Source: Propionibacteriaceae bacterium (GTDB lineage Bacteria > Actinomycetota > Actinomycetes > Propionibacteriales > Propionibacteriaceae). From it: a stretch of DNA of 42,123 nucleotides. Shown here in pieces: positions 1 through 42,123 of this stretch. The notes beneath the pieces were generated by a model. It saw nothing but the letters and a program-made list of their open reading frames with translations, had not been told where the DNA came from and did no database searches. The position numbers and the translations under genes are program-made. Numbering within the stretch: the stretch's first letter is position 1; each line of letters opens with the position of its first letter. The stretch spans positions 1-42,123 of the forward strand of contig JAUNKV010000021.1 of assembly GCA_030532575.1 (NCBI GenBank), read 5' to 3'.

Positions 1-6
1 TACCCC

Positions 7-68
7 CGCTGGTCGAGCCGAGGGCGTTCAGCGCCCGACAGTCGAGACCTCTGGCGCCCGGTGCTGGG
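7..68 (+). repeat. Dispersed GGTCGAG/GTCGAGACC intergenic repeat, copy A
   Basis: This noncoding stretch begins CGCTGGTCGAGCC, continues with GTCGAGACCTCTGGC and ends CCCGGTGCTGGGA. The same word order recurs at 5387-5484, and shorter related copies lie at 120-196, 7471-7503 and 30451-30577. Every copy is intergenic. Related GTCGAG-rich intergenic repeats are common in actinobacterial genomes; the function is unknown. Confidence 0.6.
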
Positions 69-119
69 AGTTGCGCTGAGCGGGGATGGTTGGGGGTCGG
101 GTTCCTGCGCAAGGTCACC

Positions 120-196
120 GGGTCTCGACACGGGTGTTCTCGCAAGCTCGCCCACCCGGCTCGACCAGCGGAGAAGTAGCCCGGCTCGATCAGCGG
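120..196 (-). repeat. Dispersed GTCGAG intergenic repeat, copy B (inverted)
   Basis: Read on the minus strand this has the order CCGCTGGTCGAGCC then GTGTCGAGACCC, the same family as copy A but inverted. A further half unit, CCCGGCTCGATCAGCGG, follows at 180-196. The first 215 bases of the window hold nothing else that I can support as a gene. Confidence 0.55.
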
Positions 197-215
197 AAGA
201 CCCGAGTGGCTGAGG

Positions 216-1436
216 TCAGGACTTCTGACGCCGCTGCCGGGGAACCTGGGCCATGAGGAGGGCGTGCCACCTCAGCTGCTTGCCCTGGGCCGCCAGGGCC
301 GTGCGGTAGCGGTGCCGGGCCGCGATGGAGCGACGCACCTCCTCGGCCACCCGGGAGAGGAACAGCGTGCGGTAGAGCTCGTCGGTCAGGGTGGAAGCGG
401 CGAAGGAGACCCCGGAGAACAGGGCCAGGATCAGGCACACCCGGAACATCGCGTGGTCCATGCCCAGCCGGATGCCGAGCATCGTCAGCGGCTCCGATGG
501 TTTGCCGCTCCACTCCTGGATCAGCTCCGGGGTCAGCGTCACCACACCGACGATGGCGAACATGGTGAAGGTCAGGGCCACGAACACGAAGATCTGCACG
601 GCCTGCACCGCCACCGCGACCAGCACCAGGTTGATCCGCTCCCCGATCCGCAGCCGCGACGGGGAGGGTGTGAGCCCGGCGAAGGGGCTCTGCTCCAGCA
701 GGGCGGCGTGCTCGGCGTCGCTGTCCTCGTCGTCGACCATGTCGATGCTGGTCGGCAGGATCACCAGGAAGGTCAGCACGATCAGGAACAGCCCCAGCGC
801 CGTCATCCGGGTCTTGCTGATGCCCGCGCCGATCTGCCACAGCTCGTTGGTGAAGAAGGCCAGCAGCACCGTGAGCAGCAGCAGCGGCAGGGTGCGGGCG
901 ACGGCGGGCAGGGCCGCCATGATCTCCTTCAGACTGCGCTTGGTGGTCCAGGCGATGATGGCCCCGAAGTCCAACCAGGCCAGCAGCACCGCGCCTGCGA
1001 GCAGCAACAGCCGCTCCCAGAACGCGAAGTGGAAGCCGCTCCCGCCGGGCATGTCCCGGGTGGCGGCGGCCAGGATGGACAGCCCGGCCAGCCAGAGCCC
1101 CCACACCACGATGGTCAGGCCCAGCCGGGCCATCAGGGGGAGGTGACGCTGCACCCAGGCGGTGAGCACGCCGAGTGGGATTGCCAGCAGGGTCAGCAGG
1201 ATGATCCCGGTCAGGGCCAGGGCCACCTCGGGTTGTTCAACCAGGTCCTCGACCGCAATGGCGGTATCCGTGCTGAGGGTCGAGTCCGTCCAGATCGCCG
1301 CGATCCCCCACAGCAGCAGGACCACCAGGATCGCGGTGGTGCGGGGGACGAGCCCGAGCAGTCGCCGCCTGCCGGGCACCATGTGGGGCAGGCCGTTGCG
1401 TCGAAGCCAGTCCTCCAGGACACTCAGTGAAGTCAC
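216..1436 (-). CDS. Polytopic membrane protein of unknown function
   Basis: This encodes 406 residues with about eight hydrophobic segments: near 32-50, 72-95, 105-125, 138-165, 182-203, 211-231, 270-305 and 335-350. A charged acidic loop (VDDEDSDAEHA) lies between the sixth and seventh. The short N-terminal part is cytoplasmic-looking, and the C-terminal tail is basic and Arg-rich (ends RQRRQKS). I recognise no catalytic motif or family. The GTG start at 1436 is favoured because a TAGAAT -10 box lies six bases upstream, suggesting a leaderless mRNA. It lies 21 bp downstream of the beta-helix gene on the same strand but appears to have its own promoter. Membrane location is well supported; the function is not known. 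Confidence 0.8.
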   Translation of the reverse strand: MTSLSVLEDWLRRNGLPHMVPGRRRLLGLVPRTTAILVVLLLWGIAAIWTDSTLSTDTAIAVEDLVEQPEVALALTGIILLTLLAIPLGVLTAWVQRHLPLMARLGLTIVVWGLWLAGLSILAAATRDMPGGSGFHFAFWERLLLLAGAVLLAWLDFGAIIAWTTKRSLKEIMAALPAVARTLPLLLLTVLLAFFTNELWQIGAGISKTRMTALGLFLIVLTFLVILPTSIDMVDDEDSDAEHAALLEQSPFAGLTPSPSRLRIGERINLVLVAVAVQAVQIFVFVALTFTMFAIVGVVTLTPELIQEWSGKPSEPLTMLGIRLGMDHAMFRVCLILALFSGVSFAASTLTDELYRTLFLSRVAEEVRRSIAARHRYRTALAAQGKQLRWHALLMAQVPRQRRQKS

Positions 1437-1442
1437 CGCGGA

Positions 1443-1448
1443 ATTCTA
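1443..1448 (-). promoter_or_regulatory. -10 box TAGAAT for leaderless membrane-protein gene
   Basis: On the minus strand TAGAAT is followed by six bases (TCCGCG) and then the GTG start at 1436. That places the likely transcription start at or within a base or two of the start codon. No convincing -35 hexamer is visible. Confidence 0.5.
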
Positions 1449-1457
1449 CGATCTGGC

Positions 1458-2936
1458 TCACTGCTTCTCGGCGTAGCTGATGCTGGCGGTGCCAACTTTC
1501 GGCAGCGACCCCCGATGCTCGACGATGGGGCTGGTGTAGCCGCTGCCCTTCAGCTGGTTGCCCGAGATGCGGACCCCGATGAGGTTGCCGACGGCAGGCT
1601 TCGTGTCCTCGGGGCCAAGGGTGACCTCGGCACCGAGGTAGAACGGCTGCCCCTGAGTGGCGAGGGTGTTGCCGATGAAGGCCACGCCCCGCAGATCCCC
1701 GGAGCCCCCGGCGAAGTCCACCGGTTTGCCGGTCCCGGGGTGCGTCGTCCGGTTCCCGCTGTAGGAGTGGGGATTCGGGTTGAACCCCCGGGAGACCGCT
1801 GAGCGGCGATCCCAGATGGACTCGGCCGCGGCGACGGCGCTGCCCGCCTTCCCGATCAGAGTGTTGCCCTGGAAGACGGTGTTGTGCGACCCCGTGGCCA
1901 CGTACATGAACCAGCTGGGGCGGGCCTGGCCGGAGGCCACCACCCGGTTGTGGCGGAAGGTGTTGCCCGTGCTGCCCTGGTAGGCCTGCAGCAGCCCCTG
2001 GCCGTGGGCGCGTGAGGTTGTGATCCGGTTGTGCTCCACGATGTTGTTCGACGACCCGTAGGCGAGGTGGACCGCTGAGGACTCGCTGTCGTTGAAGTCG
2101 TTGTTCCGCACGTGGTTGTTGCTGGAGCGGTCCTGCATCGACAGGTTGCGCACGTTGTTGGTCGAGGTGTTCCCGAAGATCTGGCAGCCGGTGGCCCCGG
2201 ACAGCGAGATGCCGTAGTAGCCGCCGTCGATCCGGTTGTCCTCGATGCGGACCTGGGTGGCCTCGTGCTTCGGGGCGGCGACGGTGCCGGTCTCGCGGAA
2301 CCGGTCGTAGACGGCTGCGGGCATCCCGGTGAAACGATCCTCGACGGCGGTGTGGCTGGTCACGGAGATGGCCTGGCTGCCCTCCGTGCTCTTTGTTCCC
2401 TGTGGGCCTGTGACGGTGTTGGTGTGGACATGGACCCGGCGTACCGGGCCGTGGTTCGCCACCACGTCGATGGCCCGGTACCTCGATCCCGTGATCCGAA
2501 GCTTGCTGATTTCGACATCCTCGACGGCGGCCGCCAGCACACCCCGGGTTTCCTTCACCGAGCCGGAGAGGTCGATGCCCACCTCGGTGAGCTTGATCCC
2601 CTTGGAATGGGTGCTGAAGCGGAACACGTTGCCGGGTTTCCCCAGATCGGGGAGCTTCGCGACGATGGTCGCGCCCCGGCCGTCGAAGCTGGTGAGCCCG
2701 AGTTTCAGCTCCAGCTCCGCCGTCGTGGTGTAGCGGGCGCCCGGTCTCAGTCGGACCCCGGTGCGCTGGGCGGCGGCCCGGTCGATGACCTGCTGGATGG
2801 CCGCGGTGTCGTCGCCGCCGCTGGGCGCCACCTCCAGCGCCGGGCCCTGGGCAAGGGCGGAGGACGGCGACAGCAGGGCGGCCAGGAGCAGGGTCAGCGC
2901 CGCGACCACGGCTGTGGCGAGACGAGACGGTTTCAT
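1458..2936 (-). CDS. Secreted right-handed beta-helix (pectate-lyase-fold) protein
   Basis: This encodes 492 residues from ATG 2936, which has a GGAG motif six bases upstream; an in-frame upstream ATG at 2948 is possible. The N-terminus is a classical signal peptide: a basic start (MKPSR), a long hydrophobic core and an Ala-rich cleavage region (SPSSALAQ). The mature part opens with a pectate-lyase-superfamily-like segment (ATIQQ-like DDTAAIQQVIDRAA). It then shows many Asn-rich turns such as NHVRNNDFND, NIVEHNRITTS and NTFRHNRVV, spaced about 20-25 residues apart, typical of parallel beta-helix rungs. Such proteins bind or cleave polysaccharides at the cell surface or outside the cell. I see no unambiguous catalytic triad, so enzymatic activity is uncertain. 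A possible -10 box TAACGT lies at 2970-2975. Confidence 0.82.
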   Translation of the reverse strand: MKPSRLATAVVAALTLLLAALLSPSSALAQGPALEVAPSGGDDTAAIQQVIDRAAAQRTGVRLRPGARYTTTAELELKLGLTSFDGRGATIVAKLPDLGKPGNVFRFSTHSKGIKLTEVGIDLSGSVKETRGVLAAAVEDVEISKLRITGSRYRAIDVVANHGPVRRVHVHTNTVTGPQGTKSTEGSQAISVTSHTAVEDRFTGMPAAVYDRFRETGTVAAPKHEATQVRIEDNRIDGGYYGISLSGATGCQIFGNTSTNNVRNLSMQDRSSNNHVRNNDFNDSESSAVHLAYGSSNNIVEHNRITTSRAHGQGLLQAYQGSTGNTFRHNRVVASGQARPSWFMYVATGSHNTVFQGNTLIGKAGSAVAAAESIWDRRSAVSRGFNPNPHSYSGNRTTHPGTGKPVDFAGGSGDLRGVAFIGNTLATQGQPFYLGAEVTLGPEDTKPAVGNLIGVRISGNQLKGSGYTSPIVEHRGSLPKVGTASISYAEKQ

Positions 2937-3084
2937 CGTGGACTCCATCCGGTCAAGGGAACAGGGGCCACGTTAGTGACGGGGACTGACAATTTTCGAG
3001 GGTCCGGACCAGAAGGCGGACAACGGTCTTGACGTGGGGCGGGTCCCCGGGAGCGCCGCCCGTGTTTTTGGACGGGTCGCAGGA

Positions 3085-3090
3085 TAGATT
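3085..3090 (+). promoter_or_regulatory. -10 box TAGATT for leaderless purL
   Basis: TAGATT is followed by seven bases and then GTG 3098. No Shine-Dalgarno sequence precedes this GTG, so a leaderless transcript is likely. The site also argues against starts further upstream. Confidence 0.45.
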
Positions 3091-3097
3091 TGGCGTC

Positions 3098-5356
3098 GTG
3101 GTAGACACCGTGGCTCATGCAATGGACACCCCCGAGCTGGAACAGCCGTACGCGGCGCTGGGGGTCAAGGACGACGAGTACGCGCGCATCCGTGAAATCC
3201 TCGGCCGCCGCCCCACCGCGGCGGAGCTGGCGATGTACTCGGTGATGTGGTCGGAGCACTGCTCCTACAAGTCGTCGAAGATCCATCTCAAGCGCTTCGG
3301 GGAGCTGAGCCAGGACACCCCGCGCGGCCCGCTGCTGGCGGGCATCGGGGAGAACGCCGGGGTGGTGGACATCGGCCAGGGCTACGCCGTCACCTTCAAG
3401 GCGGAGTCCCACAACCACCCGAGCTTCGTCGAGCCCTACCAGGGGGCGGCCACCGGGGTGGGGGGCATCGTGCGGGACATCCTCGCGATGGGGGCGCGCC
3501 CCGTCGGGGTGATGGACTCGCTGCGGTTCGGGCCGCTCGGTGCCGACGACACCCGCCGCGTGCTCCCCGGGGTCGTGGCCGGGGTCGGGGGCTACGGCAA
3601 CTGCCTGGGCCTGCCCAACATCGGCGGCGAGGTGCAGTTCCACCAGAGCTATGCGTCCAATCCGCTGGTCAACGCCCTGTGCGTGGGGGTGCTGCGGCAC
3701 GAGGACCTGCACCGGGCGTTCGCCTCCGGGGTGGGCAACAAGGTGATCCTGTTCGGCGCGGCCACGGGCGGCGACGGCATCGGCGGGGCCTCCATCCTGG
3801 CCTCGGAGACCTTCGACGAGGACGGGCCCGCGAAGCGGCCGAGCGTGCAGGTGGGCGATCCGTTCATGGAGAAGCTGCTGATCGAGTGCACGCTGGAGCT
3901 GTTCCGGGCAGGGATCATCCAGGGCATCCAGGACTTCGGGGCGGCGGGCATCTCGTGTGCCACCTCCGAGCTGGCCTCGGCGGGCGACGGCGGCATGTCG
4001 GTGGAGCTGGATCTCGTGCCACTGCGGGACCCGAACCTGGCCCCTGAGGAAATCCTCATGAGCGAGTCCCAGGAGCGCATGATGGCGGTGGTCAAGCCGT
4101 CGGACGTCGAGCAGTTCATGGCGATCTGCGCGAAGTGGGACGTGGCGGCCACGATCATCGGGGAGGTCACCGACGGCGAGCGGCTGGTCATCCACTGGCA
4201 CGGCCAGTGCATCGTCGATGTCGATCCCAGGACCGTCGCCCACGACGGCCCCAGCTACGACCGTCCGCAGCAGGAGCCCGCCTGGCTGTACGGGGTGAAT
4301 GCGGATCGCGCCGAGGACCTGCCCCGTGACAACACCCCTGACGGCGTCGTCGCGGCCCTCAAGGCGGTGCTGGCCCACGGGAACATCGCGGACAAGTCAT
4401 GGATCACCGACCAGTACGACCGCTACGTGCGGGGCAATTCCATCCTGGCGCAGCCGGAGGATGCGGGGATGATCCGCATCGACGAGGAGACCGGGCTGGG
4501 GATCGCGCTGGCGTTGGATGCGAACTCCCGCTTCACCTACCTGAATCCGTACCTCGGGGCGCAGCTGTCGCTGATGGAGGCGTACCGGAACGTCGCGGTG
4601 ACCGGGGCGGAGCCGGTGGCGGTCACGGACTGCCTGAACTTCGGGTCGCCGGAGGACCCGGAGGTGATGTGGAGCTTCGTCGAGGCCATCAAGGGGCTGG
4701 TCGATGCCTGCAAGGAGCTGGGCATCCCGGTGACGGGCGGCAACGTGTCGCTGTACAACCAGACCGGCACCACTCCGATCCTGCCCACCCCCACCATCGG
4801 GGTGATGGGGGTCATTGACGACGTGGCGAAGCGGATTCGCTCCGGCTTCACCCGGCCCGGGGATGGGATCTGGCTGCTGGGGGCCACCGGTGAGGAGCTG
4901 TCCGGCTCGATCTGGGCCGACGCGGTGCACGGTGGGCACCTGGGCGGCACCCCGCCGAAGGTGGACCTGAGGGCGGAGCGGGAGCTGGCCCACGTGCTGC
5001 GGTTCGCGGCCCGGGAGGGGCTGGTCTGCTCGGCTCACGACCTGAGCGAGGGCGGGCTCGCCGTCGCGCTGGTGGAGTCGGCGCTCCAGGGCGGCCACGG
5101 GTTCCGCATCGGCCTGGCGGGTCAGGACCCGACGGTGGCGCTGTTCTCCGAGTCGGCGTCGCGGGCGGTGGTGAGCCTGCCGGAGTCGTCGGTGGAGCGG
5201 ATGGTCAGCGTCGCGGAGGAGCACGGGGTGCCGCTGGTGCGGATCGGCGAGGTGCTTGCCGAGCCACAGGCCCAGGTCGCAGGGTTGTTCGACCTGCCCC
5301 TGGCGGAGCTGCGGACCATCTGGGCGGCCCCGATCCCCGAGGCCATGAAGCACTGA
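3098..5356 (+). CDS. purL: Phosphoribosylformylglycinamidine synthase subunit PurL
   Basis: PurL converts FGAR, ATP and glutamine-derived ammonia to FGAM in de novo purine synthesis, and acts with PurS and the glutaminase PurQ. The product is 752 residues from GTG 3098, matching the small bacterial PurL type, which lacks a fused glutaminase. Signature segments are [16 protein letters not shown] near the N-terminus, [19 protein letters not shown] (ATP/FGAR site), [10 protein letters not shown] in the second half and [10 protein letters not shown] near the C-terminus, in the usual duplicated AIRS-like arrangement. The start is chosen because of the leaderless -10 box; ATG 3122 is an alternative that would lose eight residues, and the open frame extends back to 3029. 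purS and purQ are not next to it in this window, so the gene stands alone here. Confidence 0.96.
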
Positions 5357-5386
5357 GGGGGCTCTGCGCCCTCCTGCCGTTTTCGC

Positions 5387-5484
5387 CGCTGGTCGGGTCG
5401 GGCTTTTTCTCCGTTGGTCGAGCCGGGTTCCCGATGCGTCAGCGAGGGAACCCGTGTCGAGACCTCTGGCACCCGGTGCTGGGA
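5387..5484 (+). repeat. Dispersed GTCGAG intergenic repeat, copy C, with hairpin
   Basis: The repeat runs CGCTGGTCGGGTCGG, then TTGGTCGAGCCGG, GTGTCGAGACCTCTGGC and CCCGGTGCTGGGA, matching copy A at the downstream end. Inside it GGGTTCCC (5425-5432) and GGGAACCC (5446-5453) form a perfect 8-bp stem with a 13-base loop. It lies just after purL and could terminate transcription as well as being a repeat. Confidence 0.6.
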
Positions 5485-5522
5485 ACCAATCCCGGGCAGA
5501 GAGAATTGTCGGTCCTGACTGA

Positions 5523-5528
5523 TAGCTT
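5523..5528 (+). promoter_or_regulatory. -10 box TAGCTT for leaderless DUF4132 gene
   Basis: TAGCTT is followed by six bases (TCGGGC) and then ATG 5535. There is no Shine-Dalgarno sequence, which fits a leaderless mRNA. Confidence 0.5.
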
Positions 5529-5534
5529 TCGGGC

Positions 5535-7436
5535 ATGGTTGATCTGCTTGCCCGTCCGTCATCGACGCCGTCGTACTCCCGATGGGTCGCCAAGTTCGTG
5601 GCGGTGCAGCAGCGCCTCGAGAAGAGCGGGGTCTATCCGCCCGGGGCCAGGCCACGTGAGGTGGACTGGCGGCTCAAGGAGGCTGCGGGCAGCTGGGCGG
5701 CAGCGATGTTCTGCCTCCTTGCCTGGCATGGTGACGAGGTGCTGGCCGACATCGAGCGGGCGTTGGGGGACCGCGCCAGCAACGAGGATGCGACGAGGCT
5801 GTTGGCCGGGATCGGCACTCGGGCCAGCCAAGATGTACTGCTGCGGAACCTCGATCACTTCCGGGTGCGGGATGCGGTGATCGCCAATGCCAGGCGCTGG
5901 CCCGTCGACACCCTGGAGTCGCTGCTGGCGGTCGGGTCCCGGCGGGGGCAGCGCACCGCCGACCTGTTCCAGCTGCTCGCGTGGCGGCACCCCGAGTGGG
6001 TGGAGGCCCTGCGCGCCGTGGGCGACGACCCAGCCGTCGAGCGGCTGCTGACCCCGGAGCCCGGCCAGGATGCCGAGCCGGGCGAGTGGGAGTCGCTGCC
6101 GAATCCGCCGGAGGGGACGACGGCGCCCGCGTGGCTGAACCCGTACCGTCTGCCGCGGCTGGTGCTGCCCTCAGGGAGGGTGCTGCCGATGGTGGAGGTG
6201 CAGCGCGTGGTGCGTTGCCTCATCTCCGGGGAGACCGTTGCACTGTTCACCGCGGAGAGCTGGGCGGCCTTCCTCGCCGACCTGCTGGAGCAGTGGCTGG
6301 CCCAGGGCGGCCGGGGTGACGGCTGGGTGGTCACGGCTCAGGCGGCGGGTGCGGATGTGAACGCCCGGGTGCTGATGAAGGCGATCCGGTGGTTTCGGGG
6401 GAGGCTGCACCGCGTCGCTGCCTACGAGGCGATGGCGTGCCTGGTGCAGCTCGGCACGCAGGGGGCGCTCATGGGGTTGGGGGAGCTGGCCCAGCAGGAG
6501 CGTTGGAATGACCTCAAGGAGCGGGCCGAGGTCGCGCTGGAGGGGATCGCGGCTGAGCGGGACATCAGCGTGGCGGAGCTGGAGGATGTCTCGGTGCCGG
6601 ACCTCGGACTCGGTGCAGATGGGCGGATGGCACTGGATTTCGGGCCGCGAAGCTTCCAGGTGCGGGTCGGTCACGATCTGACGGCCCGGGTCAGTGATGC
6701 CTCGGGGAGGACGTTGCGTTCGCTGCCCCGGGTCGGGGCCAAGGACGATCCCGCCAAGGCCCTGGTAGCCACGGCGGAGTTCCGGGAGCTGAAGAAGCAG
6801 CTCACCGCGGTGCTGCGCATCCAGGGCGCTCGGATGGAGGCCGCGATGAGCAGCCGACGTTCCTGGTCGGGGGAGCAGTTCCGGCAGGTGTTCCTCGCCC
6901 ATCCAGTGATGCGTTGCGTGGCGCACCGGCTGCTCTGGTCCATCGACGCAGTACACACCTTCCGCGTCGATGAGGACTTCCAGCCGGTGGACCGGGCCGA
7001 GAACCCGGTCCAGCTGCCAGCAGGGCCGTGCATCCAGCTGGCCCATCCGATGGAGGTGGAGCTGGATCAGTGGGCTCCGGTACTGGCCGACCATGAGATC
7101 ATCACCCTCGTCGAGCAGGTCGGACGCGGGGTGTACCGGGAGTTGCCGGACTGGTCGGGGGAGTGGGTCTCGGTGGGTGCGCTGCAGGGTCTGGTGGCGC
7201 ACGGCTGGCAGCGGCAGATCGACGGCGGGCTGGTCGTCGGGCTGAGCCGCAAAGTGGGAACTGGTCATGTGAGGCTGGGGTTCGAGTGCGACGACTGGTA
7301 CATCGCGGCCCCGCCGCCGAAGGAACCGGCCTGCCGAACCGAGGCCGTCATCGAGGGCGACCGGGCCACGATGGACCCGCTCACCTTGAGCGAGGCCTTG
7401 AGAGACTTGGCAAGGCTGCCCTGGCGGGACCGCTGA
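5535..7436 (+). CDS. DUF4132 domain-containing protein
   Basis: This encodes 633 residues without a signal peptide or membrane segments, so it is probably cytoplasmic. The N-terminal 330 or so residues are helical and repeat-like (ARRWPVDTLESLLAVG, CLVQLGTQGALMGLGELAQ), resembling HEAT-like scaffolds. The C-terminal 300 residues carry what I recognise as a DUF4132 domain: FRELKKQLTAVLRIQGARMEAAM, RSWSGEQFRQVFLAHPVMR, HRLLWS, and an ending with HPMEVELDQWAPVLADHEII. Proteins with this domain often occur with WGR-type or MolR-like proteins; no biochemical function is established. Here it stands alone between purL and a toxin-antitoxin pair, with its own probable leaderless promoter. The domain call is from motif memory and not from a search. 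Confidence 0.8.
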   Translation: MVDLLARPSSTPSYSRWVAKFVAVQQRLEKSGVYPPGARPREVDWRLKEAAGSWAAAMFCLLAWHGDEVLADIERALGDRASNEDATRLLAGIGTRASQDVLLRNLDHFRVRDAVIANARRWPVDTLESLLAVGSRRGQRTADLFQLLAWRHPEWVEALRAVGDDPAVERLLTPEPGQDAEPGEWESLPNPPEGTTAPAWLNPYRLPRLVLPSGRVLPMVEVQRVVRCLISGETVALFTAESWAAFLADLLEQWLAQGGRGDGWVVTAQAAGADVNARVLMKAIRWFRGRLHRVAAYEAMACLVQLGTQGALMGLGELAQQERWNDLKERAEVALEGIAAERDISVAELEDVSVPDLGLGADGRMALDFGPRSFQVRVGHDLTARVSDASGRTLRSLPRVGAKDDPAKALVATAEFRELKKQLTAVLRIQGARMEAAMSSRRSWSGEQFRQVFLAHPVMRCVAHRLLWSIDAVHTFRVDEDFQPVDRAENPVQLPAGPCIQLAHPMEVELDQWAPVLADHEIITLVEQVGRGVYRELPDWSGEWVSVGALQGLVAHGWQRQIDGGLVVGLSRKVGTGHVRLGFECDDWYIAAPPPKEPACRTEAVIEGDRATMDPLTLSEALRDLARLPWRDR

Positions 7437-7470
7437 GTGGCCGGGCCAGGTGACGATGTGCAGGAGCTTG

Positions 7471-7503
7471 CCCCGGGTCTCGACACCCCGACTCGACCAG
7501 CTG
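7471..7503 (-). repeat. Dispersed GTCGAG intergenic repeat, short copy D
   Basis: The sequence CCCGGGTCTCGACACC then GACTCGACCAGCTG is an inverted, shortened copy of the same family seen at 7-68 and 5387-5484. It follows the DUF4132 stop codon. Confidence 0.45.
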
Positions 7504-7513
7504 AAAAGGCTTG

Positions 7514-7545
7514 GACAACGCTCTGAGCCAGCCAGGCTCGTTGTC
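7514..7545. terminator. Possible hairpin downstream of DUF4132 gene
   Basis: GACAAC (7514-7519) and GAGCC (7525-7529) can pair with GGCTC (7535-7539) and GTTGTC (7540-7545), leaving a five-base bulge on one side. There is no T tract. It could be a terminator or chance complementarity. Confidence 0.3.
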
Positions 7546-7568
7546 ACTCTGTCCGAAGCATGGACGGG

Positions 7569-7733
7569 TAAGAGGGTGCGCGGATAGGAGGGGTCGTCGC
7601 GAGGATCGTCATGGTGGGTTCCTGGCAAGGCGGACGACGAAGATCGCACTGGGGGTGCGTTCGAGGAGTTCAACGCAGCCAGGGGGTCACCAGGGCGACC
7701 GCAGTAGATTCCGCCTATTCGCGCACCCTCTAA
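7569..7733. mobile_element. MITE-like element with terminal inverted repeats and TAA duplication
   Basis: The left end GAGGGTGCGCGGATAGG (7572-7588) and the right end CCTATTCGCGCACCCTC (7714-7730) are inverted repeats matching at 16 of 17 positions. Each is flanked by TAA (7569-7571 and 7731-7733), which looks like a 3-bp target duplication. The 159-bp interior has no transposase gene, so this would be a nonautonomous element or deletion remnant. Termini of this look with TNA-type duplications occur in part of the IS5/ISL2 group, but I cannot assign the family. The right end supplies part of the stop codon of the neighbouring vapC gene. Confidence 0.6.
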
Positions 7734-8122
7734 ATCACTTCAACCTCCGAGATCGTGCGAGGGAAGTCCTTCATGTTGTTGGTGAGGAATGCGTCGGCTC
7801 CGGCCTCGACGGCGGTGGCCAAGTGGACAGAGTCGGCTGCCCGAAGTCCGTATTTCACCCCGAGAACCAAGGCCAGATTTGCCGTTGGCTCAGTGCAGGG
7901 CAGAAGGGCAAGGCGGCTCAGCAAACCTGCCAGGACATCAAGCTCTTCGGTTGAGCCCTGGCGCATGGGTTTGGTCAGTATTTCGGGCAGGAGCAGCACG
8001 GAGCCAACTCCGGCCTGGCCAGTTGGAGATGCGAAGAGCTTGGCGACGAGCTCGCCCAGATGATGCTCTGGCGAGGCAGCGTAGATCAAGACGTCCGAGT
8101 CGAACGCGATGAGTGGGGTCAC
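7730..8122 (-). CDS. vapC: PIN-domain ribonuclease toxin (VapC family)
   Basis: VapC toxins are Mg-dependent ribonucleases that block translation until neutralised by the antitoxin. The 130-residue product has the PIN pattern: AFDSDVLIY at the N-terminus (D8, D10), E47 in LLPEILTKP, and D97 in LRAADSVHLATAVE. The last motif is FLTNNMKDF, where the usual fourth acidic residue (TND) is Asn116. D110 or D119 might substitute, or activity may be reduced. The gene follows the antitoxin with a 4-bp overlap (8119-8122). Its TAG stop straddles the end of the MITE-like element: the final G (minus strand) belongs to the element. The reading frame may therefore have been shortened by the insertion, although 130 residues is a normal VapC length. 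Confidence 0.85.
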   Translation of the reverse strand: MTPLIAFDSDVLIYAASPEHHLGELVAKLFASPTGQAGVGSVLLLPEILTKPMRQGSTEELDVLAGLLSRLALLPCTEPTANLALVLGVKYGLRAADSVHLATAVEAGADAFLTNNMKDFPRTISEVEVI

Positions 8123-8403
8123 CGGGCTGAACGCTCCGCCCGTATCTCGGCGACGAGTTCGTCAGCACGCTCGGGGGAGAGCCCCTGAGCTGGGATGGGT
8201 TTGGTGCGTGCCTGGTTGAGCAGCGAGGCAATCTGGTCGGTCGACCACGCAGATGCGGCGCGGCGCGCGCTGAGGGCGCTCGGATGCACCAACACGGCTG
8301 CCACCTTGCCGTGCTTGGTGATCTCAACCTGCTCGCCCGCTTCGACCCGAGCCAGTTGCTCGGCGAAAGTCTGACGGGCGATTTCCATCGGAACCGTGGG
8401 CAT
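8119..8403 (-). CDS. Phd/YefM-family antitoxin
   Basis: This encodes 94 residues. The N-terminus MPTVPMEIARQTFAEQLARVEAGEQVEITKHGKVAAVLV (quoted in parts: ARQTFAEQLARVEAGE, then ITKHGKVAAVLVHPS) is the classic Phd/YefM DNA-binding fold. In it two beta strands and a helix make a dimer that binds the operon operator. The variable C-terminal half (from about 55 onward) should wrap the toxin. The gene lies first in a two-gene operon with vapC, with overlapping stop and start. Autorepression is expected for the family. A TAGACT box six bases before ATG 8403 suggests a leaderless transcript. Confidence 0.87.
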   Translation of the reverse strand: MPTVPMEIARQTFAEQLARVEAGEQVEITKHGKVAAVLVHPSALSARRAASAWSTDQIASLLNQARTKPIPAQGLSPERADELVAEIRAERSAR

Positions 8404-8409
8404 GTGAGA

Positions 8410-8415
8410 AGTCTA
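8410..8415 (-). promoter_or_regulatory. -10 box TAGACT for leaderless toxin-antitoxin operon
   Basis: On the minus strand TAGACT is followed by six bases (TCTCAC) and then ATG 8403. No ribosome binding site is visible before the ATG. Confidence 0.5.
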
Positions 8416-8486
8416 CTCTGCTGGTGCGAATCCCGGTGACGAGTTGACGCAGTGACAGCCCGGATGGGGCCGTTCTCATCAATGGG

Positions 8487-10259
8487 CTACTCGGCCTCGG
8501 GGTGGATTCTCAGGGCAGCGATGAACTCACGGTAGAGGTCGTCGCGTGCCAGGAGCTCCTGATGGGTGCCGCGGTCGCGGATGCGGCCCTGGTCCAGCAC
8601 GATGATCTGGTCGGCACCCAGCACCGTGGACAGGCGATGGGCGATGGTGATGACCGCCCCGGTGGTGGAGACCTGTTCGATCACCTGCTGGATTGCGGCC
8701 TCGGTGATCCCATCCAGCTGGGCCGTTGCCTCGTCCAGCAGCAGGATGTCCGGGGTACGGACCAGGGCTCGCGCGACGGCGAGCCGCTGCCTCTCCCCGC
8801 CGGAGAGGGTGGTGTCCATGATCTCGGTGTCCAGGCCGTCGGGGAGGCGTCGCACCTGCTCGGTGAGCCGGACGGCATCGAGGGCGGCCCAGGCCTCGTC
8901 ATCGGTTGCGCCATCGGAGCGAAACAGCACGTTGTCGCGGACGGTGCCGGGGATGATCGGGGTTTCCTGCTCCACATAGGCGAAGCGGGAGCGGACCTCA
9001 TCGATGGACAGCGAATCGTATGGGCGGCCATCCAGCTCCAGGGTTCCACCGGTCGGTTTGATGAGCCGGAGCAGCAGCGACAGCACCGTCGTCTTGCCCG
9101 CCCCTGACGGGCCGACGAGGGCGGTGTGGCCTCGTCGTGGCACCTCGAGGGTGACATCACGCAACGCAGGGGCGGGGGCATCGAGGTAGTGGGCGGTGAC
9201 ATCGCGCAGGGCCAGCACAGGGGCAGCCGGAGAGGCCGGGGCGGGAGCGACGGTGGGGGCCGCCGTCGTGTCCTCCGGCACCATGTCGGTGGTCTCGTGG
9301 ATGCGGGCTGCGGCCGCGAGGCCCGTCTGCAGGGAGGTGAAGGCGTCGCCGAGGGTCATGATGGGTTCGACGATGTTGAGGGCGTAGAGCAGGAAGGCCA
9401 CCAGGGTGGACACCGACAGGTCGCCGCTGCTGACCCGCCAGGCCCCGAGACCGAGCACGACGATGAGGGCCAGCTGGGTACCGCCGCTCGCCGTCGCATC
9501 GATGAGGGCGGAGTACCACACAGAGCGGACCGAGTGCCGGGCCGAGTCCTCAGCGTGCTTGGTGACGCGGGCGATCTCACGGGTCTCGGCGCGGCTCGAC
9601 TTCACGGTCCGCAACGCCCGAAGCCTTCCCTCCAGACCGGCCCCGAGGTTCCCCATCGCCTCCTGGGCCTGCTCCGCTGCTTTGCCGACGCGCGGCAGCA
9701 GCACGGCGAACAGCGCACCGATCACCACCACCGAGGCCAGCGTGGTCAACAGCAGCTGCCAGTCGAGCACCGCCATGAGGGTAATGGTGCCGACGAGGGA
9801 AACCGTCCCGTTGACGAACTGCACGATTGCAGAGCTGGCAGCTGAACGCAGCAGCACCGTGTCGCTGGTGACGCGGGTCACGAGCTCACCGGTGCGGAAG
9901 CGCTGCACCTGCTCGATCCGTGAGGAGAGGAATCGGTGGATCAACGACCGGCGGGCGTCGAGCACGATGTGCTCAGCCAGGCGCCCCAGCAGGAAGGACT
10001 GGGCCAGCCCGGCGATGGTTCCCACGACGAGCAGAGTGATGAGCAGGGTCACGGGGCCGCTGAGGGAGGAGTCCGTGCCGAGGGAATCCAGCACGTGTTT
10101 CGTGGCCAGTGGGGTGACCAGGGTGATCGCGGTGGCGAGCAACCCGAGGATCAAGCCCAAGCTGATGACCCCCACGTGGCGACGGGCATGGGGGAGCAGA
10201 ACCCCCAGTTTGTCGCGCAGGGACGCAGACGGGGCAGCGTGATTTTCGGTGACGGTCAT
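8487..10259 (-). CDS. ABC exporter half-transporter (fused permease-ATPase)
   Basis: The product is 590 residues from ATG 10259; GTG-type starts upstream (10271) are possible, but GAGGAAAAC sits correctly before 10259. The N-terminal 320 or so residues form a six-helix exporter domain (type IV fold). The C-terminal domain has Walker A GPSGAGKTT, the Q-loop region FAYVEQETPII, signature LSGGERQRLAVARAL, Walker B DILLLDEATAQLD and H-loop IAHRLSTV, all intact. It should work as a homodimer or with a partner, exporting a lipid, peptide or drug; the substrate is not evident. No second half-transporter is adjacent. The neighbouring FtsX-type permease genes have their own promoter further upstream and end 142 bp before this start. 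The 120-nt leader can fold over the ribosome binding site. Confidence 0.9.
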   Translation of the reverse strand: MTVTENHAAPSASLRDKLGVLLPHARRHVGVISLGLILGLLATAITLVTPLATKHVLDSLGTDSSLSGPVTLLITLLVVGTIAGLAQSFLLGRLAEHIVLDARRSLIHRFLSSRIEQVQRFRTGELVTRVTSDTVLLRSAASSAIVQFVNGTVSLVGTITLMAVLDWQLLLTTLASVVVIGALFAVLLPRVGKAAEQAQEAMGNLGAGLEGRLRALRTVKSSRAETREIARVTKHAEDSARHSVRSVWYSALIDATASGGTQLALIVVLGLGAWRVSSGDLSVSTLVAFLLYALNIVEPIMTLGDAFTSLQTGLAAAARIHETTDMVPEDTTAAPTVAPAPASPAAPVLALRDVTAHYLDAPAPALRDVTLEVPRRGHTALVGPSGAGKTTVLSLLLRLIKPTGGTLELDGRPYDSLSIDEVRSRFAYVEQETPIIPGTVRDNVLFRSDGATDDEAWAALDAVRLTEQVRRLPDGLDTEIMDTTLSGGERQRLAVARALVRTPDILLLDEATAQLDGITEAAIQQVIEQVSTTGAVITIAHRLSTVLGADQIIVLDQGRIRDRGTHQELLARDDLYREFIAALRIHPEAE

Positions 10260-10380
10260 TGTTTTCCTCAACAGGATGGAAAGTGTCTGGAGGGTTGCTC
10301 AAGGACTGCTCCTCGCCGTCGGCGTTCATGCCGGAGGGGGCGTCAGTGAGCAATCCTTGTTGAGACTTGGTCACACCATG
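10260..10380 (-). promoter_or_regulatory. Structured mRNA leader that can mask the exporter ribosome binding site
   Basis: On the minus strand CTCAACAAGGAT (10364-10353) is complementary, with one bulged A, to ATCCTGTTGAG (10277-10267). The GAG of that segment begins the Shine-Dalgarno sequence GAGGAAAAC. Inside this stem TTGCTCACTG (10353-10344) pairs with TGAGCAA (10301-10295) and a CAG just before it. A candidate -10 box TATGTT lies at 10392-10387. The structure suggests translational control; nothing shows the ligand or signal. Confidence 0.4.
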
Positions 10381-10401
10381 CGGGGAAACATACCACAGGG
10401 G

Positions 10402-13005
10402 TCATGGCTTCCATCTCACGGCGGCGGTCGTCCTCAGCAGCGTCCACAGCAGCAGCCAACCTGCGCTCAGGGTGGCTGCCAGCGTGACGGGGAGGGCCAG
10501 CTGGTGGGCAGCACCGAGTACGGCCAGCGGTGGGAGCAGGGCTCCGATCAGCATCACCAGGCTGGTTGCAAGGTGCCGGGTGAGCAATCTTCGGCGGGAG
10601 GTGCCGAGGTGCCAGTAGTGGAATCGGGCTCGCTGCCCGCGGGTCTGCTCGCCCAGCCGGGTGGTGGCTGCCTGGATCACCGCCACGACCACGATCAGGA
10701 GGGCAGCCACGGCCAGGAAGGAGGTCAGCACCTCGCCGACGGCGGTCGCGACCCGGGTGTTGGTGGTGACCTGTTGGTACCAGCCGACGGCTGCGCCGAC
10801 GATGGCGAAGGCGCTTGCGGCCAGCCCCGTCAGCAGGGTTTCGGCCAGGCTGAGACCGATGAGGCGACGGCGACTGCCCAGGCGCCCGGTGAGGAAGGAG
10901 GCCGGGGGACGGTGGGGGTGGGTGGCCGTGGTGGCGAGCACCGCCATGACCAGGAACAGCCCCACCATCCAGCGCAGTCCCCCGGGAGCCAGCAGGATTC
11001 CCGTCACCGCGGCGGCCAGGACGAGGAACAGGCCCGGCCATTGGGCCAGCAGCGTCCACCGGAGCCTGGCCCAATGCGACCAACCCAGGGAGGCCAGCAG
11101 GGCATGGTCGGCGGTCCTGCGGGGCCGGGTCAGCAGGCCGACCCCGATCAAGAGGAGTCCTGCGGTGGTGATGGCCGCGGCGAACAGCATCATCACCACC
11201 CGGGCCGTGGTGGTCTCGCTCCAGGTGACCGCCCCCAGGGTCGTGAAGTCCTGGCTGACCCACCCCAGATCGTCGACGCGCTGCGGGGTGTCGGGGTCGG
11301 TGGTGCCGAAGGCGTACTGCGGCACCCACAGGTCCACTGACTGGAGGGACGCCCCGGCGACGACGAAGGCCTCAAGGCCCATGCCCCGCAGCTGTGCCGC
11401 GACGGCGTCGATGCGGGGCATCGCCTCGGCGCGGGAGAGACCATCCAGGCCTGAAACCCGGATGCGTACCGCTGAGATGAAATCCTCGTCAGTGAGCTCC
11501 TGGGCGCCCTGCAGGGAGACGATGGCGGAGGAGGGTTGGGCTGCCAGCCCTTGGGCGTTCCGGGCCGGGGTGAGCATCTGCCCGCTCTCCTTGACCCTCA
11601 CCAGGGCAGGATCGTAGGCGCCGAGCGGGACGTAGCTCGCGCCGCTGTCCAGGTCCTGCGGGGTGTAGGTCCCCACCTCGAACGGGGCAGCCCCGGTGTG
11701 TTTCCCGTACAGGCCGATCTTCATCCTGCCCGGGGTGGTGCGGCGATAACTCTGCTCCTGCCCCATGCCCGTCCCGTCCGCTGACTGGAATCCCAGCTGT
11801 GTGATGGGGTGTCTGAATCCTTGCGGGGTGACGGTGAACGAGGCGCCTGAATGGGAGGCGCCCGGCTCCAGCTCGAGCGGGGTGATGCCTTCGCTGCTGT
11901 ACTGGATGATGGCGTAGCGTTCCAGCTCCTGGGAGAGGGACTGATCCCCGGTCGGCCACCCGATCTCCAGCTCTCCGCCGTTGAAGGGGCGGGTCGCGGC
12001 GGCGAGGTCCAGGTGGAGGTTCCCGACGTGTGCCGTGCCATCGTCACTGATCTGGTCGATGCTGACCACCAGGTCCATCGGTGCGTAGGGCTGCGTGTTG
12101 CGCAGGAACCCGACGAAAGGACTGTCCACGCCGTACCAGCCCATCAGCGCGGCCCGTTGTCCTTTCTTCGAGCCCGGGAATTCCGCGACCCGTGCCTCCA
12201 GTGGAACGGCGTCGTCAAGTTCTTTCACCATCCCATCGGAATCAACCCTGCTGAATCCATTGACCGTCACGGGGCCGTGCTCCCGGATCACCTCGTCGAA
12301 ATCTGCCAGCGGTTTCAGGAATTCCCCGGCCTCTCCCAGAAGCTCGGCCTCGGCTATCGGGTCCACCGCGAACACCGTCGAGCGGGGCACGGTGACAAGC
12401 CACCAGGAGAACTCGATGCCCTGCTCACTCACTGTCCCATCGACGGTGAGCACAGGGTCATCCGTTGTGATGCTCACGCCCTCTGCAGAGTATCGGCCAT
12501 CCTTCCCGGTCCAGTTCGTGTGGTCGATCCTGACGGTGTTCGTCCGGTTCATCACCAGCCGCTCACCCAGGCCGTCGTTCCCGGTGATGGTCCAGGTGAT
12601 CTGGAATTGCGTCACCGGATCAGGGATTTCCGACCACGGGATGAAGAACAGCGGCCAGTTCATCACATCACCCGTTGATCCCAGGAAACCGATGGGGGCA
12701 GCGATCTCGACGTCGCTCATGCTGCGAATCCGGTCGAGCTTCTCCATCGGCATGGCGGGCGTGGTGACGCCTGCGAAGTTCGGGTCCAGCAGCGGTAGCC
12801 CTTGGGCATCGTCACCCGGGGAGAGCTGTTTCTCCAGGCCGGGGGCGGTCGCCAGGATGTCGTAGCGGCCCCGCCAGGCGTCCTCGTAGACCTCGGTGGT
12901 GAGGTTGGAGATTCGCGCTGTGCCGAGAACGGCGGCGGTGACGAGGAGCGCCACCAGGCACCATGCCGCCACCACCAGACGATCCAGCCGAGGGCGCACC
13001 TTCAC
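10402..13005 (-). CDS. FtsX/MacB-type ABC transporter permease
   Basis: This encodes 867 residues. One N-terminal membrane helix (about 10-30, VVAAWCLVALLVTAAVLG) is followed by a large extracytoplasmic region of nearly 600 residues. A cluster of hydrophobic segments then starts with VVMMLFAAAITTAGLLLIG near 610 and continues to the C-terminus, giving seven or more. This resembles long FtsX-domain permeases that act mechanically on envelope substrates rather than as classical pores. The gene overlaps its ATPase gene by 4 bp (13002-13005), so the two are translationally coupled. The big extracellular part is unlike any enzyme I can name. It could serve in lipoprotein or peptide handling or antimicrobial resistance; the substrate is unknown. 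Confidence 0.85.
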   Translation of the reverse strand: MKVRPRLDRLVVAAWCLVALLVTAAVLGTARISNLTTEVYEDAWRGRYDILATAPGLEKQLSPGDDAQGLPLLDPNFAGVTTPAMPMEKLDRIRSMSDVEIAAPIGFLGSTGDVMNWPLFFIPWSEIPDPVTQFQITWTITGNDGLGERLVMNRTNTVRIDHTNWTGKDGRYSAEGVSITTDDPVLTVDGTVSEQGIEFSWWLVTVPRSTVFAVDPIAEAELLGEAGEFLKPLADFDEVIREHGPVTVNGFSRVDSDGMVKELDDAVPLEARVAEFPGSKKGQRAALMGWYGVDSPFVGFLRNTQPYAPMDLVVSIDQISDDGTAHVGNLHLDLAAATRPFNGGELEIGWPTGDQSLSQELERYAIIQYSSEGITPLELEPGASHSGASFTVTPQGFRHPITQLGFQSADGTGMGQEQSYRRTTPGRMKIGLYGKHTGAAPFEVGTYTPQDLDSGASYVPLGAYDPALVRVKESGQMLTPARNAQGLAAQPSSAIVSLQGAQELTDEDFISAVRIRVSGLDGLSRAEAMPRIDAVAAQLRGMGLEAFVVAGASLQSVDLWVPQYAFGTTDPDTPQRVDDLGWVSQDFTTLGAVTWSETTTARVVMMLFAAAITTAGLLLIGVGLLTRPRRTADHALLASLGWSHWARLRWTLLAQWPGLFLVLAAAVTGILLAPGGLRWMVGLFLVMAVLATTATHPHRPPASFLTGRLGSRRRLIGLSLAETLLTGLAASAFAIVGAAVGWYQQVTTNTRVATAVGEVLTSFLAVAALLIVVVAVIQAATTRLGEQTRGQRARFHYWHLGTSRRRLLTRHLATSLVMLIGALLPPLAVLGAAHQLALPVTLAATLSAGWLLLWTLLRTTAAVRWKP

Positions 13006-13658
13006 AGCTGCACCACCTTGTCAGCGGCATTCAGGATCACCTCGTCGTGGGAGGCCACCACGACGGCGACCCCTTGCTCAGCCGAGGCCCGCAGCATGTC
13101 GCGCACCCGGTGTGCTGCCTCGGCATCCAGCGACGCGGTGGGCTCATCCAGCAGCGCCACCACGGGCTGCTTCGCCAAGGCCCGCGCCACCGCCACCCGT
13201 TGCCGCTCACCCCCGGAAAGGGTCCGGGCGCGTAAGGAGATCAGGTCGCCCAGGCCCAGGTCATGCAGGTACTTCCTTGCATCCTCCCGTGAGGCTCCCG
13301 CCAACCGGATGTTGGTCTCCAAGGTCTCCTCCTCCAGCACCAAGGAGTCCTGGCTGGCGTACCCGAAACATTCCCTGCGCACCTGCTGCCGCTGCTTCTC
13401 GCTCAGGTCAGCCAGCGCCTGCCCACCCCACCACACGGTTCCGGCAGAGGGTTCCTGCATTCCGTGGAGCACTCGAAGCAGGCTGGTCTTGCCCGACCCA
13501 CTGCGCCCGGCGAGGGCCAGGAACTCACCACGGTGAACCTGCTCACTGACCTCGGAGAGCACCATTCGACGGGTCCCCGCACTGAGATAGTCCACGCAGA
13601 CGCCTACGGTGTGCAGCACGTGGTCCGCAGCCGCAAAAATCGTGCCCGCAGGCTGCAT
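13002..13658 (-). CDS. ABC transporter ATP-binding protein (LolD/MacB type)
   Basis: This encodes 218 residues, a single ATPase domain with Walker A GRSGSGKTS, Q-loop FGYASQDSLV, signature LSGGERQRVAVARALA, Walker B VVALLDEPTASLD and switch His in VVASHDEV. It powers the FtsX-type permease encoded immediately downstream. Two consecutive ATG codons (13661 and 13658) are possible; GGGAGG is better spaced for 13658. A good vegetative promoter precedes it. Confidence 0.93.
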   Translation of the reverse strand: MQPAGTIFAAADHVLHTVGVCVDYLSAGTRRMVLSEVSEQVHRGEFLALAGRSGSGKTSLLRVLHGMQEPSAGTVWWGGQALADLSEKQRQQVRRECFGYASQDSLVLEEETLETNIRLAGASREDARKYLHDLGLGDLISLRARTLSGGERQRVAVARALAKQPVVALLDEPTASLDAEAAHRVRDMLRASAEQGVAVVVASHDEVILNAADKVVQL

Positions 13659-13687
13659 CATCGCCTCCCGAACGTCGTGGTGTGACG

Positions 13688-13716
13688 ACGCTACCGACCC
13701 GGCTCCCCGGCGTCAA
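13688..13716 (-). promoter_or_regulatory. Sigma-A-type promoter for the ATPase-FtsX operon
   Basis: On the minus strand TTGACG (13716-13711) and TAGCGT (13693-13688) are separated by exactly 17 bp. The expected transcript start is near 13681, giving a leader of about 22 nt with GGGAGG before the ATG pair. Confidence 0.65.
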
Positions 13717-13722
13717 TGGGGG

Positions 13723-14616
13723 TCACGCAATGCTCGGTTTCCGTCCGATCTCTGACCACAGGGGACGGATGTGCTGCGCGTACTGCGTCGCGAGGTGCGG
13801 GTCGAGGATTCGGCTCCAGGCGAACAGCCGCTGCACCGCCGCCAGCTGCACCGCCACCTCGAGCGGCTCGCGAAGCTCCTTGGGGTCGCCCCAACCGCGC
13901 AGGTAGGCGTCAGCCGTTGCCCGGCGGTCCCGGGCATGATCCAGCAGCACCCGCATCGACGAGAACGGGTGCGCGATCACGGCGTCGCCCCAGTCCGCGA
14001 TCCGTGGGCCGGGGAACGTGTTGCCGGGATGGAGGTCGTTGTGATCGATCCCGAGGGACAGCCCCGGATCCACCGCCACCCACCGGGCAGTCACCCGCCA
14101 CATCGCCGCGCAGGCGGCGTCCTGTTCGGCCTTGCTGGGGCGAACGGGATGGTTCCTCGGCAGGGTGGAGGCAACCCCCTCCAGCAGTTCCGCCAGGTTG
14201 TGGGCTGCGTTCTCAGGATCGAACACCTGGAGCGGGAGCCCGGTCAGTGCTGCGAGTGGGGTGGCGCGCTGGACCCTGCCCAGTGCCTCCGCCAGCATCA
14301 CCGTCGGGTCACCCTCCCCGGTCGCCAACGACGCCCCTGCGTCGGCGGAGACGATCCATCCCGCCGGATGACGGGCGTACATGGGCTGCACGTCCTGAGG
14401 GGCGTGCTGCTCCAGCACCTCACGCAGTGCACCTTCACCTGTGAACCGTGGGTGGGGCGATTTGAACCAGAACCGGCCATCGTCGGTGTCGACCGTCCAG
14501 TTCTCTCCCCAGGCCCGCTGCCGCACCACTGTGATACGGAACAGACGGGAGCCCGACCACAGGTTCCGCAGCCACTCCGTGGCCTCCTCCTGCCAAGCCG
14601 TTGTCGACAAGGTCAC
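13723..14616 (-). CDS. APH-family phosphotransferase-like protein
   Basis: This encodes 297 residues from GTG 14616. The C-terminal half shows the aminoglycoside phosphotransferase/choline-kinase-like catalytic loop LGIDHNDLHPGN (HxDxxxxN) and a metal-binding motif IADWGDAVIAHPF. The N-terminal region around WFKSPHPRF may supply the ATP-binding Lys. Members of this fold phosphorylate antibiotics, small metabolites or sugars, and the substrate cannot be predicted here. The start overlaps the PaiB-like stop codon as GTGA (14613-14616), so the two form an operon. An antibiotic resistance role is possible but not supported by context. Confidence 0.82.
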   Translation of the reverse strand: MTLSTTAWQEEATEWLRNLWSGSRLFRITVVRQRAWGENWTVDTDDGRFWFKSPHPRFTGEGALREVLEQHAPQDVQPMYARHPAGWIVSADAGASLATGEGDPTVMLAEALGRVQRATPLAALTGLPLQVFDPENAAHNLAELLEGVASTLPRNHPVRPSKAEQDAACAAMWRVTARWVAVDPGLSLGIDHNDLHPGNTFPGPRIADWGDAVIAHPFSSMRVLLDHARDRRATADAYLRGWGDPKELREPLEVAVQLAAVQRLFAWSRILDPHLATQYAQHIRPLWSEIGRKPSIA

Positions 14617-15290
14617 TGCGCCGCGCTCGTCGGGAGGCGGTGGGCGGCCTTGATGTCCCGGATCATCCCGAAGCGCTCGACGGCGTGCGGGAGGGAGACC
14701 TCCTTCAGGTAGGTCACCAGCTCGGTCTCGCCCAGCTGTTCCAAGTGCGCGATGACTCCCCTGATGTCGTCGGGGTGGCGGTTCTGGCTGGCCTTCGCCT
14801 TGGCCCGAACCTGTTCCACCGTCACCTCCACACCGACGATGGCGCGGGCCATCTTGTGCAGCTTCTCCTCACCCACCAGCTCCAACACCTCGGGTTGCTC
14901 CATCCGCGCGGTCAGCGCCCGGGCCGCGGCCAGCGAGTCCTCGGGGGAGGCCAGCACCCGCACCGGGCCGTTCAGCTGGATGGTCAGGTAGTCCCAGGTC
15001 GGCACGTTCGGCAGCGCCTCGTTGCTCGGGTACCACAGCGGCGAGACGTAGGCGTCGGCCAGGTCCAGGATCACCAGCCCCGGCCCGGTGATCGGCGTGG
15101 TGGCCTGCGGGTTGTTGCGCACCAGATGGGTCACCAACACCTGCACCCCATCCCTGTCCTCCAGGTGGAAGGGCACGAAGGTGGCCCTCGGGCCGTCGTC
15201 GTGGACCGTCACCAGATTCCCGGCGCGCACCCCGGACAGATAGTTCTGGAGCCGCTCGGGCCCGATCTCATAGTGTTTGGCCACGTACAT
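14613..15290 (-). CDS. PaiB-like FMN-binding protein
   Basis: This encodes 225 residues from ATG 15290; the open frame continues further but only over the divergent sigma gene. The segments MYVAKHYEI, LVTVHDDGPRATFVPFHLE, THLVRNNPQA, and YVSPLWYPSNEALPNVPTWDYLTIQLNGPVRVL (quoted in parts: YVSPLWYPS, VPTWDYLTIQLNG) fit the PaiB/FMN-binding split-barrel family. That family has been annotated as negative transcriptional regulators in Bacillus. A flavin-binding redox role is equally possible. It is the first gene of a two-gene operon with the kinase-like gene. A TATCGT -10 box seven bases upstream suggests a leaderless transcript. Its start codon overlaps, head to head, an ATG of the ECF sigma reading frame at 15289. 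Confidence 0.87.
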   Translation of the reverse strand: MYVAKHYEIGPERLQNYLSGVRAGNLVTVHDDGPRATFVPFHLEDRDGVQVLVTHLVRNNPQATTPITGPGLVILDLADAYVSPLWYPSNEALPNVPTWDYLTIQLNGPVRVLASPEDSLAAARALTARMEQPEVLELVGEEKLHKMARAIVGVEVTVEQVRAKAKASQNRHPDDIRGVIAHLEQLGETELVTYLKEVSLPHAVERFGMIRDIKAAHRLPTSAAQ

Positions 15291-15297
15291 GTCAGTG

Positions 15298-15303
15298 ACG
15301 ATA
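15298..15303 (-). promoter_or_regulatory. -10 box TATCGT for leaderless PaiB-like gene
   Basis: On the minus strand TATCGT is followed by seven bases (CACTGAC) and then ATG 15290. The box lies inside the 5' region of the divergent sigma gene, so expression of the two may interfere. Confidence 0.5.
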
Positions 15304-15351
15304 CCCGGAACAACTGAAACCTTGGCAGGGGGTGACGGCGTCTTGACGGGT

Positions 15352-15855
15352 GTGAAGGTGGAACTGGAGCAGCGCAGCCTGGAGGAGTTCATCTCCCAGC
15401 GCGGCCGACGACTGCTCCGCGCCGCCTGGTTGCTGACCGGCGACTCCGGCCACGCCGAGGACCTGCTGCAGACCGCCTTGGCCAAGTGTTGGGATCGCTT
15501 CGAGGACCTGGGCGACGACGCGGCCTTCGAGGCGTATCTCCGCACCACCATGCACCGCACCTACATCTCGTGGTGGCGGAAACGCTCCTGGACCCATGAG
15601 ACCCCGACGGGTCAGAACATGGACACCGGCCTGCCGGAGACGACCCGCGAGGCCCAGCTCGACCTGTACCGGGCGCTGATGGAACTGAACCGCCCGCAAC
15701 GCTCCGCCATCGTGCTGCACCACCTGGAGGACCTCCCTCTGGCGGAGGTGGCCCGCATCCTGAAAATCCCGGTGGGCACCGTCAAGACCCACATCCACCG
15801 TGGCGTGGCAAGGCTGCGCCGCTCCTCCCACCTGACCCAGGAGGTGACGCCATGA
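15352..15855 (+). CDS. SigE-family ECF RNA polymerase sigma factor
   Basis: The product is 167 residues from GTG 15352, which gives the usual short N-terminus for the family; the frame is open back to 15277 with an ATG at 15289. Region 2 is visible as FISQRGRRLLRAAWLLTGDSGHAEDLLQTALAKCW and region 4 as LNRPQRSAIVLHHLEDL and EVARILKIPVGTVKTHIHRG (quoted in part), with the recognition helix GTVKTHIHR. It should direct RNA polymerase to a stress or envelope regulon. The next gene, overlapping by 4 bp, encodes a membrane protein that is likely its regulator. TGAAAC (15315-15320) and CGTC (15339-15342), 18 bp apart, resemble an ECF promoter and could mark autoregulation, though this is weak. Confidence 0.92.
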   Translation: MKVELEQRSLEEFISQRGRRLLRAAWLLTGDSGHAEDLLQTALAKCWDRFEDLGDDAAFEAYLRTTMHRTYISWWRKRSWTHETPTGQNMDTGLPETTREAQLDLYRALMELNRPQRSAIVLHHLEDLPLAEVARILKIPVGTVKTHIHRGVARLRRSSHLTQEVTP

Positions 15856-17309
15856 CCGACGACCTCACCCGCGACCTCAACGAGCTGATCCCCGAGCTGG
15901 ACGCCAGCACCGTGCTCGACGGCGCGGCCCGCAAACGCCGTCGGGCACGCCGTCGCGCCACCGTGGTGGCCGGGACGCTGGTGGTCGCGTTGTTCACCCC
16001 CGTGGTGCTGGGTCTGGGGACGGTGATGCGCTCCACCCCGCAGCCTGCCTCCAGCCCGACGGTCGATCCCGACGTGAGTGAGACGCTGAGCTCCGAGTAC
16101 GCTGAGTACACGTTGGAGGATGAGACGGGCCATCCGGCTGAGGAGTTGATGCCCTGGGAGTGCCAGCACGTGATGCACCCCTCGGTCCAGCCCCGGCGGA
16201 TACCTGCCGAAGGGCTGCCCGACGGGGCCACCCGGGTCTGGCTGTGTGGAGAGCTCGGGGCGAACGGGGACAGGCCGTGGTACGGGCCGCGGACCCCGCT
16301 GACCAATGCCGCCGAGGTCGTCGCCGCCGTCAACGCGCTCCCCGCCGGATCGACGGCGGCCGAGCAGTGCCACGGCACCAGTAGCCGCCGCTACCGGATG
16401 GTGCTGGAATACCCGGATGGCAGCCGCATCATCGACGCCCACACCGGACATTGCGACAGCGTCGGCGGCACCCGGACCGGGGCCAAGGAGCTGCTGGAGC
16501 AGTTCAAGGCGTGGTTCACGACGGCGCGGGCGCAGGAAACCGCCACCACACCGGAGCTTCCCTGCGTGCTGTCGCTGTGGAACGCGCAGGAGCAGAGCTA
16601 CCCGCTGTTCCCCATCTTCGCGCCCGATGTCACGCGCGGGGTGACCTGCGGCAGATTCATGGGTGGTGAGGCGCGATCCGTGGAGCCCCTGCCCGACGAC
16701 ATCCTGGCCGCGCTGCGCGACGCCCCCTGGCAGTGGCAGGAGGACCACGGCGAGACCTGGATCGACCACCGGGGCCACATCGTGGTCGGGAACCAGCACG
16801 GTGAGCTGTTGATGATCTTCCGAACCCCCGAGGGCAAGCTCTGGATGCCGCAGCACAACTTCGCCTTCACCCCCGATCCTGACCTCGCCGCGCGGCTGAA
16901 GGAGCTGTTCGACCAGCTGGGCAACGGGGTCGTGCTGGCGAGCCCTTGCCAGAACACCGCCTACTCGAACGACGTGGACGACGGCGACATCGTCGCGATC
17001 CACGTCTGCAGCAACTTCCCCTGGGCCCGGTCGGAGTTGGAGGCCTACACCCTACCCAGCGGCCTCGCCCGCCGGGTCGCCGACGCCTTCCACGCCCAGG
17101 CCCTTCCGGCCGAGCAGCACATCCCGAACTCCGAGGAGCTGGTCCTGACCGGCTCCCCGGCCCTGCTGCTGGTCGACTCCAAGGGGGTCGGGCTGCTGCT
17201 CTTCCCCGGACCGGACAACACCCTGACCGACCCCCTCAGGAAGCGGACCTGGCAGGTCCCCGACGAGCTGCGCATCCCGCTGGAGGCCCGAGGCCTGGTC
17301 TTCTCGTGA
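15852..17309 (+). CDS. Single-pass membrane protein, probable sigma-factor regulator
   Basis: This encodes 485 residues. A short acidic cytoplasmic N-terminus (about 1-24) is followed by a very basic stretch (KRRRARRRA, about 28-36) and one membrane helix (about 37-58). Some 420 extracytoplasmic residues follow, containing several Cys residues. The gene starts inside the sigma gene stop (ATGA, 15852-15855), the arrangement typical of sigma factor and anti-sigma pairs. I do not see a zinc-binding anti-sigma motif, so the N-terminal 24 residues would have to hold the sigma factor, or the protein may act otherwise. The large outer domain could sense envelope state. It is followed 33 bp later by a DUF3060 lipoprotein gene. 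Confidence 0.75.
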   Translation: MTDDLTRDLNELIPELDASTVLDGAARKRRRARRRATVVAGTLVVALFTPVVLGLGTVMRSTPQPASSPTVDPDVSETLSSEYAEYTLEDETGHPAEELMPWECQHVMHPSVQPRRIPAEGLPDGATRVWLCGELGANGDRPWYGPRTPLTNAAEVVAAVNALPAGSTAAEQCHGTSSRRYRMVLEYPDGSRIIDAHTGHCDSVGGTRTGAKELLEQFKAWFTTARAQETATTPELPCVLSLWNAQEQSYPLFPIFAPDVTRGVTCGRFMGGEARSVEPLPDDILAALRDAPWQWQEDHGETWIDHRGHIVVGNQHGELLMIFRTPEGKLWMPQHNFAFTPDPDLAARLKELFDQLGNGVVLASPCQNTAYSNDVDDGDIVAIHVCSNFPWARSELEAYTLPSGLARRVADAFHAQALPAEQHIPNSEELVLTGSPALLLVDSKGVGLLLFPGPDNTLTDPLRKRTWQVPDELRIPLEARGLVFS

Positions 17310-17342
17310 AGACCTGACATCTTGATCTGGGAGGATGGGGGC

Positions 17343-17957
17343 ATGTCTTCGTATCCACTGAGGTCAGGGCTCGCGGTGGCGGGCGTCGTGGCGCTGCTGG
17401 CAGCCGGGTGTTCCGGGGCCACGCCGACCCCCAGGGCGGCCGAGGCCAGCCCCAGCACCGCCACGACGGTGGAGATCGAGTCCATCGAGCTGCCCACCGG
17501 CCCGGCAAGCCCCACCTCGACCACACCGGAGCTGGAACCCACGCCGGAGCCCGCCCCGGAAACCACCTGGGAGGCGACCCCGGAGCCCACCCCGGACAGC
17601 GACGAGGAGGACGAGGACGACGACATCACCCGGTTCTCGAGCCGCAAGTGCGACGGCGATGTCACCGTCGACCGGACCGGGATCGTCAACCTCAGGGGGA
17701 CGTGCGGCACCATCACCGTCGAGGCCAAGAGCGTGATCCTCACCTTCGAGAAGGCCGACAAGGTGGTGGTGTTCGCCAACTCCACCAACGTCAGCGGCGA
17801 GGAGGTCTCCCAGGTTGAGCTGCACGGCGACTCCAACATCGTGAACTTCGATTCGGTGGGCGACGTGCGCATCGACGGCAATTCCAACACCGTGACCCTC
17901 ACCCGACGCAGCGGGTCGCTGGAGAACAACGGCTCGGCGAACCTCATCCATGAATGA
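17343..17957 (+). CDS. DUF3060-type lipoprotein (ECF operon)
   Basis: This encodes 204 residues from ATG 17343, with GGGAGG at 17329-17334. The signal peptide ends in lipobox LAAGC (Cys23), so the protein should be lipid-anchored on the outer face of the membrane. A Pro/Thr/Glu-rich tether (about 25-90, ending in an acidic run SDEEDEDDD) leads to a C-terminal domain with short Asn-containing repeats: SVILTFEKADKVVVF, SNIVNFDSVGDVRI, NSNTVTLTRRSG. This is the pattern of DUF3060, probably a beta-solenoid. It is a distant paralogue of the three lipoproteins at 25943-28399. Co-operon position with an ECF sigma factor suggests envelope-stress expression. The molecular role is unknown. Confidence 0.8.
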   Translation: MSSYPLRSGLAVAGVVALLAAGCSGATPTPRAAEASPSTATTVEIESIELPTGPASPTSTTPELEPTPEPAPETTWEATPEPTPDSDEEDEDDDITRFSSRKCDGDVTVDRTGIVNLRGTCGTITVEAKSVILTFEKADKVVVFANSTNVSGEEVSQVELHGDSNIVNFDSVGDVRIDGNSNTVTLTRRSGSLENNGSANLIHE

Positions 17958-17959
17958 AG

Positions 17960-18001
17960 GGTGGTCCTGAACCATCGATTCTCCGACGGTTCAGGACCAC
18001 C
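17960..18001. terminator. Strong bidirectional terminator hairpin
   Basis: GGTGGTCCTGAACC (17960-17973) and GGTTCAGGACCACC (17988-18001) form a perfect 14-bp stem with a 14-base loop. It lies between the convergent ends of the lipoprotein gene (stop at 17957) and chvE (stop at 18012). No T tract follows, as is common in actinobacteria. Confidence 0.85.
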
Positions 18002-18011
18002 AGGGGAGGGC

Positions 18012-19100
18012 TCAACTCTCGATGAGCTTCATCCGCTCCTCGTCGTTGACGAAGACCTCCTTCAGGTTCTCGCTCGTCACGACGATCGGGTCGAGCTCGA
18101 AGATCGGCACATCCTTCGCGCCGTTGTTCAGCATCTGGGTCTCGCCCGTCAGCTGCCCGCCCTTCTGCAGGGTCTGGATCATCTCGATGGTCCTGGCCAC
18201 CATCGCATCGGTCGGCTTCGCGGTGGTGGAGTACTGCTTGCCATCACGCACCAGCAGCACCGACTCGTTCTCCGCATCCAGCCCCGTGGTCACCGGAACC
18301 TCCTGCCCGGCCTGGGCCGACGAGGTCAGCACCGCCCGCGCGATCCCGTCATTCGGGCACAGCACACCGTCGATCCTCTTGTCCGCGTAGAACCCCGACA
18401 GCAGCGAATCCATCCGGGCCTGCGCCTTCGCGGTGTCCCACTCGGGGATCGCGGCCTGGGTGAAATCAGTCTGCCCCGAGACCACGGTGATGGTGCCGTC
18501 ATCGATCTTCGGCTGCAGCACCGTCATCGCGCCGTTGAAGAAATTCGGGGCGTTCGGGTCCGCCGGGCCCCCACCGAACAGCTCCACGTTGTACGGCCCG
18601 GCGCCCTTCTGCTTCTCCAGCCCCTCCAGCAACGACTGCGCCTGCAGCTCACCGGTGCGCACCGAGGAGTACTGGATCACCGCATCCACGCCTGTGGTGT
18701 TGTCGATGGTGCGGTCGTAGCCGATCACCGTGATGTCCTCCGCCTTGGCCCGCTCCACCACCGAACCCAGCTGGGTGGAGTCGATGGGGCCGACGACGAT
18801 GACCTTCGCACCCTGCTGGATCATCGTCTCGATCTGCTGTTGCTGCTGCGGCACCTTGTTGTCGGCCGACTGGATCAGCGGCTTGAACCCGGCCGCGGTC
18901 AGCTGCTGCTGGAACTCGACCTCGGCCTCCTTCCAGTTCTGGCTGCCCAGCCACGGCAGCGCAACCCCGATGGTGGCGTCGGCGGCGAACCCGGAGGCAG
19001 CTTCCGACGAGGTGGACTCGGCGCTGCGCCCGCCACCGCAGGCGGTCAGGCCGAGGGTGGCCACCAGTGCGGCGGCCAGGATTTTCCCCTTGAACTTCAT
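18012..19100 (-). CDS. chvE: Multiple-monosaccharide ABC transporter substrate-binding lipoprotein
   Basis: This encodes 362 residues from ATG 19100, preceded by GAAAGGAAACC; the frame is open upstream but there it overlaps the permease gene. A lipoprotein signal peptide ends LGLTACGGG (Cys near 21). The mature part is a periplasmic-binding type I protein: TIGVALPWLGSQNWKE, VPQQQQQIETMIQQGAKVIVVGPID, TVIGYDRTI, and RIDGVLCPNDGIARAVL. The closest familiar type is ChvE/xylose-binding proteins that capture aldoses such as galactose, xylose, arabinose and glucose. It is the third gene of the mmsA-mmsB-chvE operon and delivers sugar to the permease. The exact sugar is not readable. Confidence 0.9.
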   Translation of the reverse strand: MKFKGKILAAALVATLGLTACGGGRSAESTSSEAASGFAADATIGVALPWLGSQNWKEAEVEFQQQLTAAGFKPLIQSADNKVPQQQQQIETMIQQGAKVIVVGPIDSTQLGSVVERAKAEDITVIGYDRTIDNTTGVDAVIQYSSVRTGELQAQSLLEGLEKQKGAGPYNVELFGGGPADPNAPNFFNGAMTVLQPKIDDGTITVVSGQTDFTQAAIPEWDTAKAQARMDSLLSGFYADKRIDGVLCPNDGIARAVLTSSAQAGQEVPVTTGLDAENESVLLVRDGKQYSTTAKPTDAMVARTIEMIQTLQKGGQLTGETQMLNNGAKDVPIFELDPIVVTSENLKEVFVNDEERMKLIES

Positions 19101-19123
19101 GGGTGGTTTCCTTTCGGGTTGGT

Positions 19124-20353
19124 TCAGGCCTTGTCCATGGCCTGGGACTTTCGGGGGCTCTTCAGGATGAGCCCCAGGATCGACGGCTTGCCCTGCTGCT
19201 TGTTGCGCACGTCGAAGGCGACGGCGATCAGCAGGACCAGGCCCTTGATGACCTGGGTCTGGTCCGAGCCGACCCCCATCAGCATGAGCCCGGAGTTCAG
19301 CACCGCCATCACCAGGCCACCGATCATGGAGCCGACGACGGTGCCGATCCCGCCGGAGACCGCAGCCCCGCCGATGAACACGGCCGCGATGGCGTCGAGC
19401 TCCCACATCGTGCCGTCGCCCGGCCCCGCCGAGGTGGAGCGCCCGACGAACAGGATTCCGGCGATGGCGGCGAGGAAGGACATGTTGAGCATGACCAGGA
19501 AGTAGGTACGCTGCGTGTTCACCCCGGACAGGGCGGCCGCGGCCTTGTTGCCGCCGACGGCGTAGATGTGGCGGCCGAAGCGGGTGCGCTGCGTGATGAC
19601 GTGGTAGATGATGACCAGCAGCACCAGGATCACCCCGGGGATGGGGAAGGAGGTGCCGGGGCGGCCACTGGCGAACAGCCAGGTGGCGTAGCCGATGACC
19701 AGCGACACCAGCATGATGCGGGTGATCGTCATCCACAGCGGGTACTGCGAGCCGCGGGAGATGATCTTGGCGCGACGTTTGATCTCGACCCAGGTCACCC
19801 AGGCGATGGCGAGCAGACCCAGCAGCAGCGTCGAATTGTTCATTCCCGTGAAGGCCGGACCCCACTCCGGCAGGTACCCGGCCCCGAAGAAGCTGAACTC
19901 CGAGGGCACCGGCACCGAGATGGAACGGGAGAACCAGATCACCAGGCCCCGGAAGATCATCATCCCGGCCAGGGTGGTGATGAACCCGGGAATCCCGATC
20001 CGCGCCACCCAGAAGCCGTGCCAGGCTCCGATGGCCACGCCGAGGACGATCCCGAGCAGCATCCCCGCCCACCACGGCAGCCCGTGGGAGGCGATGCTGA
20101 GCGCCACGCACATGCCGACGAACCCGGCGACGGAGCCGACCGACAGGTCGATCTGCCCGATCACGATCACCATCACCATGCCGATGGCCAGGATCAGCAC
20201 GTAGGCGTTTCCGGAGATGAGGTTCTGGAAGTTGGAGGGGGTCAGCATCCGGCCATCGGAGATGATCTGGAACACGACGACCAGCGCGACCAGGGCCAGC
20301 ATCATCGTGTACTGCTGGAGGTTGCTGCCGAAAAGTTGTCTCAGGGTTTTCAT
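19124..20353 (-). CDS. mmsB: Multiple-monosaccharide ABC transporter permease
   Basis: The product is 409 residues from ATG 20353 (AGGA five bases upstream; a GTG directly before it is an alternative). It has about ten hydrophobic segments and the family hallmark segment VIVIGQIDLSVGSVAGFVG (IDLSVG loop). The EAA-like region RFGRHIYAVGGNKAAAALSGVN and GGAAVSGGIGTVVGSMIGG are also present. Its length and its partner genes match the MmsB/GguB subtype more than the shorter RbsC type. It forms the membrane channel with MmsA as ATPase. It lies between mmsA (15 bp upstream) and chvE. Confidence 0.93.
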   Translation of the reverse strand: MKTLRQLFGSNLQQYTMMLALVALVVVFQIISDGRMLTPSNFQNLISGNAYVLILAIGMVMVIVIGQIDLSVGSVAGFVGMCVALSIASHGLPWWAGMLLGIVLGVAIGAWHGFWVARIGIPGFITTLAGMMIFRGLVIWFSRSISVPVPSEFSFFGAGYLPEWGPAFTGMNNSTLLLGLLAIAWVTWVEIKRRAKIISRGSQYPLWMTITRIMLVSLVIGYATWLFASGRPGTSFPIPGVILVLLVIIYHVITQRTRFGRHIYAVGGNKAAAALSGVNTQRTYFLVMLNMSFLAAIAGILFVGRSTSAGPGDGTMWELDAIAAVFIGGAAVSGGIGTVVGSMIGGLVMAVLNSGLMLMGVGSDQTQVIKGLVLLIAVAFDVRNKQQGKPSILGLILKSPRKSQAMDKA

Positions 20354-20368
20354 CACTTTCCTCGGGGA

Positions 20369-21910
20369 TCAGGCGTGGGTGGAGGTGGTGGTCATGCGGC
20401 GCATGAGGGATTCCTGGTCGGCCTGATCGGCCGCCAGCTCGCCGGTGATCCGGCCTTCGCAGATGGTGTAGATGCGGTCACAGATGCCGAGCAGTTCCGG
20501 CAGTTCCGAACTGATGACCATGACGGCCTTGCCCTCGTCGGCCAGGGCCTGGATCAGCTTGTAGATCTCGTACTTCGCGCCGACGTCGATACCGCGCGTC
20601 GGCTCGTCGAGGATCAACAGCTTCGGGGAGGGGTACAGCCACTTCGACAACACCACCTTCTGCTGGTTGCCGCCGGAGAGGGTGACCACGCCCACATCGA
20701 CGCTGGGGGTCTTGATGCGCAGGTCCTGGCGGTACTGCTCGGCGACGTCGCGCTCCAGCTCCGGCTGGATCAGGCCGCTCCTGACGATGCCCTTCAGGTT
20801 GGCCGAGACGATGGTCTGCTTCACCGAGTCGAGCAGGTTGAGGCCCAGAATCTTGCGGTCCTCGGTGACGTAGGAGATGCCGTCGTCGATGGCCTGGGAG
20901 ACGGTTCTGGGCGCGATGGGGCGGCCCTCCATCATCATGGTGCCGCCGCGCCAGATGCCGTAGGAGCGGCCGAACAGGGAGCGGGCCAGTTCGGTGCGCC
21001 CGGCCCCCATCAGCCCGGCGAAGCCGACGATCTCGCCGCGGCGCACGTGGAAGGTCGATCCCTTGCACACCATCCGGCCGGGCACCTCGGGATGCTCGAC
21101 CTCCCAGTCCATGACCTCGAAGAGGATCTCGCCGATCTGCGGTTCGCGGTGCGGGTAGCGGTTCTCCAGGGAGCGGCCGACCATCGCGCGGATGATCCGG
21201 TTCTCGTCCACCTCGCCTGCGGTCACCTCGTAGGTCTCGACGGTGCGGCCGTCGCGGATGACGGTCACGGCGTCGGAGACCGCGGCGATCTCGTTGAGCT
21301 TGTGGGAGATCATGATCTGGGTGATGCCCTTGCTCTTCAGGCCGCGCATCAGGTCGAGCAGGTTGGCCGAGTCGTCCTCGTTGAGGGCGGAGGTGGGCTC
21401 ATCCAGGATGAGCAACCGGACATCCTTGGACAGGGCCTTGGCGATCTCGACGAGTTGCTGCTGCCCGACGCCCAGGGTCTTGACGGGGGTGTCGGGGTCG
21501 AGCTCGAGGCCGACGCGGGCCAGCAGGTCGATGGTGCGGTGGCGGGCCTCGTCCCAGTCGATGAGCCCGGCGCGGGTGATCTCGGAGCCGAGGAAGATGT
21601 TCTCGGTGATCGACAGCTCGGGGATCAGGGCGAGCTCCTGGTGGATGATGACGATGCCGACGTCCTCGGAGGAGCGGATGCCGTTGAAACGCATCGGCTG
21701 GGAGTCGATCAGGATGTCGCCGTCGTAGGTGCCGTGCGGGTGGACCCCTGACAGGACCTTCATCAGGGTGGACTTCCCGGCCCCGTTCTCACCGCAGATG
21801 GCATGGATCGTGCCCTTGCGGACCTGCATCGTCACGCCGTCGAGTGCCCTCACCCCGGGGAATTCCTTGGTGATGTCGAGCATCTCCAGCAGGACGGGAG
21901 CCTGGTTCAT
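20369..21910 (-). CDS. mmsA: Multiple-monosaccharide ABC transporter double ATPase
   Basis: This encodes 513 residues with two ATP-binding domains in tandem, as in XylG/MmsA/GguA. Domain 1 has Walker A GENGAGKST, a signature region LGVGQQQLVEIAKAL and Walker B LLILDEPTSALN. Domain 2 has the usual degenerate Walker A GLMGAGRTE, signature LSGGNQQKVVLSKWL and Walker B LLILDEPTRGID. The gene leads the importer operon. Its ATG at 21910 is preceded by AAAGGAG. A canonical promoter (21968-21997) and a palindrome-rich region separate it from the divergent ROK regulator, which is its likely repressor. Confidence 0.94.
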   Translation of the reverse strand: MNQAPVLLEMLDITKEFPGVRALDGVTMQVRKGTIHAICGENGAGKSTLMKVLSGVHPHGTYDGDILIDSQPMRFNGIRSSEDVGIVIIHQELALIPELSITENIFLGSEITRAGLIDWDEARHRTIDLLARVGLELDPDTPVKTLGVGQQQLVEIAKALSKDVRLLILDEPTSALNEDDSANLLDLMRGLKSKGITQIMISHKLNEIAAVSDAVTVIRDGRTVETYEVTAGEVDENRIIRAMVGRSLENRYPHREPQIGEILFEVMDWEVEHPEVPGRMVCKGSTFHVRRGEIVGFAGLMGAGRTELARSLFGRSYGIWRGGTMMMEGRPIAPRTVSQAIDDGISYVTEDRKILGLNLLDSVKQTIVSANLKGIVRSGLIQPELERDVAEQYRQDLRIKTPSVDVGVVTLSGGNQQKVVLSKWLYPSPKLLILDEPTRGIDVGAKYEIYKLIQALADEGKAVMVISSELPELLGICDRIYTICEGRITGELAADQADQESLMRRMTTTSTHA

Positions 21911-21967
21911 GCCGCGTCTCCTTTGACTGTCTTCAGGCCCGACGCTGGTGCCGGGCCGTTGACCGGA

Positions 21968-21997
21968 ACCCTAGGGAGGTCCCGCCATTGGCGTCAA
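21968..21997 (-). promoter_or_regulatory. Promoter for mmsA-mmsB-chvE
   Basis: On the minus strand TTGACG (21997-21992) and TAGGGT (21973-21968) are separated by 18 bp. The start would be near 21961, leaving a leader of about 50 nt with AAAGGAG before ATG 21910. The -35 box lies inside the palindromic region, so a bound repressor would block it. Confidence 0.6.
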
Positions 21998-22039
21998 GAC
22001 TTGAATTCAACAGTTATCAAGTTGTGATCGTCGCCAATG
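21986..22039. promoter_or_regulatory. Nested palindromes, probable ROK-regulator operator
   Basis: CATTGGCG (21986-21993) and CGCCAATG (22032-22039) are inverted repeats enclosing an AT-rich stretch. Within it are TCAAG-A-CTTGA (21994-22004), the perfect palindrome TTGAATTCAA (22001-22010) and ATCA/TGAT (22016-22028). The cluster overlaps the -35 box of the importer promoter. The rest of the 243-bp divergent intergenic region shows only the ROK promoter. Confidence 0.6.
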
Positions 22040-22140
22040 AGCGATACGCCCTGACATCAGCCTGCTGGAAGAGTTTGACTGTCCGCATGGCCGACACCTT
22101 GGGTTCTGAGGGCGAAGTCAATCGGGTGCCTGCGCGGTGA

Positions 22141-22146
22141 TAGCCT
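22141..22146 (+). promoter_or_regulatory. -10 box TAGCCT for leaderless ROK gene
   Basis: TAGCCT is followed by seven bases (CGAGGGC) and then ATG 22154. No other ribosome binding site explains this start. Confidence 0.5.
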
Positions 22147-22153
22147 CGAGGGC

Positions 22154-23302
22154 ATGTCTGATGGCGCAGCGCCCGGCTCCCAGGCGTCGCTGCGGGAGGC
22201 GAACAGTCAACGCATCGTCGATGCCGTGAAGCTCTACGGCAGCATCACCCAGGTGGAGCTCGCAGCCGCCACCGGGCTGTCCCCGGCCACCGTCTCCAAC
22301 ATCGTGAAGCAGCTCCTGCTGACCGGGGTCGTCGAAACCTCCGTGACCACCCGCTCGGGGCGTCGCGCCCAGGCGGTCTCCCTGGCGCGCTCCTCCACAC
22401 TGGCAGCCGGGGTCCACATCACACACCGCGCGGCGACGGTGCTCGTCGCCGATGCCACCCACCGGGTCAGCGAGAGCCAGCACCTCCCGCTGCCCGCCGA
22501 CCATCGCCACGACACCACCTTGGACCGGCTCTGCCTGCTCATCCCGGAGCTGGTGGAACGCCTCGGGGCCAGCCCCGGGGAGCTCGGCGCGGTGAGCGTG
22601 GCCCTGCCCGAGGGTATCGGTCACCCGGGGCTGCCCGGCTGGGAGGGTGCCGAGGTGGTGCGCACCCTGGAGCGACGCCTCGCGCAACCGGTGACCACGG
22701 TGCCCGAGGCCGAGGCCATCGCCGTCGCCGAGTACCGTTTCGGCGCGCTGCGCGGGGCCGCGACGGGACTGGTGGTGCGGGCCGGGCACGTCGTGGACGG
22801 TTGCGTGCTCCTGGGGGGCGAACCTCACCGGGGGGCAGGAACCGGCGGGGCGCTCGGGCACCTCAGGGTCGATCCCTCGGGCCGGATCTGCTGGTGCGGG
22901 GCCAGGGGATGCCTGAACACCGTCGTCTCCGCCGAGGCCCTGGGCTGGGACCTGCAGGTCAGTCACGGCCCGATGAGCCCCAAGGCCATTGTCGCTGCTG
23001 CAGGCCGGGGAGACCCCGGGTGCAGGCAGGTGCTGGCCGACGCCGGGGCCGCCATCGGCGCGGTGGTGGCGGACGCGGCCTGCCTGCTCGGGCTGCAGCA
23101 TGTGGTGGTTGCCGGGGAACTCGCGGCGGCGGGCGAGGTGCTGCTGGCCCCGATCCGTGATGCCCTGGCCGCGCGGCCCATCCTGTCCGCCACGCTGGAG
23201 GTCGCAGCCCCGTCCTGCGACGACCCGGAGGCGCGTGGCGCGCTGGCCCTGGCCCACGACCGCCTCGACCCCAGGGGGACGATCCTCGAAGGAGAGAAGT
23301 GA
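22154..23302 (+). CDS. ROK-family transcriptional regulator
   Basis: This encodes 382 residues. An N-terminal winged helix (about 15-75; ITQVELAAATGLSPATVSNIVKQL, quoted in part as AATGLSPATVSNIVKQ) precedes a ROK sugar-kinase-like domain. The zinc-binding ROK signature is present as CWCGARGCLNTVVS, whereas the kinase-type active site is not clear (GALGHLRV replaces GEIGH). It should therefore be a sugar-responsive repressor without kinase activity. It is divergent from the sugar importer and is followed, with stop and start overlapping by one base (TGATG), by an extra sugar-type ATPase gene. Control of both the importer and its own operon is the natural inference. Confidence 0.92.
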   Translation: MSDGAAPGSQASLREANSQRIVDAVKLYGSITQVELAAATGLSPATVSNIVKQLLLTGVVETSVTTRSGRRAQAVSLARSSTLAAGVHITHRAATVLVADATHRVSESQHLPLPADHRHDTTLDRLCLLIPELVERLGASPGELGAVSVALPEGIGHPGLPGWEGAEVVRTLERRLAQPVTTVPEAEAIAVAEYRFGALRGAATGLVVRAGHVVDGCVLLGGEPHRGAGTGGALGHLRVDPSGRICWCGARGCLNTVVSAEALGWDLQVSHGPMSPKAIVAAAGRGDPGCRQVLADAGAAIGAVVADAACLLGLQHVVVAGELAAAGEVLLAPIRDALAARPILSATLEVAAPSCDDPEARGALALAHDRLDPRGTILEGEK

Positions 23303-24045
23303 TGGCCGAGCCGCTGTTGGAGCTCTGCTCCTTGTCGAAATCCTTCGGCGGGGTGGAGGCCCTGCGGGAGGTGGATCTGACGGTCAGGGCCGGGGAGGTG
23401 GTGGCGCTCGTCGGGGACAATGCGGCGGGCAAGTCCACGCTGGCGCGGGTGATCGCCGGTATCCTGCAGCCGGATTCGGGGCGGATGTTCATCGACGGCG
23501 TCCAGGTCACCATCCCGGATGCGCAGGCCGCCTTCGCGCTGGGGATCGCCAGCGTGTTCCAGGAAAACGCGCTGCCGGAGAACCTGGACGTGGTCTCGAA
23601 CGTCTTCCTCGGTCAGGAACTGGCCACGGGTGGGCTGCTCGACGAGGCCCGGATGGAGGCCGAGGCCCGGCGGCACCTGGGCAGGCTTGGCGGTCGCATC
23701 CCGGACCTGCACGTGCCGCTGCACACCCTCACCGCGGGGCAGCGGCAGAGCGTGGCCATCGCCAGGACCCTCGTCGCCGACCCGCGTCTGGTGGTGCTGG
23801 ACGAGCCGACGGCGTCGCTGTCGGTGGGGCAGACCGCTGAGGTGCTGGGCCACATCGAGGACCTGCGGGAGCTCGGGCTGGGGGTGATCTTCATCTCCCA
23901 CAACCTGGCCGATGTGCGCGCCGTCGCCGACCGCATCGAGGTGCTGCGGCACGGCCGCAACAACGGCTCCTTCACCCCGGAGGGCAGCGTGGACGAGGTG
24001 ATCGCTGCGATCACCGGCACCCGGGATCAGCGGATGATGTCGTAG
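23302..24045 (+). CDS. Single-domain sugar ABC transporter ATPase (FrcA-like), no adjacent permease
   Basis: The product is 247 residues from ATG 23302, with GGAGAG at 23291-23296. Walker A is GDNAAGKST, where the family usually has GDNGAGKST. The signature is LTAGQRQSVAIART instead of LSGGQ. Walker B is LVVLDEPTASLS and the H-loop is FISHN. It resembles the single-domain ATPases of fructose/ribose-type importers such as FrcA. No permease or binding protein of its own lies alongside. It may energise the MmsB permease as an alternative ATPase, serve a permease elsewhere, or influence the ROK regulator. Its last 19 bases overlap the end of the convergent exporter gene. Confidence 0.88.
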   Translation: MAEPLLELCSLSKSFGGVEALREVDLTVRAGEVVALVGDNAAGKSTLARVIAGILQPDSGRMFIDGVQVTIPDAQAAFALGIASVFQENALPENLDVVSNVFLGQELATGGLLDEARMEAEARRHLGRLGGRIPDLHVPLHTLTAGQRQSVAIARTLVADPRLVVLDEPTASLSVGQTAEVLGHIEDLRELGLGVIFISHNLADVRAVADRIEVLRHGRNNGSFTPEGSVDEVIAAITGTRDQRMMS

Positions 24046-25814
24046 CGGGCGAGCTTCGCCCTGTCCGCCTTGCTGGTGGAGCCCTGCAGGGCCAGCAGCT
24101 CCGAGTAGATGCCGCCGGAGGCCGCCAGCTCGGCGGGGGTGCCCACCTCGTCGATCCGGCCGTCGCGCAGCGTGACGATCCGATCCACCGAGGAGATGGT
24201 GGACAGCCGGTGGGCGATGATGAGGGTGGTACGTCCCGCCATCAGCTCCTCCAACCCCGCCTGCACGGCGCGCTCGGCCTTCGAGTCCAGCGAGCTCGTC
24301 GCCTCGTCGAGGATCAGGATCGGGGCGTCCTTCAGCAGCGCCCGGGCCACCGAGATGCGCTGCTTCTGACCCCCGGACAGCTTCACCCCGCGCTCCCCGA
24401 TCTCGGTGTCCAGGCCCTTCGGCAGCTTCGCGATGAACTCGGCGGCGTTGGCGCGACGGGCGGCTGTCATCAGCTGCTCGTCGGTGGCGATGGTGCCGTA
24501 GGCCATGTTGTCGCGGATCGTGCCGCTGAACAGCGAGGCGTCCTGGAACACCGTCCCGATCCTGGCCCGCAACTGCTGGGGCGGCACCGAGTTGACCGGA
24601 ATCCCCTCCACCCAGAGCCTGCCGGAGGAGACCGGGTAGAGCCTCATGATGAGGTTGACCAGGGTGGTCTTGCCCCCGCCGGACTCCCCGACGAAGGCCA
24701 CCCGCTCGCCGGGCGCGATGCTGAGGGTGATGCCACGCAGCACCTCGTCGGCGTCCTCACCGTAGGCGAAGTTGACGTCGCGGAACTCGACGGCTGGGGC
24801 GTCGCTGCGCCACGGCACCTCGTCGATCACCAGCTCCCCGAGGGGCTCCTCCGGCTCGTCCATCACCGAGAAGTACTCGCGGCTGCCCGCGATGGCGCGC
24901 TGACTGGTGTCCACCAGCCAGCTCATCGACGCCACGGGCTCCCGAGCCATCGCGACCAGCTGGATCAGCAGCACCATCGAACCGACGGTGAAGACCCCCT
25001 GCGCGGTCTGCACGAAGATGATGACGTAGATGATGAAGAACACGATGTCCAACGACCCCCGCCGGGCGGTGTCCATCAGGTGCCAGAACCTGGACTGCGC
25101 CGCCGTCGTGGCGACGGTGCTGCGGTACAGCGAGCCGAAGCGTTCCAGCTCGTGGCGCTCCGCGAGGAAGGACTTCACCACCCGGACCTGCCCCACCACC
25201 TCGGCGAACCGGCCACCGGCGATGTCGTAGGCCTCGTTCTTCTGGTGCTCCCACACCTGCCAGCGCTTCGAGGTGAGGGTGGTCAGCCACACGAACAGCG
25301 GGTAGATCACCACCAGCAGCAGCGCCAGCCACGGCGAGTGCAGCCCGGTGATGACCAGCACTGAGGTCACGGTCAGCACCAGCGGGAAGAAGGCATTGGC
25401 GAAGGTCTTCAGGAAGTCGGTGACCGCCGTGATGGAGCGGTTCAGCCGGGAGATGATGGTGCCGGTCAGCTCGTCGTCGTAGTAGCTCAGCGGCAGCCGC
25501 AGCAGCTTCTCGTAGTAGCGCTGCGACAGGATCACCCGCAGCCGGGCCGCCGCGAGGTCTCCCCAGTAGCCGGTGACATTGGTCAGCACCGAGTTCGCCA
25601 GGCTCGCCACCAGCACCCACACCGCCAGCCACACCAGCTCCGCCGTCGAGCCCCCGGTGCCCTGCACCATCGCCACCACGACGTCGATGGCGCGGGCGAT
25701 GATGAAGGGCACCAGCAGGGTGGTGCCGGTGATGGCGATGGCCCCCAGCGTGATCCCGGCGAACATGGGCCACAGCTCGCGGGTGGTGAGGAGGATTCGT
25801 CGGATGCTCAGCAC
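24027..25814 (-). CDS. ABC exporter half-transporter (fused permease-ATPase)
   Basis: The product is 595 residues from GTG 25814; the frame is open to 25919 but the upstream part is unlike the family and a -10 box precedes 25814. The N-terminal 320 residues have six membrane helices and the coupling-type segment RYYEKLLRLPLSYYDDELTG. The ATPase domain has Walker A GESGGGKTT, Q-loop VFQDASLF, signature LSGGQKQRISVARALL, Walker B ILILDEATSSLD and H-loop IAHRLSTI. All catalytic elements are intact, so it could function as a homodimer. The substrate is unknown. It converges on the sugar ATPase gene with a 19-bp tail overlap and is divergent from the first DUF3060 lipoprotein. Confidence 0.9.
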   Translation of the reverse strand: MLSIRRILLTTRELWPMFAGITLGAIAITGTTLLVPFIIARAIDVVVAMVQGTGGSTAELVWLAVWVLVASLANSVLTNVTGYWGDLAAARLRVILSQRYYEKLLRLPLSYYDDELTGTIISRLNRSITAVTDFLKTFANAFFPLVLTVTSVLVITGLHSPWLALLLVVIYPLFVWLTTLTSKRWQVWEHQKNEAYDIAGGRFAEVVGQVRVVKSFLAERHELERFGSLYRSTVATTAAQSRFWHLMDTARRGSLDIVFFIIYVIIFVQTAQGVFTVGSMVLLIQLVAMAREPVASMSWLVDTSQRAIAGSREYFSVMDEPEEPLGELVIDEVPWRSDAPAVEFRDVNFAYGEDADEVLRGITLSIAPGERVAFVGESGGGKTTLVNLIMRLYPVSSGRLWVEGIPVNSVPPQQLRARIGTVFQDASLFSGTIRDNMAYGTIATDEQLMTAARRANAAEFIAKLPKGLDTEIGERGVKLSGGQKQRISVARALLKDAPILILDEATSSLDSKAERAVQAGLEELMAGRTTLIIAHRLSTISSVDRIVTLRDGRIDEVGTPAELAASGGIYSELLALQGSTSKADRAKLARYDIIR

Positions 25815-25820
25815 CGTGCC

Positions 25821-25826
25821 AGCGTA
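25821..25826 (-). promoter_or_regulatory. -10 box TACGCT for leaderless exporter gene
   Basis: On the minus strand TACGCT is followed by six bases (GGCACG) and then the GTG start at 25814. The box is 35 bp from the lipoprotein operator on the opposite strand, so one regulator could affect both genes. Confidence 0.5.
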
Positions 25827-25861
25827 GAGGACGCCCTGAAGCAGGCGTTGGGGAGGGGGTT

Positions 25862-25911
25862 GTCGCAGTCCTGCGACGAATCGACCCTCCGCCGGTGAGA
25901 ACCGGCACTGT
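25862..25911 (+). promoter_or_regulatory. Palindromic operator-promoter unit 1 (lipoprotein 1)
   Basis: The palindrome GTCGCAGTCCTGCGAC (25862-25877, 7-bp arms) is followed after exactly 28 bases by CACTGT (25906-25911), within the shared block CGGCA-N-T-N-TGGTG. The same spacing is found in units 2 and 3. If CANNNT is the -10 box, the palindrome lies just upstream of the -35 region, a typical activator position. The leader to ATG 25943 is about 25 nt with GAAAGGAAG. Confidence 0.6.
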
Positions 25912-25942
25912 GGTGTCACAACCGAAACGAAAGGAAGCCACC

Positions 25943-26632
25943 ATGAGGACCCTCACCCTGCGCACCGGACTTGCTGCCGCCACCGCCGCCGTGCTGCTGT
26001 TCACCGGCTGCTCCGCCACCGTGGATGCCAAGCCCGCCGACGCCCCCGCGCCGGAGGAGCTGAACAGCCAGGCCCCGGGCATCGAGAGCCCCGCTCCGAC
26101 GGAGCAGCCGAGCCAGGGCACCACCGTCAAGGTGCCGGGGGTGGAGATCGATGTCGACAACGGCAAGGTTTCCGCGCCAGGGGTCGAGATCGACGCGAAG
26201 AACGGCAAGGTCACGGCCCCGGGTGTGGAGATCGATGCGGGTGAGGGGAAGATCAGCGCCGGTGCCCCGGCCGGGGACCAGACCGAGGCCAACGGGGGCG
26301 GCGGCTCCACCGTCGGCGACACCTGCACCGAGCCGGTGGTGATCTCCGAGGACGAGGCCTTCATCAGGATCAGCGGCGACTGCCCCTCCATCACGGTGAG
26401 CGGCAACAACGTCAACCTGGGCTTCGAGAAGGCCGGGACGCTGATCATCACCGGTAAGGAGGGCTTCATCCGGGGTGAGCAGGCGGGCACCGTCACCATC
26501 GAGACCGATCACAACAACGTCGGCATCGGCCAGATGGGCGACCTCCAGGTCTCCGGCAGCGACAACTTCATCCGCTCCGATGCCAGGACCGGTGCGCTGA
26601 AGAACACCGGCAAGGGCAACAACATCGGCTGA
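25943..26632 (+). CDS. DUF3060-type lipoprotein 1, with PGVEID repeats
   Basis: This encodes 229 residues with a lipoprotein signal peptide ending LLFTGC (Cys23). Residues 63-106 hold three tandem 14-residue units of the form PGVEIDxxNGKVxA. The C-terminal DUF3060-like domain (about 125-229) has spaced Asn motifs such as GNNVNLGFEKAG, HNNVGIGQMG and SDNFIRSDARTG, consistent with a beta-solenoid. It shares its signal peptide and the following AKPADAPAP segment with lipoproteins 2 and 3. The start at 25943 is set by AAAGGAAG. The function is unknown; a surface-anchored structural or binding role is my inference. A possible terminator follows. Confidence 0.82.
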   Translation: MRTLTLRTGLAAATAAVLLFTGCSATVDAKPADAPAPEELNSQAPGIESPAPTEQPSQGTTVKVPGVEIDVDNGKVSAPGVEIDAKNGKVTAPGVEIDAGEGKISAGAPAGDQTEANGGGGSTVGDTCTEPVVISEDEAFIRISGDCPSITVSGNNVNLGFEKAGTLIITGKEGFIRGEQAGTVTIETDHNNVGIGQMGDLQVSGSDNFIRSDARTGALKNTGKGNNIG

Positions 26633-26652
26633 CCCCTCCCCCAAGCGGGGTC
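26631..26652 (+). terminator. Weak hairpin at the end of lipoprotein 1
   Basis: GACCCC (26631-26636) and GGGGTC (26647-26652) form a 6-bp stem with a 10-base loop directly at the stop codon of the gene. Confidence 0.35.
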
Positions 26653-26720
26653 TGCCTCGTGGGTGTCGGCTCAGATGCCCCCTCACAGTGTGACCGATGT
26701 CCAGAACCGAGACAGGCCCG

Positions 26721-26754
26721 GACAGGCCGTCCCGCAGTCGCGGGGCGGCCTGTC
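26721..26754. terminator. Terminator hairpin between lipoproteins 1 and 2
   Basis: GACAGGCCGTCCCGC (26721-26735) pairs with GCGGGGCGGCCTGTC (26740-26754), a 15-bp stem with one G-U pair and a 4-base loop. It separates the transcription units and supports an independent promoter for lipoprotein 2. Confidence 0.75.
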
Positions 26755-26774
26755 GTCATGTGAGGCAGAGGGTT

Positions 26775-26824
26775 GTCGCAGTCCTGCGACGATTCGGCCT
26801 GCTGAGAAGGGAATGCGGCAGTGT
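26775..26824 (+). promoter_or_regulatory. Palindromic operator-promoter unit 2 (lipoprotein 2)
   Basis: GTCGCAGTCCTGCGAC (26775-26790) is identical to unit 1. After 28 bases comes CAGTGT (26819-26824) in the block CGGCAGTGTGGTGCCA. The palindrome ends 65 bases before ATG 26856, the same as in unit 1. Confidence 0.6.
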
Positions 26825-26855
26825 GGTGCCATCGAAACGACGAAAGGAAGACATC

Positions 26856-27575
26856 ATGAGGACCTTTACCCTGCGTGCTGGGATCGCCACGGCTGCCGTG
26901 GCGGCGTTGCTGTTCACGGGTTGCTCTGCGGCGGTGGATGCCAAGCCCGCTGATGCTCCGGCTCCGGATGACCTGCAGAGTCAGATGCCCAATGTTCCGG
27001 TGAAGACCATCGAGGGTGATGTCAACGTCGAGGCCAACGCCTCCAACGGTGCGACGGTGGACGCCAGTGCCGAGGGCACCGAGACGACCAGGGCGAGTGA
27101 TGAAGCCAGCGACGAGGAGACCGAGGAGGGCGGCGAGAAGTCGGGCAACACCATGACCATCACCTGCGACGCCCCCTATGTGGTATCCACCGATTCGTCC
27201 TACCTCAAGATCGGGGGTGACTGCCCGTCGATCACGGTGAAGGCGAACAAGTCGAACATTCAGTTCGAGGGGGCGGGTGAACTGATCATCATGGGCGAGG
27301 GCAACTACGTCAACGGCCAGAAGGCGGACAAGGTGAGCATCAGCGGAGGGAAGAACAACCTCCAGCTCACCACGAGTGGTGACCTCACCGTCGCAGGCCC
27401 CGGCAACTACGTCCACGCTGACAAGGCGGGTGACATCACCGTCGAGTCCGACACGAACAACATCCAGGTCACCGAGGCCACTGATCTGCTCGTCTCCGGC
27501 AATGGCAACGTCATCGCTGTCACGACCAAGAACGGCACCGTGAAGAACAGCGGCTCCAACAACAACATCTCCTGA
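26856..27575 (+). CDS. DUF3060-type lipoprotein 2
   Basis: This encodes 239 residues from ATG 26856, preceded by GAAAGGAAG. The signal peptide ends LLFTGC (Cys23). An N-terminal tether includes AKPADAPAPDDLQSQMPNVP and an acidic Ser/Glu-rich run (about 75-105). The C-terminal domain carries regular motifs: KSNIQFEGAGELIIM, KNNLQLTTSGDLTVA, TNNIQVTEATDLLVS, GTVKNSGSNNNIS. This is a ladder of roughly 20-residue rungs. The segment 26912-27085 is almost identical in DNA to lipoprotein 3. It is cell-surface anchored; the function is unknown. It is flanked by terminators and so is likely monocistronic. Confidence 0.83.
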   Translation: MRTFTLRAGIATAAVAALLFTGCSAAVDAKPADAPAPDDLQSQMPNVPVKTIEGDVNVEANASNGATVDASAEGTETTRASDEASDEETEEGGEKSGNTMTITCDAPYVVSTDSSYLKIGGDCPSITVKANKSNIQFEGAGELIIMGEGNYVNGQKADKVSISGGKNNLQLTTSGDLTVAGPGNYVHADKAGDITVESDTNNIQVTEATDLLVSGNGNVIAVTTKNGTVKNSGSNNNIS

Positions 27576-27586
27576 CCTTCCTCTTC

Positions 27587-27616
27587 GGCAGGCCGTCCCA
27601 CGTGGGACGGCCTGCC
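27587..27616. terminator. Terminator hairpin between lipoproteins 2 and 3
   Basis: GGCAGGCCGTCCCAC (27587-27601) and GTGGGACGGCCTGCC (27602-27616) are perfect 15-base inverted repeats with no spacer; a few central bases would open to form the loop. Confidence 0.8.
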
Positions 27617-27622
27617 CTCCAT

Positions 27623-27672
27623 GTCGTAGTCCTGCGACAACTCGGCCTGCTGTCAGAATGTGACGGCATTCT
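27623..27672 (+). promoter_or_regulatory. Palindromic operator-promoter unit 3 (lipoprotein 3)
   Basis: GTCGTAGTCCTGCGAC (27623-27638) differs from units 1 and 2 by one base in the left arm. The following CATTCT (27667-27672) again lies exactly 28 bases downstream, within CGGCATTCTGGTGTCA. The distance from palindrome to ATG is 59 bases, because six bases are missing in the leader. Confidence 0.58.
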
Positions 27673-27697
27673 GGTGTCACCGACGAAAGGAAACATC

Positions 27698-28399
27698 ATG
27701 AGGACCCTCTCCCTGCGTACCGGGCTCGCTGCCGCTGCTGTGCTGCTGTTCACGGGTTGCTCGGCGGCGGTGGATGCCAAGCCCGCTGATGCTCCGGCTC
27801 CGGATGACCTGCAGAGTCAGATGCCCAATGTTCCGGTGAAGACCATCGAGGGTGATGTCAACGTCGAGGCCAACGCCTCCAACGGTGAGACGGTGGGCGC
27901 CAGTGCCGAGGGCACCGAGACGATCAAGGCCCCTGAGACCCCGATGCCGGGTGAGGGGAGGACGGGCAGCGCGGAGGCCGTCGCCTGTGAAGGGGCCCAG
28001 GTGGTGAGCGCCGACAACTCGTTCGTCCAGATCGCAGGCGACTGCCCGTCGATCACCATCAGCGCGAACAACGCGGACGTGTACTTCGATGGCGCGGGCG
28101 AGCTGACCATCACCGGCAAGGACAACCACGTCCAGGGCAAGAAGGCGGGGGCGGTCACCGTCAGCGAGGCCGACAACGACATCTACCTGGAAACCAGCGG
28201 CGACCTGAAGATCACGGCGGGCAAGGACAACTTCTTCCAGGCCACAGAAACCGGCAACATCACCGTCGAGTCCGATGACAACGACGTCTACGTGGGCACC
28301 GGTGGTGACCTGAAGGTCTCGGGCAACGAGAACTTCATCAAGGTCTCCACCAAGAAGGGTGCGGTGGACAACAGCGGCAGCAGCAACACGATCCTGTAG
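27698..28399 (+). CDS. DUF3060-type lipoprotein 3
   Basis: This encodes 233 residues from ATG 27698 (GAAAGGAAA upstream), with lipobox LLFTGC (Cys21 in this slightly shorter signal peptide). The N-terminal tether is nearly identical to that of lipoprotein 2 up to about residue 75, then diverges (KAPETPMPGEGRTG). The C-terminal domain has the same rung pattern: NADVYFDGAGELTIT, DNDIYLETSGDLKIT, DNDVYVGTGGDLKVS, GAVDNSGSSNTIL. It should be lipid-anchored on the cell surface. It is the last of three paralogues and precedes a two-component system gene pair with its own -10 box. Confidence 0.83.
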   Translation: MRTLSLRTGLAAAAVLLFTGCSAAVDAKPADAPAPDDLQSQMPNVPVKTIEGDVNVEANASNGETVGASAEGTETIKAPETPMPGEGRTGSAEAVACEGAQVVSADNSFVQIAGDCPSITISANNADVYFDGAGELTITGKDNHVQGKKAGAVTVSEADNDIYLETSGDLKITAGKDNFFQATETGNITVESDDNDVYVGTGGDLKVSGNENFIKVSTKKGAVDNSGSSNTIL

Positions 28400-28437
28400 T
28401 CGAACGCCCCCGATGATCCCGGCCCCGGGGCACCCGA

Positions 28438-28443
28438 TACGAT
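28438..28443 (+). promoter_or_regulatory. -10 box TACGAT for the two-component system
   Basis: TACGAT lies 29 bases before ATG 28473, with GAAGGAGAG as ribosome binding site between them. No clear -35 box is seen, and the lipoprotein palindrome is absent here. Confidence 0.45.
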
Positions 28444-28472
28444 CCCATCAGCCTGGATGAGAAGGAGAGCAG

Positions 28473-29168
28473 ATGAGTCGGATCCTCATCGCCGACGACG
28501 ACCCCATGATCCGCGACCATCTGGCGCGCATCCTGACCCGGCATGACTTCACCGCGCTCACCGCCGCCGACGGCATTGAGGCCTTGGAGGTGGCGGAACG
28601 CTCCAGGCCCGATCTGATCGTCCTGGATGTGATGATGCCCCGGGCTGATGGGCGGGAGGTGCTGGCCCGGCTGCGGCGCCGGGGCGACTGGACGCCGGTG
28701 ATCCTGCTGACCGGGGTGGGGCAGTCCGGAACCCGCGCTGATGCCTTGGACAAGGGGGCTGACGACTACCTCAACAAGCCCTTCGACCCGGCGGAGTTGG
28801 TGGCCAGGATTCGCGCGGTGCTGCGTCGCGGTCAGCTGGGTCAGACCCTGGCCCACGCCTCCCGGATCAAGGGCGGCGGCCTGGAGCTGGATCGGTTGGG
28901 CAAGACGGTGGTGGCGAAGGGGAAGCCGGTGCAGCTCACCCCGAAGGCGTTGGCGCTGCTGGAGTACCTGATGATCCACCACGGCGAGACCTTCAGCCGC
29001 GATCACCTGCTGCAGCAGGTGTGGGGGGTGGAGTTCGCCATCACGACGCGCGCCGTCGATCATCGGGTGGCTGAGGTGCGCAAGGTGCTGGGGGTCCACG
29101 GGCTGGAGGTCATCGACACGGTGCAAGGGGTGGGCTATCGCTTCCACCCGGAGGTGAAGGCGGTGTGA
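28473..29168 (+). CDS. OmpR-family response regulator
   Basis: This encodes 231 residues. The receiver domain has the acidic pocket ADDDPM (D8-D10), phosphoacceptor D52 in LIVLDVMMP, T80 in LLTG and K102 in LNKPFD, all conserved. The C-terminal winged helix (about 135-228) is of OmpR type: VQLTPKALALLEYLMIHHGE, FSRDHLLQQVWG, TRAVDHRVAEVRKVL, IDTVQGVGYRF. It is paired with the sensor kinase encoded next, with stop and start overlapping (GTGA, 29165-29168). It lies directly downstream of the three lipoprotein genes, and control of them is a reasonable but untested inference. Confidence 0.95.
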   Translation: MSRILIADDDPMIRDHLARILTRHDFTALTAADGIEALEVAERSRPDLIVLDVMMPRADGREVLARLRRRGDWTPVILLTGVGQSGTRADALDKGADDYLNKPFDPAELVARIRAVLRRGQLGQTLAHASRIKGGGLELDRLGKTVVAKGKPVQLTPKALALLEYLMIHHGETFSRDHLLQQVWGVEFAITTRAVDHRVAEVRKVLGVHGLEVIDTVQGVGYRFHPEVKAV

Positions 29169-30034
29169 GGAGGCTCGGCTGGGCGTGGCTGATCGCTGCG
29201 TTGGGGCTGGTTCTGGGGCTCGGCATGATGTTCGCGGGGGAGCGACGGGTGTTGCGGCTGGGGCTGGACCTGTGGGGGGTTCCGGTCATCATCGGGGCGC
29301 TGGTGTTGGCCGTCGCGTGGTTGCTGGCGCGGCACCGCAGGCTGCTGGCCCGGGTGGAGCAGCGGGCCGGGGAGGAGGCCAGGGCGGCTTCGCGTGAGGC
29401 GCACCGGACCTTCGTCGGCAGGCTCGACCACGAGTTGAAGAATCCGCTCACCGCACTGCGGATGGGGATCGCGGAGGTGCGGCCAGTGGACCTGGCGGGG
29501 TCGCTGCAGGGGCAGGTGGAGCGGTTGTCGTCGCTGGTGGCGGAGCTGCGCAAGATCAGCGAGATCGACGCCTACCCCGTCGCGGATGAGGCAGTGGACC
29601 TGCAGGAGGTGATCGGCGAGGTGGTCGAGACGGTGGTGCCCGAGGACCGTGAGGTGCGGCTGGCCTTCCCGAAGGCGCCGCGCCCGCTGCCGCCGGTGCG
29701 GGGGGATCGTGACCTGGTGTTCCTGGCGCTGTACAACATCGTCAGCAACGCGGTGAAGTACTCGCGCCCGGGGGCGATGCTGGAGATCAGGGGCAGCGAG
29801 GACCGGGGGATGGCGGTCGTCGAGGTTTCCGACACCGGGCGGGGCATCAAGGCCAGCGAGGTGGATCAGGTGTGGGGGGAGCTGTCGCGCGGCAAGGATG
29901 TCCGCCACATCCCGGGCAATGGGCTGGGGCTGCCGATGGTGGCGGCGGTGCTGCGGCGGCTGGGCGGGGAGTGTGAGCTCAGCTCCATCCACCGCAAGGG
30001 CACGACGGTGCGGATTCGCCTGCCGCTGGCCTGA
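29165..30034 (+). CDS. Membrane sensor histidine kinase
   Basis: The product is 289 residues from GTG 29165, a short kinase. Two membrane helices (about 5-23 and 36-55) enclose only a dozen or so outside residues, so it probably senses within the membrane or through a partner protein. The H-box is FVGRLDHELKNPLTALRMG, with phosphoacceptor His89. The N-box is LYNIVSNAVKYS, the G1 box VVEVSDTGRGI and the G2 box GNGLGLPMV. All motifs look functional. No HAMP or PAS domain is present. The kinases that resemble this type often watch envelope stress, and the neighbouring lipoproteins fit that idea. Confidence 0.93.
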   Translation: MRRLGWAWLIAALGLVLGLGMMFAGERRVLRLGLDLWGVPVIIGALVLAVAWLLARHRRLLARVEQRAGEEARAASREAHRTFVGRLDHELKNPLTALRMGIAEVRPVDLAGSLQGQVERLSSLVAELRKISEIDAYPVADEAVDLQEVIGEVVETVVPEDREVRLAFPKAPRPLPPVRGDRDLVFLALYNIVSNAVKYSRPGAMLEIRGSEDRGMAVVEVSDTGRGIKASEVDQVWGELSRGKDVRHIPGNGLGLPMVAAVLRRLGGECELSSIHRKGTTVRIRLPLA

Positions 30035-30036
30035 GG

Positions 30037-30375
30037 TCAGAGGTGGGTGATGGCGTGGTCGGCCTCGTCGCGGGTGAACATCTCGCCGTACTCGGAGACC
30101 AGCTGGGCGCGGATCGCGGCGGGGTCCATGTTCATGGTGTCGCGGTAGCTGATGGCGGCTTTGAGGGCCTCGGCCCGCCAGTCCGCCTCGATGTGTTCGA
30201 CGGCGTAGCGCGCGGCGTCGTCGGGGAAGCGGTCGCCGTGCTCGGAGGTGAGCTGGTTGTACAGGCCCCGCTTGCTGAGCGGGTGGAACCCCAGGTAGAC
30301 GGCGGCCTTGGCCAGGGCGGCCCGGTGGCTCTCGGGCAGGGCGCCGTCGAACTGAGATGGTGTCGGTGCGGTCAT
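30037..30375 (-). CDS. Small protein with two Ltp-type repeats
   Basis: This encodes 112 residues from ATG 30375, preceded by GAGGGG; an upstream start at 30387 is less likely. Two copies of an Ltp-like unit of about 45 residues are visible. One is around LSKRGLYNQLTSEHGDRF and DDAARYAVEHI; the other is around MDPAAIRAQLVSEYGEMF and DEADHAITHL. This repeat is known from the Ltp lipoprotein of a Streptococcus phage and from many actinobacterial proteins. In this case no signal peptide or lipobox is present, so the protein seems cytoplasmic. It converges on the kinase gene with two bases between the stops. The function is unknown. Confidence 0.75.
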   Translation of the reverse strand: MTAPTPSQFDGALPESHRAALAKAAVYLGFHPLSKRGLYNQLTSEHGDRFPDDAARYAVEHIEADWRAEALKAAISYRDTMNMDPAAIRAQLVSEYGEMFTRDEADHAITHL

Positions 30376-30450
30376 GGTGCCCCTCATGCTGGAAACCTGC
30401 TTTTGTCGTCTGTGGTCACACTTTCGGTCAAGGATAGTCGCAACTTCGCC

Positions 30451-30577
30451 CCACTGGTCGAGTCGGGCTGCTCGAGACCTCGTGGCTGTTCCCGCTCAGC
30501 TCGAGTTCCTGCACCCTGTGCTAGAGGTCTCGACACGGTTCCTCCGTAGAACCCTGGAACCAGCTCGACTATCGGAA
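30451..30577. repeat. Dispersed GTCGAG intergenic repeat, copy E
   Basis: CCACTGGTCGAGTCGG and CTCGAGACCTCG at the left, then GAGGTCTCGACACGG and AACCAGCTCGACTATCGG at the right, form an inverted arrangement of the same repeat family. The interval 30376-30755 has no gene; it holds this repeat, a possible -10 box TATCCT (30431-30436, minus) for the Ltp-repeat gene, and the hairpins at 30685-30738. Confidence 0.5.
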
Positions 30578-30684
30578 AAGGGGCGGTCTCGACTTCATGT
30601 GCTGGTGGCCGTGAAGGGTCGCTTTCCCTGACAGTTCGGAACCGGTGGATGGGGTGTGACAGCAGGGTTACGACAGGGTGTCGG

Positions 30685-30738
30685 GAAAAATCCTACATCG
30701 CATGTAGGAATTTTCTGACATGCAATGTAGGAAAATTC
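30685..30738 (-). terminator. Overlapping AT-rich hairpins; probable terminator of the propeller gene
   Basis: GAAAAATCCTACAT (30685-30698) and ATGTAGGAATTTTC (30702-30715) form a 14-bp stem with one mismatch and a three-base loop. Read on the minus strand it ends in a T run, like an intrinsic terminator for the gene ending at 30756. GAATTTTCTGACAT (30708-30721) and ATGTAGGAAAATTC (30725-30738) form a second stem that shares bases 30708-30715, so the two are mutually exclusive. The tandem ACAT-NNN-ATGT centres could also be protein-binding sites. Confidence 0.55.
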
Positions 30739-30755
30739 AGGTTTTGGCTCCTCCT

Positions 30756-31841
30756 TCAGTCCTCGCCCGGTGGCGTTCGGTCCGGCTTCACCACGGCCCA
30801 TCCGTCTGTGAAGCCCAGCAGCAGCTGTCCCTCCGGGGCCGCGTGGACCGTGCCGATGTCGCGGACGTGCCATTTCAGTGTGGGGTGGAACGTCGTGATC
30901 GGATCGGACCAACGTCCGGTTGTGGTGTCGAGGAAGCGGAGCTCATTCGCGAAGCAACACGCCCACACCGACCCTCCCGAGCCCGGGAGAACCACCAGCC
31001 ATCGCACATCCCCCGTTGCCGGGTGATCGGCTCGGAGTATGACCTCGCCGTCTCGCAGCCTGTGTCCTTCCAGCACGGAATCGTTTCGGGCGGTCACGGC
31101 CACCGCGCCAACCAGACGAGGGTCGTCGGCGAACAGGAACGGTGATGTGGACTCCAGCAGCGTTTCAGTCCGGTTCGTCTCGGGCTGCCAGGACATCACC
31201 ACCTCCGGGTTCTGTTGATGCACCAGGGCAAGGCGAAGGCGCCCCTCGTGGTCCCGGTATCCTTGGACCGTCACGGGGTCGACCCCTCCCTCGTGAACGT
31301 CGCCGAGCCTGGAGCCGGTCAAGTCCCACAGCGCCACCTCGCCCCAGCCCGAGGTGACGGCCACCAGATCGGTGCTCCTGGCATCCGGCAGCGCCCAGAC
31401 CTGCCACGTGGAATCCATCGGGACGGTGAGCGGCGGAAGAAGCAACAAGCCTGTTGCCGAGTCAACGAGCCACAGCTCATCCTCCGTCGCGACGCCAAGA
31501 CGGAACTCGCCGCCCGAGGTGCGGAACACCTCCAGGTCCTCGACCAGTGGGCCCGCATCAGACCGCGATGAGCCCTCGAGCCGCCACCGTCGGCAGCCGG
31601 TGTCCAGATCCCAGTACTCGACGCCTCCGCTGACAGGTAGGACGGCATGGGGGACGGAGTCGAGGGTCACGGCCCTCAGGAGCCACCCCTGCTCTCCGGG
31701 CGCGCTCAAGCCGTGGCATCCCGGCCCCGTTGGCTCCCGGACGTCCTTCCCGGTCAGGACATCCCGCACCCGAACCAGGCCGTCGCAGTCCAACGTCACC
31801 GCGCACACCCGGCCATCCAGCACGCACGGGACGACGTTCAC
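30756..31841 (-). CDS. Beta-propeller-like (WD40-type) protein of unknown function
   Basis: The product is 361 residues from GTG 31841 (GGTGG just upstream; start uncertain). No signal peptide or membrane helix is seen. Repeated short segments ending in W-D or a similar pattern suggest propeller blades: GVEYWDLDTGCRRW, DELWLVDSATG, GWGEVALWDLTGSRLG, NELRFLDTTTGRW, DGWAVVKPD. They are spaced 40-60 residues apart. Such proteins usually act as scaffolds. No partner domain is present and neighbours give no clue. The codon use and GC content are somewhat less extreme than around it. Confidence is good that it is a real gene and moderate for the fold. Confidence 0.7.
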   Translation of the reverse strand: MNVVPCVLDGRVCAVTLDCDGLVRVRDVLTGKDVREPTGPGCHGLSAPGEQGWLLRAVTLDSVPHAVLPVSGGVEYWDLDTGCRRWRLEGSSRSDAGPLVEDLEVFRTSGGEFRLGVATEDELWLVDSATGLLLLPPLTVPMDSTWQVWALPDARSTDLVAVTSGWGEVALWDLTGSRLGDVHEGGVDPVTVQGYRDHEGRLRLALVHQQNPEVVMSWQPETNRTETLLESTSPFLFADDPRLVGAVAVTARNDSVLEGHRLRDGEVILRADHPATGDVRWLVVLPGSGGSVWACCFANELRFLDTTTGRWSDPITTFHPTLKWHVRDIGTVHAAPEGQLLLGFTDGWAVVKPDRTPPGED

Positions 31842-32020
31842 CCACCACGGTCGGGTCCTGCTTGAAACATCTGATCCGGGGCATCACCCCGACAGCCTAT
31901 GGCGTCTCAACTCCTGCCACCTCGTCACTGAGCGGGGCGCCCGGGACCTCATCGCGTCGTCGCCCGGGGCGGGGGCGACGGGGTGGGCCGGGGTTTCGAT
32001 CAGAACTTTCGGTCTGCTTC

Positions 32021-32070
32021 TTGACCTTCCGGTCCTGCGTGGTATCGTAGGAGAAACGAAAGTGTTTCGT
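32021..32070 (+). promoter_or_regulatory. Promoter and CGAAA/TTTCG operator of the DeoR operon
   Basis: TTGACC (32021-32026) and TATCGT (32043-32048) are 16 bp apart. Just downstream lies the inverted repeat ACGAAA-GTG-TTTCGT (32056-32070), around the expected transcript start. Further TTTCG copies occur at 31994-31998 and 32007-32011. TTTCG-type repeats are typical DeoR-family operators, so autoregulation is likely. The rest of 31842-32088 shows nothing else. Confidence 0.7.
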
Positions 32071-32088
32071 AAGTAAGGGAAAGCCACG

Positions 32089-32841
32089 ATGACTGTGGAG
32101 CGCACAGATCGCGAGAACGCGATCCTCGCGAAGCTGGCCGACGACGGGTCGCTCAGCGTCGCTGCGCTGGCCACCGACTTCGGGGTCTCCGAGGTGACCA
32201 TCCGCGGCGACCTGCGCTCGCTGGAGCAGCAGGGCATGTTGGTCCGCACCCGGGGCGGGGCCCGCCCCATCAGCTGGCAGGGCATCCTGCAGCGCCAGAA
32301 GATCAACGTCGAGGCCAAGGAGCGCATCGCCCAGGCGGCCGCCGCGATGATCGGCAACGACGACACCGTCATGATCGAGGCCGGCACCACCGCCGCGCTC
32401 ATCGCGCGACACCTCACCAACCGGCGCGGCGTCCAGGTGGTCACCAACTCCACCCTCGTGTTCGCCAACGCCCGCCAGAACCCGGCCCTCAACATCATCC
32501 TCACCGGCGGGGTCCACCGGCCCGAGTCCGAATCCCTCGTCGGCCCCCTGGCCGAACGCGCCATCGCGGACTTCAACACCCGCATCGCCTTCCTCGGCAC
32601 CGACGGATTCTCCCCGGAACGAGGCCTGACCACGCGCTTCGTCGAGGGCGCGAAGGTCTCCACCCTGATGCGGGAGCGTGCCGAGGAGACCTGGCTGGTG
32701 GCGGACTCCTCCAAGTTCGGGCAGGCCGGATTCGTCTCCTTCCTGTCCCTGGCCGACATCACCGGCATCATCACCGACTCCGGTCTCGCGGACGACGCCG
32801 CTGAGGCCCTGACCGAACACACCCAGCTGAGAATCGTCTAG
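32089..32841 (+). CDS. DeoR-family transcriptional regulator
   Basis: This encodes 250 residues. The N-terminal winged helix has the family pattern TDFGVSEVTIRGDLRSLEQQG and the wing LVRTRGGARP (the first quoted in part: GVSEVTIRGDLRSLEQQG). The DeoR sensor domain follows (about 75-235) with IEAGTTAALIARHL, VVTNSTLVFANA, LTGGVHRPESESLVGPLAE and FLGTDGFSPERGLTT. Such domains bind phosphorylated sugars or related metabolites, which lift repression. It is the first gene of a seven-gene operon, with 10 bp to the next gene, and has an operator of TTTCG type upstream. It implies a sugar- or polyol-derived inducer for the pathway. Confidence 0.94.
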   Translation: MTVERTDRENAILAKLADDGSLSVAALATDFGVSEVTIRGDLRSLEQQGMLVRTRGGARPISWQGILQRQKINVEAKERIAQAAAAMIGNDDTVMIEAGTTAALIARHLTNRRGVQVVTNSTLVFANARQNPALNIILTGGVHRPESESLVGPLAERAIADFNTRIAFLGTDGFSPERGLTTRFVEGAKVSTLMRERAEETWLVADSSKFGQAGFVSFLSLADITGIITDSGLADDAAEALTEHTQLRIV

Positions 32842-32851
32842 GAGAGATCAA

Positions 32852-34216
32852 ATGGCCACCGTCATCGTCATGCCAGCCCTCGGGAACAGCGTCGAGTCCT
32901 GCCTCATCGTGTCCTGGGCCGTGAAGGAGGGCGACACCATCGCGGAGAACAGCGTGCTGTGCGAGGTGGAGACCGACAAGGCCGCCATGGAGGTGCCCGC
33001 CACCGCCGCCGGAACCGTGCTGAAGCGGCTGTGGGAGGAGGGCGACGACGTCCCCGTCATGCAGCCCCTCCTGGTGGTCGGCGAACCCGGTGAGGACCCG
33101 GCCCCGGCGCTGGCCGAGGCAGGCTTCGGCGACGCTGCCGCCGCGCCCGCCCCCGTCGAGGAGGTGCCGGTCGAAGCCCCCTCCACTGCGGCCCCGACGG
33201 CGACCGCCCCCGCCCCGGCCAGCGCTGCCGACGCCCCCGGTGCCAGCCCCCGCGCCCGTAACCTCGCAGCCGCCGAGGGCATCGACCTCGCCTCGGTGCC
33301 TGCGGGAACCGGACCCGAGGGGCGCATCATCGCCCGCGACGTCGCCGCCGTCGCCGACGGCACCACCAAGGCTGCCGCCCGCGCCGGGGCCACCGCCGGT
33401 GAGGGCACAGGGCTGGGCGGCCGTGTCTCCCAGGCCGACCTGACCACCCCGGCCGCCCCCACCGAACCCAAGGTCCAGGCCGCTGCTCCCGCCGTCGTCA
33501 CGGAACCCGACTTCCCCGGCCCCAGCACCCAGACCCCGCTCAAGGGCATCCGCAAGGTCATCTCCGAGCGGATGATGCACTCCCTGGCCAGCTCCGCGCA
33601 GCTCACCTACACCGCCACCGCCAAGGCCCAGGGCCTGCTCGACCTGCGGAAGAAGCTGAAGGCCTCCGACCCGGCGCTCGGGCTGACCAAGGTGACCATC
33701 GGCGACCTCGTCGGTTTCGCCGCCGTGCGTACCGCCGCCAAGCACCCCAACCACAACGCCCACCTTGAGGACGGGGTGCTCACCACCTTCGAGCGCGTCC
33801 ACATGGGCTTCGCCTGCGACACCCCACGCGGCCTGCTGGTCCCCACCGTGCGCAACGCCTCGCAGCTCAGCCTCGGCCAGTTCTCGGCCATCTCCAAGGA
33901 ACTCGCGGCCCAGGCCATCGAGGGCAACATCAACCCCGACCTGCTGAGTGGCGCCACCTTCACCGTCTCCAACCTCGGTGGCTTCGGCATCGAGTCCTTC
34001 ACCCCGCTGCTCAACGTGCCGCAGACCGCCATCCTCGGGGTTGACGCCATCTTCCCGCGCGCCTACGTCAACGCCAAGGGCAAGACCAAGGTCGAGCAGC
34101 GCATCGGGCTGTCCCTGACCGCTGACCACCGGGTCATCGACGGTGCGGACGCGGCCCGGTTCCTGGCAGACCTCGTGGCCTTCATCGAGAACATCGAATT
34201 CACCGTGATGCTGTGA
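32852..34216 (+). CDS. 2-oxoacid dehydrogenase complex E2 (dihydrolipoamide acyltransferase)
   Basis: This encodes 454 residues. Lipoyl domain (about 2-78) with lipoylation site K43 in EVETDKAAMEV; Ala/Pro-rich linker (80-130); E3-binding domain (about 131-165, SPRARNLAAAEGIDL and GTGPEGRIIARDV); second Ala-rich linker; catalytic domain (about 225-454). The active-site motif DHRVIDG has H426 and D430. It moves acyl groups from the E1 enzyme to CoA through its lipoyl arm. There is a single lipoyl domain, in contrast to the multi-lipoyl E2 of many actinobacterial housekeeping complexes, which suggests a specialised complex. E3 follows 11 bp later and E1 after that, so the whole complex is encoded here. 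The acyl group carried is unknown. Confidence 0.92.
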   Translation: MATVIVMPALGNSVESCLIVSWAVKEGDTIAENSVLCEVETDKAAMEVPATAAGTVLKRLWEEGDDVPVMQPLLVVGEPGEDPAPALAEAGFGDAAAAPAPVEEVPVEAPSTAAPTATAPAPASAADAPGASPRARNLAAAEGIDLASVPAGTGPEGRIIARDVAAVADGTTKAAARAGATAGEGTGLGGRVSQADLTTPAAPTEPKVQAAAPAVVTEPDFPGPSTQTPLKGIRKVISERMMHSLASSAQLTYTATAKAQGLLDLRKKLKASDPALGLTKVTIGDLVGFAAVRTAAKHPNHNAHLEDGVLTTFERVHMGFACDTPRGLLVPTVRNASQLSLGQFSAISKELAAQAIEGNINPDLLSGATFTVSNLGGFGIESFTPLLNVPQTAILGVDAIFPRAYVNAKGKTKVEQRIGLSLTADHRVIDGADAARFLADLVAFIENIEFTVML

Positions 34217-34227
34217 GAGGAACTGAC

Positions 34228-35595
34228 ATGACCAACTACGACGTCATCGTCCTGGGCGGCGGCCCCGGCGGCTACATCGCCGCTGAGCGGCTCGGCCACG
34301 CCGGGAAGAAGGTGCTCCTGGTCGAGGCCACCGCACTCGGTGGCACCTGCCTCAACGTCGGCTGCATCCCCACCAAGACCCTGCTGGGGGCCGCCAAGAC
34401 CTACGACCACGTCGTCCACGGTGCGCAGTTCGGCGTCCACGTCGAGGGAGCCCGCATCGACTGGCCCGCCCTCCAGAAGTGGAAGGACAAGGTGGTCTCC
34501 ACCCTCGTCGCAGGGGTCGGCGCCACCGAGAAGAAGGCCGGGGTCACAGTCATCCACGGCCACGGCCACTTCGACGGCCCGGGCAAGGTCACCGTCGACG
34601 GCACCACCCACACCGCCACCCACGTCATCCTCGCCACCGGATCAGTGCCCGTGATGCCCCCCATCCCGGGGGCCGTGGACAACCCGCAGGTCATCGACTC
34701 CACCGGTGCCCTGTCCCTGCCCGAGGTGCCGAAACGCCTGGCGATCATCGGCGGCGGCGTGATCGGTGTCGAATTCGCCTCCCTGTACTCGATGCTCGGG
34801 GCTGAGGTCACCGTCATCGAGATGCTGCCCGAGATCATCCCCTTCGCCGACGACGACGTGGCGGCCGAGCTCCGCAAGGCCCTGTCAGCGGTCACCTTCA
34901 AGCTCGGCTGCAAGGTCACCTCCCTCGACGGCGGCACCGTCCACTTCACCACCGCCGACGGTGCGGCGGAGTCCGTCACGGCCGACCACGTGCTCATGGC
35001 GGTGGGCCGCAAGCCCGCCGTCGAGGGCTGGGGAGCCGATACCTCCGGGCTCGAGTACTCCGGCCGTGGCGTCGTCGTCGATGACCGGATGCGCACCAAC
35101 CTGCCGGGCGTGTGGGCCATCGGCGACGTCACGGGCCGCAGTCTGCTGGCTCACGCCGCCTACCGGATGGGCGAGGTGGCCGCTGCCAACATCATCGATC
35201 CGGAGGCCCACCGACACGGCGAGGTGATGCGCTGGCACACCGTGCCGTGGGCCGTCTACACCGCACCCGAGTGCGCCGGGATCGGGCTCACCGAAGCCGC
35301 GGCGAAGAAGCAGGGCCGCAAGGTGATCACCACCAGCGTCCCCGGCTACATGTCCGGCCGCTTCGTCGCGGAGAACGGGCTGAAGGCCCCCGCCGTCGCG
35401 AAGCTCATCCTCGACGCCGAGACCCACCAGGTGCTGGGCATCCACGTCCTCGGCTCGTATGCCGCCGAGATGATCTGGGGTGCCTCGGCCGTGCTGGAGA
35501 CCGAGCTGAACCTCAACGACCTCCGTCAGCTGGTCTTCCCCCATCCCACCGTCAGCGAACTCATCCGAGAAGCCGCCTGGGCCGCGAAGGCCTGA
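34228..35595 (+). CDS. lpdA: Dihydrolipoamide dehydrogenase (E3)
   Basis: This encodes 455 residues from ATG 34228, preceded by GAGAGGAAC. The FAD-binding motif is [15 protein letters not shown] and the redox-active disulfide C41/C46 lies in [13 protein letters not shown]. The NAD-binding motif is [21 protein letters not shown], with [10 protein letters not shown] for the second FAD contact (quoted in parts: [11 protein letters not shown]). The C-terminal catalytic His-Glu pair lies in HPTVSEL. It reoxidises the dihydrolipoyl arm of E2 and passes electrons to NAD. A second, housekeeping E3 is expected elsewhere; the one here is dedicated by operon position. Confidence 0.95.
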
Positions 35596-35614
35596 GAACC
35601 GAGAGAAACGAACA

Positions 35615-38077
<2,463 letters not shown>

Positions 38078-38091
38078 CCCGGAGCACAGTC

Positions 38092-39381
38092 ATGCACGTC
38101 ATCAACGACCCTCAGCGTTCCCCGGCGCAACGCCTCGATGCACTCCGCGTCGCGGCCCGGGACGAGACCTTCCCCGACTGGGTGGTCGAGTCGAACAACC
38201 ACATCCACACCTGCTACTCGTTCAGCCCTTACACCCCGGCAGGTGCTGCTCTTGGCGCCCGCCGGGCCGGGCTGCGGGTGGTCGGCTCGGTGGATCACGA
38301 CTCGATTGCCGCTGCCGATGAGATGACCCGCGCCACCCGCATCCTGGGAATGGGCTCGGTGACCGGGTTCGAGTGCCGTGCCTTCTTCGGTGAGGGCTTC
38401 GAGGATCGCAAGCTCAACAACCCTGACTTCAAGGGCATCGCCTACATGACGGTGCAGGGTGTGCCCGCGCAGTCCAGACAGCAGGTCGAGCAGTGGCTGG
38501 CCCCCCGGCGGGCGGCCCGGCTGGAGCGGACCCTGGCGATGGCCAAGGCCGCCAACGACATCCTGGCCTCCCTGGGGCTCGCCCCCTTCGACGCCGAGGC
38601 CGACATGGTGGCCCGCAGCCAGTACCACGAGGGCGGTGGCATCACCGAGCGGCACCTGCTGGCGGCGATGGCCGATGCGTTGATCGCCGGGTTCGGGCGC
38701 GGTGAGGCCCTGCTGACTGGGCTGAAGGGCATGGGGATCACTGTGCCCGCCAAGCTCGCCGGCATCCTCGGCGACGTGGACAACCCGCACCTGACCTTCG
38801 ACCTGCTGGGGGTGCTGAAGGCCGAGTATCTGGACCGGATCTACATCCAGCCCACCACCGAGTGCCCGAGCGCCGTCGAGGTGGTGGAGCTGGCCGACTC
38901 CGTTGGTGCCATCGCCACCTACGCCTACCTGGGGGATGTGTCGGCCTCCCCGACCGGGGACAAGAAGGCCGAGAAGTTCGAGGACGAGTTCCTGGACGAG
39001 CTGTTCGCCGGCATGGTGGAGCGGGGGCTTCGGGCCGTGACCTACATGCCACCGCGCAACACCGCCGAACAGATCGAACGCATCCACCAGCTGTCCGTGC
39101 AGCACGGCATGTTGGAGATTTCCGGGGTGGACATCAACACCCCGCGCCAGGTGTTCACCTGCCCCGAGCTGCGCGACCCGAAGCTGGCCGAGCTCAACGA
39201 GGCCACCTGGGCGCTCGTCGCCCATGAGGCGTTGGCCAGCGTCGACCCGTCGGTGCACCTGCTCGGTGAGGGCCGCCTCAGCCCGGAGCAGCTGGCTGAA
39301 CGCATCAAGGTCTTCGCCCCGCTCGGTCGCGAGTACGCCGACGGTGCCGAGGCCTGCGACCTGCTGTCCCGCATCAACTGA
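38092..39381 (+). CDS. PHP-domain protein of the catabolic operon
   Basis: The product is 429 residues from ATG 38092. The N-terminal PHP metal motifs are visible: NNHIHTCYS (H37, H39), GSVDHDSIA (D68, H69, D70) and GFECRAFF (E94). Later PHP motifs look altered: the usual His after a strand appears as IATYAYLGDVSAS, and the final D-x-H appears as GVDINTPRQ. A normal three-metal site is therefore not certain. PHP proteins are phosphoesterases or hydrolases (histidinol phosphatase, polymerase exonuclease); this one is far from both. In an operon of dehydrogenases it could be a sugar-phosphate phosphatase or a lactone- or ring-opening hydrolase, as a guess. It lies 14 bp after E1 and 11 bp before the SDR gene. 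Confidence 0.8.
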   Translation: MHVINDPQRSPAQRLDALRVAARDETFPDWVVESNNHIHTCYSFSPYTPAGAALGARRAGLRVVGSVDHDSIAAADEMTRATRILGMGSVTGFECRAFFGEGFEDRKLNNPDFKGIAYMTVQGVPAQSRQQVEQWLAPRRAARLERTLAMAKAANDILASLGLAPFDAEADMVARSQYHEGGGITERHLLAAMADALIAGFGRGEALLTGLKGMGITVPAKLAGILGDVDNPHLTFDLLGVLKAEYLDRIYIQPTTECPSAVEVVELADSVGAIATYAYLGDVSASPTGDKKAEKFEDEFLDELFAGMVERGLRAVTYMPPRNTAEQIERIHQLSVQHGMLEISGVDINTPRQVFTCPELRDPKLAELNEATWALVAHEALASVDPSVHLLGEGRLSPEQLAERIKVFAPLGREYADGAEACDLLSRIN

Positions 39382-39392
39382 AAGGAGCTGCG

Positions 39393-40400
39393 ATGAGCAA
39401 CACCGCACGCATCCGGGGAGCCTTCCTCAACGCCCTGGGCCGCCCGGTCCTGGTCCGGGCAACTCAGGCCGAACCGACCCTGGAGCTGGGCGACGACCTC
39501 GCCGTTCCCGCCGACCTGGCCCTCCCCGCCGTCGTGAGGGTGGGGGAGCAGGCCTTCGAGGTGACCGCCCCCCGCCGGGGTGAGCGGGAGATCAGCGGCC
39601 GTGTCGCCCTGGTCACCGGCGGCGCGCAGGGCTTCGGCGCGGAGATCGCGAAGGGGCTGGTCGATCAGGGCTGCTTCGTCTTCATCGCTGATCTCAACGG
39701 CGACGGCGCGGCCGCGAAGTGCGCGGAGCTGGGCGCGGAGGTCACCCACCCGATCACCGTCGATGTCTCCAACGAGGAGTCGGTGGCAGCGATGGCGGCG
39801 GAGGTGGAACAGGTCACCGGTGGGCTCGACCTGGTGATCTCCAACGCGGGGATCGTCCGGGCCGGGTCGGTGCTGGAGCAGGACGTTGCCAGCTTCAAGC
39901 TCTCCACCGACATCAACTACGTGGCCTTCTTCCTGGTCACCAAGCACCTGGGGGCGCTGCTCGCCCGGCAACACGAGACGGCACCTGGATGGCTGACCGA
40001 CATCATCCAGATCAACTCGAAGTCCGGACTGGTCGGCTCCAACAAGAACGGGGCTTACGCGGGCTCGAAGTTCGGTGGGATCGGGCTGGTGCAGTCCTTC
40101 GCGCTGGAGCTGGTGGAGCACGGCATCAAGGTCAACGCCATCTGCCCCGGCAACTTCTACGACGGCCCGCTGTGGTCCGACCCGGATCGGGGGCTGTTCG
40201 TGCAGTACCTCAACTCCGGCAAGGTGCCGGGTGCGAAAACCGTCGCGGATGTCAAGGCCTTCTACGAGGCGAAGGTCCCGATGCGGCGCGGTGCCACCGG
40301 CATCGATGTGCTGCGTGCCATCCACTACATCGTCGAGCAGGCCTACGAGACCGGCCAGGCCGTGCCGGTCACCGGCGGCCAGGTGATGCTCAGTTCCTAG
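39393..40400 (+). CDS. SDR oxidoreductase, sorbitol-6-phosphate-dehydrogenase-like
   Basis: The product is 335 residues from ATG 39393, preceded by AAAGGAG. A Rossmann motif VTGGAQGFGAEIAKGL (TGxxxGxG, near 73-80) and the SDR catalytic set follow: SNAGIVRAG, INSKSGLVGS with the Ser, and AYAGSKFGG with YxxxK. The first 65 or so residues form an extension before the Rossmann fold, unusual for classical SDRs of about 250 residues. The tail MRRGATGIDVLRAIHYIVEQ recalls sorbitol-6-phosphate 2-dehydrogenases. It should oxidise or reduce a hydroxyl of a sugar, polyol or their phosphates with NAD(P). Its operon links it to the downstream zinc-type dehydrogenase. Confidence 0.88.
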   Translation: MSNTARIRGAFLNALGRPVLVRATQAEPTLELGDDLAVPADLALPAVVRVGEQAFEVTAPRRGEREISGRVALVTGGAQGFGAEIAKGLVDQGCFVFIADLNGDGAAAKCAELGAEVTHPITVDVSNEESVAAMAAEVEQVTGGLDLVISNAGIVRAGSVLEQDVASFKLSTDINYVAFFLVTKHLGALLARQHETAPGWLTDIIQINSKSGLVGSNKNGAYAGSKFGGIGLVQSFALELVEHGIKVNAICPGNFYDGPLWSDPDRGLFVQYLNSGKVPGAKTVADVKAFYEAKVPMRRGATGIDVLRAIHYIVEQAYETGQAVPVTGGQVMLSS

Positions 40401-40424
40401 CCAGAGTCCCTCAAGGAGAGAACC

Positions 40425-42026
40425 ATGAGTGAGCTTCCCGCCACCCAGTACGCCATCCAGATCGTCGGCAGGGATGAGTTCGTCCTCAACCCGGCCAAGG
40501 AGATCGATCCTGTTGGCCCGCACCAGATGATGCTCCAGGTGGAGGCCTGTGGCATCTGCTTCAGCGACACGAAGCTGCTGCACGCCTTCGACTCGCATCC
40601 GCGCAAGGCGGAGGTGGTCTCCGGGATCACCCCGGAGGCGTTGGCCGAGATCCCCAACTACCGACCCGGCACCCAGCCGACGGTTCCCGGCCATGAGCCG
40701 GTGTGCCGGGTGATCCAGGTGGGTGACGAGGTGACCCACTTCAAGGTCGGTGACCGGGTGCTGGTGCAGGCCGACTGGAAGCACCTGCGCACCCCGGCCT
40801 CGAACGGAGCCTTCGGGTACAACTTCGACGGTGCGCTGCAGGAGTACGTCGTGGTCGACGAGCGCTGCGTGGTGGCGCCGAACGGCGAGGAGTTCCTGAT
40901 CCATGTCAGCGACGGTCCGTCCGCGGCCGCCGTGGGGTTGATCGAGCCATGGGCCACCGTCGAGGGCTCCTACGCCTGGGCCGAGCGCAACCACGTCGCC
41001 GATGGTGGGCGGCTGCTGGTGGTCGGCGAGGGCGATCTGGGATCGCTGCTGGAGACCTGCACCCCGGCCGAGGTGGTGAGGGTCGCCGTCGATGGGCTGG
41101 ATGAACTGGCCGGGCAGGCCTTCGACGACATCGTCTTCTTCGGATCGGATGCCGATGCGGTGGAGAAGGCGGCGAAGCTGCTGGGGATGCGGGGCATCTT
41201 CTGCCTGGTGCTTGCCGGGGAGACGTTGGAACGGAAGGTGTCGCTGGACATCGGGCGGGTCCACTACGACTTCATCCGGTTCTGCGGGACCACTGGCACG
41301 GACCCCGTTGAGGGCTACGCCTGGATTCCGGCCACGGGGGAGCTGCGCGAGGGGGACAAGGTGGCCATCATCGGGGCGGCCGGTCCGATGGGGCAGATGC
41401 ACACGATGCGGGCGGTGACCTCCGGGGTGCCCGGCATCACCGTCGACGGTACTGATCTCAGCGACGAACGGCTGGCGGGGCTGGCAGCCGTGGTGGGTCC
41501 GGTGGCGGAGCAGAAGGGGGTGCCGCTGCACATCATCAACACCGGATCGACCCCGCTGCGTCCGGGCTACACGCACATTTCGTGCATGGTCCCGGTTCCG
41601 GCGCTGGTGGCGCAGGCGGTGGACCTGGCGGCGGAGGGGGCCATCCTCAACGCTTTCGCGGGCATCCCGGCCGGAACCTACGGCGAGTTCGACCTGCAGG
41701 GGATCGTGGAGCGTCGCATCTTCATGCTCGGCACCTCCGGCTCGGATGTCTCGGACATGCGCACGGTGCTGCGGAAGATCGAGGAAGGGATCATCGACAC
41801 CACGATCTCCCTCGACGCGGTGACGGGGATGGCGGGCTTCGCCGATGCCATCGGCTCGGTCATCAACCGCACCTCGGGGGGCAAGATCATGGTCTTCCCG
41901 ATGCTTCACGACCTGGAGCTGACGCGCCTTGTCGACATGGAGACCAAGCTCCCGCACGTCGCGGCGAAGCTGAAGGATGGCCGCTGGACCAAGGAGGCGG
42001 AGGAGGCCCTGCTGGCAGGCGAGTGA
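40425..42026 (+). CDS. Large zinc-type (MDR) dehydrogenase with inserted nucleotide-binding-like domain
   Basis: The product is 533 residues, against 340-420 for typical members. The N-terminal catalytic part has the zinc ligand region ACGICFSDTK (C45), PGHEP (H90, E91) and LIEPWATVE (E174). The Cys-rich structural zinc loop is not seen. A first Rossmann-like segment starts LLVVGEGDLGS (198-207) and runs to about 290. A second starts VAIIGAAGPMGQMH (313-326) and looks like the true coenzyme site. The GAAGPMG form recalls L-sorbose-1-phosphate reductases (SorE/YggP type). It would interconvert a ketose or polyol intermediate. It is the last gene of the operon in this window; downstream a weak hairpin is present at 42032-42051. 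Confidence 0.87.
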   Translation: MSELPATQYAIQIVGRDEFVLNPAKEIDPVGPHQMMLQVEACGICFSDTKLLHAFDSHPRKAEVVSGITPEALAEIPNYRPGTQPTVPGHEPVCRVIQVGDEVTHFKVGDRVLVQADWKHLRTPASNGAFGYNFDGALQEYVVVDERCVVAPNGEEFLIHVSDGPSAAAVGLIEPWATVEGSYAWAERNHVADGGRLLVVGEGDLGSLLETCTPAEVVRVAVDGLDELAGQAFDDIVFFGSDADAVEKAAKLLGMRGIFCLVLAGETLERKVSLDIGRVHYDFIRFCGTTGTDPVEGYAWIPATGELREGDKVAIIGAAGPMGQMHTMRAVTSGVPGITVDGTDLSDERLAGLAAVVGPVAEQKGVPLHIINTGSTPLRPGYTHISCMVPVPALVAQAVDLAAEGAILNAFAGIPAGTYGEFDLQGIVERRIFMLGTSGSDVSDMRTVLRKIEEGIIDTTISLDAVTGMAGFADAIGSVINRTSGGKIMVFPMLHDLELTRLVDMETKLPHVAAKLKDGRWTKEAEEALLAGE

Positions 42027-42031
42027 CCAGC

Positions 42032-42051
42032 GGAGGGGGCAGTCGGCCTCC
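42032..42051 (+). terminator. Weak hairpin after the dehydrogenase gene
   Basis: GGAGG (42032-42036) and CCTCC (42047-42051) can form a 5-bp stem six bases after the stop codon at 42026. There is no T tract. The remaining bases to the end of the window show no gene. Confidence 0.3.
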
Positions 42052-42123
42052 TCCCCGAGCACGAATCGCTGGTGAAAGTCGTTGGCGCGTCGTCATGTGA
42101 CGGCGAATCGTCTGGTCCCGGCG

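Follow-up and report, generated by a model that had tools for sequence, protein, structure and literature searches.

We report here that a seven-gene operon of an Arachnia-like Propionibacteriaceae bacterium is tied to the use of 6-deoxyhexose sugars, a link that is well supported by the genes that co-occur with it. The operon lies in the window, a 42,123-nt stretch of contig JAUNKV010000021.1 (GCA_030532575.1; own genome G000, 3.19 Mb). For its function, we lean slightly towards the reading that it supplies the lower half of a pathway, here for L-fucose, that needs no aldolase and in which an E1-E2-E3 complex would deliver acetyl-CoA. Mucins and algal polysaccharides are rich in L-fucose, and textbook accounts of its degradation by bacteria end with lactaldehyde and 1,2-propanediol. 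The literature that we searched described no pathway of the proposed kind, in agreement with the original prediction that the gene set is not a described pathway. The features are as follows.

32021..32048, + strand: sigma-70-type promoter-like site TTGACC-16-TATCGT (consensus scan, 9/12 matches)
32057..32069, no strand: palindrome CGAAA-GTG-TTTCG, CGAAAGTGTTTCG, presumed DeoR operator (pattern searches)
32089..32841, + strand: DeoR/GlpR-family regulator, 250 aa (Pfam DeoRC 170.6 bits, HTH_DeoR 54.5 bits)
32852..34216, + strand: E2 dihydrolipoamide acyltransferase, 454 aa (Pfam lipoyl, E3-binding and catalytic acyltransferase domains)
34228..35595, + strand: E3 dihydrolipoyl dehydrogenase, 455 aa (TIGR01350, 469.3 bits, cut-off 408.8)
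35615..38077, + strand: thiamine-diphosphate E1, alpha/beta fused, 820 aa (three Pfam domains in one chain)
38092..39381, + strand: PHP-superfamily-like protein, 429 aa (3e0f match)
39393..40400, + strand: sorbitol-6-phosphate-dehydrogenase-like SDR, 335 aa (nearest solved chain 5o3z)
40425..42026, + strand: MDR dehydrogenase, 533 aa, a divergent SorE relative with an insert (motifs, blastp)

The coordinates and gene content confirmed that these seven co-directional genes form a single operon, as predicted from gaps of 10–24 bp (10, 11, 19, 14, 11 and 24 bp from DeoR to MDR). None of them is a sugar-entry gene. The predicted single promoter with its CGAAA/TTTCG palindrome was also borne out: the consensus scan found 2 promoter-like sites in the region against 0.6 expected, and the exact palindrome pattern has a single location across the own genome and appeared in 0/100 window shuffles. 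The regulator, which reaches no NCBIfam equivalog cut-off, probably represses the operon until a putative inducer, a sugar phosphate, arrives. The operator survey covered 16 of the 22 Propionibacteriaceae sequences, and in 14 of the 16 a copy with 0–2 mismatches stood 17–29 bp before deoR; L042 had an exact copy 70 bp before deoR, and L044 had none there, its exact copy (6103-6115) preceding E2 instead. Two results from these searches count against our preferred explanation. No operator was found upstream of the MDR genes separate from the operon (0/10), and among five fuc loci only L112 had an operator-like score above the 99th background percentile, L113 falling just below.

Domains and cofactor motifs (Pfam, NCBIfam, alignment) established that complete E1, E2 and E3 proteins are encoded together. 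The fused E1 carries E1_dh (167-407), Transket_pyr (472-644) and Transketolase_C (668-784) domains, and its beta half can be aligned to the E1-beta of PDH/BCKDH, with the PISE and HSQ segments among the matching parts. The E2 translation contains the lipoyl motif ETDKA and the motif DHRVIDG. Both E1 and E2 scored below every NCBIfam cut-off listed, pyruvate and acetoin dehydrogenase equivalogs included.

The SDR is closest among solved chains to the sorbitol-6-phosphate dehydrogenase 5o3z (E 1e-43) and has about 65 additional N-terminal residues; its best NCBIfam match is NF009050 (208.7 bits, below the cut-off of 307). It is similar as well to RhaW, the part of RhaEW that acts as a lactaldehyde dehydrogenase, and scores 133 bits against the aldolase-SDR family TIGR02632, and a RhaEW-type aldolase domain is neither fused to it nor present elsewhere in the operon. 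For the MDR protein, Pfam recognises only the ADH_N part, and the protein shares motifs and 23–27% identity with SorE and SorE-type proteins (Klebsiella SorE, blastp E 2.5e-8); such low identity counts against our preferred explanation. As originally proposed, the two dehydrogenases plausibly build a ketone for the complex. The PHP assignment held at the level of the superfamily, through similarity to 3e0f over 63 residues (E 1.2e-7) and a profile search (E 1.5e-8), but not at the Pfam PHP cut-off: the window protein has no Pfam or NCBIfam match, and two homologues score 24.7 and 26.0, just below the gathering score of 26.4. An alignment of 23 sequences has conserved His/Asp/Glu positions.

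On a separate contig, the own genome has a fuc locus encoding RbsA, RbsC, a binding protein, FucI (929 bits against the TIGR01089 cut-off of 850), a rhamnulokinase-like kinase below its cut-off, a LacI-type regulator and an RbsD/FucU-family protein, with no PF00596 aldolase at the locus. Our genus sample comprised 23 genomes (G000-G022); one of G002, G005 and G009 is a single contig. PHP, MDR and FucI occurred together in 17 of them and none of the three occurred in 5, and G013 (60% complete) had FucI without PHP and MDR (Fisher p 1.8e-4, a value that ignores kinship). All 17 operon-bearing genomes thus have FucI, accompanied by the FucU-family protein and rhamnulokinase-like kinase in the genus genomes examined, and in 10 of the 17 the MDR gene is located away from the operon. 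Neither FucI nor MDR was found in the 14 same-order genomes searched. Because FucI, the kinase and the transporter, a candidate upper half, co-occur with the operon, we place the pathway in 6-deoxyhexose breakdown.

Gene content, synteny, co-occurrence and homology were observed directly; from them we infer every reaction of the route and the order of its steps. In the upper half, ABC uptake, the FucU-family protein and FucI would yield L-fuculose, and the FGGY kinase L-fuculose-1-P. The SorE-like MDR would then reduce C2 to give 6-deoxyhexitol-1-P (L-fucitol-1-P), and the SDR would oxidise C5, beside the methyl group, to a 1-deoxyketose-6-P, presumably 1-deoxy-D-tagatose-6-P if the stereochemistry of SorE is kept; this order is modelled on the sorbose pathway. 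The fused E1 is predicted to act like acetoin dehydrogenase, with thiamine diphosphate attacking the methyl ketone and the neighbouring C–C bond being cleaved in the fashion of transketolase to release tetrose-4-P. The two-carbon unit would pass to lipoyl-E2 and become acetyl-CoA, E3 yielding NADH. For the PHP-like protein, originally proposed to hydrolyse or dephosphorylate an intermediate, the putative substrate would probably be the tetrose phosphate or some other compound of the route. The original idea of an acetoin or 2-oxoacid substrate would be refined to a 1-deoxyketose phosphate. L-rhamnulose-1-P and L-fuculose-1-P differ only at C4, which turns into the aldehyde carbon when the tetrose is released, so that both sugars could be handled by a single complex.

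Several known systems come close to this scheme. The L-sorbose pathway (SorE with SorD/SrlD) likewise combines a ketose-1-P reductase of the MDR type with a hexitol-phosphate dehydrogenase of the SDR type, but here the pair is coupled to a thiamine/lipoyl complex and, genome-wide, to FucI, the operon has no PTS gene and the MDR is divergent. The chemistry proposed for the complex is that of acetoin dehydrogenase (AcoABCL), which splits an alpha-hydroxy methyl ketone into acetyl-CoA plus an aldehyde, whereas the operon E1 is fused and its proposed substrate is a sugar phosphate. The catalytic domain of AcoC is of the alpha/beta-hydrolase type, unlike the classical 2-oxoacid_dh domain (Pfam) of the window E2. 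The classical L-fucose pathway (FucI-FucK-FucA-FucO) and RhaEW share the isomerase, the kinase, the ketose-1-P intermediate and a RhaW-related SDR; however, no FucA/RhaD/RhaE-type aldolase accompanies the candidate pathway. The E1-alpha and E1-beta of pyruvate dehydrogenase share sequence homology and cofactor motifs with the operon E1. Purified pyruvate dehydrogenase is reported to make 1-deoxyxylulose, and aceE mutants to make DXP (PMC3424233); the operon E1 would reverse such a carboligation on a 1-deoxyketose phosphate.

Beyond the genus, 144 E1 relatives were confirmed in genome contigs and 80 were kept, to which the locus counts refer. In an alignment of 44 fused E1 sequences, drawn from many phyla, mean column identity is 69%. 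The expected conservation of the neighbourhood was seen across phyla for the E1-E2-E3 core, and less so for the full seven-gene set. The examined stretch contains FucI in L039, L062, L069 and L094 and RhaA in L054, L062, L073 and L078. FGGY kinases stand beside the E1-E2-E3 set in some loci of other phyla, and cluster c15, made up of FGGY kinases that are XylB-like or of other types, was found in L064, L068, L071, L072 and L085 (L085 and L068 scanned). SorE relatives 45–53% identical occur in 15/80 loci, none from Propionibacteriaceae, and that of L079 has 26% identity. The 15 SorE-type loci have an SDR (11) or an MtlD-like (mannitol-1-phosphate-dehydrogenase-like) protein (4), and both in none. 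MtlD and SrlD each oxidise a hexitol phosphate to fructose-6-P; therefore the exchange points to a single shared reaction. A transaldolase-type cluster, c10, occurs in 7/80 loci (one member scanned) and is compatible with the release of a tetrose phosphate. Counting against our explanation, 14 of the 48 E1-bearing genomes have neither FucI nor RhaA, including three of the four in which the MtlD-like protein occurs; FucI or RhaA is present in 14/16 genomes with a nearby SDR versus 20/32 without (p 0.10). We tentatively suggest, at somewhat less than even probability, an undescribed old module in several phyla (Actinomycetota, Spirochaetota, Bacteroidota, Calditrichota/Ignavibacteriota and others), in which a thiamine/lipoyl complex fed by SorE/SrlD-type or SorE/MtlD-type pairs would split 1-deoxyketose phosphates, yielding acetyl-CoA together with an aldose phosphate of fewer carbons and taking L-fucose and L-rhamnose to acetyl-CoA without lactaldehyde.

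Three other explanations were weighed. In an aldolase route, which we consider unlikely, L-fuculose-1-P would be split into DHAP and L-lactaldehyde, the SDR would act like RhaW, and the MDR and the complex would take the three-carbon piece to acetyl-CoA via pyruvate, methylglyoxal or acetol. The homology of the SDR to the dehydrogenase part of proteins of the aldolase-SDR type agrees with this. Some Bacteroidota SDRs are fused to an aldolase domain like that of RhaE (L073, scanned; L085 and L101, by eye; L072 and L080 not fused), and L062 and L078 have a separate RhaE-like gene, which counts against our preferred explanation and makes an aldolase route possible in these relatives. RhaEW formed DHAP and L-lactate in vitro (PMC3870299). 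Also against our explanation, the own genome has 7 matches to bacterial-microcompartment shell proteins, and PMC6620236 reports a Pdu cluster in Propionibacterium propionicum F0230a; the organism may thus metabolise propanediol or lactaldehyde. Against the aldolase route, G002, G005 and G009 lack a PF00596 aldolase genome-wide despite having the operon and FucI, both such matches in G000 belong, on our reading, to other gene sets, and no clear role is left for the SorE-type MDR.

The same complex and logic might instead serve another substrate, such as a pentitol phosphate, a free 1-deoxyketose or D-arabinose entering through FucI. Glycolyl-CoA could then be the acyl product, or a different aldose phosphate the partner. 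FucI enzymes also accept D-arabinose, and some relatives have the c15 kinases in genomes that lack both FucI and RhaA (L064, L068, L071); XylB phosphorylates 1-deoxyxylulose (PMC3424233). However, the FucU-family protein and rhamnulokinase-like kinase beside FucI in the genus, and RhaA, mainly a 6-deoxyhexose enzyme, within the neighbourhood of four loci make this rather improbable. The complex could also be no more than a second dehydrogenase for pyruvate or branched-chain substrates, sharing its operon with two unrelated sugar dehydrogenases. This would explain the homology of both E1 halves to PDH/BCKDH E1, but we regard it as very unlikely. An AceE-type E1 is present in the own genome at G000:C18 and a further E1-like pair on C50, and because AceE is present the operon complex is not the organism's only pyruvate dehydrogenase, as had been anticipated; moreover, neither E1 nor E2 meets a PDH equivalog cut-off, and E1 relatives from several phyla lie repeatedly near genes for sugar isomerases, kinases and transporters.

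If the aldolase-independent route is correct, the conserved fused E1 would gain a function, the predicted products would change for oral, gut and environmental bacteria that have it (the methyl end becoming acetyl-CoA), and there would be a natural example of thiamine enzymes cleaving 1-deoxyketose phosphates. In the plasmid records examined the fused E1 is annotated as a generic alpha-ketoacid dehydrogenase or acoB, and alphaproteobacterial homologues lie among sugar kinases and transporters, in one record next to genes annotated acoC/aceF.

The original prediction described seven co-directional genes as one operon, and this was borne out on the plus strand of the window, where the genes are separated by gaps of 10, 11, 19, 14, 11 and 24 bp. 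This operon and other gene sets seen by eye in the window are as follows.

32089-42026, plus strand: operon of deoR, E2, E3, fused E1, PHP-like gene, SDR and MDR
25895-28399: tandem array of three related lipoprotein-like ORFs whose signal peptides are alike (by eye)
28473: response-regulator-like gene adjoining the lipoprotein-like ORFs (by eye)
7730-8403, minus strand: short ORF pair, Phd/YefM-type antitoxin-like then PIN-domain toxin-like (by eye)

Family searches (Pfam/NCBIfam) confirmed the identities of DeoR, E2, E3, SDR and MDR, and showed that the alpha and beta parts of E1 are fused into a single 820-aa chain. The fifth protein reached no Pfam or NCBIfam model; its link to the PHP superfamily is a match to 3e0f (E 1.2e-7; profile search, E 1.5e-8).

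A promoter-like site lies upstream of the palindrome CGAAAGTGTTTCG, the presumed DeoR operator, which has a single exact location in the whole 3.19-Mb genome. With up to two mismatches, the palindrome was found 17-29 bp ahead of deoR in 14 of the 16 Propionibacteriaceae sequences examined (22 available). An exact copy lies 70 bp ahead of deoR in locus L042, and L044 has none ahead of deoR but an exact copy ahead of E2. No copy of the operator was found in the fuc locus, the separate set with the L-fucose isomerase FucI (0 matches with up to two mismatches allowed). When five fuc loci were scored with an operator matrix, one was above the 99th percentile (10.1) of a background whose pieces include true sites, and one was just under it; the former is a weak and partial match in our genome (14.5), the latter is in G005 (9.7), and the three others scored low. 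For MDR genes located away from the operon, the matrix found upstream operators in 0/10 and so gave no evidence that these genes belong to the DeoR regulon.

The operon itself contains no transporter, isomerase or kinase gene. A genome search for L-fucose isomerase detected a single FucI, on contig C70. Its neighbours are a sugar ABC transporter, a LacI-type regulator and two proteins that score under their NCBIfam cut-offs, namely a rhamnulokinase-like FGGY kinase and an RbsD/FucU-family protein. Among 23 genus genomes (G000-G022, G000 being our own), PHP and MDR were found in the same 17, FucI in those 17 and in G013 (60% complete), and the remaining five lacked all three (Fisher p 1.8e-4 for operon and FucI, kinship ignored). 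In 13 more genus genomes (G023-G035), searched for PHP only, the match was strong in 12 and weak in one. Neither FucI nor MDR was detected in any of 14 same-order genomes searched. The MDR gene was distant from the operon or on a different contig in 10 of the 17 genomes. FucI lies ~4 kb past the MDR gene in Tessaracoccus antarcticus (L039), and in G003 and G009 no more than about 20 kb separates the operon from the fuc locus. The assignment of the operon to a 6-deoxyhexose, L-fucose in this organism, is well supported and very probably correct. L-Rhamnose was rejected as a substrate here as the genome has no RhaA (L-rhamnose isomerase), though a kinase-aldolase fusion exists. In three of the genomes opened (L112, L113, L116), a class II fructose-bisphosphate aldolase gene adjoins the fuc transporter genes.

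We looked for aldolases with PF00596, the family covering FucA, RhaD and AraD; it also matches a RhaE-like protein in this data set. No PF00596 aldolase was found in three genomes that have the operon and FucI, namely G002, G009 and G005 (the last 100% complete as a single contig), but the absence is not general, because 18/23 genus genomes have at least one match. Both matches in our genome lie away from FucI, and after reading of the sequences both were rejected as FucA: that on C48 sits in an ascorbate-like gene set, and that on C47 is fused to an FGGY kinase. The latter (C47:20808-21365; L137:1314-3839) is an 841-aa frame with a rhamnulokinase-like FGGY kinase start and a class II aldolase match, by its sequence an apparent kinase-aldolase fusion. 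Aldolase matches in long frames of G018, G019, G020 and G022 may represent the same kind of fusion.

A search for E1 relatives confirmed 144, of which 80 were kept; the nearest named one is from Arachnia propionica OH887_COT-365 (98%). As a check of the original prediction, the neighbourhood proved to be conserved, with E2/E3 next to E1 in the majority of those stretches whose length would reveal them, and the presence of AceE in the genome means that the complex is not its sole pyruvate dehydrogenase. The gene caller often fused or skipped genes in high-GC loci, so that absence from a gene map is weak and SDRs were therefore counted by tblastn. Neighbour clusters mostly had one member scanned against families, the remaining assignments being by clustering.

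Sugar entry genes accompany E1 in other phyla as well. FucI lies within the stretch of L039, L062, L069 and L094, and RhaA within that of L054, L062, L073 and L078, the FucI of L062 and the RhaA of L073 being above their family cut-offs. In L078 a single run contains DeoR, SDR, SorE-like MDR, E2, E3, E1, a RhaB-like kinase, RhaA and a RhaE-like gene. In a genome-wide tally of 48 E1-bearing genomes, drawn from 50 of the 80 loci, FucI and RhaA were each above cut-off in 27; in a control of 14 known genomes each was found in 3. One or both occurred in 34/48 (counted by hand), with 14/16 for genomes having an SDR near E1 versus 20/32 for those without (Fisher p 0.10, many stretches incomplete).

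In acetoin dehydrogenase and transketolase, a common step is the attack of thiamine diphosphate on a ketone, after which the adjacent C-C bond is cut. For a 6-deoxyketose-1-P to give acetyl-CoA by such chemistry, the ketone must shift from C2 to C5, beside the methyl group. The SorE/SrlD pair moves a carbonyl in a comparable way on L-sorbose-1-P. The nearest solved structure to the window SDR is sorbitol-6-phosphate dehydrogenase (E 1e-43), and the window MDR belongs, as a diverged relative (23-27% identity), to the SorE (L-sorbose-1-phosphate reductase) group. The MDR of L062, a spirochaetal operon of the same type, is 50-53% identical to at least three sorE-annotated proteins among the matches listed; one of them belongs to a sorbose operon of Klebsiella that also encodes PTS components and an SDR. 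With Klebsiella SorE as query, a relative at 45-53% was present in 15/80 loci, and one at 26% in L079. All 15 also have a second polyol-phosphate-type dehydrogenase, an SDR in 11 and an MtlD-like protein in four (L064, L066, L068 and L071; the L068 member was scanned against families). This swap of the SDR for an unrelated enzyme of hexitol-phosphate oxidation is the strongest hint of the reaction, and a SorE/SrlD-type carbonyl shift by MDR and SDR is likely. Of the four genomes with an MtlD-like protein, three (L064, L068, L071) yielded neither FucI nor RhaA. An isomerase-like protein of L068 had no match in a PDB search and none in Pfam.

After the shift, the complex would cleave the 1-deoxyketose phosphate to acetyl-CoA and a tetrose-4-P. 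L-Fuculose-1-P and L-rhamnulose-1-P differ solely at C4, which becomes the aldehyde, so by our derivation both would give identical products. Either a transaldolase-type or an FSA-type enzyme could carry the tetrose phosphate onward: transaldolase-type genes occur in 7/80 loci, immediately 5' of E2 in L076, L090 and L100, and an FSA-type aldolase, so classed from the scan of one member, is found close to either the operon or the fuc locus in L115, L116, L117 and L119. Near the Bacteroidota operon of L072, L073 and L085 there is a tandem-duplicated class II aldolase of 430-434 aa, with a shorter member in L048. In NCBIfam the L073 member comes closest to 3-oxo-tetronate 4-phosphate decarboxylase, though it does not reach the cut-off; this enzyme, of a type acting on four-carbon phosphates, might handle the tetrose phosphate. 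Formation of 1-deoxyxylulose by PDH, and of DXP in vivo by aceE mutants, is a chemical precedent (PMC3424233). Among the open-access PMC papers listed, none connects by title or abstract the catabolism of L-fucose or L-rhamnose with a complex of the 2-oxoacid-dehydrogenase type.

Some observations do not fit cleavage by the complex: the two halves of E1 show homology to PDH and BCKDH, the PHP-like protein has no place in the scheme, and a relative of the operon SDR is RhaW, which oxidises lactaldehyde within RhaEW (PMC3870299). An aldolase route with a lactaldehyde branch for L-fucose would accommodate an SDR-aldolase fusion in which the expected His pairs are kept, as read in the Bacteroidota loci L073, L085 and L101, whereas the Bacteroidota loci L072 and L080 have an SDR without the aldolase fusion. 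Microcompartment shell proteins gave seven matches in our genome, all away from the contigs that carry FucI (C70) and the operon (C42), at the following positions.

C51, 270385-272869: microcompartment shell matches
C34, 22217-28150: microcompartment shell matches
C1, 10358 and 91769: microcompartment shell matches

Together with the Pdu cluster reported for Propionibacterium propionicum F0230a (PMC6620236), these matches make a propanediol branch from L-fucose conceivable in this organism. On these two grounds, our estimate for the lactaldehyde route was raised slightly, and it is still unlikely; that for the complex cleaving a 1-deoxyketose phosphate was lowered as slightly, leaving it the best reading, unproved and favoured by a hair over even chances. 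The wider proposal of a catabolic module in several phyla, in which a thiamine/lipoyl complex cleaves 1-deoxyketose phosphates to acetyl-CoA, was also lowered a little and is tentative, somewhat short of an even chance.

In a midpoint-rooted tree that combines the window E1 with 43 of the 80 kept relatives, the window falls among Propionibacteriaceae, nearest to L046 (unclassified) and then to spirochaetal E1s, with Bacteroidota, Acidobacteriota and Lentisphaerota in the opposite half. Because the Propionibacteriaceae E1s cluster with spirochaetal ones and not with the other actinomycete in the tree, L087, the branching suggests horizontal transfer. E1 homologues on alphaproteobacterial plasmids, 52-54% identical among the matches listed, have sugar transporters and kinases as neighbours, and a sugar-phosphate isomerase was near the homologue in two of the four plasmid records opened; these sets possibly perform the same chemistry on another 1-deoxysugar. 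On the plasmids of L125, L126, L127 and L129, E1 adjoins a stand-alone lipoyl protein and an alpha/beta-hydrolase-type gene, with kinases in some.
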